Virus record (IMG/VR): IMGVR_UViG_3300043449_001161
Coordinates: 1-38,523 of that record
Reading direction: 5' to 3' (one strand)
Length of the DNA: 38,523 bases
DNA from: a virus
Part shown: positions 1-38,523 of the stretch, in pieces
Numbering within the stretch: the first letter of the stretch is position 1
Layout: every line of letters starts with the position of its first letter
Notes under the pieces: model-generated
Seen by the model: only the letters and a program-made list of their open reading frames with translations
Told to the model about the DNA's origin: nothing
The model's database searches: none
Position numbers and translations under genes: made by a program

Positions 1-127
1 ATCTCAGCCGTGCGGGGACCGTGGCAAGACTCGATGGCCCGGTATAGCTTGTCGGCCTCTTTGCCATTGAGGTCGGTGATCCCGTCGCCCACTTTCAACT
101 CCTGCGCGGCCTCGAGGTACTCGAGGT
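1..127. repeat. terminal direct repeat, left copy
   Basis: These 127 bases are identical to the last 127 bases of the window. A perfect overlap of this size fits a circular molecule assembled with a 127-base k-mer. A true 127-bp terminal repeat of the virion DNA is the alternative. A gene reads in frame through the junction, which supports circularity either way. Confidence 0.95.
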
Positions 128-224
128 TGTGCCGGGTGTCGAGTTGGCGCACGATGCGGTCTTTCAGCGACTTCGGCGCGGTGGGTGCGTCGTCCTGCGT
201 CAGTTCCAGTTCAAACTTCGCCAT
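1..224 (-). CDS. hypothetical 103-residue early protein, N-terminal part (continues at 38396)
   Basis: The gene starts at the ATG at 224, preceded by a GGAG Shine-Dalgarno, and runs off the left edge. Joined to the right end of the window after removing the 127-bp redundancy, it gives about 103 residues. The N-terminus reads MAKFELELTQ and the C-terminus is very basic (RPERKRRVAAK). It overlaps the end of the upstream gene by 14 bases, so it belongs to the early minus-strand operon that contains the TIGR-like module. I recognise no family. The charge pattern could suit a small nucleic-acid-binding protein, but that is only inference. Confidence 0.7.
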   Translation of the reverse strand, partial: MAKFELELTQDDAPTAPKSLKDRIVRQLDTRHNLEYLEAAQELKVGDGITDLNGKEADKLYRAIESCHGPRTAE

Positions 225-477
225 GTGATCTCCTCAGATTCGAGTTGTGAGCCTGCGCCAACCGCGCAAGCTCTGGCATGTGGGCCGCGCGGTACTCCTC
301 GGCCTCGGTTGTATTCCAAGCCGTTGCCAGCCAGTCTTTCGCTGTACGGTCGGCCAAATTGAACAACTCCGTGAACTTCTGGGAGACCTCGGACTCCTTG
401 CCGAAGAGCTTCTGGCAGAAGCCATGCAACTCGTCCAGTTCCCCCAAGAACACGTCGAAAATTTCCTCTTCCGTCAT
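211..477 (-). CDS. hypothetical small protein downstream of tas-like gene
   Basis: This 88-residue acidic protein starts at an ATG that overlaps the stop of the Nop-domain gene by four bases (ATGA), so the two are translationally coupled. It is mostly predicted helical, beginning MTEEEIFDVF and containing FTELFNLADRTAKDWLATAW. No metal-binding or catalytic motif is visible and I recognise no family. Its tight coupling to the tas-like gene makes it a candidate accessory partner of that system, although ordinary phage operon packing would give the same arrangement. The 3' end overlaps the next gene by 14 bases. Confidence 0.65.
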   Translation of the reverse strand: MTEEEIFDVFLGELDELHGFCQKLFGKESEVSQKFTELFNLADRTAKDWLATAWNTTEAEEYRAAHMPELARLAQAHNSNLRRSHGEV

Positions 478-1301
478 GACGGCAGCCGCTCGACGTAAGG
501 GACTTCGATCTTGTGAGCGTGCCCAAGGGCAGCAATCGGGTACGGCTGCGGCGGTGCGTATCCGAATCGGTTCCTGAACAACTGCTCATGATAATGAGAC
601 AGGAACATCTTCACTGCATACCGCTCTGCCCTCTGCTGAATGTGGGCGGGCGGAAGATGACCGGATGAATAGTGCTTGTAGGCTTCGGTGTCCTTGCCGA
701 TTTTGAACTTGGCCAACTTGGCCTCAGCTTGATCGGCCAGCACGCCAGCGGCATTGCGCTCCTGCTCGAATGCCTTGCGCTGCTGGTAAATCTTGCCGTA
801 AAAGTCGCGCTCGTTGTTCGACACCTTCACAAACGACTGGCCGATCTTCCAGCACAGGACTTTCAGCTTGGCATTAAACGGACGCTTCTGGCCCTTCTGC
901 CATGTCGTGCGCGGGTCAAGGCCGGCAAAGCTCCAAATGTGACCGACAGTCGGCGCCTTGTCGATATCTATGTGCGCCATCAGGCCAGCCGCAATGACCG
1001 GGCCAATGCCCACTACTGACTTCGCCCAAACACTCACCGGGTGCTCGTCCGTCCACCAGTTCAAAGCCTTCTTGATCTGGTTCTCCATCGTTTCGTGCTG
1101 GGTGAAAAGCCACTTCAGGACGTCGCACGGCTCCCCCGCTTCGCCAACCGATTTGACCTGGTTGGCAGCGGCGATGCGGTAATCCTGGATGGTGTAGTAG
1201 GCGTCAACCAAAAACCGGGCTTCGTCCCGGCTCATTTGTTTCACGCCCTCTTTGAGGTCTGATGTCAGTCTCTGGACCGCATCAACATTCACTTGAATCA
1301 T
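474..1301 (-). CDS. tasA: Nop-domain protein, TasA-like (IS110 C-terminal-type RNA-guided protein)
   Basis: The protein has 275 residues from the ATG at 1301, which follows the strong Shine-Dalgarno AAAGGGGGA. A GTG at 1331 would add ten residues but lacks such a site and lies at the edge of the array. Residues 15-95 form a long helical, coiled-coil-like stretch. Residues 97-112 (VGIGPVIAAGLMAHID) and 123-130 (WSFAGLDP) match the helix-hairpin-helix and GLxP signature of the C-terminal domain of IS110/IS116/IS902 transposases, the part homologous to the Nop domain of box C/D snoRNPs. The DEDD catalytic domain of IS110 is absent, and I see no HNH or RuvC motif. The C-terminal 60 residues are rich in His and aromatics. 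The gene lies about 25 bp downstream of an array of short interspaced repeats read in the same direction. Gene and array together match TIGR-Tas, and a nuclease-less Tas corresponds to TasA. The expected role is tigRNA-guided DNA binding. A stand-alone transposase remnant is less likely because of the array. The family assignment rests on motif recognition by eye. Confidence 0.82.
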   Translation of the reverse strand: MIQVNVDAVQRLTSDLKEGVKQMSRDEARFLVDAYYTIQDYRIAAANQVKSVGEAGEPCDVLKWLFTQHETMENQIKKALNWWTDEHPVSVWAKSVVGIGPVIAAGLMAHIDIDKAPTVGHIWSFAGLDPRTTWQKGQKRPFNAKLKVLCWKIGQSFVKVSNNERDFYGKIYQQRKAFEQERNAAGVLADQAEAKLAKFKIGKDTEAYKHYSSGHLPPAHIQQRAERYAVKMFLSHYHEQLFRNRFGYAPPQPYPIAALGHAHKIEVPYVERLPS

Positions 1302-1324
1302 ACTTCCCCCTTTTATTGGTTCAA

Positions 1325-1716
1325 CGCTCACTTAGTATGTGATTTCCGAGCAGATGGCTCGCTCATGCACCCTGTGATTTCTTGGAACCTGGCTCGCTCT
1401 TCGTTCGTGTGATTTCGCACTTTTTGGCTCGCTCTTGACTGCTGTGATTTCTCGATCTGTGGCTCGCTCCGCCATACGTGTGATTTCTCGCTCCATGGCT
1501 CGCTCTTTCGACCTGTGATTTCTCTGGGTATGGCTCGCTCTGCCTTAATGTGGTTTCAATCCCCTTGGCTCGCTCTTCGCGTCTGTGATTTCTGGCGCTC
1601 TGGCTCGCTCTCTATATCTGTGATTTCGAGCTATTTGGCTCGCTCTGGGGAACGTGTGATTTCTCGCGCCATGGCTCGCTCTTGGGACCTGTGATTTCTG
1701 CCGCTTTGGCTCGCTC
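1325..1716 (-). repeat. TIGR-like tandem interspaced guide RNA array, 11 dual-spacer units
   Basis: Read on the minus strand, each unit is GAGCGAGCCA, spacer A (8 nt), GAAATCACA, spacer B (8 or 9 nt), giving a period of 35 or 36. On the plus strand, TGGCTCGCTC starts at 1355, 1390, 1425, 1460, 1496, 1531, 1566, 1601, 1636, 1672 and 1707. TGTGATTTC starts at 1338, 1373, 1408, 1443, 1479, 1514, 1549 (variant TGTGGTTTC), 1584, 1619, 1655 and 1690. The array ends with a half repeat, GAGCG, at 1329-1325. The A/B spacer pairs in minus-strand order are AAGCGGCA/GGTCCCAA, TGGCGCGA/CGTTCCCCA, AATAGCTC/GATATAGA, GAGCGCCA/GACGCGAA, AGGGGATT/TTAAGGCA, TACCCAGA/GGTCGAAA, TGGAGCGA/CGTATGGCG, CAGATCGA/GCAGTCAA, AAAAGTGC/CGAACGAA, GGTTCCAA/GGGTGCAT and TCTGCTCG/TACTAAGT. 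Two different repeats alternating with two short spacers in a unit of about 36 nt is the TIGR layout, not that of CRISPR. Minus-strand transcription is assumed from the flanking operon. Confidence 0.9.
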
Positions 1717-1765
1717 GGTGGTATTGACCCGCCACCACCCGCCGGTCAGGTGATGGCGGTCTGAC
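1717..1765 (-). other. 49-bp leader between upstream gene and TIGR-like array
   Basis: On the minus strand this short gap carries GGTGGT and ACCACC 11 bases apart, ending directly against the first GAGCGAGCCA. It could form a small hairpin at the 5' edge of the array transcript. I see no convincing promoter in it, so the array is probably transcribed from the early promoter near 3.1-3.2 kb. Confidence 0.4.
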
Positions 1766-2065
1766 TTACTGCTGCAACAGATCCTGCACGCGGGCGCGGA
1801 AGTCACTCAGATGCTCTTCGCGCAGGTCATTGAAATGCTCGACTCCGAATTCAGCGAACACCTCCCGGGCCACCTGAGGCGTGACTTTGTCGCAGTACTC
1901 GAGGTACAGAGCCGCCACCTGGGTGCGGAACGGCACTTCGTCCTCCACCTCCTTGGTGCTGATGCTCTTAGCCACGATCTGGAAGAACGGGATGATGTTC
2001 TGCAGGTTCTCCGCCGAAGCACTTACCGCCAAACCCGGCGCCTCAAATGTGAAAGCGAATTTCAT
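1766..2065 (-). CDS. hypothetical protein upstream of the TIGR-like array
   Basis: This 99-residue acidic protein starts at an ATG behind a good Shine-Dalgarno (TTAGGAGAATTC). It begins MKFAFTFEAPGLAVSASAEN, with a short beta-like N-terminus and a helical C-terminal half. No cysteine cluster or catalytic motif is visible and I do not recognise the family. It is the last gene before the array, with 49 bp between its stop and the first repeat. Its position in the early operon next to recombination genes gives no firm clue to function. Confidence 0.75.
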   Translation of the reverse strand: MKFAFTFEAPGLAVSASAENLQNIIPFFQIVAKSISTKEVEDEVPFRTQVAALYLEYCDKVTPQVAREVFAEFGVEHFNDLREEHLSDFRARVQDLLQQ

Positions 2066-2093
2066 GAATTCTCCTAAGTGATTGGTGCTGGGG

Positions 2094-2393
2094 CTAACGA
2101 ATCACGCCCCGCGAACGTAGAATGTCATCTCGCCGCATCGTCGTCCCACCGGCCTTCGCGCGCAGCCAGTTCTCGACCGCTTCCTCGACCATGTCAATGT
2201 CGACAGAGCAGCCGGTCCAGCGGCGCAGCCGTAGGTTGTGCAGATACTCCCGCAGCACCGTGTCGATGCCGGCGCGCTTCTTCCCGGCGATGATCCGGCA
2301 CGCCAGGATTCGCTCCTGGCTCATGTTGACCAGCCCCGCGGCGATCCCGCCTCCAAACAGGAAGTCGAGTTCGTTCTGTGTCGTCCAAGCCAC
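2094..2393 (-). CDS. hypothetical early protein
   Basis: This 99-residue protein starts at a GTG that shares a base with the TAG stop of the RuvC-like gene, so it is tightly coupled to it. The sequence is basic and mixed alpha/beta, with LREYLHNLRLRRWTGCSVDIDMVEEAVENWL in the middle (residues about 46-77). No known domain is evident. It may assist the resolvase, but adjacency is the only support for that. Confidence 0.65.
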   Translation of the reverse strand: MAWTTQNELDFLFGGGIAAGLVNMSQERILACRIIAGKKRAGIDTVLREYLHNLRLRRWTGCSVDIDMVEEAVENWLRAKAGGTTMRRDDILRSRGVIR

Positions 2394-2887
2394 TACTTGT
2401 CCTCCCCACGCCCGTATAGGGCAATCAGAGCCGCATCGGCGCGGCCGTCGTCTTTCACCCGCCGGAAGTACTGCTCCGCCTGCGGCAGCAGTTCACTCGC
2501 CCGCAGGCGGCTTCCCTCTTTGCCGGGGCGTACCGCCAGAGTGCGCCTCCAGACCGCAGGGACGGCCCAGGTGAGGCGATAATCGAGCGCCAGCACTATC
2601 CCCTCAATCAGCCCGGCGGCGCGCCCAAAGGTGAACATGCTGCTCACCCCCTGGCCTGGCATTGCCCCGACCCGCTCAACGCATGCCATCGCATTCGGGG
2701 CGCGGAGCATGTCGAGTAACCCGACCAGGCCCGCCGCGTGAACCTCGCGCACGACCCGCTTGCCGCGTTGCACCTCGACCACCGGCATGTCGTAGACCAT
2801 CACCGAATCCGTGTCCTGGCCCTCGGCCCGGTCAACCACGACGATGGCCCCGCCGGCGCCGGGGTCGATGCCGAGATAGCGGCTCAC
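2393..2887 (-). CDS. RuvC-like Holliday junction resolvase
   Basis: The 164-residue protein starts at a GTG overlapping the stop of the upstream gene (GTGA). The N-terminus YLGIDPGAGGAIVVVD is the RNase H-fold first strand with the catalytic Asp of RuvC-type enzymes. MACVERVG around residues 77-84 supplies the second acidic residue. DGRADAALIALYG near the C-terminus gives the last acidic pair in its usual helix. The length is normal for phage RuvC proteins (150-180). Such enzymes cut four-way or branched DNA, resolving recombination intermediates before packaging, and would act with the phage's RecT and PD-(D/E)XK-like nuclease. Nothing is missing from the active site as far as can be judged by eye. 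Confidence 0.85.
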   Translation of the reverse strand: MSRYLGIDPGAGGAIVVVDRAEGQDTDSVMVYDMPVVEVQRGKRVVREVHAAGLVGLLDMLRAPNAMACVERVGAMPGQGVSSMFTFGRAAGLIEGIVLALDYRLTWAVPAVWRRTLAVRPGKEGSRLRASELLPQAEQYFRRVKDDGRADAALIALYGRGEDK

Positions 2888-3069
2888 CGGCCCTCCGTCA
2901 GCAACAGGCCCAGCGTCAACAGGACGCTGACGCCAGTCAGGATGTACGACGTATAGCGCCAGTGCTTCACATGCACGTCGCAATCAGCCCTGTAGTCGGC
3001 GATCTCCTGATCCGCGAAATACCGCCGCTGCTCTTCTGCCCACTCGATGTCGATCAAGTCTCGTTCCAT
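2884..3069 (-). CDS. small single-pass membrane protein, first gene of early operon
   Basis: This 61-residue protein has an acidic, helical N-terminal half (ERDLIDIEWAEEQRRYFADQ) and a hydrophobic C-terminal segment, SYILTGVSVLLTLGLLL, that should cross the membrane. Its ATG follows a strong GGAGGGGG site. It is the first minus-strand gene after the divergent control region, so it should be among the earliest transcribed, and it overlaps the RuvC-like gene by four bases. No family is recognised. Small membrane proteins at the head of early operons sometimes act in superinfection exclusion, but there is no direct evidence for that here. Confidence 0.7.
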   Translation of the reverse strand: MERDLIDIEWAEEQRRYFADQEIADYRADCDVHVKHWRYTSYILTGVSVLLTLGLLLTEGR

Positions 3070-3116
3070 GCCCCCTCCGGCTTCATTAATTTACATTCGC
3101 AATGCGTCATTACTCG

Positions 3117-3144
3117 TTGACGCCAAGGTGAATTGGCATAAACT
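3117..3144 (+). promoter_or_regulatory. candidate promoter for the RHH-like gene
   Basis: TTGACG at 3117-3122 and TAAACT at 3139-3144 are separated by 16 bases, reading toward the plus-strand gene at 3262. The match is five of six at -35 and four of six at -10. The operator pair at 3174-3196 lies just downstream in the leader. Confidence 0.4.
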
Positions 3145-3173
3145 GGTCATGTCGCTGTTAGAAAAATGCTTCG

Positions 3174-3196
3174 TGACGTCAAGCGTCATGACGTCA
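3174..3196. promoter_or_regulatory. paired TGACGTCA operator in the early control region
   Basis: Two perfect 8-bp palindromes, TGACGTCA, at 3174-3181 and 3189-3196 are spaced 15 bp centre to centre. A minus-strand TTGACG (3177-3182), a possible -35 for the early operon, overlaps the first copy. A matching pair occurs at 3772-3795. Repetition of a palindromic 8-mer at about one and a half helical turns is typical of repressor sites. Confidence 0.65.
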
Positions 3197-3261
3197 TCAC
3201 CAACGACGCCAATCTATCACGACCATTGGTCTGTTTCTTGAAAATTGAGGAGATTTAATAT

Positions 3262-3459
3262 ATGAAGGCGATTACCGTGCGCTTGCCGCTCAATGTTTGG
3301 AAAGCTTGTGTCCACCGGTTCGTGGACGAGGGGAGCGGGTGGCAGGAGAAGTTGGAGCCCCTTTTGACCCGCTACGCAAACGGGGAGGATGTATTCGCTT
3401 TGCTTGAACAGGGTGGGGGCACCCCCAAAACAGAAAAACCGCGCTCAAAGGCGCGGTAG
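3262..3459 (+). CDS. ribbon-helix-helix-like small DNA-binding protein, putative regulator
   Basis: This 65-residue plus-strand protein starts at an ATG behind GAGGAGATTTAAT. Residues 2-9 (KAITVRLP) look like the DNA-contacting beta strand of a ribbon-helix-helix protein. They are followed by two helices (LNVWKACVHRFVDEG and WQEKLEPLLTRYANGE), an Arc/MetJ-like layout, with a basic tail (PKTEKPRSKAR). RHH repressors bind short tandem palindromes as dimers of dimers, and two pairs of TGACGTCA-like sites flank this gene. I infer that it autoregulates and controls the divergent early operon. No other repressor is recognisable in the genome. The fold call is by eye and not certain. Confidence 0.6.
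   Translation: MKAITVRLPLNVWKACVHRFVDEGSGWQEKLEPLLTRYANGEDVFALLEQGGGTPKTEKPRSKAR
3424..3457 (-). terminator. rho-independent terminator of the minus-strand gene at 3575-3757
   Basis: Read on the minus strand, ACCGCGC, a six-base loop and GCGCGGT form a perfect 7-bp stem (3457-3438). It is followed directly by TTTTTCTGTTTT. It lies about 115 bp past the stop at 3575 and within the 3' end of the convergent RHH-like gene. Confidence 0.8.
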
Positions 3460-3574
3460 TGGTGACGCGGGAAAGCCCTCGCAGGGGCGGGTTCCAGAGC
3501 ATCACTCTCCCCGAATGATGAGTCTCCTCCAGTGTCCCGCCCTGCCAGGGCTCTCCTGCCGGGGGCCGGCGTGG
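3460..3574. other. non-coding stretch between convergent genes
   Basis: I see no convincing gene here. It contains short GC-rich inverted repeats such as GCCCTGCCAGGGC around 3538-3551. It separates the 3' end of the RHH-like gene from the 3' end of the small minus-strand gene. Confidence 0.4.
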
Positions 3575-3757
3575 TTACGCCGCCAGTCCCTCCGCTCTCC
3601 GCTGCTCATCAACGGCGCGATCGTGCGCTTCCCAACCAACGGCACGAATGCGGGCCCAGGTCTCGATGGACCGGTAAATCTTCGCCCTCCCGATCGTGTG
3701 AATCTTCCACCAGCCAATGGCGCCAGCCATTAGCGAAACTGATATTGCGATGTCCAT
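3575..3757 (-). CDS. small membrane-associated protein
   Basis: This 60-residue protein starts at the ATG at 3757 after CAGGAGAGCAC, a strong Shine-Dalgarno; upstream in-frame starts lack one. Residues 4-17 (AISVSLMAGAIGWW) form a short hydrophobic segment, and the rest is basic and helical (IGRAKIYRSIETWARIRAVG). Two TGACGTC-type operator sites lie 15-38 bp upstream of its start, so it is probably controlled by the same regulator as the early region. It is followed by a clear terminator, so it is its own short transcription unit. Similar N-terminal layouts occur in the small protein at 36480-36671 (both begin MDIAI), which may mean a distant paralogue. Confidence 0.65.
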   Translation of the reverse strand: MDIAISVSLMAGAIGWWKIHTIGRAKIYRSIETWARIRAVGWEAHDRAVDEQRRAEGLAA

Positions 3758-3771
3758 GTGCTCTCCTGTAT

Positions 3772-3795
3772 TGACGTCTGGACGCCCTGACGTCA
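3772..3795. promoter_or_regulatory. second TGACGTC operator pair
   Basis: TGACGTCT at 3772-3779 and TGACGTCA at 3788-3795 are spaced 16 bp. They repeat the arrangement at 3174-3196 and lie just upstream of the minus-strand gene at 3757. A common regulator, perhaps the RHH-like protein, is inferred. Confidence 0.6.
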
Positions 3796-3892
3796 TGCTG
3801 GAGCCAGTGTCGCATGGCGACCGATACGGCGCAACCCACGCGCCACTTCTATCTCCGGCTGCGGGATAATAGGGGCACAAGAGGAGAAAACT

Positions 3893-4135
3893 ATGCCGTT
3901 CACCCCAAAAGAAGTCCTTGAGGGCCTAGAGGCCCTCAAGTCATTAGGTAAGCCTACTGTTCGGGCATACTGCCCGCCGGAGCTTGATCCTCGTTTTGCG
4001 GAATTCCGAGAAGACCCATCGTCGGAACCGACCAGTACAACCCCTTCCGCCAATCGTACGGCCGGCGAGCACCGGTGCCAAAGAAACCCGCGCCGGAGTG
4101 AACGTTCCGAGCGTCGACCAGCTCCCCCGCGCTGA
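3893..4135 (+). CDS. possible small plus-strand gene overlapping the late operon end
   Basis: This 80-residue reading frame starts at an ATG with a good Shine-Dalgarno (AGAGGAGAAAACT) and a GATAAT -10-like box at 3865-3870. The first 40 residues (MPFTPKEVLEGLEALKSLGK onward) look protein-like. The C-terminal half is Ser/Pro/Arg-rich and lies antisense to the end of the 670-residue gene, which suggests it may be a shadow. The initiation signals argue for a real gene, the 180-bp convergent overlap argues against it. Confidence 0.35.
   Translation: MPFTPKEVLEGLEALKSLGKPTVRAYCPPELDPRFAEFREDPSSEPTSTTPSANRTAGEHRCQRNPRRSERSERRPAPPR
3917..3940 (-). terminator. hairpin terminator at the end of the late operon
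   Basis: A perfect 10-bp stem, CTTGAGGGCC and GGCCCTCAAG, encloses a four-base loop. It lies 14 bp beyond the stop of the 670-residue gene. On the minus strand it is followed by GACTTCTTTT, a moderate U tract, consistent with a rho-independent terminator. The same bases also encode residues of the doubtful plus-strand frame at 3893. Confidence 0.6.
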
Positions 4136-5966
4136 GGGCCGGGAGTTTATGGAGCCCCGGGGCCATAACTTCGTGCGGCTCCAAACTCTTTCGGATGCGG
4201 TCCCAGATCCGCCACTGCTCACCAAAGACGCTCAGGTTCTGCTGCTCCGCAGAGGCGCGGTTAGTGTCGAGCATTTTCTGGTAGAGGTCACCGATGCTGC
4301 TGTATTTGCCCGATGCCCGGAAGGGTAGATCCTTGAGGTGGGCCGGCGTGTTCGGGTTAGCAACAACGGTCTTGTTTGCCCCTTTGCCCTCCACCACGTC
4401 CCACTGCCCGCCGGTCTTGCGCGTGGAGAAAGTGACGACCTGATCAGCTACGAACTCCTCCCCTTTTTTCGTGAGGAGGAGATCCTCAAAAGTATTCACC
4501 TTTGGCCGTTTGGATCCCTTCTTCTGGGGCTTGTTGTAGAGCGAGAGGACGTTATCTTTGAACTCCGGCCCCAGGACCGGGTCCGCCAGCACTTCCGGTA
4601 GGAACTTTCGCGCCATGTGTCGATCCATCGCAGAGATGTCCGCTTTGCCTGGGTTCTGCCATACTCCCCCGAAACTTCCGGTTTTAGCAGATAGGCCGCG
4701 CATGCTGTTGAAAAGCCGCTCCGTGAACTCCTTCCAAGTGTAGTCGTCAGTCTTCTTGAGAAAGTCTGGGTTCGTCTGCATCTTGGCGGCTAGTTCACTG
4801 ACGTTGGTGAGATCGGCGGAGGAACGGACGCCCATGCCCCCGGTGTACGCGGCACCGATACCGTAGTCGCGCCCCATCTGGGCGTCTACCTCTTTCCGCT
4901 GGGCTTTCGTGAAATTCTTACCCTTTGTGTAGGAGGCTAGACGCTCGATGTCTTCCGGCGTCCGGGCACGCATCCGGGCCGTCATAAACAGGTTCTGCCC
5001 TAACGGTGTGTTGGGTGACTGCATCCCAAACATCGTTCGGTTCAGCAGCTCGTAGTGGTCCATGTTTTGAGGCGTCGTCGCGTCAAGGAGACGGCGCTGG
5101 ATCCGCGCCTGGAAAGCATCGCTCATGTTGCGCGGGTTGTACGCTTGTGCCTTCAGCTGGTGAAGGTCGGTGTAGGAAAACGGAGTCTTTAGCCCGCCGG
5201 GGATCATGTATTTTCTCCCGGTTCCCGGATCCTCCACTTCCATCATCGGGGACGGGCGCATGTTCACCCCATACTTCTCCCCGATAGCAGTGAGCTCGTC
5301 GTCGGTCATCTGGGAGATAGGCTTGTCGAAGGGCATAGGCTCTTCGCGGAGCTTTCCTCTTCCTTCCGCCGCCTCGACCAGTTTCTGGTCGACATTCCTC
5401 CGGTTTACGACGCCGGAGGTGGTCTTCCCCTTGCCTTTCTTTGCACTCTTGAGCCCTTTCACTACGTCAGGCTCTAGGACCGCGCCCGTGCGCTTGATCG
5501 CATCCGACACGATGGCCGCCTGCCCCATGGGTGCTCTTCGAGCAACGGCCGTCGCCTCCTTCGCCGCGGCTCTCCCTAACTGCCGCAACTTGGATCCACT
5601 GGCCAGCAGGCCTCCGGCTGCCGCAAGGTACGGCACAGAAACACCAGTCGCGTCAGCTGTATTGGCGGCCAGGCTGAAGGGATCGAGCTCAAGGGCTCCG
5701 AGCACTTCTCCTGCTGCATACTGGCCGACGCCAGCTGCCAAATCCTTCGGCATCGACATCAAACCGTAGTCTGGCAGTAGGGCCTGCTCCTGCGCTTTGG
5801 AGCCAAGCCATTGCGCTCGCCTGTCCCGTGCGTACCCTGCCGGGTCCATCCTGCGCTGTAGGCCGCGGAAGGCCGTCTCCCCCCAGGTGCCGTCATCCCA
5901 ATGCACCTTGTCGTTGATCAGTTGCCGCTTGTTCACCGGAGCTTTGAACGTCCGCTTATCAGCCAT
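3954..5966 (-). CDS. large hypothetical late protein (670 residues), possible virion protein
   Basis: The ATG at 5966 overlaps the holin stop by eight bases, after GGTGAGGTG. The protein opens with a basic region (MADKRTFKAPVNKRQLINDK). An Ala/Gly-rich amphipathic segment follows around residues 75-150 (DLAAGVGQYAAGEVLGALEL and VPYLAAAGGLLASGSKLRQL), like the membrane-interacting stretches of ejection proteins. The middle and C-terminal parts are mixed and unfamiliar. It is the last late gene and lies outside the main structural block, beyond the lysis genes. It may be an internal virion protein, but I cannot name a family. Confidence 0.7.
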   Translation of the reverse strand: MADKRTFKAPVNKRQLINDKVHWDDGTWGETAFRGLQRRMDPAGYARDRRAQWLGSKAQEQALLPDYGLMSMPKDLAAGVGQYAAGEVLGALELDPFSLAANTADATGVSVPYLAAAGGLLASGSKLRQLGRAAAKEATAVARRAPMGQAAIVSDAIKRTGAVLEPDVVKGLKSAKKGKGKTTSGVVNRRNVDQKLVEAAEGRGKLREEPMPFDKPISQMTDDELTAIGEKYGVNMRPSPMMEVEDPGTGRKYMIPGGLKTPFSYTDLHQLKAQAYNPRNMSDAFQARIQRRLLDATTPQNMDHYELLNRTMFGMQSPNTPLGQNLFMTARMRARTPEDIERLASYTKGKNFTKAQRKEVDAQMGRDYGIGAAYTGGMGVRSSADLTNVSELAAKMQTNPDFLKKTDDYTWKEFTERLFNSMRGLSAKTGSFGGVWQNPGKADISAMDRHMARKFLPEVLADPVLGPEFKDNVLSLYNKPQKKGSKRPKVNTFEDLLLTKKGEEFVADQVVTFSTRKTGGQWDVVEGKGANKTVVANPNTPAHLKDLPFRASGKYSSIGDLYQKMLDTNRASAEQQNLSVFGEQWRIWDRIRKSLEPHEVMAPGLHKLPALSAGELVDARNVHSGAGFFGTGARRPYDWRKGLYWSVPTMGLLGIPQNEDQAPAGSMPEQ

Positions 5967-6429
5967 TTTTCACCTCACCATCGAAATCCGCACTTGTTGC
6001 CGCCGGGCCCATTCTCTGCCGAATCTGCCGCAGGCTGGTCACCAGCACTCTCGGAAGAGGGATGCCCAGCTTGTGCAAATTTTCCAGAATTGACCAGGCC
6101 TCGTTCGTCAGCAACCAGGCCGCCAGCAGTCCGCTGAACGACAAATTCTGCGCCAGCCAGGCGTAATCTCCCGGCACCGCTGCCGTCAGGTGAAGCGACC
6201 GCTCCACCCAAGCCAGCAGCAGCACCAGGAGCAGCTGCAGCCCCTTTCGCATCGCACCCCACCAACCGGTGTTTGAACAAATTTCGCCCCGGTATCCGGC
6301 AGCAGCAAGGCCGGTGAGCCAGTCGACGCCGGCCAGAACGAGCAGTACCAGTTGGATCATCGGTAGAGAGATTACCCACGACAGAATCGTTGCCAGGGCG
6401 AGTTTGACGCTATAATGCGGCTGCGGCAT
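5959..6429 (-). CDS. holin (phage_holin_4/toxin-secretion-lysis holin type)
   Basis: The 156-residue protein starts at the ATG at 6429, just after the upstream stop and behind AAGGGG. Hydrophobic segments lie at about residues 8-34 (LALATILSWVISLPMIQLVLLVLAGVDW, with VDWLTGLAAA), 65-77 (LQLLLVLLLAWVE) and 95-108. The VDWLTGLAAAGYRGEI...GAMRKG arrangement is typical of the phage_holin_4 family, in which a D-x-x-T-G turn precedes a G-x-x-RK helix. Holins form the inner-membrane holes that release the endolysin. The endolysin gene lies two genes upstream in the same operon. The hydrophilic C-terminal tail of about 45 residues is cytoplasmic in related proteins. Confidence 0.75.
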   Translation of the reverse strand: MPQPHYSVKLALATILSWVISLPMIQLVLLVLAGVDWLTGLAAAGYRGEICSNTGWWGAMRKGLQLLLVLLLAWVERSLHLTAAVPGDYAWLAQNLSFSGLLAAWLLTNEAWSILENLHKLGIPLPRVLVTSLRQIRQRMGPAATSADFDGEVKNG

Positions 6430-6431
6430 AT

Positions 6432-6779
6432 CTACCCCTTCGGAAGCACTCGGAAGGCGTTGAGGCACTGCACGACGCCCTGGTTGATTGATTCCAGCCC
6501 CTGGTGGAACAACCCCTCGTCCACCAACTCTTTCCCCGTTGCGGCCTCGATGCTTGCGATCATCGGCGCCGCGGACACTGCCACGACCTCGGAAGCCCAC
6601 GCGGCCCTCTGGGCGCCGGATCCCTGCGACGGGAACTTTGCCTCGGCTGCGATCACCGCCGACAATGACGTGTGAACCAGCGGGGCAAGGGCCGGCGCGA
6701 AGCCAGCCACTGCCCCCACTGCGATCTGCTGCACAATCGGGTTCCCGAAGGCCTTCCCGAGAAATTTGAAGGGGTTCAT
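6432..6779 (-). CDS. hypothetical lysis-region protein
   Basis: This 115-residue protein starts at an ATG shortly after the preceding stop. It has a hydrophobic, Ala/Gly-rich stretch at about residues 13-45 (NPIVQQIAVGAVAGFAPALAPLVHTSLSAVI), followed by a soluble helical part. Between the endolysin and the holin it might take part in lysis, for example as a second holin, but no known signature is visible. Confidence 0.65.
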   Translation of the reverse strand: MNPFKFLGKAFGNPIVQQIAVGAVAGFAPALAPLVHTSLSAVIAAEAKFPSQGSGAQRAAWASEVVAVSAAPMIASIEAATGKELVDEGLFHQGLESINQGVVQCLNAFRVLPKG

Positions 6780-6781
6780 CG

Positions 6782-7243
6782 TTAAGCCTCCCGCTTCCAG
6801 AAGCCCTGGAACGGAGTGGGCTGGTGCCAGCAGTAGGTGTCTCCGGCGTCGGATACGAACCGGGTGTTCACGGCCGGAGTCGACGTCTCGGTTGAGGCCA
6901 GGTAGTACTGGTCGGTCGTCCCCTGGATCAGTCCGCCAACCGGGCCTCCGATCGCGCCAATGTCGGTGCCGTGCTTCGCCAGGTATGACTCGGGCGCCAC
7001 CGTCGAAACCGGATTCGCCGTCGTCTCAAACGTCAGCGAAAATGCCGGCTCAAATACGACGACCTCGCGCACCGCTTTGGCTGCCACCGGCGCGGCCGGT
7101 TTCTTCTTCGCGGTGCTGACGGCCACGTTCGCGGCCCAGTTCTTGCAGGCCTGGTCGTAGTCCTCCGCCGCTCGCTTGTTGATCTGTGCCGCCATGGCCG
7201 CTCCCTGCGCGGCAAAGGACTGTCGAACTTCTTCTTCAAACAT
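6782..7243 (-). CDS. hypothetical lysis-region protein
   Basis: This protein has 153 residues from the ATG at 7243, chosen over the GTG at 7252 because AAAGGTGG sits at the right distance. It overlaps the endolysin stop by eight bases. The N-terminal third is a charged helix (MFEEEVRQSFAAQGAAMAAQ); the rest is mixed with a Lys/Pro/Ala linker around residue 50. It has no signal peptide or transmembrane segment, so it is not an obvious spanin. Function unknown. Confidence 0.65.
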   Translation of the reverse strand: MFEEEVRQSFAAQGAAMAAQINKRAAEDYDQACKNWAANVAVSTAKKKPAAPVAAKAVREVVVFEPAFSLTFETTANPVSTVAPESYLAKHGTDIGAIGGPVGGLIQGTTDQYYLASTETSTPAVNTRFVSDAGDTYCWHQPTPFQGFWKREA

Positions 7244-7691
7244 TAATGCCACCTTTCATCAGGACGTCCATCTTCGAGTCCCACGGGCGGGGCTTGCCGG
7301 CGTCATCGTACGCCCAGAGGGCTCGACGCACGCCCGCCGGCAGTCGCCGGGTGTCGACGTGGACGTAGTTTCCGTCGAGCGAGACTCCCACCCCAGTAAA
7401 TTCTGGGAAGTGTTCGAGGGCTCGCCAAATCTCCAGGATCGGCGGGCCGGAAATGTCGGCCGCAATCCCTTCTGTGTGCCGGCCAGGGCTCAACTTCGCC
7501 GCTTCCACCGGGTGCTGCTTGCACCGGTATCCGCTGTTGATTCTGATCGGCTTGCCGATGTAGTCGCGAAACCGCTGCAGCTGTTCAACGAACGTCGAGC
7601 GGATGCCGGCGGCGCCGCAGTGCTTGCAGGTGAACTCCTCCGCCGCGAAGTTGCGGGTCAGCATGTTTGGCCGCATTCCAGTGTTTCTCAC
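7236..7691 (-). CDS. M15-family D,D-/L-Ala-D-Glu-type peptidase endolysin
   Basis: The 151-residue protein starts at a GTG overlapping the upstream stop (GTGA). It contains the Peptidase_M15_3 signature: SGYRC at residues 53-57, the zinc-ligand motif SPGRHTEGIAADI (His72, Asp79) and a second zinc ligand in HVD (His111). A CKHC pair at residues 22-25 near the N-terminus is common in this phage subfamily. The expected reaction is cleavage of peptide bonds in the peptidoglycan stem or cross-bridge during lysis. There is no signal peptide, so export should depend on the holin encoded two genes downstream. Confidence 0.88.
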   Translation of the reverse strand: MRNTGMRPNMLTRNFAAEEFTCKHCGAAGIRSTFVEQLQRFRDYIGKPIRINSGYRCKQHPVEAAKLSPGRHTEGIAADISGPPILEIWRALEHFPEFTGVGVSLDGNYVHVDTRRLPAGVRRALWAYDDAGKPRPWDSKMDVLMKGGINV

Positions 7692-9739
7692 TGCCTTCCT
7701 TGATTCCCCTGAACGTCAGGGGTTGGCCCAAGGAGCAAACCAACGCCCGTGCCAGTTGAGCGAGGCGACCACAGCTTCTGATTAGCTCGTTGCTCCACCA
7801 GTTGCCGAGCTCGCACTAACTGCTGCAGCCCTTGGCGTGGATCTCCGAATAAAATGGGAAGGGCTGTTTCGACAGTGCTTTTGGCTGGGGCTGTGGCCTG
7901 ATTCCACAGCTGCCCTGCCAAGCCTTTGATATTGCCGCTAACTGCGTGTGGGACAAGCGAAAGCCACGGATCCTGGCTCAAGTCATTGAGCGCAACCTGC
8001 CGGAACATGGTGCGAGAATTTCCACGCACCGTGTCGTTTGTGACGCGCATAGCCTTTTCTGCTGCCATTGAGTTTGCGAAGTCGCGGAACGCTTGTGGCG
8101 AAGGGAACAACTCAGCTAACTGATTTCTTTTTTCGGGCGACCCAAACACTCTTCGGTAAACATCCGCTCCATCAGGCGTTTCGTTGATTGCCTTGCGAAG
8201 ATAGTCAACGGCGCCAAGCAAAAAATGTTCCCGCTCAGGCACACTTTGATATTCGGTTTGGAGCAGCCGTTTAATCTCGTCGGTGTCCAAATAGGCAAAA
8301 TTCTTGCCGTCTTCCATTGCCTCCAGCATGCGCGACGGGCCGGCATAGGCAGCCCTAGCCGCTTTGTAATCAGGGAACAGGTTGTCGAGTAGGTCCAAGA
8401 ATTCAGCCCTTGCTTGCCCGATTACGCGAATTCTTTCCCGCCCCAATTTCCCCTGAGATTTGCCTTTGTATATAACGTCGTCGAGGCCCTGCTTCACCTT
8501 GTCCAGAACTGCCAATGGGGCAGATGTGATTTTCCCATCTTCTGTTATTAAATTGGGTATTTCAGATCCCTGTTCTTTCGCAATTGCGTACGCCTCACGA
8601 AGGCCCTTTCGGAAAGATGGACGGTTCAAATACCCGAGCACCTGTGGGTCAGTAACTCCAGCGGCACCGGCTGCGTACGCCTGAGCGTACAGGGGGGCGG
8701 CGGCTTTCTTTCTGGCCTCCTGCAGAATCTCAGACATTGCCGATGCAGAGCGGGTCATGTTCGTCGCGCTGCTGAGATCGCCCGCAATTCGCTGGCCCAT
8801 TCCAGCAGCCCGTTCCTGCAGGAAATCAGCAGTCGTTGACCGTGCGTTGGATGGAACAAGCATGGCAGCGTCCGACAAGCCGTGTACATTCTCCCCGCCG
8901 ACGTCAGCCAGGACTGCTGGCTTGCCTATTTGGCGCATGTCTTGCACCTGTGTGAAGGCGTCCTGCGGGTTCATCCCCTGCGATTCAAAGGCCTCCAAGA
9001 CCTTCTGAGCACCACGATCAGCGGTTTCAGTCTGGACGCCAAGTGCGTCCAATGTTTTTTTGGTCGCTTGATAGAGAGGCCCGCTGCCACGCGATAAAAT
9101 GCGACGGACTCCGGCCCCAATAGCGTTCCCCACCGGCGGCAACATACCTGATGCAATGCCGCCGCCCGCGGCTCCCCAAGCGGCCCCAGAAAGCCGATTT
9201 TCAAGCCCACCTTCAGCAGCGCCACCCCCAGAAAGAGCGCCTGATATAGCCCCGGTTCGCATTGCCCTCCCGACAGTTCCAAGCATCTTTTCGCCACGCG
9301 ATGCATTGAGCCACGCCAGGTATTTGGGCCACGAAACAAATGAGCCTGGAAGGCTGCCGGCCACATTTGCGGCAAAGGCCGCGCCAGGGTGGTATGTTTC
9401 AGCTTCGTGCAAATTAGCCCGATGCTCGGCCACGCGGCGGTCGTAATTCTGCGCGAAGTTGGGCTTCCCCTGCAGCATGTCGCCGGTGGCGCCAAGGGCG
9501 GCCGCAGCCTCGTCAGCCAGGCCGAACGTCAATCCCTGAGCGAAGCTGTCGCGCAGGTGTTCGTAGGTGAGAGGAGGAGTTTGTTTGATTGCGGGGGACG
9601 TTGACGGCGTGCCAGCCTGAGAGCCGTTTTCTCCGACTAGGGTGGCACCATCCCTTTGTGCCGCGCTGAGTAGCTCCCGAGGTATTACACCTGTTCTCCC
9701 GTCAGGTAGGCGAACGCGAACTTTACCTGGGTCAGCCAT
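7688..9739 (-). CDS. large internal virion/ejection-like protein (683 residues)
   Basis: The ATG at 9739 overlaps the upstream TAA (TAATG). The protein starts MADPGKVRVRLPDGRTGVIP, a short beta-rich N-terminus. A Gly/Ala-rich zone at about residues 160-230 (AMRTGAISGALSGGGAAEGG, GGGIASGMLPPVGNAIGAGV) could insert in membranes, and the rest is helical. The position after two Ala/Gln-rich genes and before the endolysin matches the ejection-protein block of P22-like podoviruses. No lytic transglycosylase motif is visible. The base composition from about 7.7 to 9.1 kb is less GC-rich than the neighbouring genes, hinting at more recent acquisition. Confidence 0.7.
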   Translation of the reverse strand: MADPGKVRVRLPDGRTGVIPRELLSAAQRDGATLVGENGSQAGTPSTSPAIKQTPPLTYEHLRDSFAQGLTFGLADEAAAALGATGDMLQGKPNFAQNYDRRVAEHRANLHEAETYHPGAAFAANVAGSLPGSFVSWPKYLAWLNASRGEKMLGTVGRAMRTGAISGALSGGGAAEGGLENRLSGAAWGAAGGGIASGMLPPVGNAIGAGVRRILSRGSGPLYQATKKTLDALGVQTETADRGAQKVLEAFESQGMNPQDAFTQVQDMRQIGKPAVLADVGGENVHGLSDAAMLVPSNARSTTADFLQERAAGMGQRIAGDLSSATNMTRSASAMSEILQEARKKAAAPLYAQAYAAGAAGVTDPQVLGYLNRPSFRKGLREAYAIAKEQGSEIPNLITEDGKITSAPLAVLDKVKQGLDDVIYKGKSQGKLGRERIRVIGQARAEFLDLLDNLFPDYKAARAAYAGPSRMLEAMEDGKNFAYLDTDEIKRLLQTEYQSVPEREHFLLGAVDYLRKAINETPDGADVYRRVFGSPEKRNQLAELFPSPQAFRDFANSMAAEKAMRVTNDTVRGNSRTMFRQVALNDLSQDPWLSLVPHAVSGNIKGLAGQLWNQATAPAKSTVETALPILFGDPRQGLQQLVRARQLVEQRANQKLWSPRSTGTGVGLLLGPTPDVQGNQGRQ

Positions 9740-10971
9740 TACTTGTCCTCCTGGAAGCTATCAAGCCAGTCGTTCTGCCGGGCTGGTGACGGATTCATTT
9801 TCTGTTCCACTGATCTCGCCTCCTCTTTCAGCCGCCTCAGGGCGTCAACTGCTGCTGTTGACCCGCCGTTCACAATGTCTGCCCAGCGGACGATTTGACC
9901 CATGAAGCGCGATTCCTCGTCCTTGTTGATGGCACCGCCAGAACGAAGACGGCCCACCTTATCAGCAACACTCTCCACCAGGCGCGTCAGTTGCGGGCTG
10001 CGCCCGGTTTTGATTGCGAGAAGAGCATTGCGACCGTTTTGCTCGAAGGCATTGATTAGTAGGTCGATTTCTGGCTGCATTGTTGTGGCGACAGCCAACA
10101 CTTTTGCCCCGTCACCTGACATTGGTCGTGGCACGCCAGCTTCTCGCTGTTCGCGCGCTGCTGAGGTGGCGGCATTGCGTGAGGCCGCAGAGGCCGACAT
10201 TTCCTGGGATTTAGCATTTTGCTGTTGAATCGGCAGCGTCTGCATGAACTGCCAATTTCGCCAATCCAAACTATCCCGGCCCAGCTGAGTGGTGGCCTGC
10301 TCCCCGGGGGTCATTGTTTTCGGGATTAGATCTGTCGGGGGGGCATTCTTGTCAACAAACCGAACACCTCCACCCGTGTCGACGGGAGTGTAATTCGGAA
10401 CGGGGCCGAAACCTTGAACCGGTTGAGGAGCCCCGGTGCTCATTGGCTGAATGAGAACCGGCTTACCGTCAGGGCCCATCACTGTCTGTGGAACCCCGCT
10501 GTTTTTGGGAATCATTTCAGCGGCTCGCTGCCGCAGGTTTTGCGCCTGATCGTAATAGACTTTAGCTCTGCTCTCCTGCCCCGCCGCCATCATAGCCGCG
10601 CCTGCCCGCTCGTACTGTTGCGCTCGGTTGAAAAGCAACTCAGGGGAAGGGACTCCGCCAGCGGACGGGTCTGCGCCGAGAGCACCCTGCGCTTGCGCCA
10701 TAGCCTCCTGGGCGCGTCGCTGCTGGGCGATCTGTTGCTTGGCCGCCCAGCCCTGCAGCATTGCCTCCTGGCCCCCGCGCAGGCCTTCCGCCATGGGCTT
10801 TTGCCCGGCGAGGCTCTGTCCGATTGCCATGATGGCGTTGGCGCGGGCGCGGCGCCGAACGTCAGGCGTGAAGTCGGACCCCATGATGGACGGGAGATCG
10901 CCGGCGGCGTTTCGGTCGAAGTTGTGGCCAGCCGCCAATAGGCCCTGCTTGATCAGAGACAACGGGTTCAT
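9739..10971 (-). CDS. internal virion-like protein
   Basis: This protein has 410 residues from the ATG at 10971, which forms a TGATG overlap with the upstream stop; the longer frame to 11103 would run into the upstream gene. The first half is rich in Ala and Gln with heptad-like helices (AKQQIAQQRRAQEAMAQAQG, about residues 60-80). A Pro-rich middle and a charged helical C-terminus follow. The composition and position resemble DNA-ejection proteins of short-tailed phages, but no named family is recognised. Confidence 0.65.
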   Translation of the reverse strand: MNPLSLIKQGLLAAGHNFDRNAAGDLPSIMGSDFTPDVRRRARANAIMAIGQSLAGQKPMAEGLRGGQEAMLQGWAAKQQIAQQRRAQEAMAQAQGALGADPSAGGVPSPELLFNRAQQYERAGAAMMAAGQESRAKVYYDQAQNLRQRAAEMIPKNSGVPQTVMGPDGKPVLIQPMSTGAPQPVQGFGPVPNYTPVDTGGGVRFVDKNAPPTDLIPKTMTPGEQATTQLGRDSLDWRNWQFMQTLPIQQQNAKSQEMSASAASRNAATSAAREQREAGVPRPMSGDGAKVLAVATTMQPEIDLLINAFEQNGRNALLAIKTGRSPQLTRLVESVADKVGRLRSGGAINKDEESRFMGQIVRWADIVNGGSTAAVDALRRLKEEARSVEQKMNPSPARQNDWLDSFQEDK

Positions 10972-11327
10972 CAGTACCTCCCCATGCCCATCAGCCCCCC
11001 GGTCAACCGGAACGGCTGCTGGGCGGGCATTCCCTGTGTCACGTCGGGGCCCTTCGCCAGAGCGTTGCCAACGGCGCCCATTTTGCCCGCCGCCTGCATC
11101 CACTTGGGCTTCTTCTTCCGCTGGCCCTGCACCGGGTCGTACTCGTAACCATCAGCCAGGCCCGTCGCCCCAAACTGCGGGTCATAGGGGTCATACCCTC
11201 CCGGCGCCGCGTAGTCGGTTGGCATCATCCCAGGCCCTACCGCACCCACGTCCTCCGCCGACATGCCAGCTCCCGGGGAAGGGGTCTTTTTACCGATTCC
11301 GAGATTCTGCAGAAATTTGCCAAACAT
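10971..11327 (-). CDS. hypothetical virion-region protein
   Basis: This 118-residue protein is coupled to its neighbours by TAATG and TGATG overlaps. It is Gly/Met/Pro-rich with a lysine-rich patch (QRKKKPKW, about residues 69-76) and probably has little regular structure. It lies among the likely internal virion proteins and may be a minor virion component; nothing more specific can be said. Confidence 0.6.
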   Translation of the reverse strand: MFGKFLQNLGIGKKTPSPGAGMSAEDVGAVGPGMMPTDYAAPGGYDPYDPQFGATGLADGYEYDPVQGQRKKKPKWMQAAGKMGAVGNALAKGPDVTQGMPAQQPFRLTGGLMGMGRY

Positions 11328-12136
11328 TAGCCGTTCTCCTCGTTGAGATATTGCAAAAGTCCACTGGTAGGAGACCCAGTGCGTAAACTGAGAAGCCCGC
11401 GTGGGGATTGTCGAAAATTCGGCAGCCCTGTTCCGTCAGGATTCAAATCAATTGGGGCCGGAAAGTCCATTGGGAATGGAGGCGGCACAGTGTAGGAAGC
11501 CTCCCGGCGCACAGATGGGCCAGTGTAGCGAGATGTTTGCGGGCCGGTTGGTTGTGGCGGCAACTGCGGTCCCGTGCCAGCCCCAGTGGTTTGGGTACCA
11601 CTTCGGCTTGGAGACCCATATGGAGATCTTTGCTGCCCATTCCCACCGCTCGACGAGGTCCGTTGTGCGGTTCCCAACCCACCGCTATAGCCTTTCCGAT
11701 CGGAGGCCAGTTCGTCGCGCATTTGGTTCTGGAACTGCTGCAGGCTGGGAGCTCTCAGATACTGCTCGTACAGCAGCGTAGCGTCGTGCAGGTTCCCGGT
11801 GCCGAAGTCGATCTGGTACTGGGGCACGTTCGTCTTGACCGGCCCCGTGTCGTAGTTGACCTCAGCGAGAGTCCCGCCCAGCATCTTAGCCATCCGCTCG
11901 GCGCTGGCTCGGTCGAGCATTTGCTTCCCGCCCCACTGCTGCCCATCAGGCCCCTGCGTGACCATGTTCTGGTAAGTCGGGTCCAACCCGCCGAGAGCGG
12001 CCGCCCCGGTGGCTGGGAAGGGCCCAGTAGGGCCATTTGCATTCGCTGCCGCATACTGCGCCGCAGTAGGCCAAGCGAGTGGCTGATCCCCCACTGGGGG
12101 GGGAGTCTGTTGCGTAGGGTCAACTTTGAAAGGCAT
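11327..12136 (-). CDS. hypothetical virion-region protein
   Basis: This 269-residue protein starts at an ATG overlapping the upstream stop (TAATG). Residues 30-150 look globular (MLDRASAERMAKMLGGTLAE region). Residues 150-230 are Ser/Gly/Pro/Gln-rich and likely disordered, like linkers in internal virion proteins. No family is recognised. Its place between two probable ejection proteins suggests it is in the virion. Confidence 0.6.
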   Translation of the reverse strand: MPFKVDPTQQTPPPVGDQPLAWPTAAQYAAANANGPTGPFPATGAAALGGLDPTYQNMVTQGPDGQQWGGKQMLDRASAERMAKMLGGTLAEVNYDTGPVKTNVPQYQIDFGTGNLHDATLLYEQYLRAPSLQQFQNQMRDELASDRKGYSGGLGTAQRTSSSGGNGQQRSPYGSPSRSGTQTTGAGTGPQLPPQPTGPQTSRYTGPSVRREASYTVPPPFPMDFPAPIDLNPDGTGLPNFRQSPRGLLSLRTGSPTSGLLQYLNEENG

Positions 12137-13398
12137 TAGAAGAACATCCCCCCGATTTGAGCGATCTGTCCAAGTGTCTGCAGCCCGCTCGGCTGGTAGG
12201 TCGTCTTGGAGTTACCCGTGCTGGACATGCCCAGATTCGGGAGGTTGATGCCAAGCGCGCCAGACTGCACTTGCAGGGCAGGCATCATGTAGTAGCGGCT
12301 GTCGTCGAATGCGGCTTGCCGAGCCTGAGCATTTGCGTCATACACCGAACGCCCATAGGCGTCGTAATTCTGCAGCGCATTCGCCACCGACATCGGCAAC
12401 TGGAACTGCGTGCCGGCCAGGCCTTGGTATGCTTGCGCCATCTGCAATAGCTGCTGAATGCCAGACTGGTTGGCTGCTTGGTTGGCCTGGTCAGCCTGCT
12501 GCCGGGCAGAAGCATTGTACCGCTGCCCCTCAAGAGCCGCTTGCTGGTTAGCCATCCCTGCTTGTTGCCCGAACTGCGCCGAGGCCATCGCCGCCTGTTG
12601 GCTTCTCGCAGCATTCGCCTCTGACCCAGCATTTAGAGCGGCTTGATTCGCAGCTGCTGTCTGCCAGTCCATTTGCTGGTTAGCCGCTGCCGACCGCTGG
12701 GCATTGGCGATATCCTGGCCCGATAACCCAGCCGCTGTATTGAACCCAGCCGCCCGCTGCTCCGCCGCCATCCTTGAGGCGGCGTCGGCGTACCCTCGGT
12801 TCGTCTCGGCTTCCAAAACTGCTTGGCGGCTCCCCCCAAAGGCACCCTGCTTGACGGCCTGTGCAGCGTTGTCACGCTGCTGTATCTGGCGCGCACGGTC
12901 TAGATCCCGCAGTCCTCGATTAACGACAGAATCAGTGTAGGCGTTCATGTACCGGCCCATCCCGTTCCCGATGCTGTCAAATCCCATGTCACGCACGGCA
13001 TTGCGGTTGATCGTGTCAACATTTGATTCAGCCGCCCCCACTGTGGAACCGCGCAACTGATATGGCATTGGGTTGTAGCCATATGCTCCAACAGAGAGCC
13101 ATGGCTGCCGCCTAGCATCAGCAAGCGCATCCCAGGCTTGTCCGATGGACGCACCCGGGGCTCCCGATGGGATGTCCATCTTGATTCCAGCGCCGAGAGT
13201 TTTCAGTAGATCACCGGCTTGTTCGCCAGTTGAACCCATGGGGGATTGGCCAGGTCGGTTACCCGTGTACGGGCCCTGCTCCGTGATGTAGTTCCCAACG
13301 GTTTTCGCGGTGTCTAGGTTGCTTAGATAGGCCTGCTTGAGTTGCGGGTCAATCCCCGTCTGCGTGCTTTCCTGTGTCGTCGTGCTGCTCCGGCTCAT
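12136..13398 (-). CDS. Ala/Gln-rich coiled-coil internal virion-like protein
   Basis: This protein has 420 residues from the ATG at 13398, which overlaps the upstream stop by four bases. Residues from about 165 to 330 are a long Ala/Gln/Asn-rich helix (repeated QQAAMASAQFGQQAGMANQQ-like stretches), as in proteins stored inside podovirus heads and released during ejection. The N-terminus has a conserved-looking block (TGIDPQLKQAYLSNLDTAKT), and the C-terminus is hydrophobic and Gly-rich (LQTLGQIAQIGGMFF). No enzyme motif is present. Confidence 0.7.
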   Translation of the reverse strand: MSRSSTTTQESTQTGIDPQLKQAYLSNLDTAKTVGNYITEQGPYTGNRPGQSPMGSTGEQAGDLLKTLGAGIKMDIPSGAPGASIGQAWDALADARRQPWLSVGAYGYNPMPYQLRGSTVGAAESNVDTINRNAVRDMGFDSIGNGMGRYMNAYTDSVVNRGLRDLDRARQIQQRDNAAQAVKQGAFGGSRQAVLEAETNRGYADAASRMAAEQRAAGFNTAAGLSGQDIANAQRSAAANQQMDWQTAAANQAALNAGSEANAARSQQAAMASAQFGQQAGMANQQAALEGQRYNASARQQADQANQAANQSGIQQLLQMAQAYQGLAGTQFQLPMSVANALQNYDAYGRSVYDANAQARQAAFDDSRYYMMPALQVQSGALGINLPNLGMSSTGNSKTTYQPSGLQTLGQIAQIGGMFF

Positions 13399-13763
13399 GC
13401 TGCCTCCAAATTCTTTTCCAACAGTACGGCTGCTTTCTGATATCCATCCGCCGCCAATACCCGCTCCCAGCCCGGGCGGCCGGCCACCGTTACGCTCTGG
13501 CACCCTTGAGACGCGGCCCAGCCCTCCAGCCACCTCCGCTGCACCTGGATCTCTTCCATGTCTCCGGCGGCCAGGAAGCAGTGCGCCACTCGCCGCTGCG
13601 GGAACTGCAGGATCTCCGACACCACAACCGATTTCCGGCCAGGCCAGAGTTGATACCGCTGGGCGGCGATCCCGGCGGCGATGTCGTCAAAGGTGTGCGT
13701 GCCCCCGCTATGGGCGAGAGCCGATTCGATCAATTCTCGGTAGTCGCTGGGTTCCCAGGTCAT
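13395..13763 (-). CDS. small virion-region protein, weakly GNAT-like
   Basis: This 122-residue protein overlaps both neighbours by four bases. The C-terminal half (EEIQVQRRWLEGWAASQGCQ then GRPGWERVLAADGYQKAAVL) has the alternating helix/strand and R-x-GW spacing seen in the GNAT-fold internal virion protein of T7-like phages (gp13). The resemblance is faint and may be misleading, and no acetyl-CoA loop can be defined. A role as a minor core or head-completion protein is plausible from its position next to the gp10-like and coiled-coil proteins. Confidence 0.6.
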   Translation of the reverse strand: MTWEPSDYRELIESALAHSGGTHTFDDIAAGIAAQRYQLWPGRKSVVVSEILQFPQRRVAHCFLAAGDMEEIQVQRRWLEGWAASQGCQSVTVAGRPGWERVLAADGYQKAAVLLEKNLEAA

Positions 13764-13966
13764 ACAGCCACCGTCCCTAGTGCCCCAGCGTTGCTTACAG
13801 TCAGGGCGTAGCGCGTCCCATTCGGGCTGGTCAGGATCACCCGGCCGCCGGCGATCTCCAGGTCACGGCCACGCTTGAAGTTGTCCGCATCGGCCCGCCG
13901 GATCTCCTCGCGGAGCAGGGCCTGGTCTCTGGGGCTGTACGTATCAGGGGGGCGGGGTGGGATCAT
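13760..13966 (-). CDS. hypothetical 68-residue protein
   Basis: The ATG at 13966 overlaps the stop of the gp10-like gene by four bases; the longer frame to 14014 would invade that gene. The protein begins MIPPRPPDTYSPRDQALLRE, has a charged helix and ends in a beta-like segment (GGRVILTSPNGTRYALTVSN). Such two-part small proteins occur next to podovirus tail genes, but I recognise no family. Confidence 0.65.
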   Translation of the reverse strand: MIPPRPPDTYSPRDQALLREEIRRADADNFKRGRDLEIAGGRVILTSPNGTRYALTVSNAGALGTVAV

Positions 13967-15465
13967 CGAGCCCCCAGTGCTTTGACCGCGACGCGGAAGT
14001 CCCCCAGCCGCCAATCCACGCCCTCGGCACCGTCGAGACGCACAGAAAACTGCCGTCCGGTCACGCGCACGCTGGTCGGGTTAGTCAGCGTGTACGGGCC
14101 GTCAGAAACCTCGTCGGACGTGGGATACAGCCGAGCTTTGAAAGTCAGTGAAAGATCGCCCAACGATCGCTCGTCGGGAATGACCTTGCTGACGCGGAGC
14201 ACCTGTTCGCCGCCCATAACCTCCACCGGTCCAGATTGAACGTGTGGAGTGTCTCCGCTGTAGAGGTTCCCAATCTCATGTTCATAGATTTTGCCGTTTG
14301 GCGCAACGTAAAGCTGGTTGGAATAGGCACCTTTGGGAAGTCCGGTGGTCCGAGCGCACGCCCCCATTGACCATACGCCTGTCTGGTAGTTGTACAAGAC
14401 ATATGAATCGATCTCGGTGGAATTGGTGCTTGGGTAGAACCATTGAATCTCGCCGTAGTCAGGGACTCGAACGGCGTGGATCTTATCGGCCTGGCCGCGG
14501 TTGATCCGGGTGCGGAGGTAGTCCCACACGTCACATTGGACCTGGCGAACCGCCCCATCGAAAGCGAAGAAACCACCTTCTGCCAGCCAGTAGGCGACAC
14601 CATCTGCGGTTTGAGCAGCGTGCGGAGAGATGATTCCACAGCCCGTCGCCAACCGCTCGAATCCGTACACCAACGGGGGGCCGATGTAGCGGCACAGGTG
14701 GACGTCGTCCTCGGTCCAGAGAAGCACCCCGCCCCGGATCTTCTTGCCGGCGCGCAGCCGCCCGCTCGTCTGCAACTCAAAGTCGCCAGCCTGCGTCGTC
14801 GCAGTTACCGCCCAGTTGGTGTAGTCCTCCTGGTCGCACCACCTCACCAGGCGCGGGTTCCCATCAGCCGCCAGAACGAAGACGAACCGTTCTTCAGTGA
14901 CGATGAGCGCCTTTGAGTTGGTGGGAACCGTCCCCGCACTTGCCGTTACCGGCGCCGCCGCCGTGGTGTAGCTGTTCTGCCAGACAAACAGCCGGCCGTC
15001 GTCTGAATGAATGCCCAACAGGTAGTTGCCAAAGTTGTCGAGCGTCCATGTTGTGGCTGTATCAAACAGCGCCGCTGTCGTGCGTGGGGTACCGTACGAA
15101 CCGTATCCGTAGGTGCTGTATCCATACCCTCCCGAGTTGGCCGAATCCTCTCTGCCCGCGGCAAGGCCAGACGGGGTAATGTCGAATAAGGCCGTGCCAG
15201 AGAAGGCATACAGCTTCGAGTGAGTGCCGATTGCGAGATAGGATGCCGAAGACGTACCGACCCACGAATGGCTTCCCCGTGCTTTCCCGGTGACCTGCAA
15301 ATCAACAGGAGGCGATGACCCATCCTTCAACACCTGCCAGCCACCGATAGGCTGAAGGATTCCATCAACCCAGCGGACCAGGTTGACGTCATACCACCGG
15401 CCCGCCGACTGATACTCAGTCCCGCGTCGCACCACCCCGGGTGGAATCTTCAATGGAATCAACAT
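13963..15465 (-). CDS. P22 gp10-like tail/packaged-DNA stabilisation protein
   Basis: The 500-residue protein starts at an ATG after GGGAGGCTAG. The N-terminus (MLIPLKIPPGVVRRGTEYQS, then WYDVNLVRWVDGILQPIGGW) is the signature of the P22 gp10-like tail hub family, which plugs the portal channel and joins the adaptor to the needle and spikes. The rest shows repeated beta blades (AIGTHSKLYAFSGTALFDIT, VFVLAADGNPRLVRWCDQED, LWTEDDVHLCRYIG). P22 gp10 has 472 residues, so the size fits. It lies between the fibre genes and the internal proteins, as expected for a podovirus tail module. Confidence 0.8.
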   Translation of the reverse strand: MLIPLKIPPGVVRRGTEYQSAGRWYDVNLVRWVDGILQPIGGWQVLKDGSSPPVDLQVTGKARGSHSWVGTSSASYLAIGTHSKLYAFSGTALFDITPSGLAAGREDSANSGGYGYSTYGYGSYGTPRTTAALFDTATTWTLDNFGNYLLGIHSDDGRLFVWQNSYTTAAAPVTASAGTVPTNSKALIVTEERFVFVLAADGNPRLVRWCDQEDYTNWAVTATTQAGDFELQTSGRLRAGKKIRGGVLLWTEDDVHLCRYIGPPLVYGFERLATGCGIISPHAAQTADGVAYWLAEGGFFAFDGAVRQVQCDVWDYLRTRINRGQADKIHAVRVPDYGEIQWFYPSTNSTEIDSYVLYNYQTGVWSMGACARTTGLPKGAYSNQLYVAPNGKIYEHEIGNLYSGDTPHVQSGPVEVMGGEQVLRVSKVIPDERSLGDLSLTFKARLYPTSDEVSDGPYTLTNPTSVRVTGRQFSVRLDGAEGVDWRLGDFRVAVKALGAR

Positions 15466-15475
15466 CTAGCCTCCC

Positions 15476-16144
15476 TTACCACGTCAGCTTGACCTGCCCA
15501 CGCGCACCCGCCCCGCCAGTGACGCTGAAGTTGTTTGAAAAGTCGCCAGCCGCTCTACCGCCGCCACCGCCGCCAGGCGCGCTACCAGCAGAGCCGGAAT
15601 TGCCAAAGGAGGAGCCTATTGAACCGCCGGCACCGCCGTTACCGCCATCGGGGGAGCCCCCGGTGCCGCCCGTTTGGTTCACGCCACTGCTCCCAGTTCC
15701 AGCACTGCCAGCCCCACCGCCACCGCCACCCCCGTAGTAGGTGCCCTGACCGTCGTTGCTCTCAAAACCACCAGCCCCGCCGTTGTACCAGGTTGACCCG
15801 CCTAGCCCTGTTCCTCCATTCCCGCCGGAAGTAGAGGTTCCAGGACTTCCTGCCGTTGCTTGGATTGCTCCGAAATAAGAGTCCTCTCCCCCATTCCCAA
15901 CGTAGAGGCTGTACACCGCCCCGGGAGTGACCGAAGCGGTAGCTCTCACATAACCGCCGCCGCCGCCGCCGCCGCCGCCGTCGCTCGTACTGTACTGATA
16001 CATGAACCCGGCCCCGCCACCGCCCCAACATTCAACGGTAAGGCTTGTGACGCCAGCGGGAGCTGTCCAGTTCTGAGAGCCTGGAGTTGTGAAGGTCTGG
16101 CTTCCAGGGGTGTAGCCGTCACCAAGCATCATCATCTGGATCAT
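15476..16144 (-). CDS. glycine-rich tail fibre tip/adhesin-like protein
   Basis: This protein has 222 residues from the ATG at 16144, which forms a TGATG overlap with the upstream fibre gene. Residues 12-45 (SQTFTTPGSQNWTAPAGVTS, then LTVECWGGGGAG) start a glycine-rich domain with many GGGG and GGxGG runs to the C-terminus. These are the signature of polyglycine-II-type adhesin tips, as in the gp38-like adhesins of T4-like phages. The same domain occurs inside the 745-residue fibre at 17449-19686. It likely contacts the host receptor. The (GCC)n tract encoding Gly at 15957-15978 may slip. Confidence 0.7.
   Translation of the reverse strand: MIQMMMLGDGYTPGSQTFTTPGSQNWTAPAGVTSLTVECWGGGGAGFMYQYSTSDGGGGGGGGGYVRATASVTPGAVYSLYVGNGGEDSYFGAIQATAGSPGTSTSGGNGGTGLGGSTWYNGGAGGFESNDGQGTYYGGGGGGGAGSAGTGSSGVNQTGGTGGSPDGGNGGAGGSIGSSFGNSGSAGSAPGGGGGGRAAGDFSNNFSVTGGAGARGQVKLTW
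15957..15978. repeat. (GCC)n trinucleotide tract in the adhesin gene
   Basis: A run of GCC units with one possible interruption encodes consecutive Gly on the minus strand. In-frame expansion or contraction by slippage would change glycine number without breaking the gene. Confidence 0.6.
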
Positions 16145-17448
16145 CAGGACACCCCCGCCCCGGAGATAACGAACGTGTTGGAGGCCACGCACAGTACCGT
16201 CGCGACCCCGCGCTGTGCAAGCGTCCGGTTCCCGGTGTTCGCGGTCCCGGCTTGGTACATGGTCACGCCGGTCGCGGTGATCGTCTGATTGGACCCTGAG
16301 TTGTTGAAAATCGTGATCGCTTGCCCTGCGCTGAACACGCTGGCCGGTACCGTCACGCCGCCCGTCGTGATGGAGATATGTTTGCCGGAGTCAGCCGCAA
16401 CAAGCGTATACGCGGAGGTCTTGGAGTTCTGCGGGATTTCGCGCACATTCCCAATCGCGTCTGACACCGTCCCAGACACAGAGATGGACGTCCCGGTGGC
16501 CGCGCCGATGTTTGGGGTGACAAGCGTTGGAGAAGTCGACAGAACGACCGAGTTTGAACCAGTCACAGCCGAGATTGAAGTCCCGTTGATTCGGAATGTG
16601 TTCGACGCCGTGTCGATGGTCTTGTTGGTGAGCGTCTGCGTGCCGGTCAAAGTCGCCACAGTGCTGTCGATCGCGATGGTCCCGCTCCCGGTGATCGTTC
16701 CACCGGTGAGGCCGGTGCCGGCGGTGATCGACGTGACAGTCCCTCCGCTACTCGCGACCGTTCCCCACTGCACTCCCGTACCGGTCGACTGCAGCACCTG
16801 GCCAGACGTACCAACGGCGCCACCAGCTGTGAGCGTACCGGTCAACACGCCCGACGCGATCGTCGGAGTTGTCAATGTGGGGCTGGTGTCGAACACCAAC
16901 GCACCACTACCCGTCTCGTCGGTGACCGCCGCCGCCAGGTTCGCGCTCGACGGGGTCGCCAGGAACGTCGACACGCCAGACCCAAAGCCAGATATGCCGC
17001 TTGCCACGGGAAGGCCCGTACAGGCAGTCAGAACGCCAGCAGAGGGCGTCCCAAGGTCAGGTGTGACCAACGCAGGGGACGTGGCCAGCACCGCAGCGCC
17101 AGAGCCCGTCACCGCCGAGATAGCCGTCCCGTTGATCCGCAGCACATTCCCGGCGCCCGCCGTATCGAAGGTCTTGCCGGTCAGCGTATCGGTCGTCGCA
17201 CGGCCGACGAGTGTGTCGGTCGCCGCCGGCAGGGTGAGTGTGCCGGACGCCGTCGCCCCCGCCTGGACGATAGTGCTGCCAGATGTGGACCCGTCGAGCG
17301 TCAGCAGATCCGTCTTTACCGAGTGGTTGTTGACGTCCCAGAGGGACGTGTCCAGTGTGTCGAAGTTCGCGTTGAGCAGCCCGCCCCAGGTGGCGGCGTC
17401 TCCTCCCACGGTGGGCTTAGTAAGCCCGTAATTTGTCGTCGTCGCCAT
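16144..17448 (-). CDS. tail fibre protein with collar-type repeats
   Basis: The 434-residue protein begins MATTTNYGLTKPTVGGDAAT, then WGGLLNANFDTLDTSL, the usual N-terminal attachment sequence of many phage fibres. Two Thr/Gly-rich repeat blocks follow, each with a LTGTQTLTNKTI or TDTLTGKTF motif, a R-I-N-G-T-x-I-S-A-V-T-G segment and a TSP(A/T)LVTPxxG segment. The C-terminal part (SITTGGVTVPASVFSAGQAI and onward) is a beta-structured tip. It is expected to be a trimeric adhesin attached to the tail hub. It lies between two glycine-rich fibre genes. Confidence 0.8.
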   Translation of the reverse strand: MATTTNYGLTKPTVGGDAATWGGLLNANFDTLDTSLWDVNNHSVKTDLLTLDGSTSGSTIVQAGATASGTLTLPAATDTLVGRATTDTLTGKTFDTAGAGNVLRINGTAISAVTGSGAAVLATSPALVTPDLGTPSAGVLTACTGLPVASGISGFGSGVSTFLATPSSANLAAAVTDETGSGALVFDTSPTLTTPTIASGVLTGTLTAGGAVGTSGQVLQSTGTGVQWGTVASSGGTVTSITAGTGLTGGTITGSGTIAIDSTVATLTGTQTLTNKTIDTASNTFRINGTSISAVTGSNSVVLSTSPTLVTPNIGAATGTSISVSGTVSDAIGNVREIPQNSKTSAYTLVAADSGKHISITTGGVTVPASVFSAGQAITIFNNSGSNQTITATGVTMYQAGTANTGNRTLAQRGVATVLCVASNTFVISGAGVS

Positions 17449-19686
17449 CTATACCTCGCTTGTCCAAGTAGTGGTGTTTGCCGGCACCGCCGTCCATGTC
17501 GCGCCCGTGCTTGGGATCTCTGTTGCCCACGTCGCACTCGACACGTCGGCGTCCGTCCAGAGTGCGCGGAGACGGGCCGATGCCGTTTGCGTCCGCACTG
17601 TCCTATTCCTGATTGACGCCACGGCCAACTGGTACGCGCTGAGCGTCGACCGAATGCGGCCCGCGGCTAATTGTGTTGCAGATACTGCCCGCTGAAGCCT
17701 GGCTTGGGCCGGTTGCGTGGCTTGGGCCGTGACCGCTACGCGCGCCGCAGATGGCTGCGTCCGCAGTGTGGTGGCCAGTAGGTCAGCGCCTGCCGTCTGC
17801 GTACGGGACAGCGTCGCTTGGACGCGTGCAATCGCCGCTTGGGTTTTCGTCGTGACCTGAGATAGCCGAGCTACTGATGTCTGCGTCCGCGTTACTGTCG
17901 CGCGGATCCTCGACACTGCTGTCTGCGTAGCCGTTGCTGTGGCCCGAATGCGAGAAACAGAGGTCTGCGACCGGGTTGTCGTAGCACGAATGGCCGCTCT
18001 GGCCGTCTGCGTCCGGGTCGCCGTTGCCTTGATCCGCGCCAGCGCCTGATTCGTTCTGCTGGTCGTAACGGTGGCGCTGGCAATGTTGGCAACCGAGGTT
18101 TGCGTCCTTGTCGCCGTGGCGCGGATGCGCGCAGTTGAGGACTGCGTGCGCTGCGTCGTCGCAGTGATTCGGGCCGTGCCAGTCTGTGTTTTCGTTGCGG
18201 TGGTGACCGGGGCCGCGATCTTTGCGATAGATGCCTGAGTCTTTGTTGCAGTGGCCTGAATGCGGGCATTGGCTATCTGCGCCTGGTTGGACGTCAGGAT
18301 GGTGACCAGGACGTATCCTGGCGCACCGGAGCCGCCAAACACAGTGGCTCCTCCTTTTGCCCTCGCACCACCACCACCGCCGCCATAGCTCTTCGCAGGA
18401 CCACCCGCAACGCCAGCGGTTACAGCACCAGATCCGCCATTCCCACCATTTAGTGCTGTTCCGGCACCAAACGTCGATGTACTTGCGTTGCCTCCAGCGC
18501 CAGTTGAACCAGCACCGCCACCACCGCCACCACCGTAGCTGGCAGATACCCCGCTAGCGCCATTGCCGCCGGCGTACAGAGTAGTCCCGATTGATCCAGT
18601 AGTCGAACCAGAAGCGCCAGAACCAGCGGTGCCACCGGTGGCATTTGCCCCACCATTACCTCCCTTGGCGATGATAGTGGACACAGAATCGAACCAAGTG
18701 TCCAACCCTTTCCCGCCTGACGTTGATTGTGTGGTAGCTACCGTGACGGTGTAGACCGTGGTTGGCGTAACCGACAGGATCTTCTTGGCGTACCCGCCGC
18801 CAGCGCCACCGCCGCCAACCGAGTTGTTCCCCGCAGCGGAGCCGCCAGCTCCACCTCCGCCCCAACACTCAACCAAGATTGTGTTGACGTCAGCCGGGCA
18901 GGTCCACGTCCCGCTGGCAGTAAATGCCGATGGTGACGGAGCGAGCGGCCCACTCGCCGCCTCGATCGCAGCAGTCGCGTTCTGCTCTTGCGTGGTGGTG
19001 GTTTGGATTCGGGCGGTAGCGGGCTGCGTCTTGGTGGTGGTCGCCTGGATTTTGGCGGTTGCAGTTTGAGTCTTAGTAGTGGTGGTATCAGTCTTCCAGG
19101 TCAGCGTCCCAGGAATCGACACATTGCTGAAATAGGTCGCTGGCGTCGAGTTAGGACCGTCATAAACGAAGCTGATAGAATACGCGGTCGACATCTGCTG
19201 CGTGCCTCGAACCCACACCTCGACAACGAGAATGTCATTGTCTAGGCAGGTAACCGCACCAGATGTAAAGCTAGATACGGTGGCAGTTAGCGAGGTTGCG
19301 AACTCAGGGGTGCCAGATGGGCTGTCAGTGAGATAGCCAACAACGGCGTTTGTGGACGGCCTCCACACGTAAGCCGTGATGCTGATTGATTGGTTCGCCG
19401 CCGCATTCCCTTCTGACGCGGCAAAAGCAATCGTGATCGTCCCAGATGAAATAGTTTGAGCCGCAAGGGCCGGTGAAGAATATCTCTTGACGTAGTTGCT
19501 TTGTTCAAAATTTGGACTTGTATTGAAGGTAATTGTCTGAGCGGAAGATCCGATATTAGGGCTCAGACTGGCTTCTGTTCCTGCCCCAGATACAGTGTTT
19601 ACAGAACCAGTATTATTAGTCGCTTTAAAACCAGATGTTGGCGCCGCACTAGGGGAAGCGTTGCGTAAGTATAAGGTTGTCGGCAT
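17449..19686 (-). CDS. large tail fibre with 14-residue Thr/Arg/Gln repeats and glycine-rich domain
   Basis: This protein has 745 residues, the ATG following the upstream TAA by one base. Residues 1-195 form a beta-rich N-terminal domain. A short block of repeats (TKTQTATAKIQATTTKTQPA) leads to a glycine-rich domain at about 250-450 beginning FTASGTWTCPADVNTILVEC, closely similar to the neighbouring adhesin. Roughly 16 copies of a 14-residue repeat of the type xARIRATATRTQTA then run to about residue 710. The regular alternation suggests a beta-structured fibrous shaft. A trimeric receptor-binding fibre is inferred. I know no named family for the 14-mer. Confidence 0.75.
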   Translation of the reverse strand: MPTTLYLRNASPSAAPTSGFKATNNTGSVNTVSGAGTEASLSPNIGSSAQTITFNTSPNFEQSNYVKRYSSPALAAQTISSGTITIAFAASEGNAAANQSISITAYVWRPSTNAVVGYLTDSPSGTPEFATSLTATVSSFTSGAVTCLDNDILVVEVWVRGTQQMSTAYSISFVYDGPNSTPATYFSNVSIPGTLTWKTDTTTTKTQTATAKIQATTTKTQPATARIQTTTTQEQNATAAIEAASGPLAPSPSAFTASGTWTCPADVNTILVECWGGGGAGGSAAGNNSVGGGGAGGGYAKKILSVTPTTVYTVTVATTQSTSGGKGLDTWFDSVSTIIAKGGNGGANATGGTAGSGASGSTTGSIGTTLYAGGNGASGVSASYGGGGGGGAGSTGAGGNASTSTFGAGTALNGGNGGSGAVTAGVAGGPAKSYGGGGGGARAKGGATVFGGSGAPGYVLVTILTSNQAQIANARIQATATKTQASIAKIAAPVTTATKTQTGTARITATTQRTQSSTARIRATATRTQTSVANIASATVTTSRTNQALARIKATATRTQTARAAIRATTTRSQTSVSRIRATATATQTAVSRIRATVTRTQTSVARLSQVTTKTQAAIARVQATLSRTQTAGADLLATTLRTQPSAARVAVTAQATQPAQARLQRAVSATQLAAGRIRSTLSAYQLAVASIRNRTVRTQTASARLRALWTDADVSSATWATEIPSTGATWTAVPANTTTWTSEV

Positions 19687-20025
19687 TTACAGCATCTCCC
19701 CGGTCAGAGTGCAGGATGGGCAGTCCTCAGCAATTCCAGGGCGAACCGGACAATCTAACCTGTCCTGTTGGGGACGGAGATCGACAAACGCTCCAGGTTG
19801 GCCTACTGGAGTTCCAGTCCATCGCAGCGTGTCTGGGGGCAGCGAGCCCACCCAGCACTCGCCGCACTGGTTGCACTGGCCGTCGATCCGCCAGCGTTGA
19901 CCACCTTCGGCTTGGTAGACGACATATGGCACCCCGGATTCAGAAACCCCACGCGCCTCAATTCGGCAAAAAGGGTCTTGCGTGAGTTCGCAGTCGGAAA
20001 ACGGAATAAGGGCGGGGTTTCCCAT
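19687..20025 (-). CDS. cysteine-rich hypothetical structural-region protein
   Basis: This 112-residue protein starts at an ATG two bases after the upstream stop. It has clustered cysteines, CNQCGECWVG in the middle and DCPSC at the C-terminus, which could bind zinc or form a compact fold. It lies between small virion genes and the fibres, so it may be a head-tail or fibre-attachment factor. No family is recognised. Confidence 0.6.
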   Translation of the reverse strand: MGNPALIPFSDCELTQDPFCRIEARGVSESGVPYVVYQAEGGQRWRIDGQCNQCGECWVGSLPPDTLRWTGTPVGQPGAFVDLRPQQDRLDCPVRPGIAEDCPSCTLTGEML

Positions 20026-20027
20026 CT

Positions 20028-20480
20028 CTACCCGTCCACCGCCACCGTCACCTTGTAGTTCTTCTCACCTACAGTTGCCTGCCAGCCGATGTGATGCTGC
20101 ACGAATGTGCTGGTGGATGAGTCACCGGCACTTTCGTAAAGAGCGTTGCCGTTTGCATCCTGACCAATGCAGCGCACGCCATACTGGCGGTTGTGGCTCA
20201 CTCGCCGGAAGTAAATCAGCCGGCGCCGCACTTTTTTGGGGATTACCAAGTCAGGGTCTCCCACCGTCAGCGGGAAGCCGTTCAGTTCGAAATGCCCATC
20301 CCGAAGATCAACGAGCAGCGTCTGCCCATTCCCCTCCAGTTGAAACAACTCAATCTCATCCAGCCGGTCCTTGATGTCGCTGAACGCACTGCCAAACTGC
20401 GGACCACGCTCTGAAACGTCGTCCGCAGTCTGGAAGTATTCTGTCCCATCAGTGAAGTGGGCGCCGAAGGTGTAAGTCAT
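20028..20480 (-). CDS. hypothetical structural-region protein
   Basis: This 150-residue, beta-rich protein begins MTYTFGAHFTDGTEYFQTAD. It contains WQATVGEKNYKVTVAVDG at the C-terminus and a basic strand VIPKKVRRRLIYFRR in the middle. Members of tail-assembly modules often look like this, but I cannot assign a family. The Shine-Dalgarno is weak. Confidence 0.6.
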   Translation of the reverse strand: MTYTFGAHFTDGTEYFQTADDVSERGPQFGSAFSDIKDRLDEIELFQLEGNGQTLLVDLRDGHFELNGFPLTVGDPDLVIPKKVRRRLIYFRRVSHNRQYGVRCIGQDANGNALYESAGDSSTSTFVQHHIGWQATVGEKNYKVTVAVDG

Positions 20481-20500
20481 TGTATTGACCGTCCGGTGAT

Positions 20501-20782
20501 TTACAGAGCCGAGATCGCTGCCAGAGCGTCGTCGATCTGCTTCTGCGTCATCATCCCGGCCTCAATGACCTGCTGCCCCGTGATCATGTACTCCAGGCCC
20601 TGATTTGCCGTCTTGTGCGCCGCCACAGCCGCCTGCAGGTCTGCTGGGCTCATGTCGGCAGGAAACTTCACAAACCGGCCACAGTCAGCGGTTTGGCAGG
20701 TGAAGATGATGTCGCCCCGCTCGACGGACGCCTGATGCGTCGTCTCGGCCTGGCACTTCGTGCAGTAAATCGTTTTGTCCAT
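20501..20782 (-). CDS. zinc-ribbon small protein
   Basis: The 93-residue protein starts at an ATG behind AAGGAGCCCC. Residues 7-34 hold C-x2-C (CTKC) and C-x4-C (CQTADC), a classic zinc-ribbon pair. The C-terminal half is helical. Small zinc-ribbon proteins occur near capsid genes of many phages; whether this one is structural is unknown. Confidence 0.65.
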   Translation of the reverse strand: MDKTIYCTKCQAETTHQASVERGDIIFTCQTADCGRFVKFPADMSPADLQAAVAAHKTANQGLEYMITGQQVIEAGMMTQKQIDDALAAISAL

Positions 20783-20792
20783 CTGGGGCTCC

Positions 20793-21332
20793 TTAGTTCT
20801 CGTCGTACTGCAGGGTTTCGGTGATGGTCGCCATATCGCCGGCGGCCGCGGACGTGGTGGTCTGCAGCTGCGTCACGAGGTACTGGGTGAAGCCGCTGCC
20901 GGACGCCAGGGTTGACGTTGGAGATGCCGCTTCAGGACCGCTCACCGCGAAGTTGACATTTTGCACACCGGGAACCGCAGTTGCCGTCGTGTAGTCGGTC
21001 GTCAGCAGCGCGTTGGTCGTGGTCGACGGGGTAGCGTAAGCCGACGTGACGAGTCCCTTCAGCGTCAAACCAGTCGCCAGAGCGCCCGCCGGGGACGTGT
21101 GCGCGCTCCACTTCCCGTTGAGAATCTGGTTGTAGGTTCCGGTGAAAGCCCCGAACTGGTACTTGCTGAACGAATTGTTCCCGGCCGTGATCGGAGACGA
21201 CGAGTAGGCAGTCGTGCTGTCGTCGATGTTCTTGTAGTTGCGCTCGGTGCGGCTGGCAGTGCGCGTGGTGCCTTTCAGCGGAGACCCGGTCTGCGCCCCA
21301 TTGTCTTCTCTGAAGTCGAATGTCGCTGGCAT
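20793..21332 (-). CDS. hypothetical virion protein, Thr/Ser/Ala-rich
   Basis: The 179-residue protein starts at an ATG with the strong Shine-Dalgarno AAGGAGTTATCA. Its sequence is Thr/Ser/Gly-rich and beta-like (TFDFREDNGAQTGSPLKGTT onward), ending ITETLQYDEN. The composition suits a capsid decoration or tail protein. The strong translation signal hints at a high copy number, which is inference. No family is recognised. Confidence 0.65.
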   Translation of the reverse strand: MPATFDFREDNGAQTGSPLKGTTRTASRTERNYKNIDDSTTAYSSSPITAGNNSFSKYQFGAFTGTYNQILNGKWSAHTSPAGALATGLTLKGLVTSAYATPSTTTNALLTTDYTTATAVPGVQNVNFAVSGPEAASPTSTLASGSGFTQYLVTQLQTTTSAAAGDMATITETLQYDEN

Positions 21333-21362
21333 TGATAACTCCTTCTTTTCTTCCCGCCCGGC

Positions 21363-21983
21363 CTAAACACCGAGCACTTTTGCATGCACTCTGGGCGTTT
21401 TCACAGCACCAGACCGTTCGTCTGCCGCCTCGATTTGAGAAACGGCCTCATCCAAATCCGCCTTGGCAACAGCCATCCCCTCGGTGTCCCTGAGATACTT
21501 GTTGGCGTACAGCAGGCTGCCGTGTAAATACACGTCCGGGTTTGCCGTCAGCAGCCAATTCGTGGTGTTCGTACCCGACAGGGCCGGAATCTTCCGGTAA
21601 TACTCCATCCGAATCGGATACTCTTTGTCTGGCACCGGGAGGAACCGCAGCCGGCCACCAACGATCGAGTAACAGCGCGGCCGGCCCGGCGCCGGGTGTT
21701 GCTTGGCGACCGACAGAAGAGCCGATGGGGACAGGTATTCCAGCGGTGAGCCAATGGAATCCAGGCGGTCGATGTTGATCGTCTCCAGCCAATCATCCGG
21801 CAGCGCCAGGTACTGGCTGCTGACGTTGGAGTCGACGACCGCATACTGCGCCTGCGTGCGAAGGGTCCTGTTCAGGTAGCCGTGCGCGAGCGAAATGAAG
21901 CCCGGGATGCGGCTCGTCAGGTCCGTCCGGTCAAGCCACTCAGCGATCTCCGTCTGCAGTTCCGCGTACGTCGATAAACCCAC
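21363..21983 (-). CDS. SU10-type phage adaptor (head-tail connector) protein
   Basis: This 206-residue protein starts at a GTG one base after the upstream stop. It opens with a helix (STYAELQTEIAEWLDRTDLT) and IPGFISLAHGYLNRTLRTQA. YLALPDDWLETINIDRL follows, with FLPVPDKEYPIRMEYYRKIP in the middle, the pattern of adaptor proteins of the SU10/P22-like short-tail module that ring the portal base. Position, size and pattern agree. It should connect the portal to the gp10-like hub. Confidence 0.75.
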   Translation of the reverse strand: MGLSTYAELQTEIAEWLDRTDLTSRIPGFISLAHGYLNRTLRTQAQYAVVDSNVSSQYLALPDDWLETINIDRLDSIGSPLEYLSPSALLSVAKQHPAPGRPRCYSIVGGRLRFLPVPDKEYPIRMEYYRKIPALSGTNTTNWLLTANPDVYLHGSLLYANKYLRDTEGMAVAKADLDEAVSQIEAADERSGAVKTPRVHAKVLGV

Positions 21984-21984
21984 T

Positions 21985-22308
21985 TCACACCGTCCCCGGC
22001 CGCGTTCTGAACCGCAGGTTGTCCCTGTCGTTCAGCCACTTGGCGAACGCCGCCTGGTCGGTCGGCTGGCCGTTGTGAGTGAGAACCCCTTTACGCTGCA
22101 GTTCAAAGAACACAGACATCGGGATAGAAGCGATCTTCCGCATCTCCCCAAACCGCGCCCGCTCGTCGACCGAGGCGTACTCTGCCACGTTCTGGTCGAT
22201 GATGTCGGTGACGTCTTGCTCCTCGGAAACGACGATCTGCTCGTCGTCAACGTGAAGTGTCTGCTCATGCCCGGTAATCGGGTCGATATCCAACAGAAAC
22301 GAGTCCAT
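21985..22308 (-). CDS. hypothetical acidic capsid-region protein
   Basis: This 107-residue acidic protein starts at an ATG behind GGGAGGAAGATC. It contains DERARFGEMRKIASIPMSVF and a C-terminal FAKWLNDRDNLRFRTRPG. Proteins like this, between the SU10-type capsid and adaptor genes, are common in related phages and may be head-completion factors. No enzymatic motif is seen. Confidence 0.65.
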   Translation of the reverse strand: MDSFLLDIDPITGHEQTLHVDDEQIVVSEEQDVTDIIDQNVAEYASVDERARFGEMRKIASIPMSVFFELQRKGVLTHNGQPTDQAAFAKWLNDRDNLRFRTRPGTV

Positions 22309-22323
22309 GATCTTCCTCCCAGT

Positions 22324-22354
22324 GAAAAATCGGGGCCGCCGCGGGCGCGGCCCC
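22324..22354 (-). terminator. terminator downstream of the major capsid gene
   Basis: On the minus strand an 8-bp perfect stem, GGGGCCGC and GCGGCCCC with a seven-base loop, is followed by GATTTTT. It starts 18 bp beyond the capsid stop. Partial termination here would raise capsid mRNA above downstream genes, a common phage arrangement. Confidence 0.85.
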
Positions 22355-22371
22355 AGCAGGGTCAGTCGGAA

Positions 22372-23352
22372 CTAGATCAGGGTCGTGTTCAGGTCAGCGA
22401 CCAGGCCGTGCGCCGCCTCGTTGGTGCACTGGAAGCCCCACTCGACGACAAGCAGTTTCTTCGTCGCGTCACCGGTCTTCGCCAGGTCGACGGTCTGGAA
22501 GTCGCGGAGCATGCGGAGTTCAGCATACTCGGGGTCGACCAGCCAGGCGTCACGCTCACGCTGGAACCGGTTGGGGACCACAGCGAGGTTGCCGAAATCG
22601 CTGACGTAGATGTCGGCCGCGCCCACGATCGTCGACGGCTTGGCGCCCTGCGCGTTGAAGCGCTGCGCGGCCACGCCAGCGAAGGCCGAGGCGTTCTGCT
22701 TGTTGATCGGACCCAGCATCAGGGTCGTGGGCTTGCCACCGGCCGAGTAGCACAACTGCATCGTCGACTTCAGCAATGCCTCAGTGAAGTTGCGCTGCGT
22801 GCCATCGGTGCGCGTCGCATTCGGCAGGGTCGTGTAGACAGGGCTGGCACCGGTGGCGCCGATCGAGTCATTGGTCGCAATGCAGGCGAGCATCGTGCCG
22901 GTCTTGCGAGCCGTGGTCGAGTTGCCGGCATTGGCGGCCTGGTTCGTCCCGATCAGGATCGACTCCATGTCGCGCTTCAGTTCCTTCGACCGCTTCGCCA
23001 GGTTGTACGCCAATTCCGACTTCCGGCCGGCCTTCTTCAGCGACTCGTTGGTGCCGGAAACGACCAGAGTCTTGGCCGAGATCTGGCAGTAGTTCTGCAT
23101 GCGGGTCGTCGCCGCGGTCGACGACAGGCCGGCGCTGTCGTAGTCCTCGCCTTCCAGCTGCGCGTTCGCGGTGTCGACGGCAGCCAAGCTGTCCGTCTGC
23201 CACTCAAACAGCGTGTTGCTCACCGGCTGCCCCTTCCCGATCATGGTCATGAACGGGGTATCGGTGGGCGAGATCATGCTGATGACGTCGCTCAAATCCT
23301 CGCGGATGCCCTTCGTGCTGTACGAAGTGTAGGTATTCGTCTTGATAGCCAT
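22372..23352 (-). CDS. major capsid protein, SU10/DUF5309 type (HK97 fold)
   Basis: The 326-residue protein begins MAIKTNTYTSYSTKGIREDL, then SDVISMISPTDTPFMTMIGK, which is the conserved start of SU10-type (DUF5309) major head proteins. Other family-like parts are NTLFEWQTDSLAAVDTANAQ, RMQNYCQISAKTLVVSGTNE, a long E-loop helix (ELKRDMESILIGTNQA) and a C-terminal VDPEYAELRMLRDFQTVDLA. The length of about 330 is normal. A GAGGAGC site precedes the start. It lies between the scaffold and its own terminator. Confidence 0.88.
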   Translation of the reverse strand: MAIKTNTYTSYSTKGIREDLSDVISMISPTDTPFMTMIGKGQPVSNTLFEWQTDSLAAVDTANAQLEGEDYDSAGLSSTAATTRMQNYCQISAKTLVVSGTNESLKKAGRKSELAYNLAKRSKELKRDMESILIGTNQAANAGNSTTARKTGTMLACIATNDSIGATGASPVYTTLPNATRTDGTQRNFTEALLKSTMQLCYSAGGKPTTLMLGPINKQNASAFAGVAAQRFNAQGAKPSTIVGAADIYVSDFGNLAVVPNRFQRERDAWLVDPEYAELRMLRDFQTVDLAKTGDATKKLLVVEWGFQCTNEAAHGLVADLNTTLI

Positions 23353-23364
23353 TTTGGCTGCTCC

Positions 23365-24324
23365 TCAGAGAAACCGTGCGAACACGGCTGCCGCGTCCTT
23401 GACGGACCCGGTCTGGGCGAGCCTTTTGACCGCTTTCTGCGTAGGGGCAACTTCTCTGCGAACGGAATTCACGGCCGGCGCCACGCGGGGCGCTACCCGG
23501 CGCTGCTGGGCCTCAGCCCGCAGTTCAGGCTTCCGGCGCTGCATCTGGTCGTACAAGTACGCCTTCCGCAACACCAGAACGGTGCGGTGATCGTAGATTG
23601 AGCTCAATTCCTGCTCGTTGAACCCGATCCCCCTGGCAAACTCAGCCATCCCCGCTTTTTCCTTGGCCTCGATCTTTTCATCGCGCCACTCGGGGACAGC
23701 CTCGACCAGAAGGCCGGCTTCCTGGGCCAACGTCTGCTGCAGACGGGCCTGCTCTGCCTGCTGCGCCTTCGTCTGTTCAGACTGGAGACGCTGCTGCATG
23801 GCATACTGCTGCTGCTGACGCTGTTGGAACTCGGCCCACTGGGCCGCATACTCAATCGGATCTTCCCTCCGCAGACGCTCCCAGTCGGGCTGCTGCGGCT
23901 GCTGCTCCTGCATCAGACGCACTTGCCCCTCGAGAAACTGGATCATCTGGGCTCGCTCACCCTCGACCTCGGTGGCGCGCGCCTCAAGCTCCTTGCGAGC
24001 CTGGGCCACTGCCATCGATTTCCGGGTGTAATCGGCCTGGCGCGAATACCCGTTGAGCAACTCCGACAGCGGCACCTGAAGCTCTTCCCCGGCAACTTTT
24101 ACCCGGAAGAGTTGTTCCTGGCGCTGTGCGGCGTCCTCCGCGGACTCCTCGTCATCCTCGGCCTCATCCTCGCCTTCGGCGTCGTCGTCTTCAGGCTCTT
24201 CGCCCTCGACGTCGTCATCCTCGACGTTGTCGGCCTCGTCGTCGCGATCCTCGGTGTCGGTGTCTTCACCGACGAGGGCTGCGAATCGATCGATGGCCTC
24301 GTCCTGCGTGAGAGATCCACTCAT
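23365..24324 (-). CDS. scaffolding protein
   Basis: This protein has 319 residues from the ATG at 24324, which follows GGAGGCAACCCC; the ATG at 24342 lacks a comparable site. A very acidic N-terminal third (about residues 20-65, rich in Asp/Glu) leads into an Arg/Gln/Glu-rich coiled coil at about residues 100-230. The C-terminus is basic, as needed to bind the capsid inner face. It lies immediately upstream of the capsid gene. The composition is typical of phage scaffolds, which guide procapsid assembly and exit before DNA packaging. Confidence 0.75.
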   Translation of the reverse strand: MSGSLTQDEAIDRFAALVGEDTDTEDRDDEADNVEDDDVEGEEPEDDDAEGEDEAEDDEESAEDAAQRQEQLFRVKVAGEELQVPLSELLNGYSRQADYTRKSMAVAQARKELEARATEVEGERAQMIQFLEGQVRLMQEQQPQQPDWERLRREDPIEYAAQWAEFQQRQQQQYAMQQRLQSEQTKAQQAEQARLQQTLAQEAGLLVEAVPEWRDEKIEAKEKAGMAEFARGIGFNEQELSSIYDHRTVLVLRKAYLYDQMQRRKPELRAEAQQRRVAPRVAPAVNSVRREVAPTQKAVKRLAQTGSVKDAAAVFARFL

Positions 24325-24344
24325 GGGGTTGCCTCCAGTCATGA

Positions 24345-24620
24345 TCAGCGTTTACCTCTGGTTTTCAGCGTGTTTTCAGCGACCGCCCCGTCCCCGGAAA
24401 ACTTGTCCAGGATCTGCATGACCCTGTCGAGCCCCCGAAGAGCAAAAAACGCCCCTTCACGCTGCGCCATATTCTCAAGAGGGCTGTTTTGCCACTCCTC
24501 GAATAACCGCCGTTTCGTCATTTCGACCGCGTTTTGGAAGACCTCGTCGGTCAAGATCTCCTTCACGCGCCGTGCTCGGTCTACCTGCTGCCGAAGCTGA
24601 ATTTCTTCGTTCTCAGACAA
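24345..24620 (-). CDS. hypothetical helical protein between portal and scaffold
   Basis: This 91-residue, highly charged helical protein probably starts at a TTG overlapping the portal stop by eight bases; AGGAGG sits ten bases upstream. It begins with SENEEIQLRQQVDRARRVKE and has a second helix EGAFFALRGLDRVMQILDKF. Similar short genes between portal and scaffold are frequent in P22-like phages; their role is unknown. Confidence 0.6.
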   Translation of the reverse strand: MSENEEIQLRQQVDRARRVKEILTDEVFQNAVEMTKRRLFEEWQNSPLENMAQREGAFFALRGLDRVMQILDKFSGDGAVAENTLKTRGKR

Positions 24621-26808
24621 CCTGTGCCTCCTGTGTCGGCGCCATCGGCGGAGCCGGAACAGGCTGCGGCGCCTGCTCCGCCCGCGGCGAATCCATTACG
24701 GCCTTGATTCCAGCGATGTCGACCGCCTGGGCGTACTTCAACTCGATCTCCCGGGCCCGCAGAATCACGTCTGCCTCGTCTTTGTCCCGCTCCCGGTCGT
24801 CGCGCATGACGAGCTCGCGCTCTTTCAACGCCATCTCCTGCTGCTTGATGGCGATGTCGGCGCGGATCTGCTCCATCTGTACCTGCGCCAGAAGCTCTTC
24901 TGGCGTCTGTTTCGGCGCCTGCTGCGGCGGCTGCCAATCTGCCGGCACTTCCTGGAAGAACTGCGACGGATCCTTGAACCCGCTCAGCTCCAGAATCTTC
25001 GCCAGCGTGTTCCGGTACTGCGCCACGGTCACCAGCGGGTTCACCGGCCCGTACTGCTGCAGCACGCCCTCCTGCCGCTGCGCCACCTGCATCAGCGTCG
25101 CGACCCGCTCCTGCACTGTCCCGGCCCCAACAGCCACATTCACGACCACGTCGGCGTCGACGTTCCACTCAGCCGGTGAAACAGGCACCCAGCGGCCGCG
25201 CAGACGCATCATTCGCGCCTGGTCCTGGTGACGGGCCAGTAACTTCGCGATGCCACGCATGGCCGGCTTCAGGCCAGTCTCCGCCAACACCCGCGCAATC
25301 ATCTCGATGTGCTGGTGAGCCGCCGAAACAGTCGCCGCCACCGCGGCCTTCGTGGTCGACTGCAGGGCGTCAGCGTCGAGGCCGGCGGCCGCCTTCGAGA
25401 TCCCCGTACGGTCCTGCTTCACGGAGTCCATGACCGCCAGCACATCAAGCACTTCCCGCCCGACAAATGGAACCGTCAGCGGCTGCACCATCCCCGGCTG
25501 CCGCGAACGGATAATGGCGCCGACATCGGTGTTCAACACGTCGGCCATTTCGACCTGGCTGTCGACCACCACAAGCCGCGGATCAGTCGTGAGGGCCAGA
25601 GAATTCAACATCGCCCGCATCAGGCTCGTCTTGATGCGCTGAATGTCAGTGAGAATGTCTCCAAGCCCGTTACCAAACACCGTATGGGGCTCAGGATCAC
25701 TGCAGAACATGGCTATCGGCCGGTGGTCTACTGGCTCGTTCCGCATGATTTCGTGCGACTCACCAATCGCGCAGATCTGCCGCAACTCAGCAATCCCGTC
25801 GCCGTCATAATCGACGCGCGCATAGGCCTCTACGTACAGCACCGGCCGGTTCGCCTCGTCAGACGGCGTGCTCACAGGCTCGGCAAAGCCAGGAATCCGC
25901 TTCCGCGCCTCGATCGACATGTCGTCCCACTCGGACGTCCCTGCGTATTCCTCGACCTCTTCCCGGTCGTAGCCCATGGCGACCAGGTCAGACACGCTCT
26001 TGTAGCATTTCCGCGCCACGAACCGCGCCGACTCGATCGACCGGGCCGTCGCCTCGATCAGCAACTCTTCCGGCGGAACGGATTCAATGACCACTCGCCC
26101 TTTTCCGCGATAGTTCCGCACGACAACGTCGACCAGGCCATCAGGCCTCGGCGCCGGCTGCGCCATCCCGCCCGCCATCGCAGCTTCCTGCGCCAGCATC
26201 TGCGCCGCCTCAGGCGTCAACCCCTCATAACGGTCCTCAGACACGTCCACAGAGTCATCCCAGCGCCACTGCAGGATCCCCATGTCGCGGATCAGCGCAT
26301 CCTTGAACGCCGCATGCAGCACCAAAAACCCAGGGTTGTCGACCTTCAACACAAAGTCGACAGCGTCCGTCATCTGCTCGGCAGCCGCCACATCCTCAGG
26401 CCCCCGCGGCGTGAACTCAGCCACCCGCTCCGGCCCCCAAAAGATCCGCATCAGGGAAGGCATGATGGCGTTGACGACGTCGCGGAAGTCGCGGCTCACA
26501 GCCTTGCTCCGCCCGTCCTCCTCGTCCCCATAGGGCTCGCCAGCATACCGCTTGGTCAGCTCTTCCCGGTGACCACTAAGTGTCTGCTGGACGCTCTGCG
26601 CCATGTCGATCTCGGCGCGCAGATACGCCTCGAGATCCTCATCATCCATCGGCTCCGGCGGCTCTACTCCGTGCTCTTCGCCAATCTCGTCTTCGTCGAG
26701 GAGGCCAGGTCCGTACTCCCCAGCCTCCCCGCCTGCGCCGACAGGAGAAAACGGCGCAACGGCTCCAGGCTGGAGGGGGACCGCACCCAGAATGCCGCCT
26801 TGTGCCAT
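24613..26808 (-). CDS. portal protein, P22-like
   Basis: This protein has 731 residues from the ATG at 26808; a TTG at 26832 would add eight. It is close in size to the P22 portal (725). After a disordered acidic start, residues about 45-110 hold EAYLRAEIDMAQSVQQTLSG and SRDFRDVVNAIMPSLMRIFW. The middle (LIEATARSIESARFVARKCY, NGLGDILTDIQRIKTSLMRA) matches the core of P22-type portals. A long charged helix near the C-terminus (KDEADVILRAREIELKYAQA) resembles the barrel helix. It forms the dodecameric DNA channel and binds TerL. Confidence 0.88.
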   Translation of the reverse strand: MAQGGILGAVPLQPGAVAPFSPVGAGGEAGEYGPGLLDEDEIGEEHGVEPPEPMDDEDLEAYLRAEIDMAQSVQQTLSGHREELTKRYAGEPYGDEEDGRSKAVSRDFRDVVNAIMPSLMRIFWGPERVAEFTPRGPEDVAAAEQMTDAVDFVLKVDNPGFLVLHAAFKDALIRDMGILQWRWDDSVDVSEDRYEGLTPEAAQMLAQEAAMAGGMAQPAPRPDGLVDVVVRNYRGKGRVVIESVPPEELLIEATARSIESARFVARKCYKSVSDLVAMGYDREEVEEYAGTSEWDDMSIEARKRIPGFAEPVSTPSDEANRPVLYVEAYARVDYDGDGIAELRQICAIGESHEIMRNEPVDHRPIAMFCSDPEPHTVFGNGLGDILTDIQRIKTSLMRAMLNSLALTTDPRLVVVDSQVEMADVLNTDVGAIIRSRQPGMVQPLTVPFVGREVLDVLAVMDSVKQDRTGISKAAAGLDADALQSTTKAAVAATVSAAHQHIEMIARVLAETGLKPAMRGIAKLLARHQDQARMMRLRGRWVPVSPAEWNVDADVVVNVAVGAGTVQERVATLMQVAQRQEGVLQQYGPVNPLVTVAQYRNTLAKILELSGFKDPSQFFQEVPADWQPPQQAPKQTPEELLAQVQMEQIRADIAIKQQEMALKERELVMRDDRERDKDEADVILRAREIELKYAQAVDIAGIKAVMDSPRAEQAPQPVPAPPMAPTQEAQVV

Positions 26809-26860
26809 GACGCCATGAAACCATGCCGTCAATCAACACTGCAAGCAAATCATCGCCTAC

Positions 26861-28270
26861 TCAGTAAATTGCCAGCTTGCGCCGCACCGGCTGTCCCCTC
26901 TTGGCCCCGTACGCCCTCCCGTGGATCGCCGTCGCCGCCGCCCCGGCAAACGTCAACGCCAACGCATCCGCCACGTCAGGAGACCGGAACCCCCGGCGCC
27001 TCATCTCATCCTTCGACTCAAGCAACAACCGCCCGTTAGAGGTGAATTTATAACGGGGCGTCGCTAACTCGGCAATCAAATCCTCATCCTTGGGAATCCG
27101 GCAATCCCGCGCCGCCAGCCACGCCTTGATCTTCGTCCACAACTCCGTCCGCAAATTGTGGCTCTCCCCCCGCATGCTCGGCGCCTCGCTCACATTCACC
27201 CCCACCGCCGGCAACTGCAACTCCCGCAACCGGTCCACCACCCCCGCCCCAATGCCAATCGAATCCACCAGGATCTCCACCGGCCGATCCGGCACGGGCG
27301 TCGACTCCCACTCATGCACAATCAGCCCCGTCAACTGCATCAGATCCATGTTCGACCACCGCTGGATCGACTCGATAGCGTTCGCCCGCCTCTTCACCAG
27401 CGCACTCCGATCCCCGCCAAACCGCGCCACATCCAACCCCCACACCACATAGGCGTCCTTGATCGGCTCCACATCCCGCCCCACCGCCAGCTCAATCAAC
27501 TCCATCGGCAGCAACGTGTCATCATCCGCCCGCGGGAACTCACCCAAAACACGCACACGGTAAGCGTTTGAATCCTCCCCGTACCGCGCCGCCATCTCCC
27601 GAATGAACTCCCGGCTCACCCGCGGACTATCCACGCAGCTCAAATGAAACGTCGCCCACTCAGACGCCAACCGATGATGCGTCTCGTAAAACGTCCCGCT
27701 CGACCGCACCGGGTTCCCCAGCAACAACGTCACCGCATGCTCCCCAGACATCGACCCGCCCGCCGCCTCGAAAATGCTCTCAGGAATACCAGACGCCTCA
27801 TCGGCAATCAACAACACATGGTCGCTGTGAATCCCCTGCAACGCCTCCGGCTGCTCCGCCTTCGACGTCCTCGCCGACACAAAACTCCCCGCCGGGTCAG
27901 CTCTCAACTCAATCGACTCCGACTTCACCACCACCAACTGCTGCAACGGCGCCGGCAACCTCCGGCACCAACTGCAAACCTCCGCATAAAGCGCATCGTA
28001 CAGCTGCGCCGTCGTCGGCGCCGTCATCACCGTCTTCTGCGGATACCTCGTCAACAACCACCACAACACCAACCACGCCGCCGTCGTCGTCTTCCCCACC
28101 CCATGCCCCGACCGCACGCTAATCCTCCGCTTCCCCTCCGCCACCGCCCGCAGGATCTCCGCCTGCTTCGGATCCGGCCGCGCCCCCAACACCTCCTCCA
28201 CAAACAACACCGGGTTCCCCCGATAACGGTTCAGAAACTCCACCATCGGATTCGACGCCGGATTACTCAT
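26861..28270 (-). CDS. terL: terminase large subunit (TerL)
   Basis: The 469-residue protein has a Walker A SGHGVGKTT at residues 54-62 and a Walker B-like HVLLIADEASG near residue 155. Its C-terminal RNase H-fold nuclease carries acidic residues in WGLDVARFGGDRSAL, ILVDSIGIGAGV and PDVADALALTF. The ATPase drives DNA into the procapsid and the nuclease makes the packaging cuts. It lies directly upstream of the portal gene. The start overlaps a doubtful small frame by eight bases. Confidence 0.93.
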   Translation of the reverse strand: MSNPASNPMVEFLNRYRGNPVLFVEEVLGARPDPKQAEILRAVAEGKRRISVRSGHGVGKTTTAAWLVLWWLLTRYPQKTVMTAPTTAQLYDALYAEVCSWCRRLPAPLQQLVVVKSESIELRADPAGSFVSARTSKAEQPEALQGIHSDHVLLIADEASGIPESIFEAAGGSMSGEHAVTLLLGNPVRSSGTFYETHHRLASEWATFHLSCVDSPRVSREFIREMAARYGEDSNAYRVRVLGEFPRADDDTLLPMELIELAVGRDVEPIKDAYVVWGLDVARFGGDRSALVKRRANAIESIQRWSNMDLMQLTGLIVHEWESTPVPDRPVEILVDSIGIGAGVVDRLRELQLPAVGVNVSEAPSMRGESHNLRTELWTKIKAWLAARDCRIPKDEDLIAELATPRYKFTSNGRLLLESKDEMRRRGFRSPDVADALALTFAGAAATAIHGRAYGAKRGQPVRRKLAIY

Positions 28271-28616
28271 CCCTCATTCCCCCATACCTGTAAAATTTTT
28301 TTTGAGCGAGACACAATGAAGAGCAGGGTGGGGGGGTGGGAGCACGGGGGTGCCGCCAATACAACCGCCCCCGCCAATCGCGCGACGGGGGGGCTCGCGC
28401 CCCGCCCCGCCGGCATGGCATCCACTGCCCCGCATTCAGCCCGCCCTGGCGTCTTACCGGCAGACAGCCACCCCGCCGCCTGCGGCCCGGTGCGGACGTC
28501 CCCAGCGTGCCCTGATTTTTACCACCTCGACAGGTGGTAAACGGGGTTTCGTGGTTACCAACGGCCGGAATGGCTGCAACTCGTTGAAAACAAAGGCTGT
28601 GTCCGATAAGTTCCAT
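28263..28616 (-). CDS. doubtful ORF filling the TerS-TerL gap
   Basis: A 117-residue frame starts at an ATG 14 bases after the TerS stop, behind CAGGAAAG, and ends overlapping the TerL start by eight bases. These signals suit a real gene. The product, however, is odd, Arg/Gly/Pro/Trp-rich with little predicted structure (RRGGARAPPSRDWRGRLYWR). The region also contains homopolymer G runs and a strong dyad at 28518-28541. It may instead be a structured non-coding spacer, perhaps a packaging site. Confidence 0.3.
   Translation of the reverse strand: MELIGHSLCFQRVAAIPAVGNHETPFTTCRGGKNQGTLGTSAPGRRRRGGCLPVRRQGGLNAGQWMPCRRGGARAPPSRDWRGRLYWRHPRAPTPPPCSSLCLAQKKFYRYGGMRDE
28518..28541. promoter_or_regulatory. 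perfect 10-bp inverted repeat between TerS and TerL
   Basis: TTTACCACCT and AGGTGGTAAA enclose the loop CGAC. There is no U tract on either strand, so it is not a standard terminator. It could be an operator, a processing hairpin or part of a pac region. Confidence 0.6.
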
Positions 28617-28632
28617 TATGTCTACTTTCCTG

Positions 28633-29064
28633 TTATGTCGTTGATTCAACAGGAGTTACGTCGATTACAGGCCCTGCGACAGTGTGCCGCAGAGCGTCCA
28701 GATGCAGCGTGCCGATGTTGATCTGCACTGCGTTCGTCGGCCGGTCCCCGTACTGCTCTGGATCCATGCGCGACGCCAGCCATCGCCGGGTTTCGATGCG
28801 GAGCTTGGCCACCTGGACGTTCTCGGACTCTGCCTGGTCGGCAATCGACAGCGCCTGGTCGGCTAACGAGGCGGCGGCGAGCACGCGCGCGCGGCGAAGC
28901 GCCTCACGCCGATCTGGGTCGCGTCCAAACCACTGCTGGATCACTGACCGGCTCATCTCGTATTCCCGTGCGATGTCAGCTAGCGTCTCACCGTCGGCAA
29001 TGCGTTGGCAGATAGGCAAATAGCCCCCGCGCTGCTCGATCTTCTCGATGGATTGGCGCTTCAT
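28633..29064 (-). CDS. terminase small subunit-like protein (TerS)
   Basis: This protein has 143 residues from the ATG at 29064, where GGGGTC precedes the start. The frame stays open to 29271, but that extension covers both promoters. Residues 5-45 form a helix-turn-helix (YLPICQRIADGETLADIARE, YEMSRSVIQQWFGRDPDRRE). A helical oligomerisation region (RARVLAAASLADQALSIADQ) and the motif WLASRMDPEQYGDR near residue 105 follow; that last motif is frequent in Sf6-like small terminases. It recognises the phage DNA for packaging and is the first gene of the late operon. Confidence 0.8.
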   Translation of the reverse strand: MKRQSIEKIEQRGGYLPICQRIADGETLADIAREYEMSRSVIQQWFGRDPDRREALRRARVLAAASLADQALSIADQAESENVQVAKLRIETRRWLASRMDPEQYGDRPTNAVQINIGTLHLDALRHTVAGPVIDVTPVESTT

Positions 29065-29085
29065 GGGAGACCCCGGCATGCCCGA

Positions 29086-29115
29086 ATTATACGGCAGAAG
29101 TGACGGCGGCGGGAA
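29086..29115 (-). promoter_or_regulatory. late operon promoter
   Basis: The minus strand has a perfect TATAAT (29091-29086) with TTCCCG (29115-29110) 18 bases upstream. It lies about 20 bases before the TerS start. The weak -35 suggests that an activator may be needed. Confidence 0.55.
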
Positions 29116-29175
29116 GGCAAGACGTCTGCGCGCCCTGGGATCTCGCCGCCGTGAAGGTGGGAAGCCTGTGCTGAT

Positions 29176-29210
29176 GATTGTCGGCCGGCGCAAAAAAAAG
29201 CGCAACAATC
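29176..29210. promoter_or_regulatory. interrupted inverted repeat between divergent promoters
   Basis: GATTGT and ACAATC flank GCGC arms around an A8 run. The dyad lies between the late minus-strand promoter and the plus-strand promoter, in a 194-bp gap with no gene. It could be an operator for one or both. Confidence 0.45.
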
Positions 29211-29223
29211 TCGCGCCAGGGTA

Positions 29224-29252
29224 TTGACAAAAACCCAGCCTTGGATTATAGT
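29224..29252 (+). promoter_or_regulatory. strong promoter for the plus-strand operon
   Basis: TTGACA (29224-29229), a 17-base spacer and TATAGT (29247-29252) are almost consensus sigma70. The expected start site falls on or within a base or two of the first ATG (29259), so the first gene may be translated from a leaderless message. Confidence 0.85.
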
Positions 29253-29258
29253 TAGAGT

Positions 29259-29435
29259 ATGAACAGCGCACGAGTTTACGGCAACACCTACCCGGTAAAA
29301 GACCTACTGAAGTCGGAATGCAATGCCCGCTGGAACCCCATCGAAAAAGCTTGGTATGTGCCGCAAAACATGATTCTCGTCGCGATGGCCATCGTAGAGC
29401 GCGGCTGCACCGCCGCTGAATTCAATAACCGCTAA
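29259..29435 (+). CDS. DUF5710-like small protein
   Basis: This 58-residue plus-strand protein contains VYGNTYPVKDLLKSECNARW followed by NPIEKAWYVP. It resembles the DUF5710-type module in which a short lead precedes G/A-x-x-W(D/N)P-x-x-(K/R)xWYVP. No Shine-Dalgarno is possible because the promoter abuts the ATG. It is the first gene of a four-gene plus-strand operon that is probably expressed at once after infection or from the prophage. Function unknown. Confidence 0.7.
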   Translation: MNSARVYGNTYPVKDLLKSECNARWNPIEKAWYVPQNMILVAMAIVERGCTAAEFNNR

Positions 29436-29461
29436 AACCGCTAAATCACAGGAGAACCACC

Positions 29462-29713
29462 ATGACCACCCACTACACCATCAAGACGGCCAACGGCCAC
29501 ATCGTCGACGCTAACTGCTGGCAGGGATGCGACCTGAACTTCCAGGTCCACATCGACGGGAAGCTTTACACCGAGGGCAGCTCGTACATCGGCAACGGCG
29601 ATACCGCCGAGACGGAGGCCAAGCACCAAGCCACCCAGACCGCCGAGGACATCGACAGCGGGCGGCTAGTGGAGGTTGGCGACGGCTGGAAGTTGGCCGA
29701 GGAGGTGGCGTAA
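29462..29713 (+). CDS. hypothetical 83-residue protein
   Basis: This protein starts at an ATG behind AGGAGAACCACC. It is small, hydrophilic and beta-rich at the start (THYTIKTANGHIVDANCWQG), with an acidic helical C-terminus ending LAEEVA. The stop overlaps the next start (TAATG). No family is recognised. Confidence 0.75.
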   Translation: MTTHYTIKTANGHIVDANCWQGCDLNFQVHIDGKLYTEGSSYIGNGDTAETEAKHQATQTAEDIDSGRLVEVGDGWKLAEEVA

Positions 29714-29937
29714 TGACCACCCAAAAGCTCACAGGAAAAGCGCTTTGCATTGAATACCTTCGCTATCATGGCGGCGACATGGAGCGAGAAGCAGCGGAAC
29801 GCGAGGCGGCTATTTCTTTACTCATTCACGGCATCGACAAGCGCATGTCGGATTCAGCGTGCGATACCATTCTCAACGCCGTCCATTATCTCCGCAGCGG
29901 CAATTACCGTTTTGACAGGAAGCGCCATGCCGCATAA
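29713..29937 (+). CDS. hypothetical 74-residue protein
   Basis: The start overlaps the upstream stop by one base. The protein is helical and charged (GGDMEREAAEREAAISLLIH, then DKRMSDSACDTILNAVHYLR) and ends in a basic tail. It overlaps the next gene by 11 bases. Unknown function; translational coupling supports it being real. Confidence 0.65.
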   Translation: MTTQKLTGKALCIEYLRYHGGDMEREAAEREAAISLLIHGIDKRMSDSACDTILNAVHYLRSGNYRFDRKRHAA

Positions 29938-30154
29938 AGCCACCATCACCCTCCCCTGCGGCCACCAGATCCCCGAGTCCGACCTGCTGCGGATCGCTGG
30001 CGCCGCTTTGGCGGCAAAGCGGGCGACAAAATCCGGCGGGCGGAATGGGGGCCGCCCCCGGTCGGCGGATCGCTGCCCGTGCGGGGCGATGACGAAACGG
30101 CGCGCAGAGCAACGAAACCATCGCTGCCACCCCGAGATACCACCCGCCGCCTAA
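29927..30154 (+). CDS. small Cys/His zinc-finger-like basic protein
   Basis: This 75-residue protein begins MPHKATITLPCGHQIPESDL and starts behind CAGGAAGCGCC. It has a CGH, a later CPCG and a final HRCH, which could bind zinc, and a basic middle (KRATKSGGRNGGRPRSADRC). It is the last gene of the plus-strand operon and converges on the end of the early operon across a 47-bp gap. A nucleic-acid-binding role is plausible but not demonstrated. Confidence 0.6.
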   Translation: MPHKATITLPCGHQIPESDLLRIAGAALAAKRATKSGGRNGGRPRSADRCPCGAMTKRRAEQRNHRCHPEIPPAA

Positions 30155-30201
30155 AAACGCCGTGGCGGGCCGTTTCCGCTCAATTACGGGCCATCGTGCC
30201 A

Positions 30202-30621
30202 TCATGCCGCCCCGCCACCATACCACCCTGGATTACACCTCGGGCACTTGCCGGCGAACTCGTAGTGGTTGCCCTTGATGATCCGGGTTCGCGTGATCCA
30301 GCCCGGCGGCCGTCCGTGGCGGCAGAGGTCGCAAAAGCCTCTGGTGGTTTGTGTTTGCTCGGCGTAGGCGTCCTCGGGCTGCTGCTGGCGAATCCAGCGC
30401 ACAAGCTCGCCGGGCGTGGGCGGCACGTTCGTCTCTCGGTTTGACGCCCGGGCCTCGTTGGCGAGTAGCGCAGTGATGGCGTTGGTGAGCTCGATTTCCT
30501 GGCGCGCTGTCTCCACCGCTACCCGCAGCAGTTCCGCAAAGCCTTCGGCGCCGATGCGCCGGAAGTAGGGAATTCCCATCATGCGGCGCAGCTGGTTGTC
30601 CGCGAAGTCTCGGCTGATCAT
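30202..30621 (-). CDS. zinc-ribbon protein downstream of the replication gene
   Basis: The 139-residue protein overlaps the DUF1376-like gene by four bases. An N-terminal helical half (MISRDFADNQLRRMMGIPYF) is followed by C-x2-C (CDLC) and a C-terminal C-x2-C (CPRC), a zinc-ribbon arrangement. The position after an initiator-like gene is where phages often encode a helicase loader or replication accessory protein, but it has no AAA+ motif. It is the last gene of the early operon. Confidence 0.65.
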   Translation of the reverse strand: MISRDFADNQLRRMMGIPYFRRIGAEGFAELLRVAVETARQEIELTNAITALLANEARASNRETNVPPTPGELVRWIRQQQPEDAYAEQTQTTRGFCDLCRHGRPPGWITRTRIIKGNHYEFAGKCPRCNPGWYGGGAA

Positions 30622-31421
30622 TGCGGCCGCCTTGCGAACGGGTCGGTGTTGTCGAACTCAGACTCAGGTGCTGGCGGTTGCTTGCGGTAACTCTCGTCGT
30701 GCAGCCACTTGTCCAGCGACGGTGCAAACCTGTTGCCGTTGCGCGCCCAGGCTTCGCACCACTGGGTGAGCGATCCCGAGACCGTGAGCATGAACGCCGC
30801 GTACTTCGCCGCGTCGCCGCACTTCAGCCAGTGGTCAACGCAGAACTGCTCCACCAGCCGCCGCGGGCTCGGCTTGGGGTGTATCTCTCGGAGCTTCTCC
30901 GACCAGTACTCCGGCGTTTGGTGGAAATCGGCGGCCGCTGGGTCCAAGGCGGGGAATATAGGGGTGGATACTATGGATGAGGATGAGGAAGAGGAAGAGG
31001 ATGGGTAGGAGTTCGCTAGAGCTATAGGTAGAGCTATAGGTACAGCAGTAGCTTCAGCTATAGCTTTAGCTGTAGCTAGGTTTTCCGCCTTCTTCTTTCC
31101 GCCTAAAGCGCCGTTCCTTTTCTTCGATTCGCGCCACCTGACAAGCTCTGGGCGCATCTGGTTTACGCGCTCGTTCTCGTATCGATCCCCATTTAGAATG
31201 AACATCTTGCCGAAGATCGCCCAGTGCTTCCTCATCCGCGCGACAGTGCAATCGGCGATTTTGGCGAGGTGTTTTTCGTCGGCTGGAAGGCTCCCATTCA
31301 GCCAGCAATAGTCGAGCAGTTCCCGATAGATGGCGCGGCCTTCCAAACTGAGACGAAATCTCGTCTCAGATCGCTGCCAATCGGACACATACCAGGGGTA
31401 GGAATGGATAATTTCGCTCAC
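30618..31421 (-). CDS. DUF1376-type replication protein (putative initiator)
   Basis: The 267-residue protein has an N-terminal DUF1376/YdaU-like domain: HSYPWYVSDWQRSETRFRLS, GRAIYRELLDYCWLNGSLPA and a winged-helix-like HLAKIADCTVARMRKHWAIF. The middle (about residues 115-150) is a low-complexity Ala/Ile/Pro stretch and a run of nine or ten serines, encoded by 12-bp repeats. The C-terminal part is an accessory-type domain (RRLVEQFCVDHWLKCGDAAK, then WLHDESYRKQ) like those in phage replication proteins. Such genes usually specify origin recognition or primosome loading. Repeats inside the gene recall the lambda O/ori arrangement. Confidence 0.75.
   Translation of the reverse strand: MSEIIHSYPWYVSDWQRSETRFRLSLEGRAIYRELLDYCWLNGSLPADEKHLAKIADCTVARMRKHWAIFGKMFILNGDRYENERVNQMRPELVRWRESKKRNGALGGKKKAENLATAKAIAEATAVPIALPIALANSYPSSSSSSSSSIVSTPIFPALDPAAADFHQTPEYWSEKLREIHPKPSPRRLVEQFCVDHWLKCGDAAKYAAFMLTVSGSLTQWCEAWARNGNRFAPSLDKWLHDESYRKQPPAPESEFDNTDPFARRPQ
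31016..31075. repeat. five 12-bp iterons, candidate replication origin
   Basis: Five contiguous 12-mers on the plus strand read CTAGAGCTATAG, GTAGAGCTATAG, GTACAGCAGTAG, CTTCAGCTATAG and CTTTAGCTGTAG. They share AGCTATAG-type cores and lie inside the replication gene. An adjacent hexamer-repeated purine tract (about 30976-31004) encodes poly-Ser. Iterons inside an initiator gene are a known origin design; function here is inferred. Confidence 0.65.
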
Positions 31422-31570
31422 TTTTCTGTCTCCTCGACCATCAAAAACTCCTCGGCAAACCAGTCGCCCATGCCAAGCACGGCCTGGCGCTCATCCCATC
31501 CGCCGCGCTCAATTTCGGCCGCGCAACGAAGCTGTTCAGCCCGCGCAAAGTCGATCGTTGGTGCAGTCAC
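31418..31570 (-). CDS. hypothetical 50-residue protein
   Basis: The GTG at 31570 overlaps the upstream stop (GTGA), and the stop overlaps the replication gene start. The protein begins MTAPTIDFARAEQLRCAAEI and ends MGDWFAEEFLMVEETEK; it is acidic and helical. It is too small to assign, and the perfect coupling at both ends supports it being translated. Confidence 0.6.
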   Translation of the reverse strand: MTAPTIDFARAEQLRCAAEIERGGWDERQAVLGMGDWFAEEFLMVEETEK

Positions 31571-31752
31571 TTTTCCGCCTCCATCAGTCGTTCTGCGGCT
31601 GCAATCGCAGCCTGCGCGTGCTCGTGGTTCTCGAGCATCCAGTCGCCATTGCGGACGACGTACCACTGGTCAGACGACCAGTCCTTCGCCACCATCCAGC
31701 GGTCGTTGAACCGCCATGTGTGGTCGTTCTCTCGCCGCCAGCCCCATCTCAT
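31567..31752 (-). CDS. hypothetical Trp-rich small protein
   Basis: This 61-residue protein contains many tryptophans (MRWGWRRENDHTWRFNDRWM, DWSSDQWYVVRNGDWM) and ends in an acidic helix. It is coupled by ATGA overlaps to both neighbours. No family is recognised. Confidence 0.65.
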   Translation of the reverse strand: MRWGWRRENDHTWRFNDRWMVAKDWSSDQWYVVRNGDWMLENHEHAQAAIAAAERLMEAEK

Positions 31753-31970
31753 GACCGCCTCCGCGAGACTATGGAGTCGATGAATGCCGCCCGCTTCGGG
31801 CAGTCGTTCACGCGGTCATCGGGGCTGGGGACCGGAGGAACCGGCGCCGGCCTACTCTCGGTTTCGACAAAAGGTTTGTGGACCTTGTTGAACAGCAGGT
31901 CGAGGTTAAATGTCGGTTTGGGCGGTTTATGCGAACGCCTATGCGTGATAGGCTTTTCGGGGGTGTCCAT
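31749..31970 (-). CDS. hypothetical Pro/His-rich protein
   Basis: This protein has 73 residues from the ATG at 31970, which has AGAGG seven bases upstream; the ATG at 31976 gives two more residues. It is rich in Pro, Lys and His (ITHRRSHKPPKPTFNLDLLF) and probably disordered. Unknown function. Confidence 0.55.
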   Translation of the reverse strand: MDTPEKPITHRRSHKPPKPTFNLDLLFNKVHKPFVETESRPAPVPPVPSPDDRVNDCPKRAAFIDSIVSRRRS

Positions 31971-31976
31971 GTGCAT

Positions 31977-32038
31977 CCTCTTGGTCGCCCCGTCGCGTGT
32001 GCCGGGAAGCCTGGCGGCGGGGCGCTCTGTTTGTTTGA
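31977..32038. other. structured 62-bp intergenic spacer
   Basis: On the minus strand CGCCCCG and CGGGGCG bracket a GC-rich loop region, giving a 7-bp stem. It is not followed by a U tract. It is one of the few real gaps in the early operon. Confidence 0.4.
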
Positions 32039-32683
32039 TTAGTCGGCGGCCGACCAGCAGCGGCCCTGGTCGTCACCGAAGAGGTTCCTCAAGCCAGGCC
32101 TGGCGAACGACGGCACCCTGACGACCGTGTAGCCAGAAACGTCGACGGGCTTCACGGGCTCTGAGAATTCTGGCTCTCGCCTGGTCGCTGGCTTCTTCGG
32201 CGGCGCCGGAGGAGGGGCAGGGTTCTTGGCAACGTACCGACGCCGCTGCCGTTCGCGATCCTGCGACGCCTTGTGCCTAGCAGCGCACTCTGGCGTCCGT
32301 TTCTGAGCCAGGCCAAACACCAGCACGCCGCAGCCGCAGGCGCAGGGGCGTCCGTTACTCACCACCAGGCGTGCTCCCGCCTGCTTTTCCTCTTTGCGGT
32401 ATGCCTTCATGCGACGGGTCATTGCCGCTAGGTAGCAGTCGTAGCAAATGCGGCCTTTGCGAGACCTGGCCGGCTTACCGCATGGGCAGACGCCCTGCGG
32501 GCGGTCGTAATAGGCCACCGCCTCCTCAAAGGTTCTGCCGCCGCGGATGTGCCGCTGGATCGCATCGAACCTCACCAGCGCGCTCTGCTCAGTCGGATCA
32601 ACGGCGCGCCCGTTGGAGTCGCGGGCTGGCCGGGGAATAGCAGCGCGGAGTTTGGCGTACTCAGCGTCGCGGTCTACGCGCAT
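32039..32683 (-). CDS. Cys-rich zinc-binding-like hypothetical protein
   Basis: The 214-residue protein has CPCGKPARSRKGRICYDCYL around residues 70-90 and PCACGCGVLVFGLAQKRTPE, then CAARH, around 114-137. These are two Cys clusters suited to zinc ribbons. The C-terminal half has a Pro-rich linker and a basic stretch. It begins at an ATG overlapping the small gene upstream by ten bases. A DNA-binding accessory role is possible; no family is recognised. Confidence 0.65.
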   Translation of the reverse strand: MRVDRDAEYAKLRAAIPRPARDSNGRAVDPTEQSALVRFDAIQRHIRGGRTFEEAVAYYDRPQGVCPCGKPARSRKGRICYDCYLAAMTRRMKAYRKEEKQAGARLVVSNGRPCACGCGVLVFGLAQKRTPECAARHKASQDRERQRRRYVAKNPAPPPAPPKKPATRREPEFSEPVKPVDVSGYTVVRVPSFARPGLRNLFGDDQGRCWSAAD

Positions 32684-32823
32684 GGCCCGATTCCTGTGTT
32701 GCGAATTTGTTGCGAGGTTGAGCTATTCTTGTCATTCATGGCAATCCTGGCGAACGTGTTTTCAATAACTTGCTGCTTCTTAATGGCAGACGTTGATTTC
32801 TTTGAAAGCCGGGTCCGTCTCAT
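32674..32823 (-). CDS. possible 49-residue basic protein after integrase
   Basis: A frame from the ATG at 32823 encodes MRRTRLSKKSTSAIKKQQVI and onward to GPCA. It is basic and helical, with a weak AGGG site. It starts six bases after the integrase stop and overlaps the next gene by ten bases, as real genes in this operon do. The DNA is clearly AT-richer than its surroundings and could also hold the attP site. Real gene or att region remains open. Confidence 0.45.
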   Translation of the reverse strand: MRRTRLSKKSTSAIKKQQVIENTFARIAMNDKNSSTSQQIRNTGIGPCA

Positions 32824-32828
32824 AAACC

Positions 32829-33980
32829 CTACATTCTAAAGGACAAATTAGATTCTTCTGTTGCAGTGTTGCCGTTTTGTAGCGGCTCCATCGCAGCCCA
32901 CATCCGCTCCAGGGATTGTTCCATCTGCACCTGGCGCGATTTCACCCACGGGGCGTAGTGCTTTTGGGTGACGGCGATGGAGGTATGCCCCAGAAGCATC
33001 GCCACCTGCTCGATCGCCACTCCGGCCTCCAGGAGCTCGACGGCAAACGTATCGCGGAGGCGGTGCAGGTGGCCGTTCTTCACCTTGGCCGTCTTGCACA
33101 GCCGGCGGAAGGCGCGGGCGTAGTTGCTGCCCACCGTGTCTGGGTCAGATTGCCCACTCCAGAACCAGTACGACTCCGACACCCGAGGGACTGAGCGCAG
33201 CGCGTCGGCCACTGCCGGCGGGAGTACGGTCCACACTGGCACCCCGGTCTTCGCCGTCGATAGCAGCATCCGGTTCCCGTTGATCGCCGACACTGGCAGC
33301 GTTGCGATGTCCCGGCGCCGCAGTCCCGTGTAGCGCCCGACCAGGATGTAGGCGTGCAGGCGGGCGCCCTCATCCTTGCTTCCCTGCCCCGGCGCCGCGG
33401 CAAGCAACTTCACCATCTCCTCACGGGTGAACGGCAGCGTCGGCGTGTGGCGGATCTTGGGCGCCTTGATCTCGGCGGCCGGGTTCCGCTTGAGGTAGCC
33501 AGCAGCGACCCAGAACGACATCGCCGCCCTCACCTTCGCCAGCCGAATCGCCTGCGTAGCCGGCGCGAGCTTCCAGGACGCCCGCCATGCCGTCAGGAAC
33601 TCGAAGTCGATCTGGGAGACGTTCTGCACGCCGCGGGCCTCAGCGAAGGCCAGCAGCGACGACCCAGTGGGTGTCTGCAGGTCTGTCCGGTATGCCTTCA
33701 ACGTGGAGCGACCCAACCCACGGGCGCGGCAGTCGGCAATAAACTCCTCCACTGCGTCCTCGATAGTCTTTGACGTCATCACCTTCCCGGCCATCTCGAT
33801 TTCGTGGATCTTGTCTTGCGCCTTCTTCCAGTCGCGCGTTTTGAGCGTCTGCTGGATGCGTTCGCCGTTCAGGGTACCTTCGACCCACACCGGGCACTTG
33901 CACTGTCTCCAGGCCCGTCCTTTCGCAGCGTGCGGGCATTTCTTCGAGTGGCGCCGGAATGGGTTTAACATGCAGTGCAT
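32829..33980 (-). CDS. int: tyrosine recombinase integrase
   Basis: The 383-residue protein has an N-terminal Cys/His/Arg-rich DNA-binding arm (KKCPHAAKGRAWRQCKCPVW), a core-binding domain at about residues 70-165, and a catalytic domain. The catalytic set is Arg221 (TGLRRRDIATL), Lys244, His306-x-x-Arg309 (HRLRDTF), His332 (LLGHTS) and the nucleophile Tyr342 (HYAPW). It integrates and, with the excisionase-like protein, excises the phage. The length is normal. The likely attP lies in the AT-rich zone just downstream (32690-32830), but no core could be identified. Confidence 0.93.
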   Translation of the reverse strand: MHCMLNPFRRHSKKCPHAAKGRAWRQCKCPVWVEGTLNGERIQQTLKTRDWKKAQDKIHEIEMAGKVMTSKTIEDAVEEFIADCRARGLGRSTLKAYRTDLQTPTGSSLLAFAEARGVQNVSQIDFEFLTAWRASWKLAPATQAIRLAKVRAAMSFWVAAGYLKRNPAAEIKAPKIRHTPTLPFTREEMVKLLAAAPGQGSKDEGARLHAYILVGRYTGLRRRDIATLPVSAINGNRMLLSTAKTGVPVWTVLPPAVADALRSVPRVSESYWFWSGQSDPDTVGSNYARAFRRLCKTAKVKNGHLHRLRDTFAVELLEAGVAIEQVAMLLGHTSIAVTQKHYAPWVKSRQVQMEQSLERMWAAMEPLQNGNTATEESNLSFRM

Positions 33981-33981
33981 T

Positions 33982-34188
33982 TTATGCCCTTTGCGCCGCG
34001 GAGTGAACCCGCTGCAGAACCGAATGCGGAACCCGCAGGGTTCGGTATGGCCGGCGCCCTGGCTTCGTTTCGACTGCCAAAACGACCACGCCTGGCTCGT
34101 CGCGGAAGATCCTCCGAACTGTCGCCGGCGACACAGACCACGCCTCGGCGATCTCCTCGACCGTGTAGTGCTTTTCTAAAGCTCCCAT
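33982..34188 (-). CDS. excisionase-like HTH (MerR-type) protein
   Basis: The 68-residue protein has a helix-turn-helix at residues 7-30 (HYTVEEIAEAWSVSPATVRR, IFRDEP), followed by a basic wing ending RPYRTLRVPHSVLQRV. This is the winged MerR-like layout of phage excisionases. Its ATG follows AAGGAGAGGGG. It precedes the integrase by one base, a normal xis-int order. It could also be a transcription factor. Confidence 0.75.
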   Translation of the reverse strand: MGALEKHYTVEEIAEAWSVSPATVRRIFRDEPGVVVLAVETKPGRRPYRTLRVPHSVLQRVHSAAQRA

Positions 34189-34218
34189 CCCCTCTCCTTC
34201 CGCCGCCTTGCCTGCGGC

Positions 34219-34377
34219 TTACTGCTCACCCAACTCCGGCCGCGCCTGCCATGCGCCGCACTGGTGGCAGAGCCACAGCGAGCGAGCATTGGCTACATTG
34301 ATCTCGTCGCCGTAGATGTTCCGGTGGAACCTGTAGTCGTGCCGGCAGAACAGGCGCCGGAGGAGGCGGCCGATCAC
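34219..34377 (-). CDS. small zinc-finger-like protein
   Basis: A GTG at 34377 overlapping the upstream stop (GTGA) opens a 52-residue protein, beginning MIGRLLRRLFCRHDYRFHRN and ending in a CHQCGAWQAR motif. The C/H-C/C spacing suggests one zinc knuckle. A longer frame exists upstream but runs inside the previous gene. Unknown role. Confidence 0.6.
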   Translation of the reverse strand: MIGRLLRRLFCRHDYRFHRNIYGDEINVANARSLWLCHQCGAWQARPELGEQ

Positions 34378-34712
34378 TCCCCACCCCCGCAAGCCCGCCA
34401 AGTCGCCCAGGCGCGGGCGGCGCGCTCGTTCTCTCGGTCCTCGCTTGGTCCTGGTTCTGCATCCCAAAACATAAAGCACTCGGCTCCGTTGCGATGAACG
34501 TGCACGCCGTACCACCTCTTCTCCGGCTCCTGCAACCGCCACGACTCCTGCGCGCGGGCGATGGCGGCGAGGTCGGTGAGGTAGTGATCGAGCGGGCGGT
34601 GTCCGGTGGCGGTCTCGACCCACCATTCCGAGGCTGTGCGGAACACTTTCAACCCCTCCGCCCGCTCCGCAATCAGCGAATCGTGTGCGCGGGTCCACTG
34701 CTGGTTACTCAT
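34374..34712 (-). CDS. hypothetical protein
   Basis: This protein has 112 residues from the ATG at 34712, which overlaps the upstream stop by eight bases. It begins MSNQQWTRAHDSLIAERAEG and is a mixed alpha/beta protein with a Trp-rich middle. It resembles no family that I know. It lies in the string of small accessory genes between the nuclease and excisionase genes. Confidence 0.6.
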   Translation of the reverse strand: MSNQQWTRAHDSLIAERAEGLKVFRTASEWWVETATGHRPLDHYLTDLAAIARAQESWRLQEPEKRWYGVHVHRNGAECFMFWDAEPGPSEDRENERAARAWATWRACGGGE

Positions 34713-34935
34713 CGGCCCCTCCCAAGAATTCTGCGTTCTCGGTGAATCTCTGCCATCCGCCACCAAAACTGTACTCGCGAGAGTAGTAAGCGCCAAAAAC
34801 TGTTACCACCCCTTTGGGCCATTCCATCGACTCGCCGGGAGCGCAAAATGCGGTCACGAGATGCACGGTCCATGCGTCGTCCCGCCACCGATCCCCCGCC
34901 TGCGGATTCGCCGCGGCTTCAGCTTTCGTCTTCAT
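34705..34935 (-). CDS. hypothetical small protein
   Basis: This 76-residue protein starts at an ATG overlapping the upstream stop by four bases. It contains AGDRWRDDAWTVHLVTAFCA and YYSREYSFGGGWQRFTENAE, beta-rich and aromatic. Unknown function. Confidence 0.65.
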   Translation of the reverse strand: MKTKAEAAANPQAGDRWRDDAWTVHLVTAFCAPGESMEWPKGVVTVFGAYYSREYSFGGGWQRFTENAEFLGGADE

Positions 34936-35522
34936 CCCCGCACCTCCGCCTCTCGCAACCTCGCCGCCTCAATCCGCGCCCGGTGCTGGTCGGACGTGCG
35001 GGCGAGGGCGGTACGGATTATCTCGTCGATCTCGGACCAGCCTTTGACCACCGCGTTGCCATTTTCATCGAGGCGGTTGATGCTCTCCAGCGCAGCCCGC
35101 AGCCCCGCGGCCTCGTCTCGGGCGGCGTCACGTTCCGCGCGGAGGCGGTCGCGCTCGGCCTCGGCGTCAATGCAGCGGTTCATCCAGTCGTCGCGCTCGG
35201 CAGTGCGGATTCCCGCAGCTTCCCAGCCGCTATCTGCCTCCAACCCCGCCACCCGCGCCCGCAGCGTGCGGATTTCGGCGGCGAGGGCGGGGTAGGCGTT
35301 TTTCGATTGCGCGATCCACTCGGCGTTGCAGTCGCATTCCGCCTTGTACTTGCGCTGTCCTGCCGGGGTCGATGCTTCAGAGCCAAGGAACGTGAGCGCA
35401 ACTCGCCTCTTTCCGCTGGCCCGCACGTCGCACTTCATTCCGCTGTTACGGTCTCGGTGCCAGTCTCCCGGTGTCGCCGCCGCAAACAGCGCGTCGAGGC
35501 GGTCGAGGTCTACGTTACTCAC
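34932..35522 (-). CDS. Ead/Ea22-like protein
   Basis: This protein has 196 residues from the GTG at 35522, which overlaps the upstream stop by eight bases. The stretch NAEWIAQSKNAYPALAAEIR followed by a long charged coiled coil is typical of the Ead/Ea22-like family in lambdoid and related phages. LDALFAAATPGDWHRDRNS at the N-terminus also fits. The family's function is not established; it is encoded in accessory zones of early operons. Confidence 0.65.
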   Translation of the reverse strand: MSNVDLDRLDALFAAATPGDWHRDRNSGMKCDVRASGKRRVALTFLGSEASTPAGQRKYKAECDCNAEWIAQSKNAYPALAAEIRTLRARVAGLEADSGWEAAGIRTAERDDWMNRCIDAEAERDRLRAERDAARDEAAGLRAALESINRLDENGNAVVKGWSEIDEIIRTALARTSDQHRARIEAARLREAEVRG

Positions 35523-35808
35523 GGGTGCCTCCCTTTGCCCGCGCAATCGCGGCGAGTGCTCGCTCCACTCTGCATTTAGGGCACCAGTCAAAACAGACTT
35601 CCATGTGGTCTTCGCGGTGCTTGATGGGCCCGAAGTCATTCAACCCGGATAGCTCTTTTTCGATTTCTTCCAGCGCCTCGTCGCGCGGGTCCGGCGGCAG
35701 CGCGGCGAGTTGGGCGCGGAGGTTGTATTCCAGTTGCTCGGCCGTCATCACGCCGCGGCAGACGTACTGCACGGCGCTCAGGATTTCAGTCAATTCAGCG
35801 CGGGTCAT
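35515..35808 (-). CDS. hypothetical protein with CPKC motif
   Basis: This 97-residue protein starts at an ATG overlapping the upstream stop by four bases. It has an acidic helical N-terminus and a C-terminal VCFDWCPKCRVERALAA, which could form half of a zinc ribbon. It is unassigned, an early accessory gene. Confidence 0.65.
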   Translation of the reverse strand: MTRAELTEILSAVQYVCRGVMTAEQLEYNLRAQLAALPPDPRDEALEEIEKELSGLNDFGPIKHREDHMEVCFDWCPKCRVERALAAIARAKGGTRE

Positions 35809-36362
35809 TGGGCCCCCTTCAGCGCGGCGTCAATAACGGCTATTGCGGCGCTCATCTCATCCGCCAGCAGTCCGTTGTTGTGCGCCTTGTCGTCAGCGCC
35901 TTTCTGTTTGTGGATGGCGGCGTAAGTTTCAAACGTGATAAACGCACGCCCGAGGTGGTTTAGCCCCACCCGCAGCGCCGCCTCCAACTCCGCGATGCGC
36001 GTGTCGCGGGGGTCAGGGGTGGGGCCATCAGTGCGAACTGCGTCACGCTCCCGCATCATCACCGCCCAGCACGTCCACAGATCCATGCGGACCGGATCGT
36101 TGATGATCTTCTCCGCGTCCCCTGGTGGCGTCTTATACGGCGGGAACGTGTCATCTCCAGCCCCAAGAATGTGAATCAGGGCGCTGGCAAGGTGGTTCCC
36201 GCCGATGCCGATACGGTCGAGTGACCCCCGCAGCCGCTCCACCTCGCGCAGCGCCTTCGCGCCCGCCAGCACCGCCGCCTCGTCGATCCAGACCGGAGTG
36301 CCAGCGGCCTTCGCTTGCGCGACGCGCTTTTCCAGGCGCGCGGCCATTTGCTCGTTAGTCAT
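35805..36362 (-). CDS. hypothetical 185-residue early protein
   Basis: The ATG lies at 36362, overlapping the small gene upstream by eight bases. The protein is helical and charged, with MTNEQMAARLEKRVAQAKAA at the N-terminus and ELEAALRVGLNHLGRAFITF later. It is comparable in style to phage proteins that vary between strains. No known motif. Confidence 0.65.
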   Translation of the reverse strand: MTNEQMAARLEKRVAQAKAAGTPVWIDEAAVLAGAKALREVERLRGSLDRIGIGGNHLASALIHILGAGDDTFPPYKTPPGDAEKIINDPVRMDLWTCWAVMMRERDAVRTDGPTPDPRDTRIAELEAALRVGLNHLGRAFITFETYAAIHKQKGADDKAHNNGLLADEMSAAIAVIDAALKGAQ

Positions 36363-36483
36363 GCGCGGCCTCCATCATGCCAGCCAGCTTCCAGGCCAGC
36401 GATACTCGCATGTTGTAGGCTTCCGGGTGCCAGCCGTGCCAAAGAAACCACGCCGTTAACCATATGCGCCGGATGGCCTTCAT
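36355..36483 (-). CDS. 42-residue hypothetical protein
   Basis: The ATG at 36483 overlaps the upstream stop (ATGA) and encodes MKAIRRIWLTAWFLWHGWHP and onward to EAAHD. It is aromatic and basic at its start. The stop overlaps the next gene start by eight bases. Exact coupling on both sides is the main support for this being a real small gene. Confidence 0.6.
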   Translation of the reverse strand: MKAIRRIWLTAWFLWHGWHPEAYNMRVSLAWKLAGMMEAAHD

Positions 36484-36671
36484 TCCGCCACCTCCAGCCG
36501 CACCGTCTGCCGCATCGCCGCCGCAATCGCCGCAGCCCGCGCTCGGTCGCCAGCAGCAGAGGCCAAGAGCCGGTGGGCCAGGCGCTCTTTCGCTTGCGGC
36601 AGGCCGATGACCTTCAGCTTCCAGACGGCCACGCCGATAGCCATCAGAATCAACGCAATCGCTATATCCAT
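36480..36671 (-). CDS. small membrane protein
   Basis: This protein has 63 residues from the ATG at 36671, which forms TGATG with the upstream stop and follows AAAGGAGC. Residues 3-16 (IAIALILMAIGVAV) are hydrophobic and the rest is basic and helical. It starts MDIAI, as does the small protein at 3575-3757. It may anchor in the inner membrane. Confidence 0.65.
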   Translation of the reverse strand: MDIAIALILMAIGVAVWKLKVIGLPQAKERLAHRLLASAAGDRARAAAIAAAMRQTVRLEVAE

Positions 36672-37057
36672 CACTCGAAGCTCCTTTCCTGCCACCCCTG
36701 ACCCTTGACCTGCCACTGCATCCGAAACTCCACCGGGAACATCTGCGCCGCCGTCTTGATCCGCACCAGCGCCGCTTCCTCGATCAGCGGTGAGCCGTCC
36801 TTCTTCGCCCCTTTGACCTCAAACGCCACCAGCCGCCCGTCGTCGTACTGCACCATGAAATCCGGCGTGTAGCGGGCGTCCTTGGCCCACTTGAAGCTCA
36901 TCGCCTCGAATCCGTGCCAGATGATGGTGCCATCCTTCACTAGCGGCATCAGCACCTCGCGCTCAAACCGCTCTTCGGTCTTATTCATGACTCCGGGGGT
37001 ACGCTTGCGCGTGGAAGCCTTTGCGCCCTTGCGCCGTCCGTGGAATCTGCTTCTCAC
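36671..37057 (-). CDS. PD-(D/E)XK-like nuclease (DUF1064/endonuclease I-like)
   Basis: This 128-residue protein starts at a GTG overlapping the RecT stop (GTGA). YTPDFMVQYDDGRLVAFEVKG at about residues 63-83 contains the PD...(D/E)xK nuclease core, split as PDF and E-V-K-G. The size and arrangement resemble DUF1064-type or small restriction-like nucleases next to phage single-strand annealing genes. It may process DNA ends or junctions with RecT and the RuvC-like enzyme. The start of the frame is basic (RSRFHGRRKGAKASTRKR). Confidence 0.75.
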   Translation of the reverse strand: MRSRFHGRRKGAKASTRKRTPGVMNKTEERFEREVLMPLVKDGTIIWHGFEAMSFKWAKDARYTPDFMVQYDDGRLVAFEVKGAKKDGSPLIEEAALVRIKTAAQMFPVEFRMQWQVKGQGWQERSFE

Positions 37058-38142
37058 GCCAGCACCTCCTCAGCCGCCGAAAGCACGCTGTCGAAGTCAG
37101 TGGCACGGACCTGATCCACCTGCGTGTAGCCGTGCCGCCGCAGCGCCTCGTCCAGCCGCCCGTGAGCGCCAGCCGCCACAAGCCGCGCTTGCTGCCCTGA
37201 CGTGATCGGAGCGCCGCGCTTCGCCTTCTCCAGTTCCGCCGCGCCCACGCGCTTTACCGCATCGCGCTGCTCCTCGTAGGTGTCGCCGCCGCCGTCCACC
37301 ATGGGTCGGTTGTCGGCCGGGTCCAGCGCCGCTACCAACTCCACCATGCCATCGGCCAGCGGCATCGGGGCGCCCATATCCACCGCGTCGTCGATCTCCT
37401 GCGAGGTCAGCAGTTGGGCGCTCATCGGCCAATCGTTTGCGGCCCGGTGAATCACGGTCTTTCTCGCCATGCGGTCGTAGTCGGTCACCCACGGGAGCCG
37501 GTACGGGCTCTTGAAGTCCATCGTCACCACGTCCATAGCGCGAATCTCGGCCAGCGTCAGGCCCTTGACTGTGCGCCCGTAGTGCTGGAAGTCCACCGCC
37601 GCGCCAGCCTTCGCCCGCCGCCTCACCGCCTCGATCTCGGCAAGCGTCATGATGTTGACTTGGTTGCTGCCGTTGATTCGCGCCGAGACGAACACCGCCG
37701 TGATCTCGCCCCGGTCTTTTCCAGGTCGCCAATCGAACACCAGCCCGTCACGGTCAAACCCGTAATCGAATTTGTCTCCCTCGCGGACGAGTTCACAGTG
37801 GATCGCGCCTACGCCGGCCCGCCGCGCGAGTTCCATCTTGCCGTGGTAGTCCACCACCAACTGGCACTCGCGCCCGTAGGGGATCAGGTATGCGCTGTTC
37901 TTGCGGATCTCCAGCCCGAGATTTGAGGCGAGGAGTACGCTATTGAGGAAGCTGACCGGGGTGCATCCGGCCAGCTTCGGGTTTGTGGCAATGCTGTTCA
38001 TGACAAGCATCGCGCAGCGGTCGGGAGAAAGGTGCGCCGGGAGGACCTTCCTAAAATTCCCGCTGTACTGCTTCAGGATGCCCATGACCGACTGCGCGGC
38101 CTCCTGCTGGATCGGCGTCTCTGCCTTTACCATCTCGCTCAT
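37054..38142 (-). CDS. recT: RecT-family single-strand annealing protein
   Basis: This protein has 362 residues from the ATG at 38142, preceded by GGGAGGGG. It shows the RecT family pattern: LPAHLSPDRCAMLVMNSIAT, LNSVLLASNLGLEIRKNSAY, LIPYGRECQLVVDYHGKMEL and WVTDYDRMARKTVIHRAAND. RecT anneals complementary single strands and promotes recombination, often with an exonuclease. No RecE was recognised; the downstream PD-(D/E)XK-like protein may fill that role. The C-terminal 80 residues are hydrophilic, as usual. Confidence 0.9.
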   Translation of the reverse strand: MSEMVKAETPIQQEAAQSVMGILKQYSGNFRKVLPAHLSPDRCAMLVMNSIATNPKLAGCTPVSFLNSVLLASNLGLEIRKNSAYLIPYGRECQLVVDYHGKMELARRAGVGAIHCELVREGDKFDYGFDRDGLVFDWRPGKDRGEITAVFVSARINGSNQVNIMTLAEIEAVRRRAKAGAAVDFQHYGRTVKGLTLAEIRAMDVVTMDFKSPYRLPWVTDYDRMARKTVIHRAANDWPMSAQLLTSQEIDDAVDMGAPMPLADGMVELVAALDPADNRPMVDGGGDTYEEQRDAVKRVGAAELEKAKRGAPITSGQQARLVAAGAHGRLDEALRRHGYTQVDQVRATDFDSVLSAAEEVLA

Positions 38143-38312
38143 CGCACCCCTCCCTGTAACAGCCAATCGGCCACCTTCTCCAGTTCCATGTCGTGCCGCT
38201 CTTCCGCGGCTTTTGTCGCATCCTCGCGACCTTCGCGGTATCCCCGCCAGTAGCCGTAAAACAGCGCGGCGATGGCGACCGACGACGAAAAAGCCCAGTC
38301 AGCGACCGTCAC
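38139..38312 (-). CDS. 57-residue membrane-associated protein
   Basis: A GTG at 38312 overlaps the previous stop (GTGA) and opens a 57-residue frame. It begins MTVADWAFSSSVAIAALFYG and continues with a charged helix (REGREDATKAAEERHDMELE). Residues 6-21 could cross the membrane. The stop overlaps the RecT start. Coupling supports it; the family is unknown. Confidence 0.6.
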   Translation of the reverse strand: MTVADWAFSSSVAIAALFYGYWRGYREGREDATKAAEERHDMELEKVADWLLQGGVR

Positions 38313-38523
38313 TTCGCAGCCACCCTTCGCTTGCGCTCCGGCCGCGGCTCGATGCGCTTGACGCTGTACTTTCCGGGGACGCCCTTCTTCTGCCGCATCT
38401 CAGCCGTGCGGGGACCGTGGCAAGACTCGATGGCCCGGTATAGCTTGTCGGCCTCTTTGCCATTGAGGTCGGTGATCCCGTCGCCCACTTTCAACTCCTG
38501 CGCGGCCTCGAGGTACTCGAGGT
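38309..38523 (-). CDS. hypothetical 103-residue early protein, C-terminal part (joins 1-224)
   Basis: This is the C-terminal part of the gene that begins at position 224 and crosses the window ends. The bases 38397-38523 repeat positions 1-127. The protein tail contains NGKEADKLYRAIESCHGPRT and ends RVAAK. The junction is in frame with no stop, direct support for circular closure. Confidence 0.7.
   Translation of the reverse strand, partial: LEYLEAAQELKVGDGITDLNGKEADKLYRAIESCHGPRTAEMRQKKGVPGKYSVKRIEPRPERKRRVAAK
38397..38523. repeat. terminal direct repeat, right copy
   Basis: This copy is identical to positions 1-127. Remove one copy to obtain the circular genome of 38,396 bp. Confidence 0.95.

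What the first reader, a model, noticed from the sequence alone, without database searches (positions are those of the whole stretch)
474..1716. Phage-encoded TIGR-Tas-like locus: dual-spacer array plus nuclease-less Nop-domain (TasA-like) protein
Seen: 11 units of 35-36 bp, each with two different conserved segments and two variable 8-9 nt segments, directly upstream of a 275-residue protein with the IS110/Nop C-terminal signature (VGIGPVIAAGLMAHID, WSFAGLDP). Known: TIGR-Tas systems pair Nop-domain Tas proteins with arrays of about 36-nt guide units that carry paired spacers; IS110 recombinases share that domain. Inference: this is a TasA-type system that binds DNA under RNA guidance without cutting it. 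In a phage it could silence genes, guide the phage's own regulation or exclude rivals.
Basis: partly seen in the sequence, partly recalled or inferred. Interest (0 to 1): 0.97.

Follow-up and report, generated by a model that had tools for sequence, protein, structure and literature searches.

The report
Phage TIGR-TasA dual-spacer guide locus
A bacterial virus carries a small gene and a string of paired 8-letter guide sequences that together form a member of the recently described TIGR-Tas RNA-guided DNA-binding systems, in a form without a cutting domain, and comparison with over a hundred related arrays suggests each guide pair reads one unbroken 16-letter stretch of natural DNA.

Summary
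On the minus strand the window holds 11 dual-repeat units (edge GAGCGAGCCA, spacer A 8 nt, loop GAAATCACA, spacer B 8-9 nt), a truncated edge GAGCG, then a 275-aa gene. The protein passes NCBI's TIGR-Tas model (213 bits, cut-off 100), folds like TasR/TasH, and has no nuclease domain: TasA type. Hundreds of relatives lie in viral contigs, nearly all fetched ones beside GAGCGAGCCA-type arrays on the tas strand. Spacers differ between relatives, so this is not a fixed satellite. Phage-borne TasA with dual-repeat arrays was described in 2025 (Faure et al.), so this is a new member of a known kind. New here is a target-free test: in 1402 non-redundant spacer pairs from the family, the string A+rc(B) joined with no gap has natural-DNA neighbour statistics at the join (z about 4; correlation 0.90 with genomic dinucleotides). 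Other gaps, other arrangements and spacers across the edge repeat do not. So pairs appear to read contiguous 16-bp DNA sites, one spacer per strand. No target organism was identified. Function (blocking rival mobile DNA, or regulation) remains inference.

The parts
474..1301 (-). tasA-type gene, 275 aa, solo Nop-domain Tas protein (open frame extends to GTG 1331; AGGGGG ribosome-binding site before ATG 1301)
   Evidence: NF052498 3.9e-63; PDB 9mty/21kl; no nuclease domain
1325..1716 (-). TIGR dual-repeat array, 11 units, transcribed strand = tas strand by inference
   Evidence: same orientation in relatives
1707..1716 (-). first (5') edge repeat GAGCGAGCCA; ten more at + strand starts 1672, 1636, 1601, 1566, 1531, 1496, 1460, 1425, 1390, 1355
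1690..1698 (-). first loop repeat GAAATCACA; others start at 1655, 1619, 1584, 1549 (variant GAAACCACA), 1514, 1479, 1443, 1408, 1373, 1338
1325..1329 (-). 3' truncated edge GAGCG closing the array
   Evidence: sequence; matches the array ends described by Faure et al.
1766..2065 (-). co-oriented 99-aa hypothetical gene just upstream of the array
   Evidence: no family match
211..477 (-). co-oriented 88-aa hypothetical gene overlapping the tas stop codon
   Evidence: no family match
32829..33980 (-). tyrosine integrase of the carrier phage
   Evidence: PF00589 3.7e-17
24613..26832 (-). portal protein of the carrier phage
   Evidence: tblastn to annotated portal / head-to-tail proteins
37054..38166 (-). 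RecT-like annealing protein of the carrier phage
   Evidence: PF03837 1.5e-31

Best explanation
This is a TIGR-TasA system in a temperate tailed phage. The array is most likely transcribed together with tas and cut in the middle of each edge repeat into 11 guide RNAs of about 35 nt (AGCCA-A-GAAATCACA-B-GAGCG). A TasA dimer holds each guide by its edge and loop boxes (GA...CCA and GA...ACA). Spacers A and B then pair with opposite strands of one contiguous 16-bp DNA site that reads A followed by the reverse complement of B with no gap. Having no nuclease, TasA should unwind, bend and occupy the site, blocking transcription or replication. Shown: locus anatomy, family membership, lack of a recognisable nuclease, spacer turnover among relatives, and the contiguous gap-0 signature at family level. 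Inferred: transcription, processing, dimer, binding in this phage, and the biological purpose. Most likely purpose (about 50%): interference with competing mobile DNA; next (about 30%): regulation of host or phage genes.
For: NCBIfam TIGR_Tas 213 bits; PHROG 'transposase' family 4285; PDB sequence hits TasR 6.8e-15 and TasH 1.2e-9; AF2 model (pLDDT 77.5) closest to TasR 9mty and TasH 21kl, E 9e-8 and 2e-6. Array anatomy matches Faure et al.. 436 matched stretches in viral contigs encode relatives, with arrays on the tas strand. Of 83 distinct edge/loop consensus combinations, 72 share the 5' dinucleotide and 77 the 3' dinucleotide, as expected if both repeats bind a symmetric dimer. The nearest relative L024 (75% Tas identity) has the same rare loop GAAATCACA but none of the spacers. 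Junction test: A+rc(B) gap 0, z 3.6-5.2 in all full sets except the smallest, most strictly filtered one; both data halves positive (2.8, 2.3); across-edge control z 0.84; dinucleotide correlation 0.90. Simulated contiguous sites give z 7.0, independent spacers -0.1.
Against: No RNA or protein data. No natural target found: nothing beyond chance in the phage itself or in about 0.95 Mb of portal-related phages; 0 exact matches in 2 Mb of the chromosome carrying L023. The window alone has only 11 pairs, so the geometry rests on the family. Observed junction z is about half of what full contiguity predicts, and it vanishes (0.63) when only 319 pairs are kept by very strict filtering. The promoter scan found nothing above shuffles.
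Confidence: 0.9

Rival explanations
1. The protein is an IS110-type recombinase or its remnant, and the repeats are unrelated tandem repeats.
For: Pfam Transposase_20 5.8e-5; weak IS110 score; IS621 fold similarity at 2e-3.
Against: IS110 score far below cut-off while the TIGR_Tas score is over twice its own cut-off; no DEDD domain found; TasR/TasH are much closer in fold; the repeat-gene association recurs in nearly all relatives on the same strand.
Confidence: 0.02
2. TasA with these guides serves the phage's own or its host's gene regulation (dCas-like silencing) rather than competition with other mobile DNA.
For: No nuclease; spacer GC (0.48) is lower than phage coding GC (0.56), a little toward intergenic GC (0.53).
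Against: No targets in the window itself at up to 2 mismatches; no excess in 2 Mb of a host chromosome carrying a 40-pair array; spacers turn over between related phages, unlike fixed regulatory guides; 16-mers have slightly more open frames than mispaired controls, z 2.2, which leans to coding DNA.
Confidence: 0.3
3. The locus assists integration or recombination by RNA-guided DNA bending (a suggestion in Faure et al.).
For: The phage has an integrase and a recombination module near the locus if the map is circular; Faure et al. propose it.
Against: No conserved neighbour gene across 100 loci; arrays with 11 to 46 different guides are hard to reconcile with one or two att sites.
Confidence: 0.07
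4. The array is a decayed, fixed satellite with no guide function.
For: Spacers are short and no convincing target was found.
Against: Relatives carry different spacers; repeats are kept at 99% loop identity in the window while spacers vary; the junction signal across the loop repeat but not across the edge repeat requires paired spacers with common origin.
Confidence: 0.02

Closest known systems
TIGR-TasA with dual-repeat array, e.g. Flavonifractor plautii FpTIGR (Faure et al. 2025, PMC12045711)
   Same: Solo Nop-domain protein without nuclease; alternating edge and loop repeats; adjacent array; about 36-nt unit.
   Different: 8-nt instead of 9-nt spacers; repeats GAGCGAGCCA / GAAATCACA with GA/CA boxes; lies in a temperate phage; array upstream of the gene (FpTIGR array is downstream).
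TIGR-TasH of Salicola phage CGphi29 (L009)
   Same: Phage-borne; 8-nt spacers; edge AAGCGAGCCA differs by one base from the window's; similar Nop domain.
   Different: CGphi29 Tas carries an N-terminal HNH nuclease and cleaves; array downstream of the gene.
TIGR-TasR (PDB 9mty)
   Same: Nop domain, dimer, tandem-spacer targeting; best PDB match by sequence and fold.
   Different: RuvC nuclease at the N-terminus, 9-nt spacers, UG/CCA boxes.
IS110 family (IS621, PDB 8wt6)
   Same: Distant Nop-like RNA-binding domain.
   Different: DEDD catalytic domain and single bridge RNA; neither found here.

Membership tests
TIGR-Tas | Nop-domain Tas protein | tested here: met
   NF052498 213 bits, cut-off 100; Foldseek TasR/TasH
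TIGR-Tas | Adjacent array of two distinct alternating 8-12-nt repeats | tested here: met
   10-nt edge and 9-nt loop, 11 units
TIGR-Tas | Paired variable spacers of about 9 nt | tested here: met
   8 nt (20 of 22) or 9 nt (2 of 22), all different; 16 nt in total also reported for CGphi29
TIGR-Tas | Array ends in a 3' truncated edge repeat | tested here: met
   GAGCG at 1325-1329
TIGR-Tas | Box motifs covary between edge and loop repeats | tested here: met
   GA...CA in both repeats; 72/83 (5') and 77/83 (3') in the family
TIGR-Tas | Rho-independent terminator after the array | tested here: not met
   None on the minus strand; array runs into tas. A typical, not a defining, feature of the family
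TIGR-Tas | Processing to about 36-nt tigRNA bound by Tas | not testable with these tools
   Needs small-RNA sequencing
TIGR-Tas | The two spacers target opposite strands of one DNA site | tested here: inconclusive
   Supported at family level by the junction statistics; 11 pairs are too few to test the window alone
TasA subtype | No RuvC or HNH nuclease domain | tested here: met
   Pfam scan finds none; 275 aa; query residue 49 aligns to TasR residue 125
IS110 transposase | DEDD/RuvC-like catalytic domain and score above the IS110 model cut-off | tested here: not met
   31.5 bits versus 140; no such domain
CRISPR-Cas | Single repeat of 25-36 nt with similar-sized spacers | tested here: not met
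   Two short alternating repeats with 8-nt spacers

The most novel reading that the evidence does not exclude
In phage TIGR-TasA arrays each spacer pair is taken from, or selected to match, one contiguous 16-bp stretch of natural DNA (A then rc(B), gap 0), and pairs turn over and recombine between related phages. The arrays would then be a living store of guides against other DNA, maintained without a known acquisition protein.
Probability: 0.5. Interest if true: 0.8.

Novelty: new member of a known kind. Interest (0 to 1): 0.5.

Why it matters
Faure et al. state that genuine targets, spacer origin and the role of nuclease-less TasA are open, and that A and B show no obvious covariation. The family gathered here, about 2000 spacer pairs, shows a weak but specific covariation at the inner ends of A and B that matches natural dinucleotides. 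This gives the natural target geometry without knowing any target, and a rule (16 bp, gap 0) for target searches in matched metagenomes. It makes the question 'what do TasA guides aim at' directly testable.

Tried and rejected
1) Targets in the window itself: none up to 2 mismatches. 2) Targets in ~0.95 Mb of portal-related phages and ~1.5 Mb of tas loci: one exact hit (unit 1, gap 2, in the tas gene of L094), judged chance because it lies in a variable insert and is the only one. 3) A gap-2 excess (74 vs 47, z 3.6) did not replicate in new data (combined about 111 vs 100): rejected. Gap 0 showed a modest overall excess (summed: 198 vs 154 at up to 1 mismatch), but the individual hits show no pattern. 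4) One search was contaminated by loci fetched with a spacer pattern (L102-L114); redone without them. 5) One shared spacer pair scanned against all viral contigs: 13 hits, none convincing. 6) Host-chromosome targeting in L023: none in 2 Mb. 7) Two KBS 96 prophage guides hitting L070 within 312 bp: L070 appears to be an unrelated AT-rich phage, judged chance. 8) An apparent edge/loop swap in L035 was my phase error. 9) A conserved accessory gene: none. 10) Rfam: nothing relevant.

Full report
OBSERVATION. The window is a 38.5-kb virus record. On its minus strand, 1716 down to 1325, there are eleven units: GAGCGAGCCA, 8 nt, GAAATCACA, 8 or 9 nt. They end in a truncated GAGCG followed by AGGGGG and the ATG of a 275-aa gene (1301-474). 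The upstream gene (1766-2065) and the downstream gene (211-477, overlapping the tas stop) have the same orientation, so array and tas probably share a transcript.

PROTEIN. NCBIfam's TIGR_Tas model scores 213 bits against a cut-off of 100. The model is named 'endonuclease', but this protein has no recognisable nuclease domain: its residue 49 aligns with TasR residue 125. The predicted structure (pLDDT 77.5) is closest to TasR and TasH in the PDB, then to IS110-family IS621. It is therefore a solo-Nop TasA in the sense of Faure et al. 2025.

FAMILY. Scans of viral contigs found 436 matched stretches that encode relatives; public genomes gave 14, including prophage-like loci in Acidobacteriaceae bacterium KBS 96 and Halomonas sp. 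NO4. Nearly all fetched loci carry arrays on the tas strand, with edge repeats close to GAGCGAGCCA and loops such as GAGAGAACCA. The edge motif used to find arrays was fixed, but loops were read by position only: 74 of 83 distinct combinations have loops starting with GA, and 77 of 83 share the 3' dinucleotide with the edge. The nearest relative, L024 (75% identity), shares the unusual loop GAAATCACA and no spacer, in an otherwise different phage. So tas and repeats travel together while spacers change.

TURNOVER. Some related phages share part of their spacer pairs: L030/L033 share 8 of 24-25, L045/L052 share 4, L079/L083 share 5. Shared pairs come in blocks, sometimes with exchange at a repeat, and some differ by single bases. 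This is a mosaic, not a fixed satellite and not a set of unrelated spacers.

TARGETS. From the cleavage geometry in Faure et al. (8-nt 3' overhangs) I derived that the target reads A then rc(B). Direct searches for such sites gave no convincing target in the window, in portal-related phages, among tas-bearing phages, or in 2 Mb of a host chromosome. An early gap-2 signal failed to replicate.

JUNCTION TEST. If A and rc(B) come from one contiguous stretch of natural DNA, the bases that meet at the join must show the neighbour preferences of natural DNA. I scored the join with neighbour statistics from the fetched phage DNA against permutations of B within each locus. With 1402 pairs kept after removing similar ones, A+rc(B) at gap 0 gives z 3.6, 3.95 and 3.86 for contexts of 1, 2 and 3 bases. 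Other gaps and the three other arrangements give no comparable positive signal; the next highest is gap 3 at about 1.9, and one negative value reached -3.1. Less strict filtering gives z 4.9-5.2, and the two data halves give 2.8 and 2.3. The strictest filtering leaves only 319 pairs and z 0.63. Spacers adjacent across the edge repeat, the key negative control, give 0.84. The junction table correlates 0.90 with genomic dinucleotides, and neighbours inside spacers correlate 0.87. Simulated contiguous sites give z 7.0, sites with gap 1, 2 or 4 give about 0, and independent spacers give -0.1. Roughly half of the full signal is therefore present: either about half of the pairs are contiguous, or all were and have drifted, or some arrays are imperfectly parsed.

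MEANING. The geometry found in natural TasA arrays is the one shown biochemically for TasR and TasH: each spacer reads one strand of the same site. That supports RNA-guided DNA recognition by this nuclease-less family. It does not show binding by this protein, nor what the DNA is. Spacer GC (0.48) follows phage GC (0.56) with slope 0.68 but is lower than both coding and intergenic GC, so spacers are not a random sample of the carrier phage. I favour interference with other mobile DNA because of the turnover, the many guides per array and the lack of self targets; this is inference.

VERDICT. A genuine, typical phage TIGR-TasA locus: new member of a known kind. The added value is the family-scale evidence on target geometry and spacer turnover.

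Noticed in passing
L030 3451-4315, L032 1767-2163, L033 2662-3562, L035 2344-3964: Four related phages with similar flanks carry mosaic arrays: shared blocks of spacer pairs, junctions at loop repeats, and single-base spacer variants (e.g. TTTCTGTG with ATCGGTGA, AGCGGTGA or TGATATGC).
   Followed up: partly
L003 9852-9923 and 11419-11490: Two consecutive units are duplicated between the upstream and downstream arrays of the same locus.
   Followed up: no
L023 11583-13556: A Latescibacterota chromosome carries a tas gene with about 50 TIGR units in several blocks; no chromosomal targets in 2 Mb.
   Followed up: partly
window 2285-2794: A sub-threshold TIGR_Tas score (13 bits, frame with two stops) falls on the Holliday-junction resolvase region; taken as chance.
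   Followed up: partly
family-wide spacers: Spacer position 1 is poor in G/C (A: T 0.36, A 0.27; B: A 0.34, T 0.30) and spacer GC is several points below phage GC.
   Followed up: partly
L024 9735-9960: The first A spacer AAGCAACA resembles the window's first A spacer AAGCGGCA (6 of 8) at the same 5' array position; possibly a remnant of common descent.
   Followed up: no
window 31015-31078: GCTATA hexamer-like tandem repeat inside the primosomal-protein-like gene (30618-31421).
   Followed up: no
NCBIfam NF052498: The model name 'RNA-guided endonuclease' is misleading for nuclease-less TasA members such as this one.
   Followed up: yes
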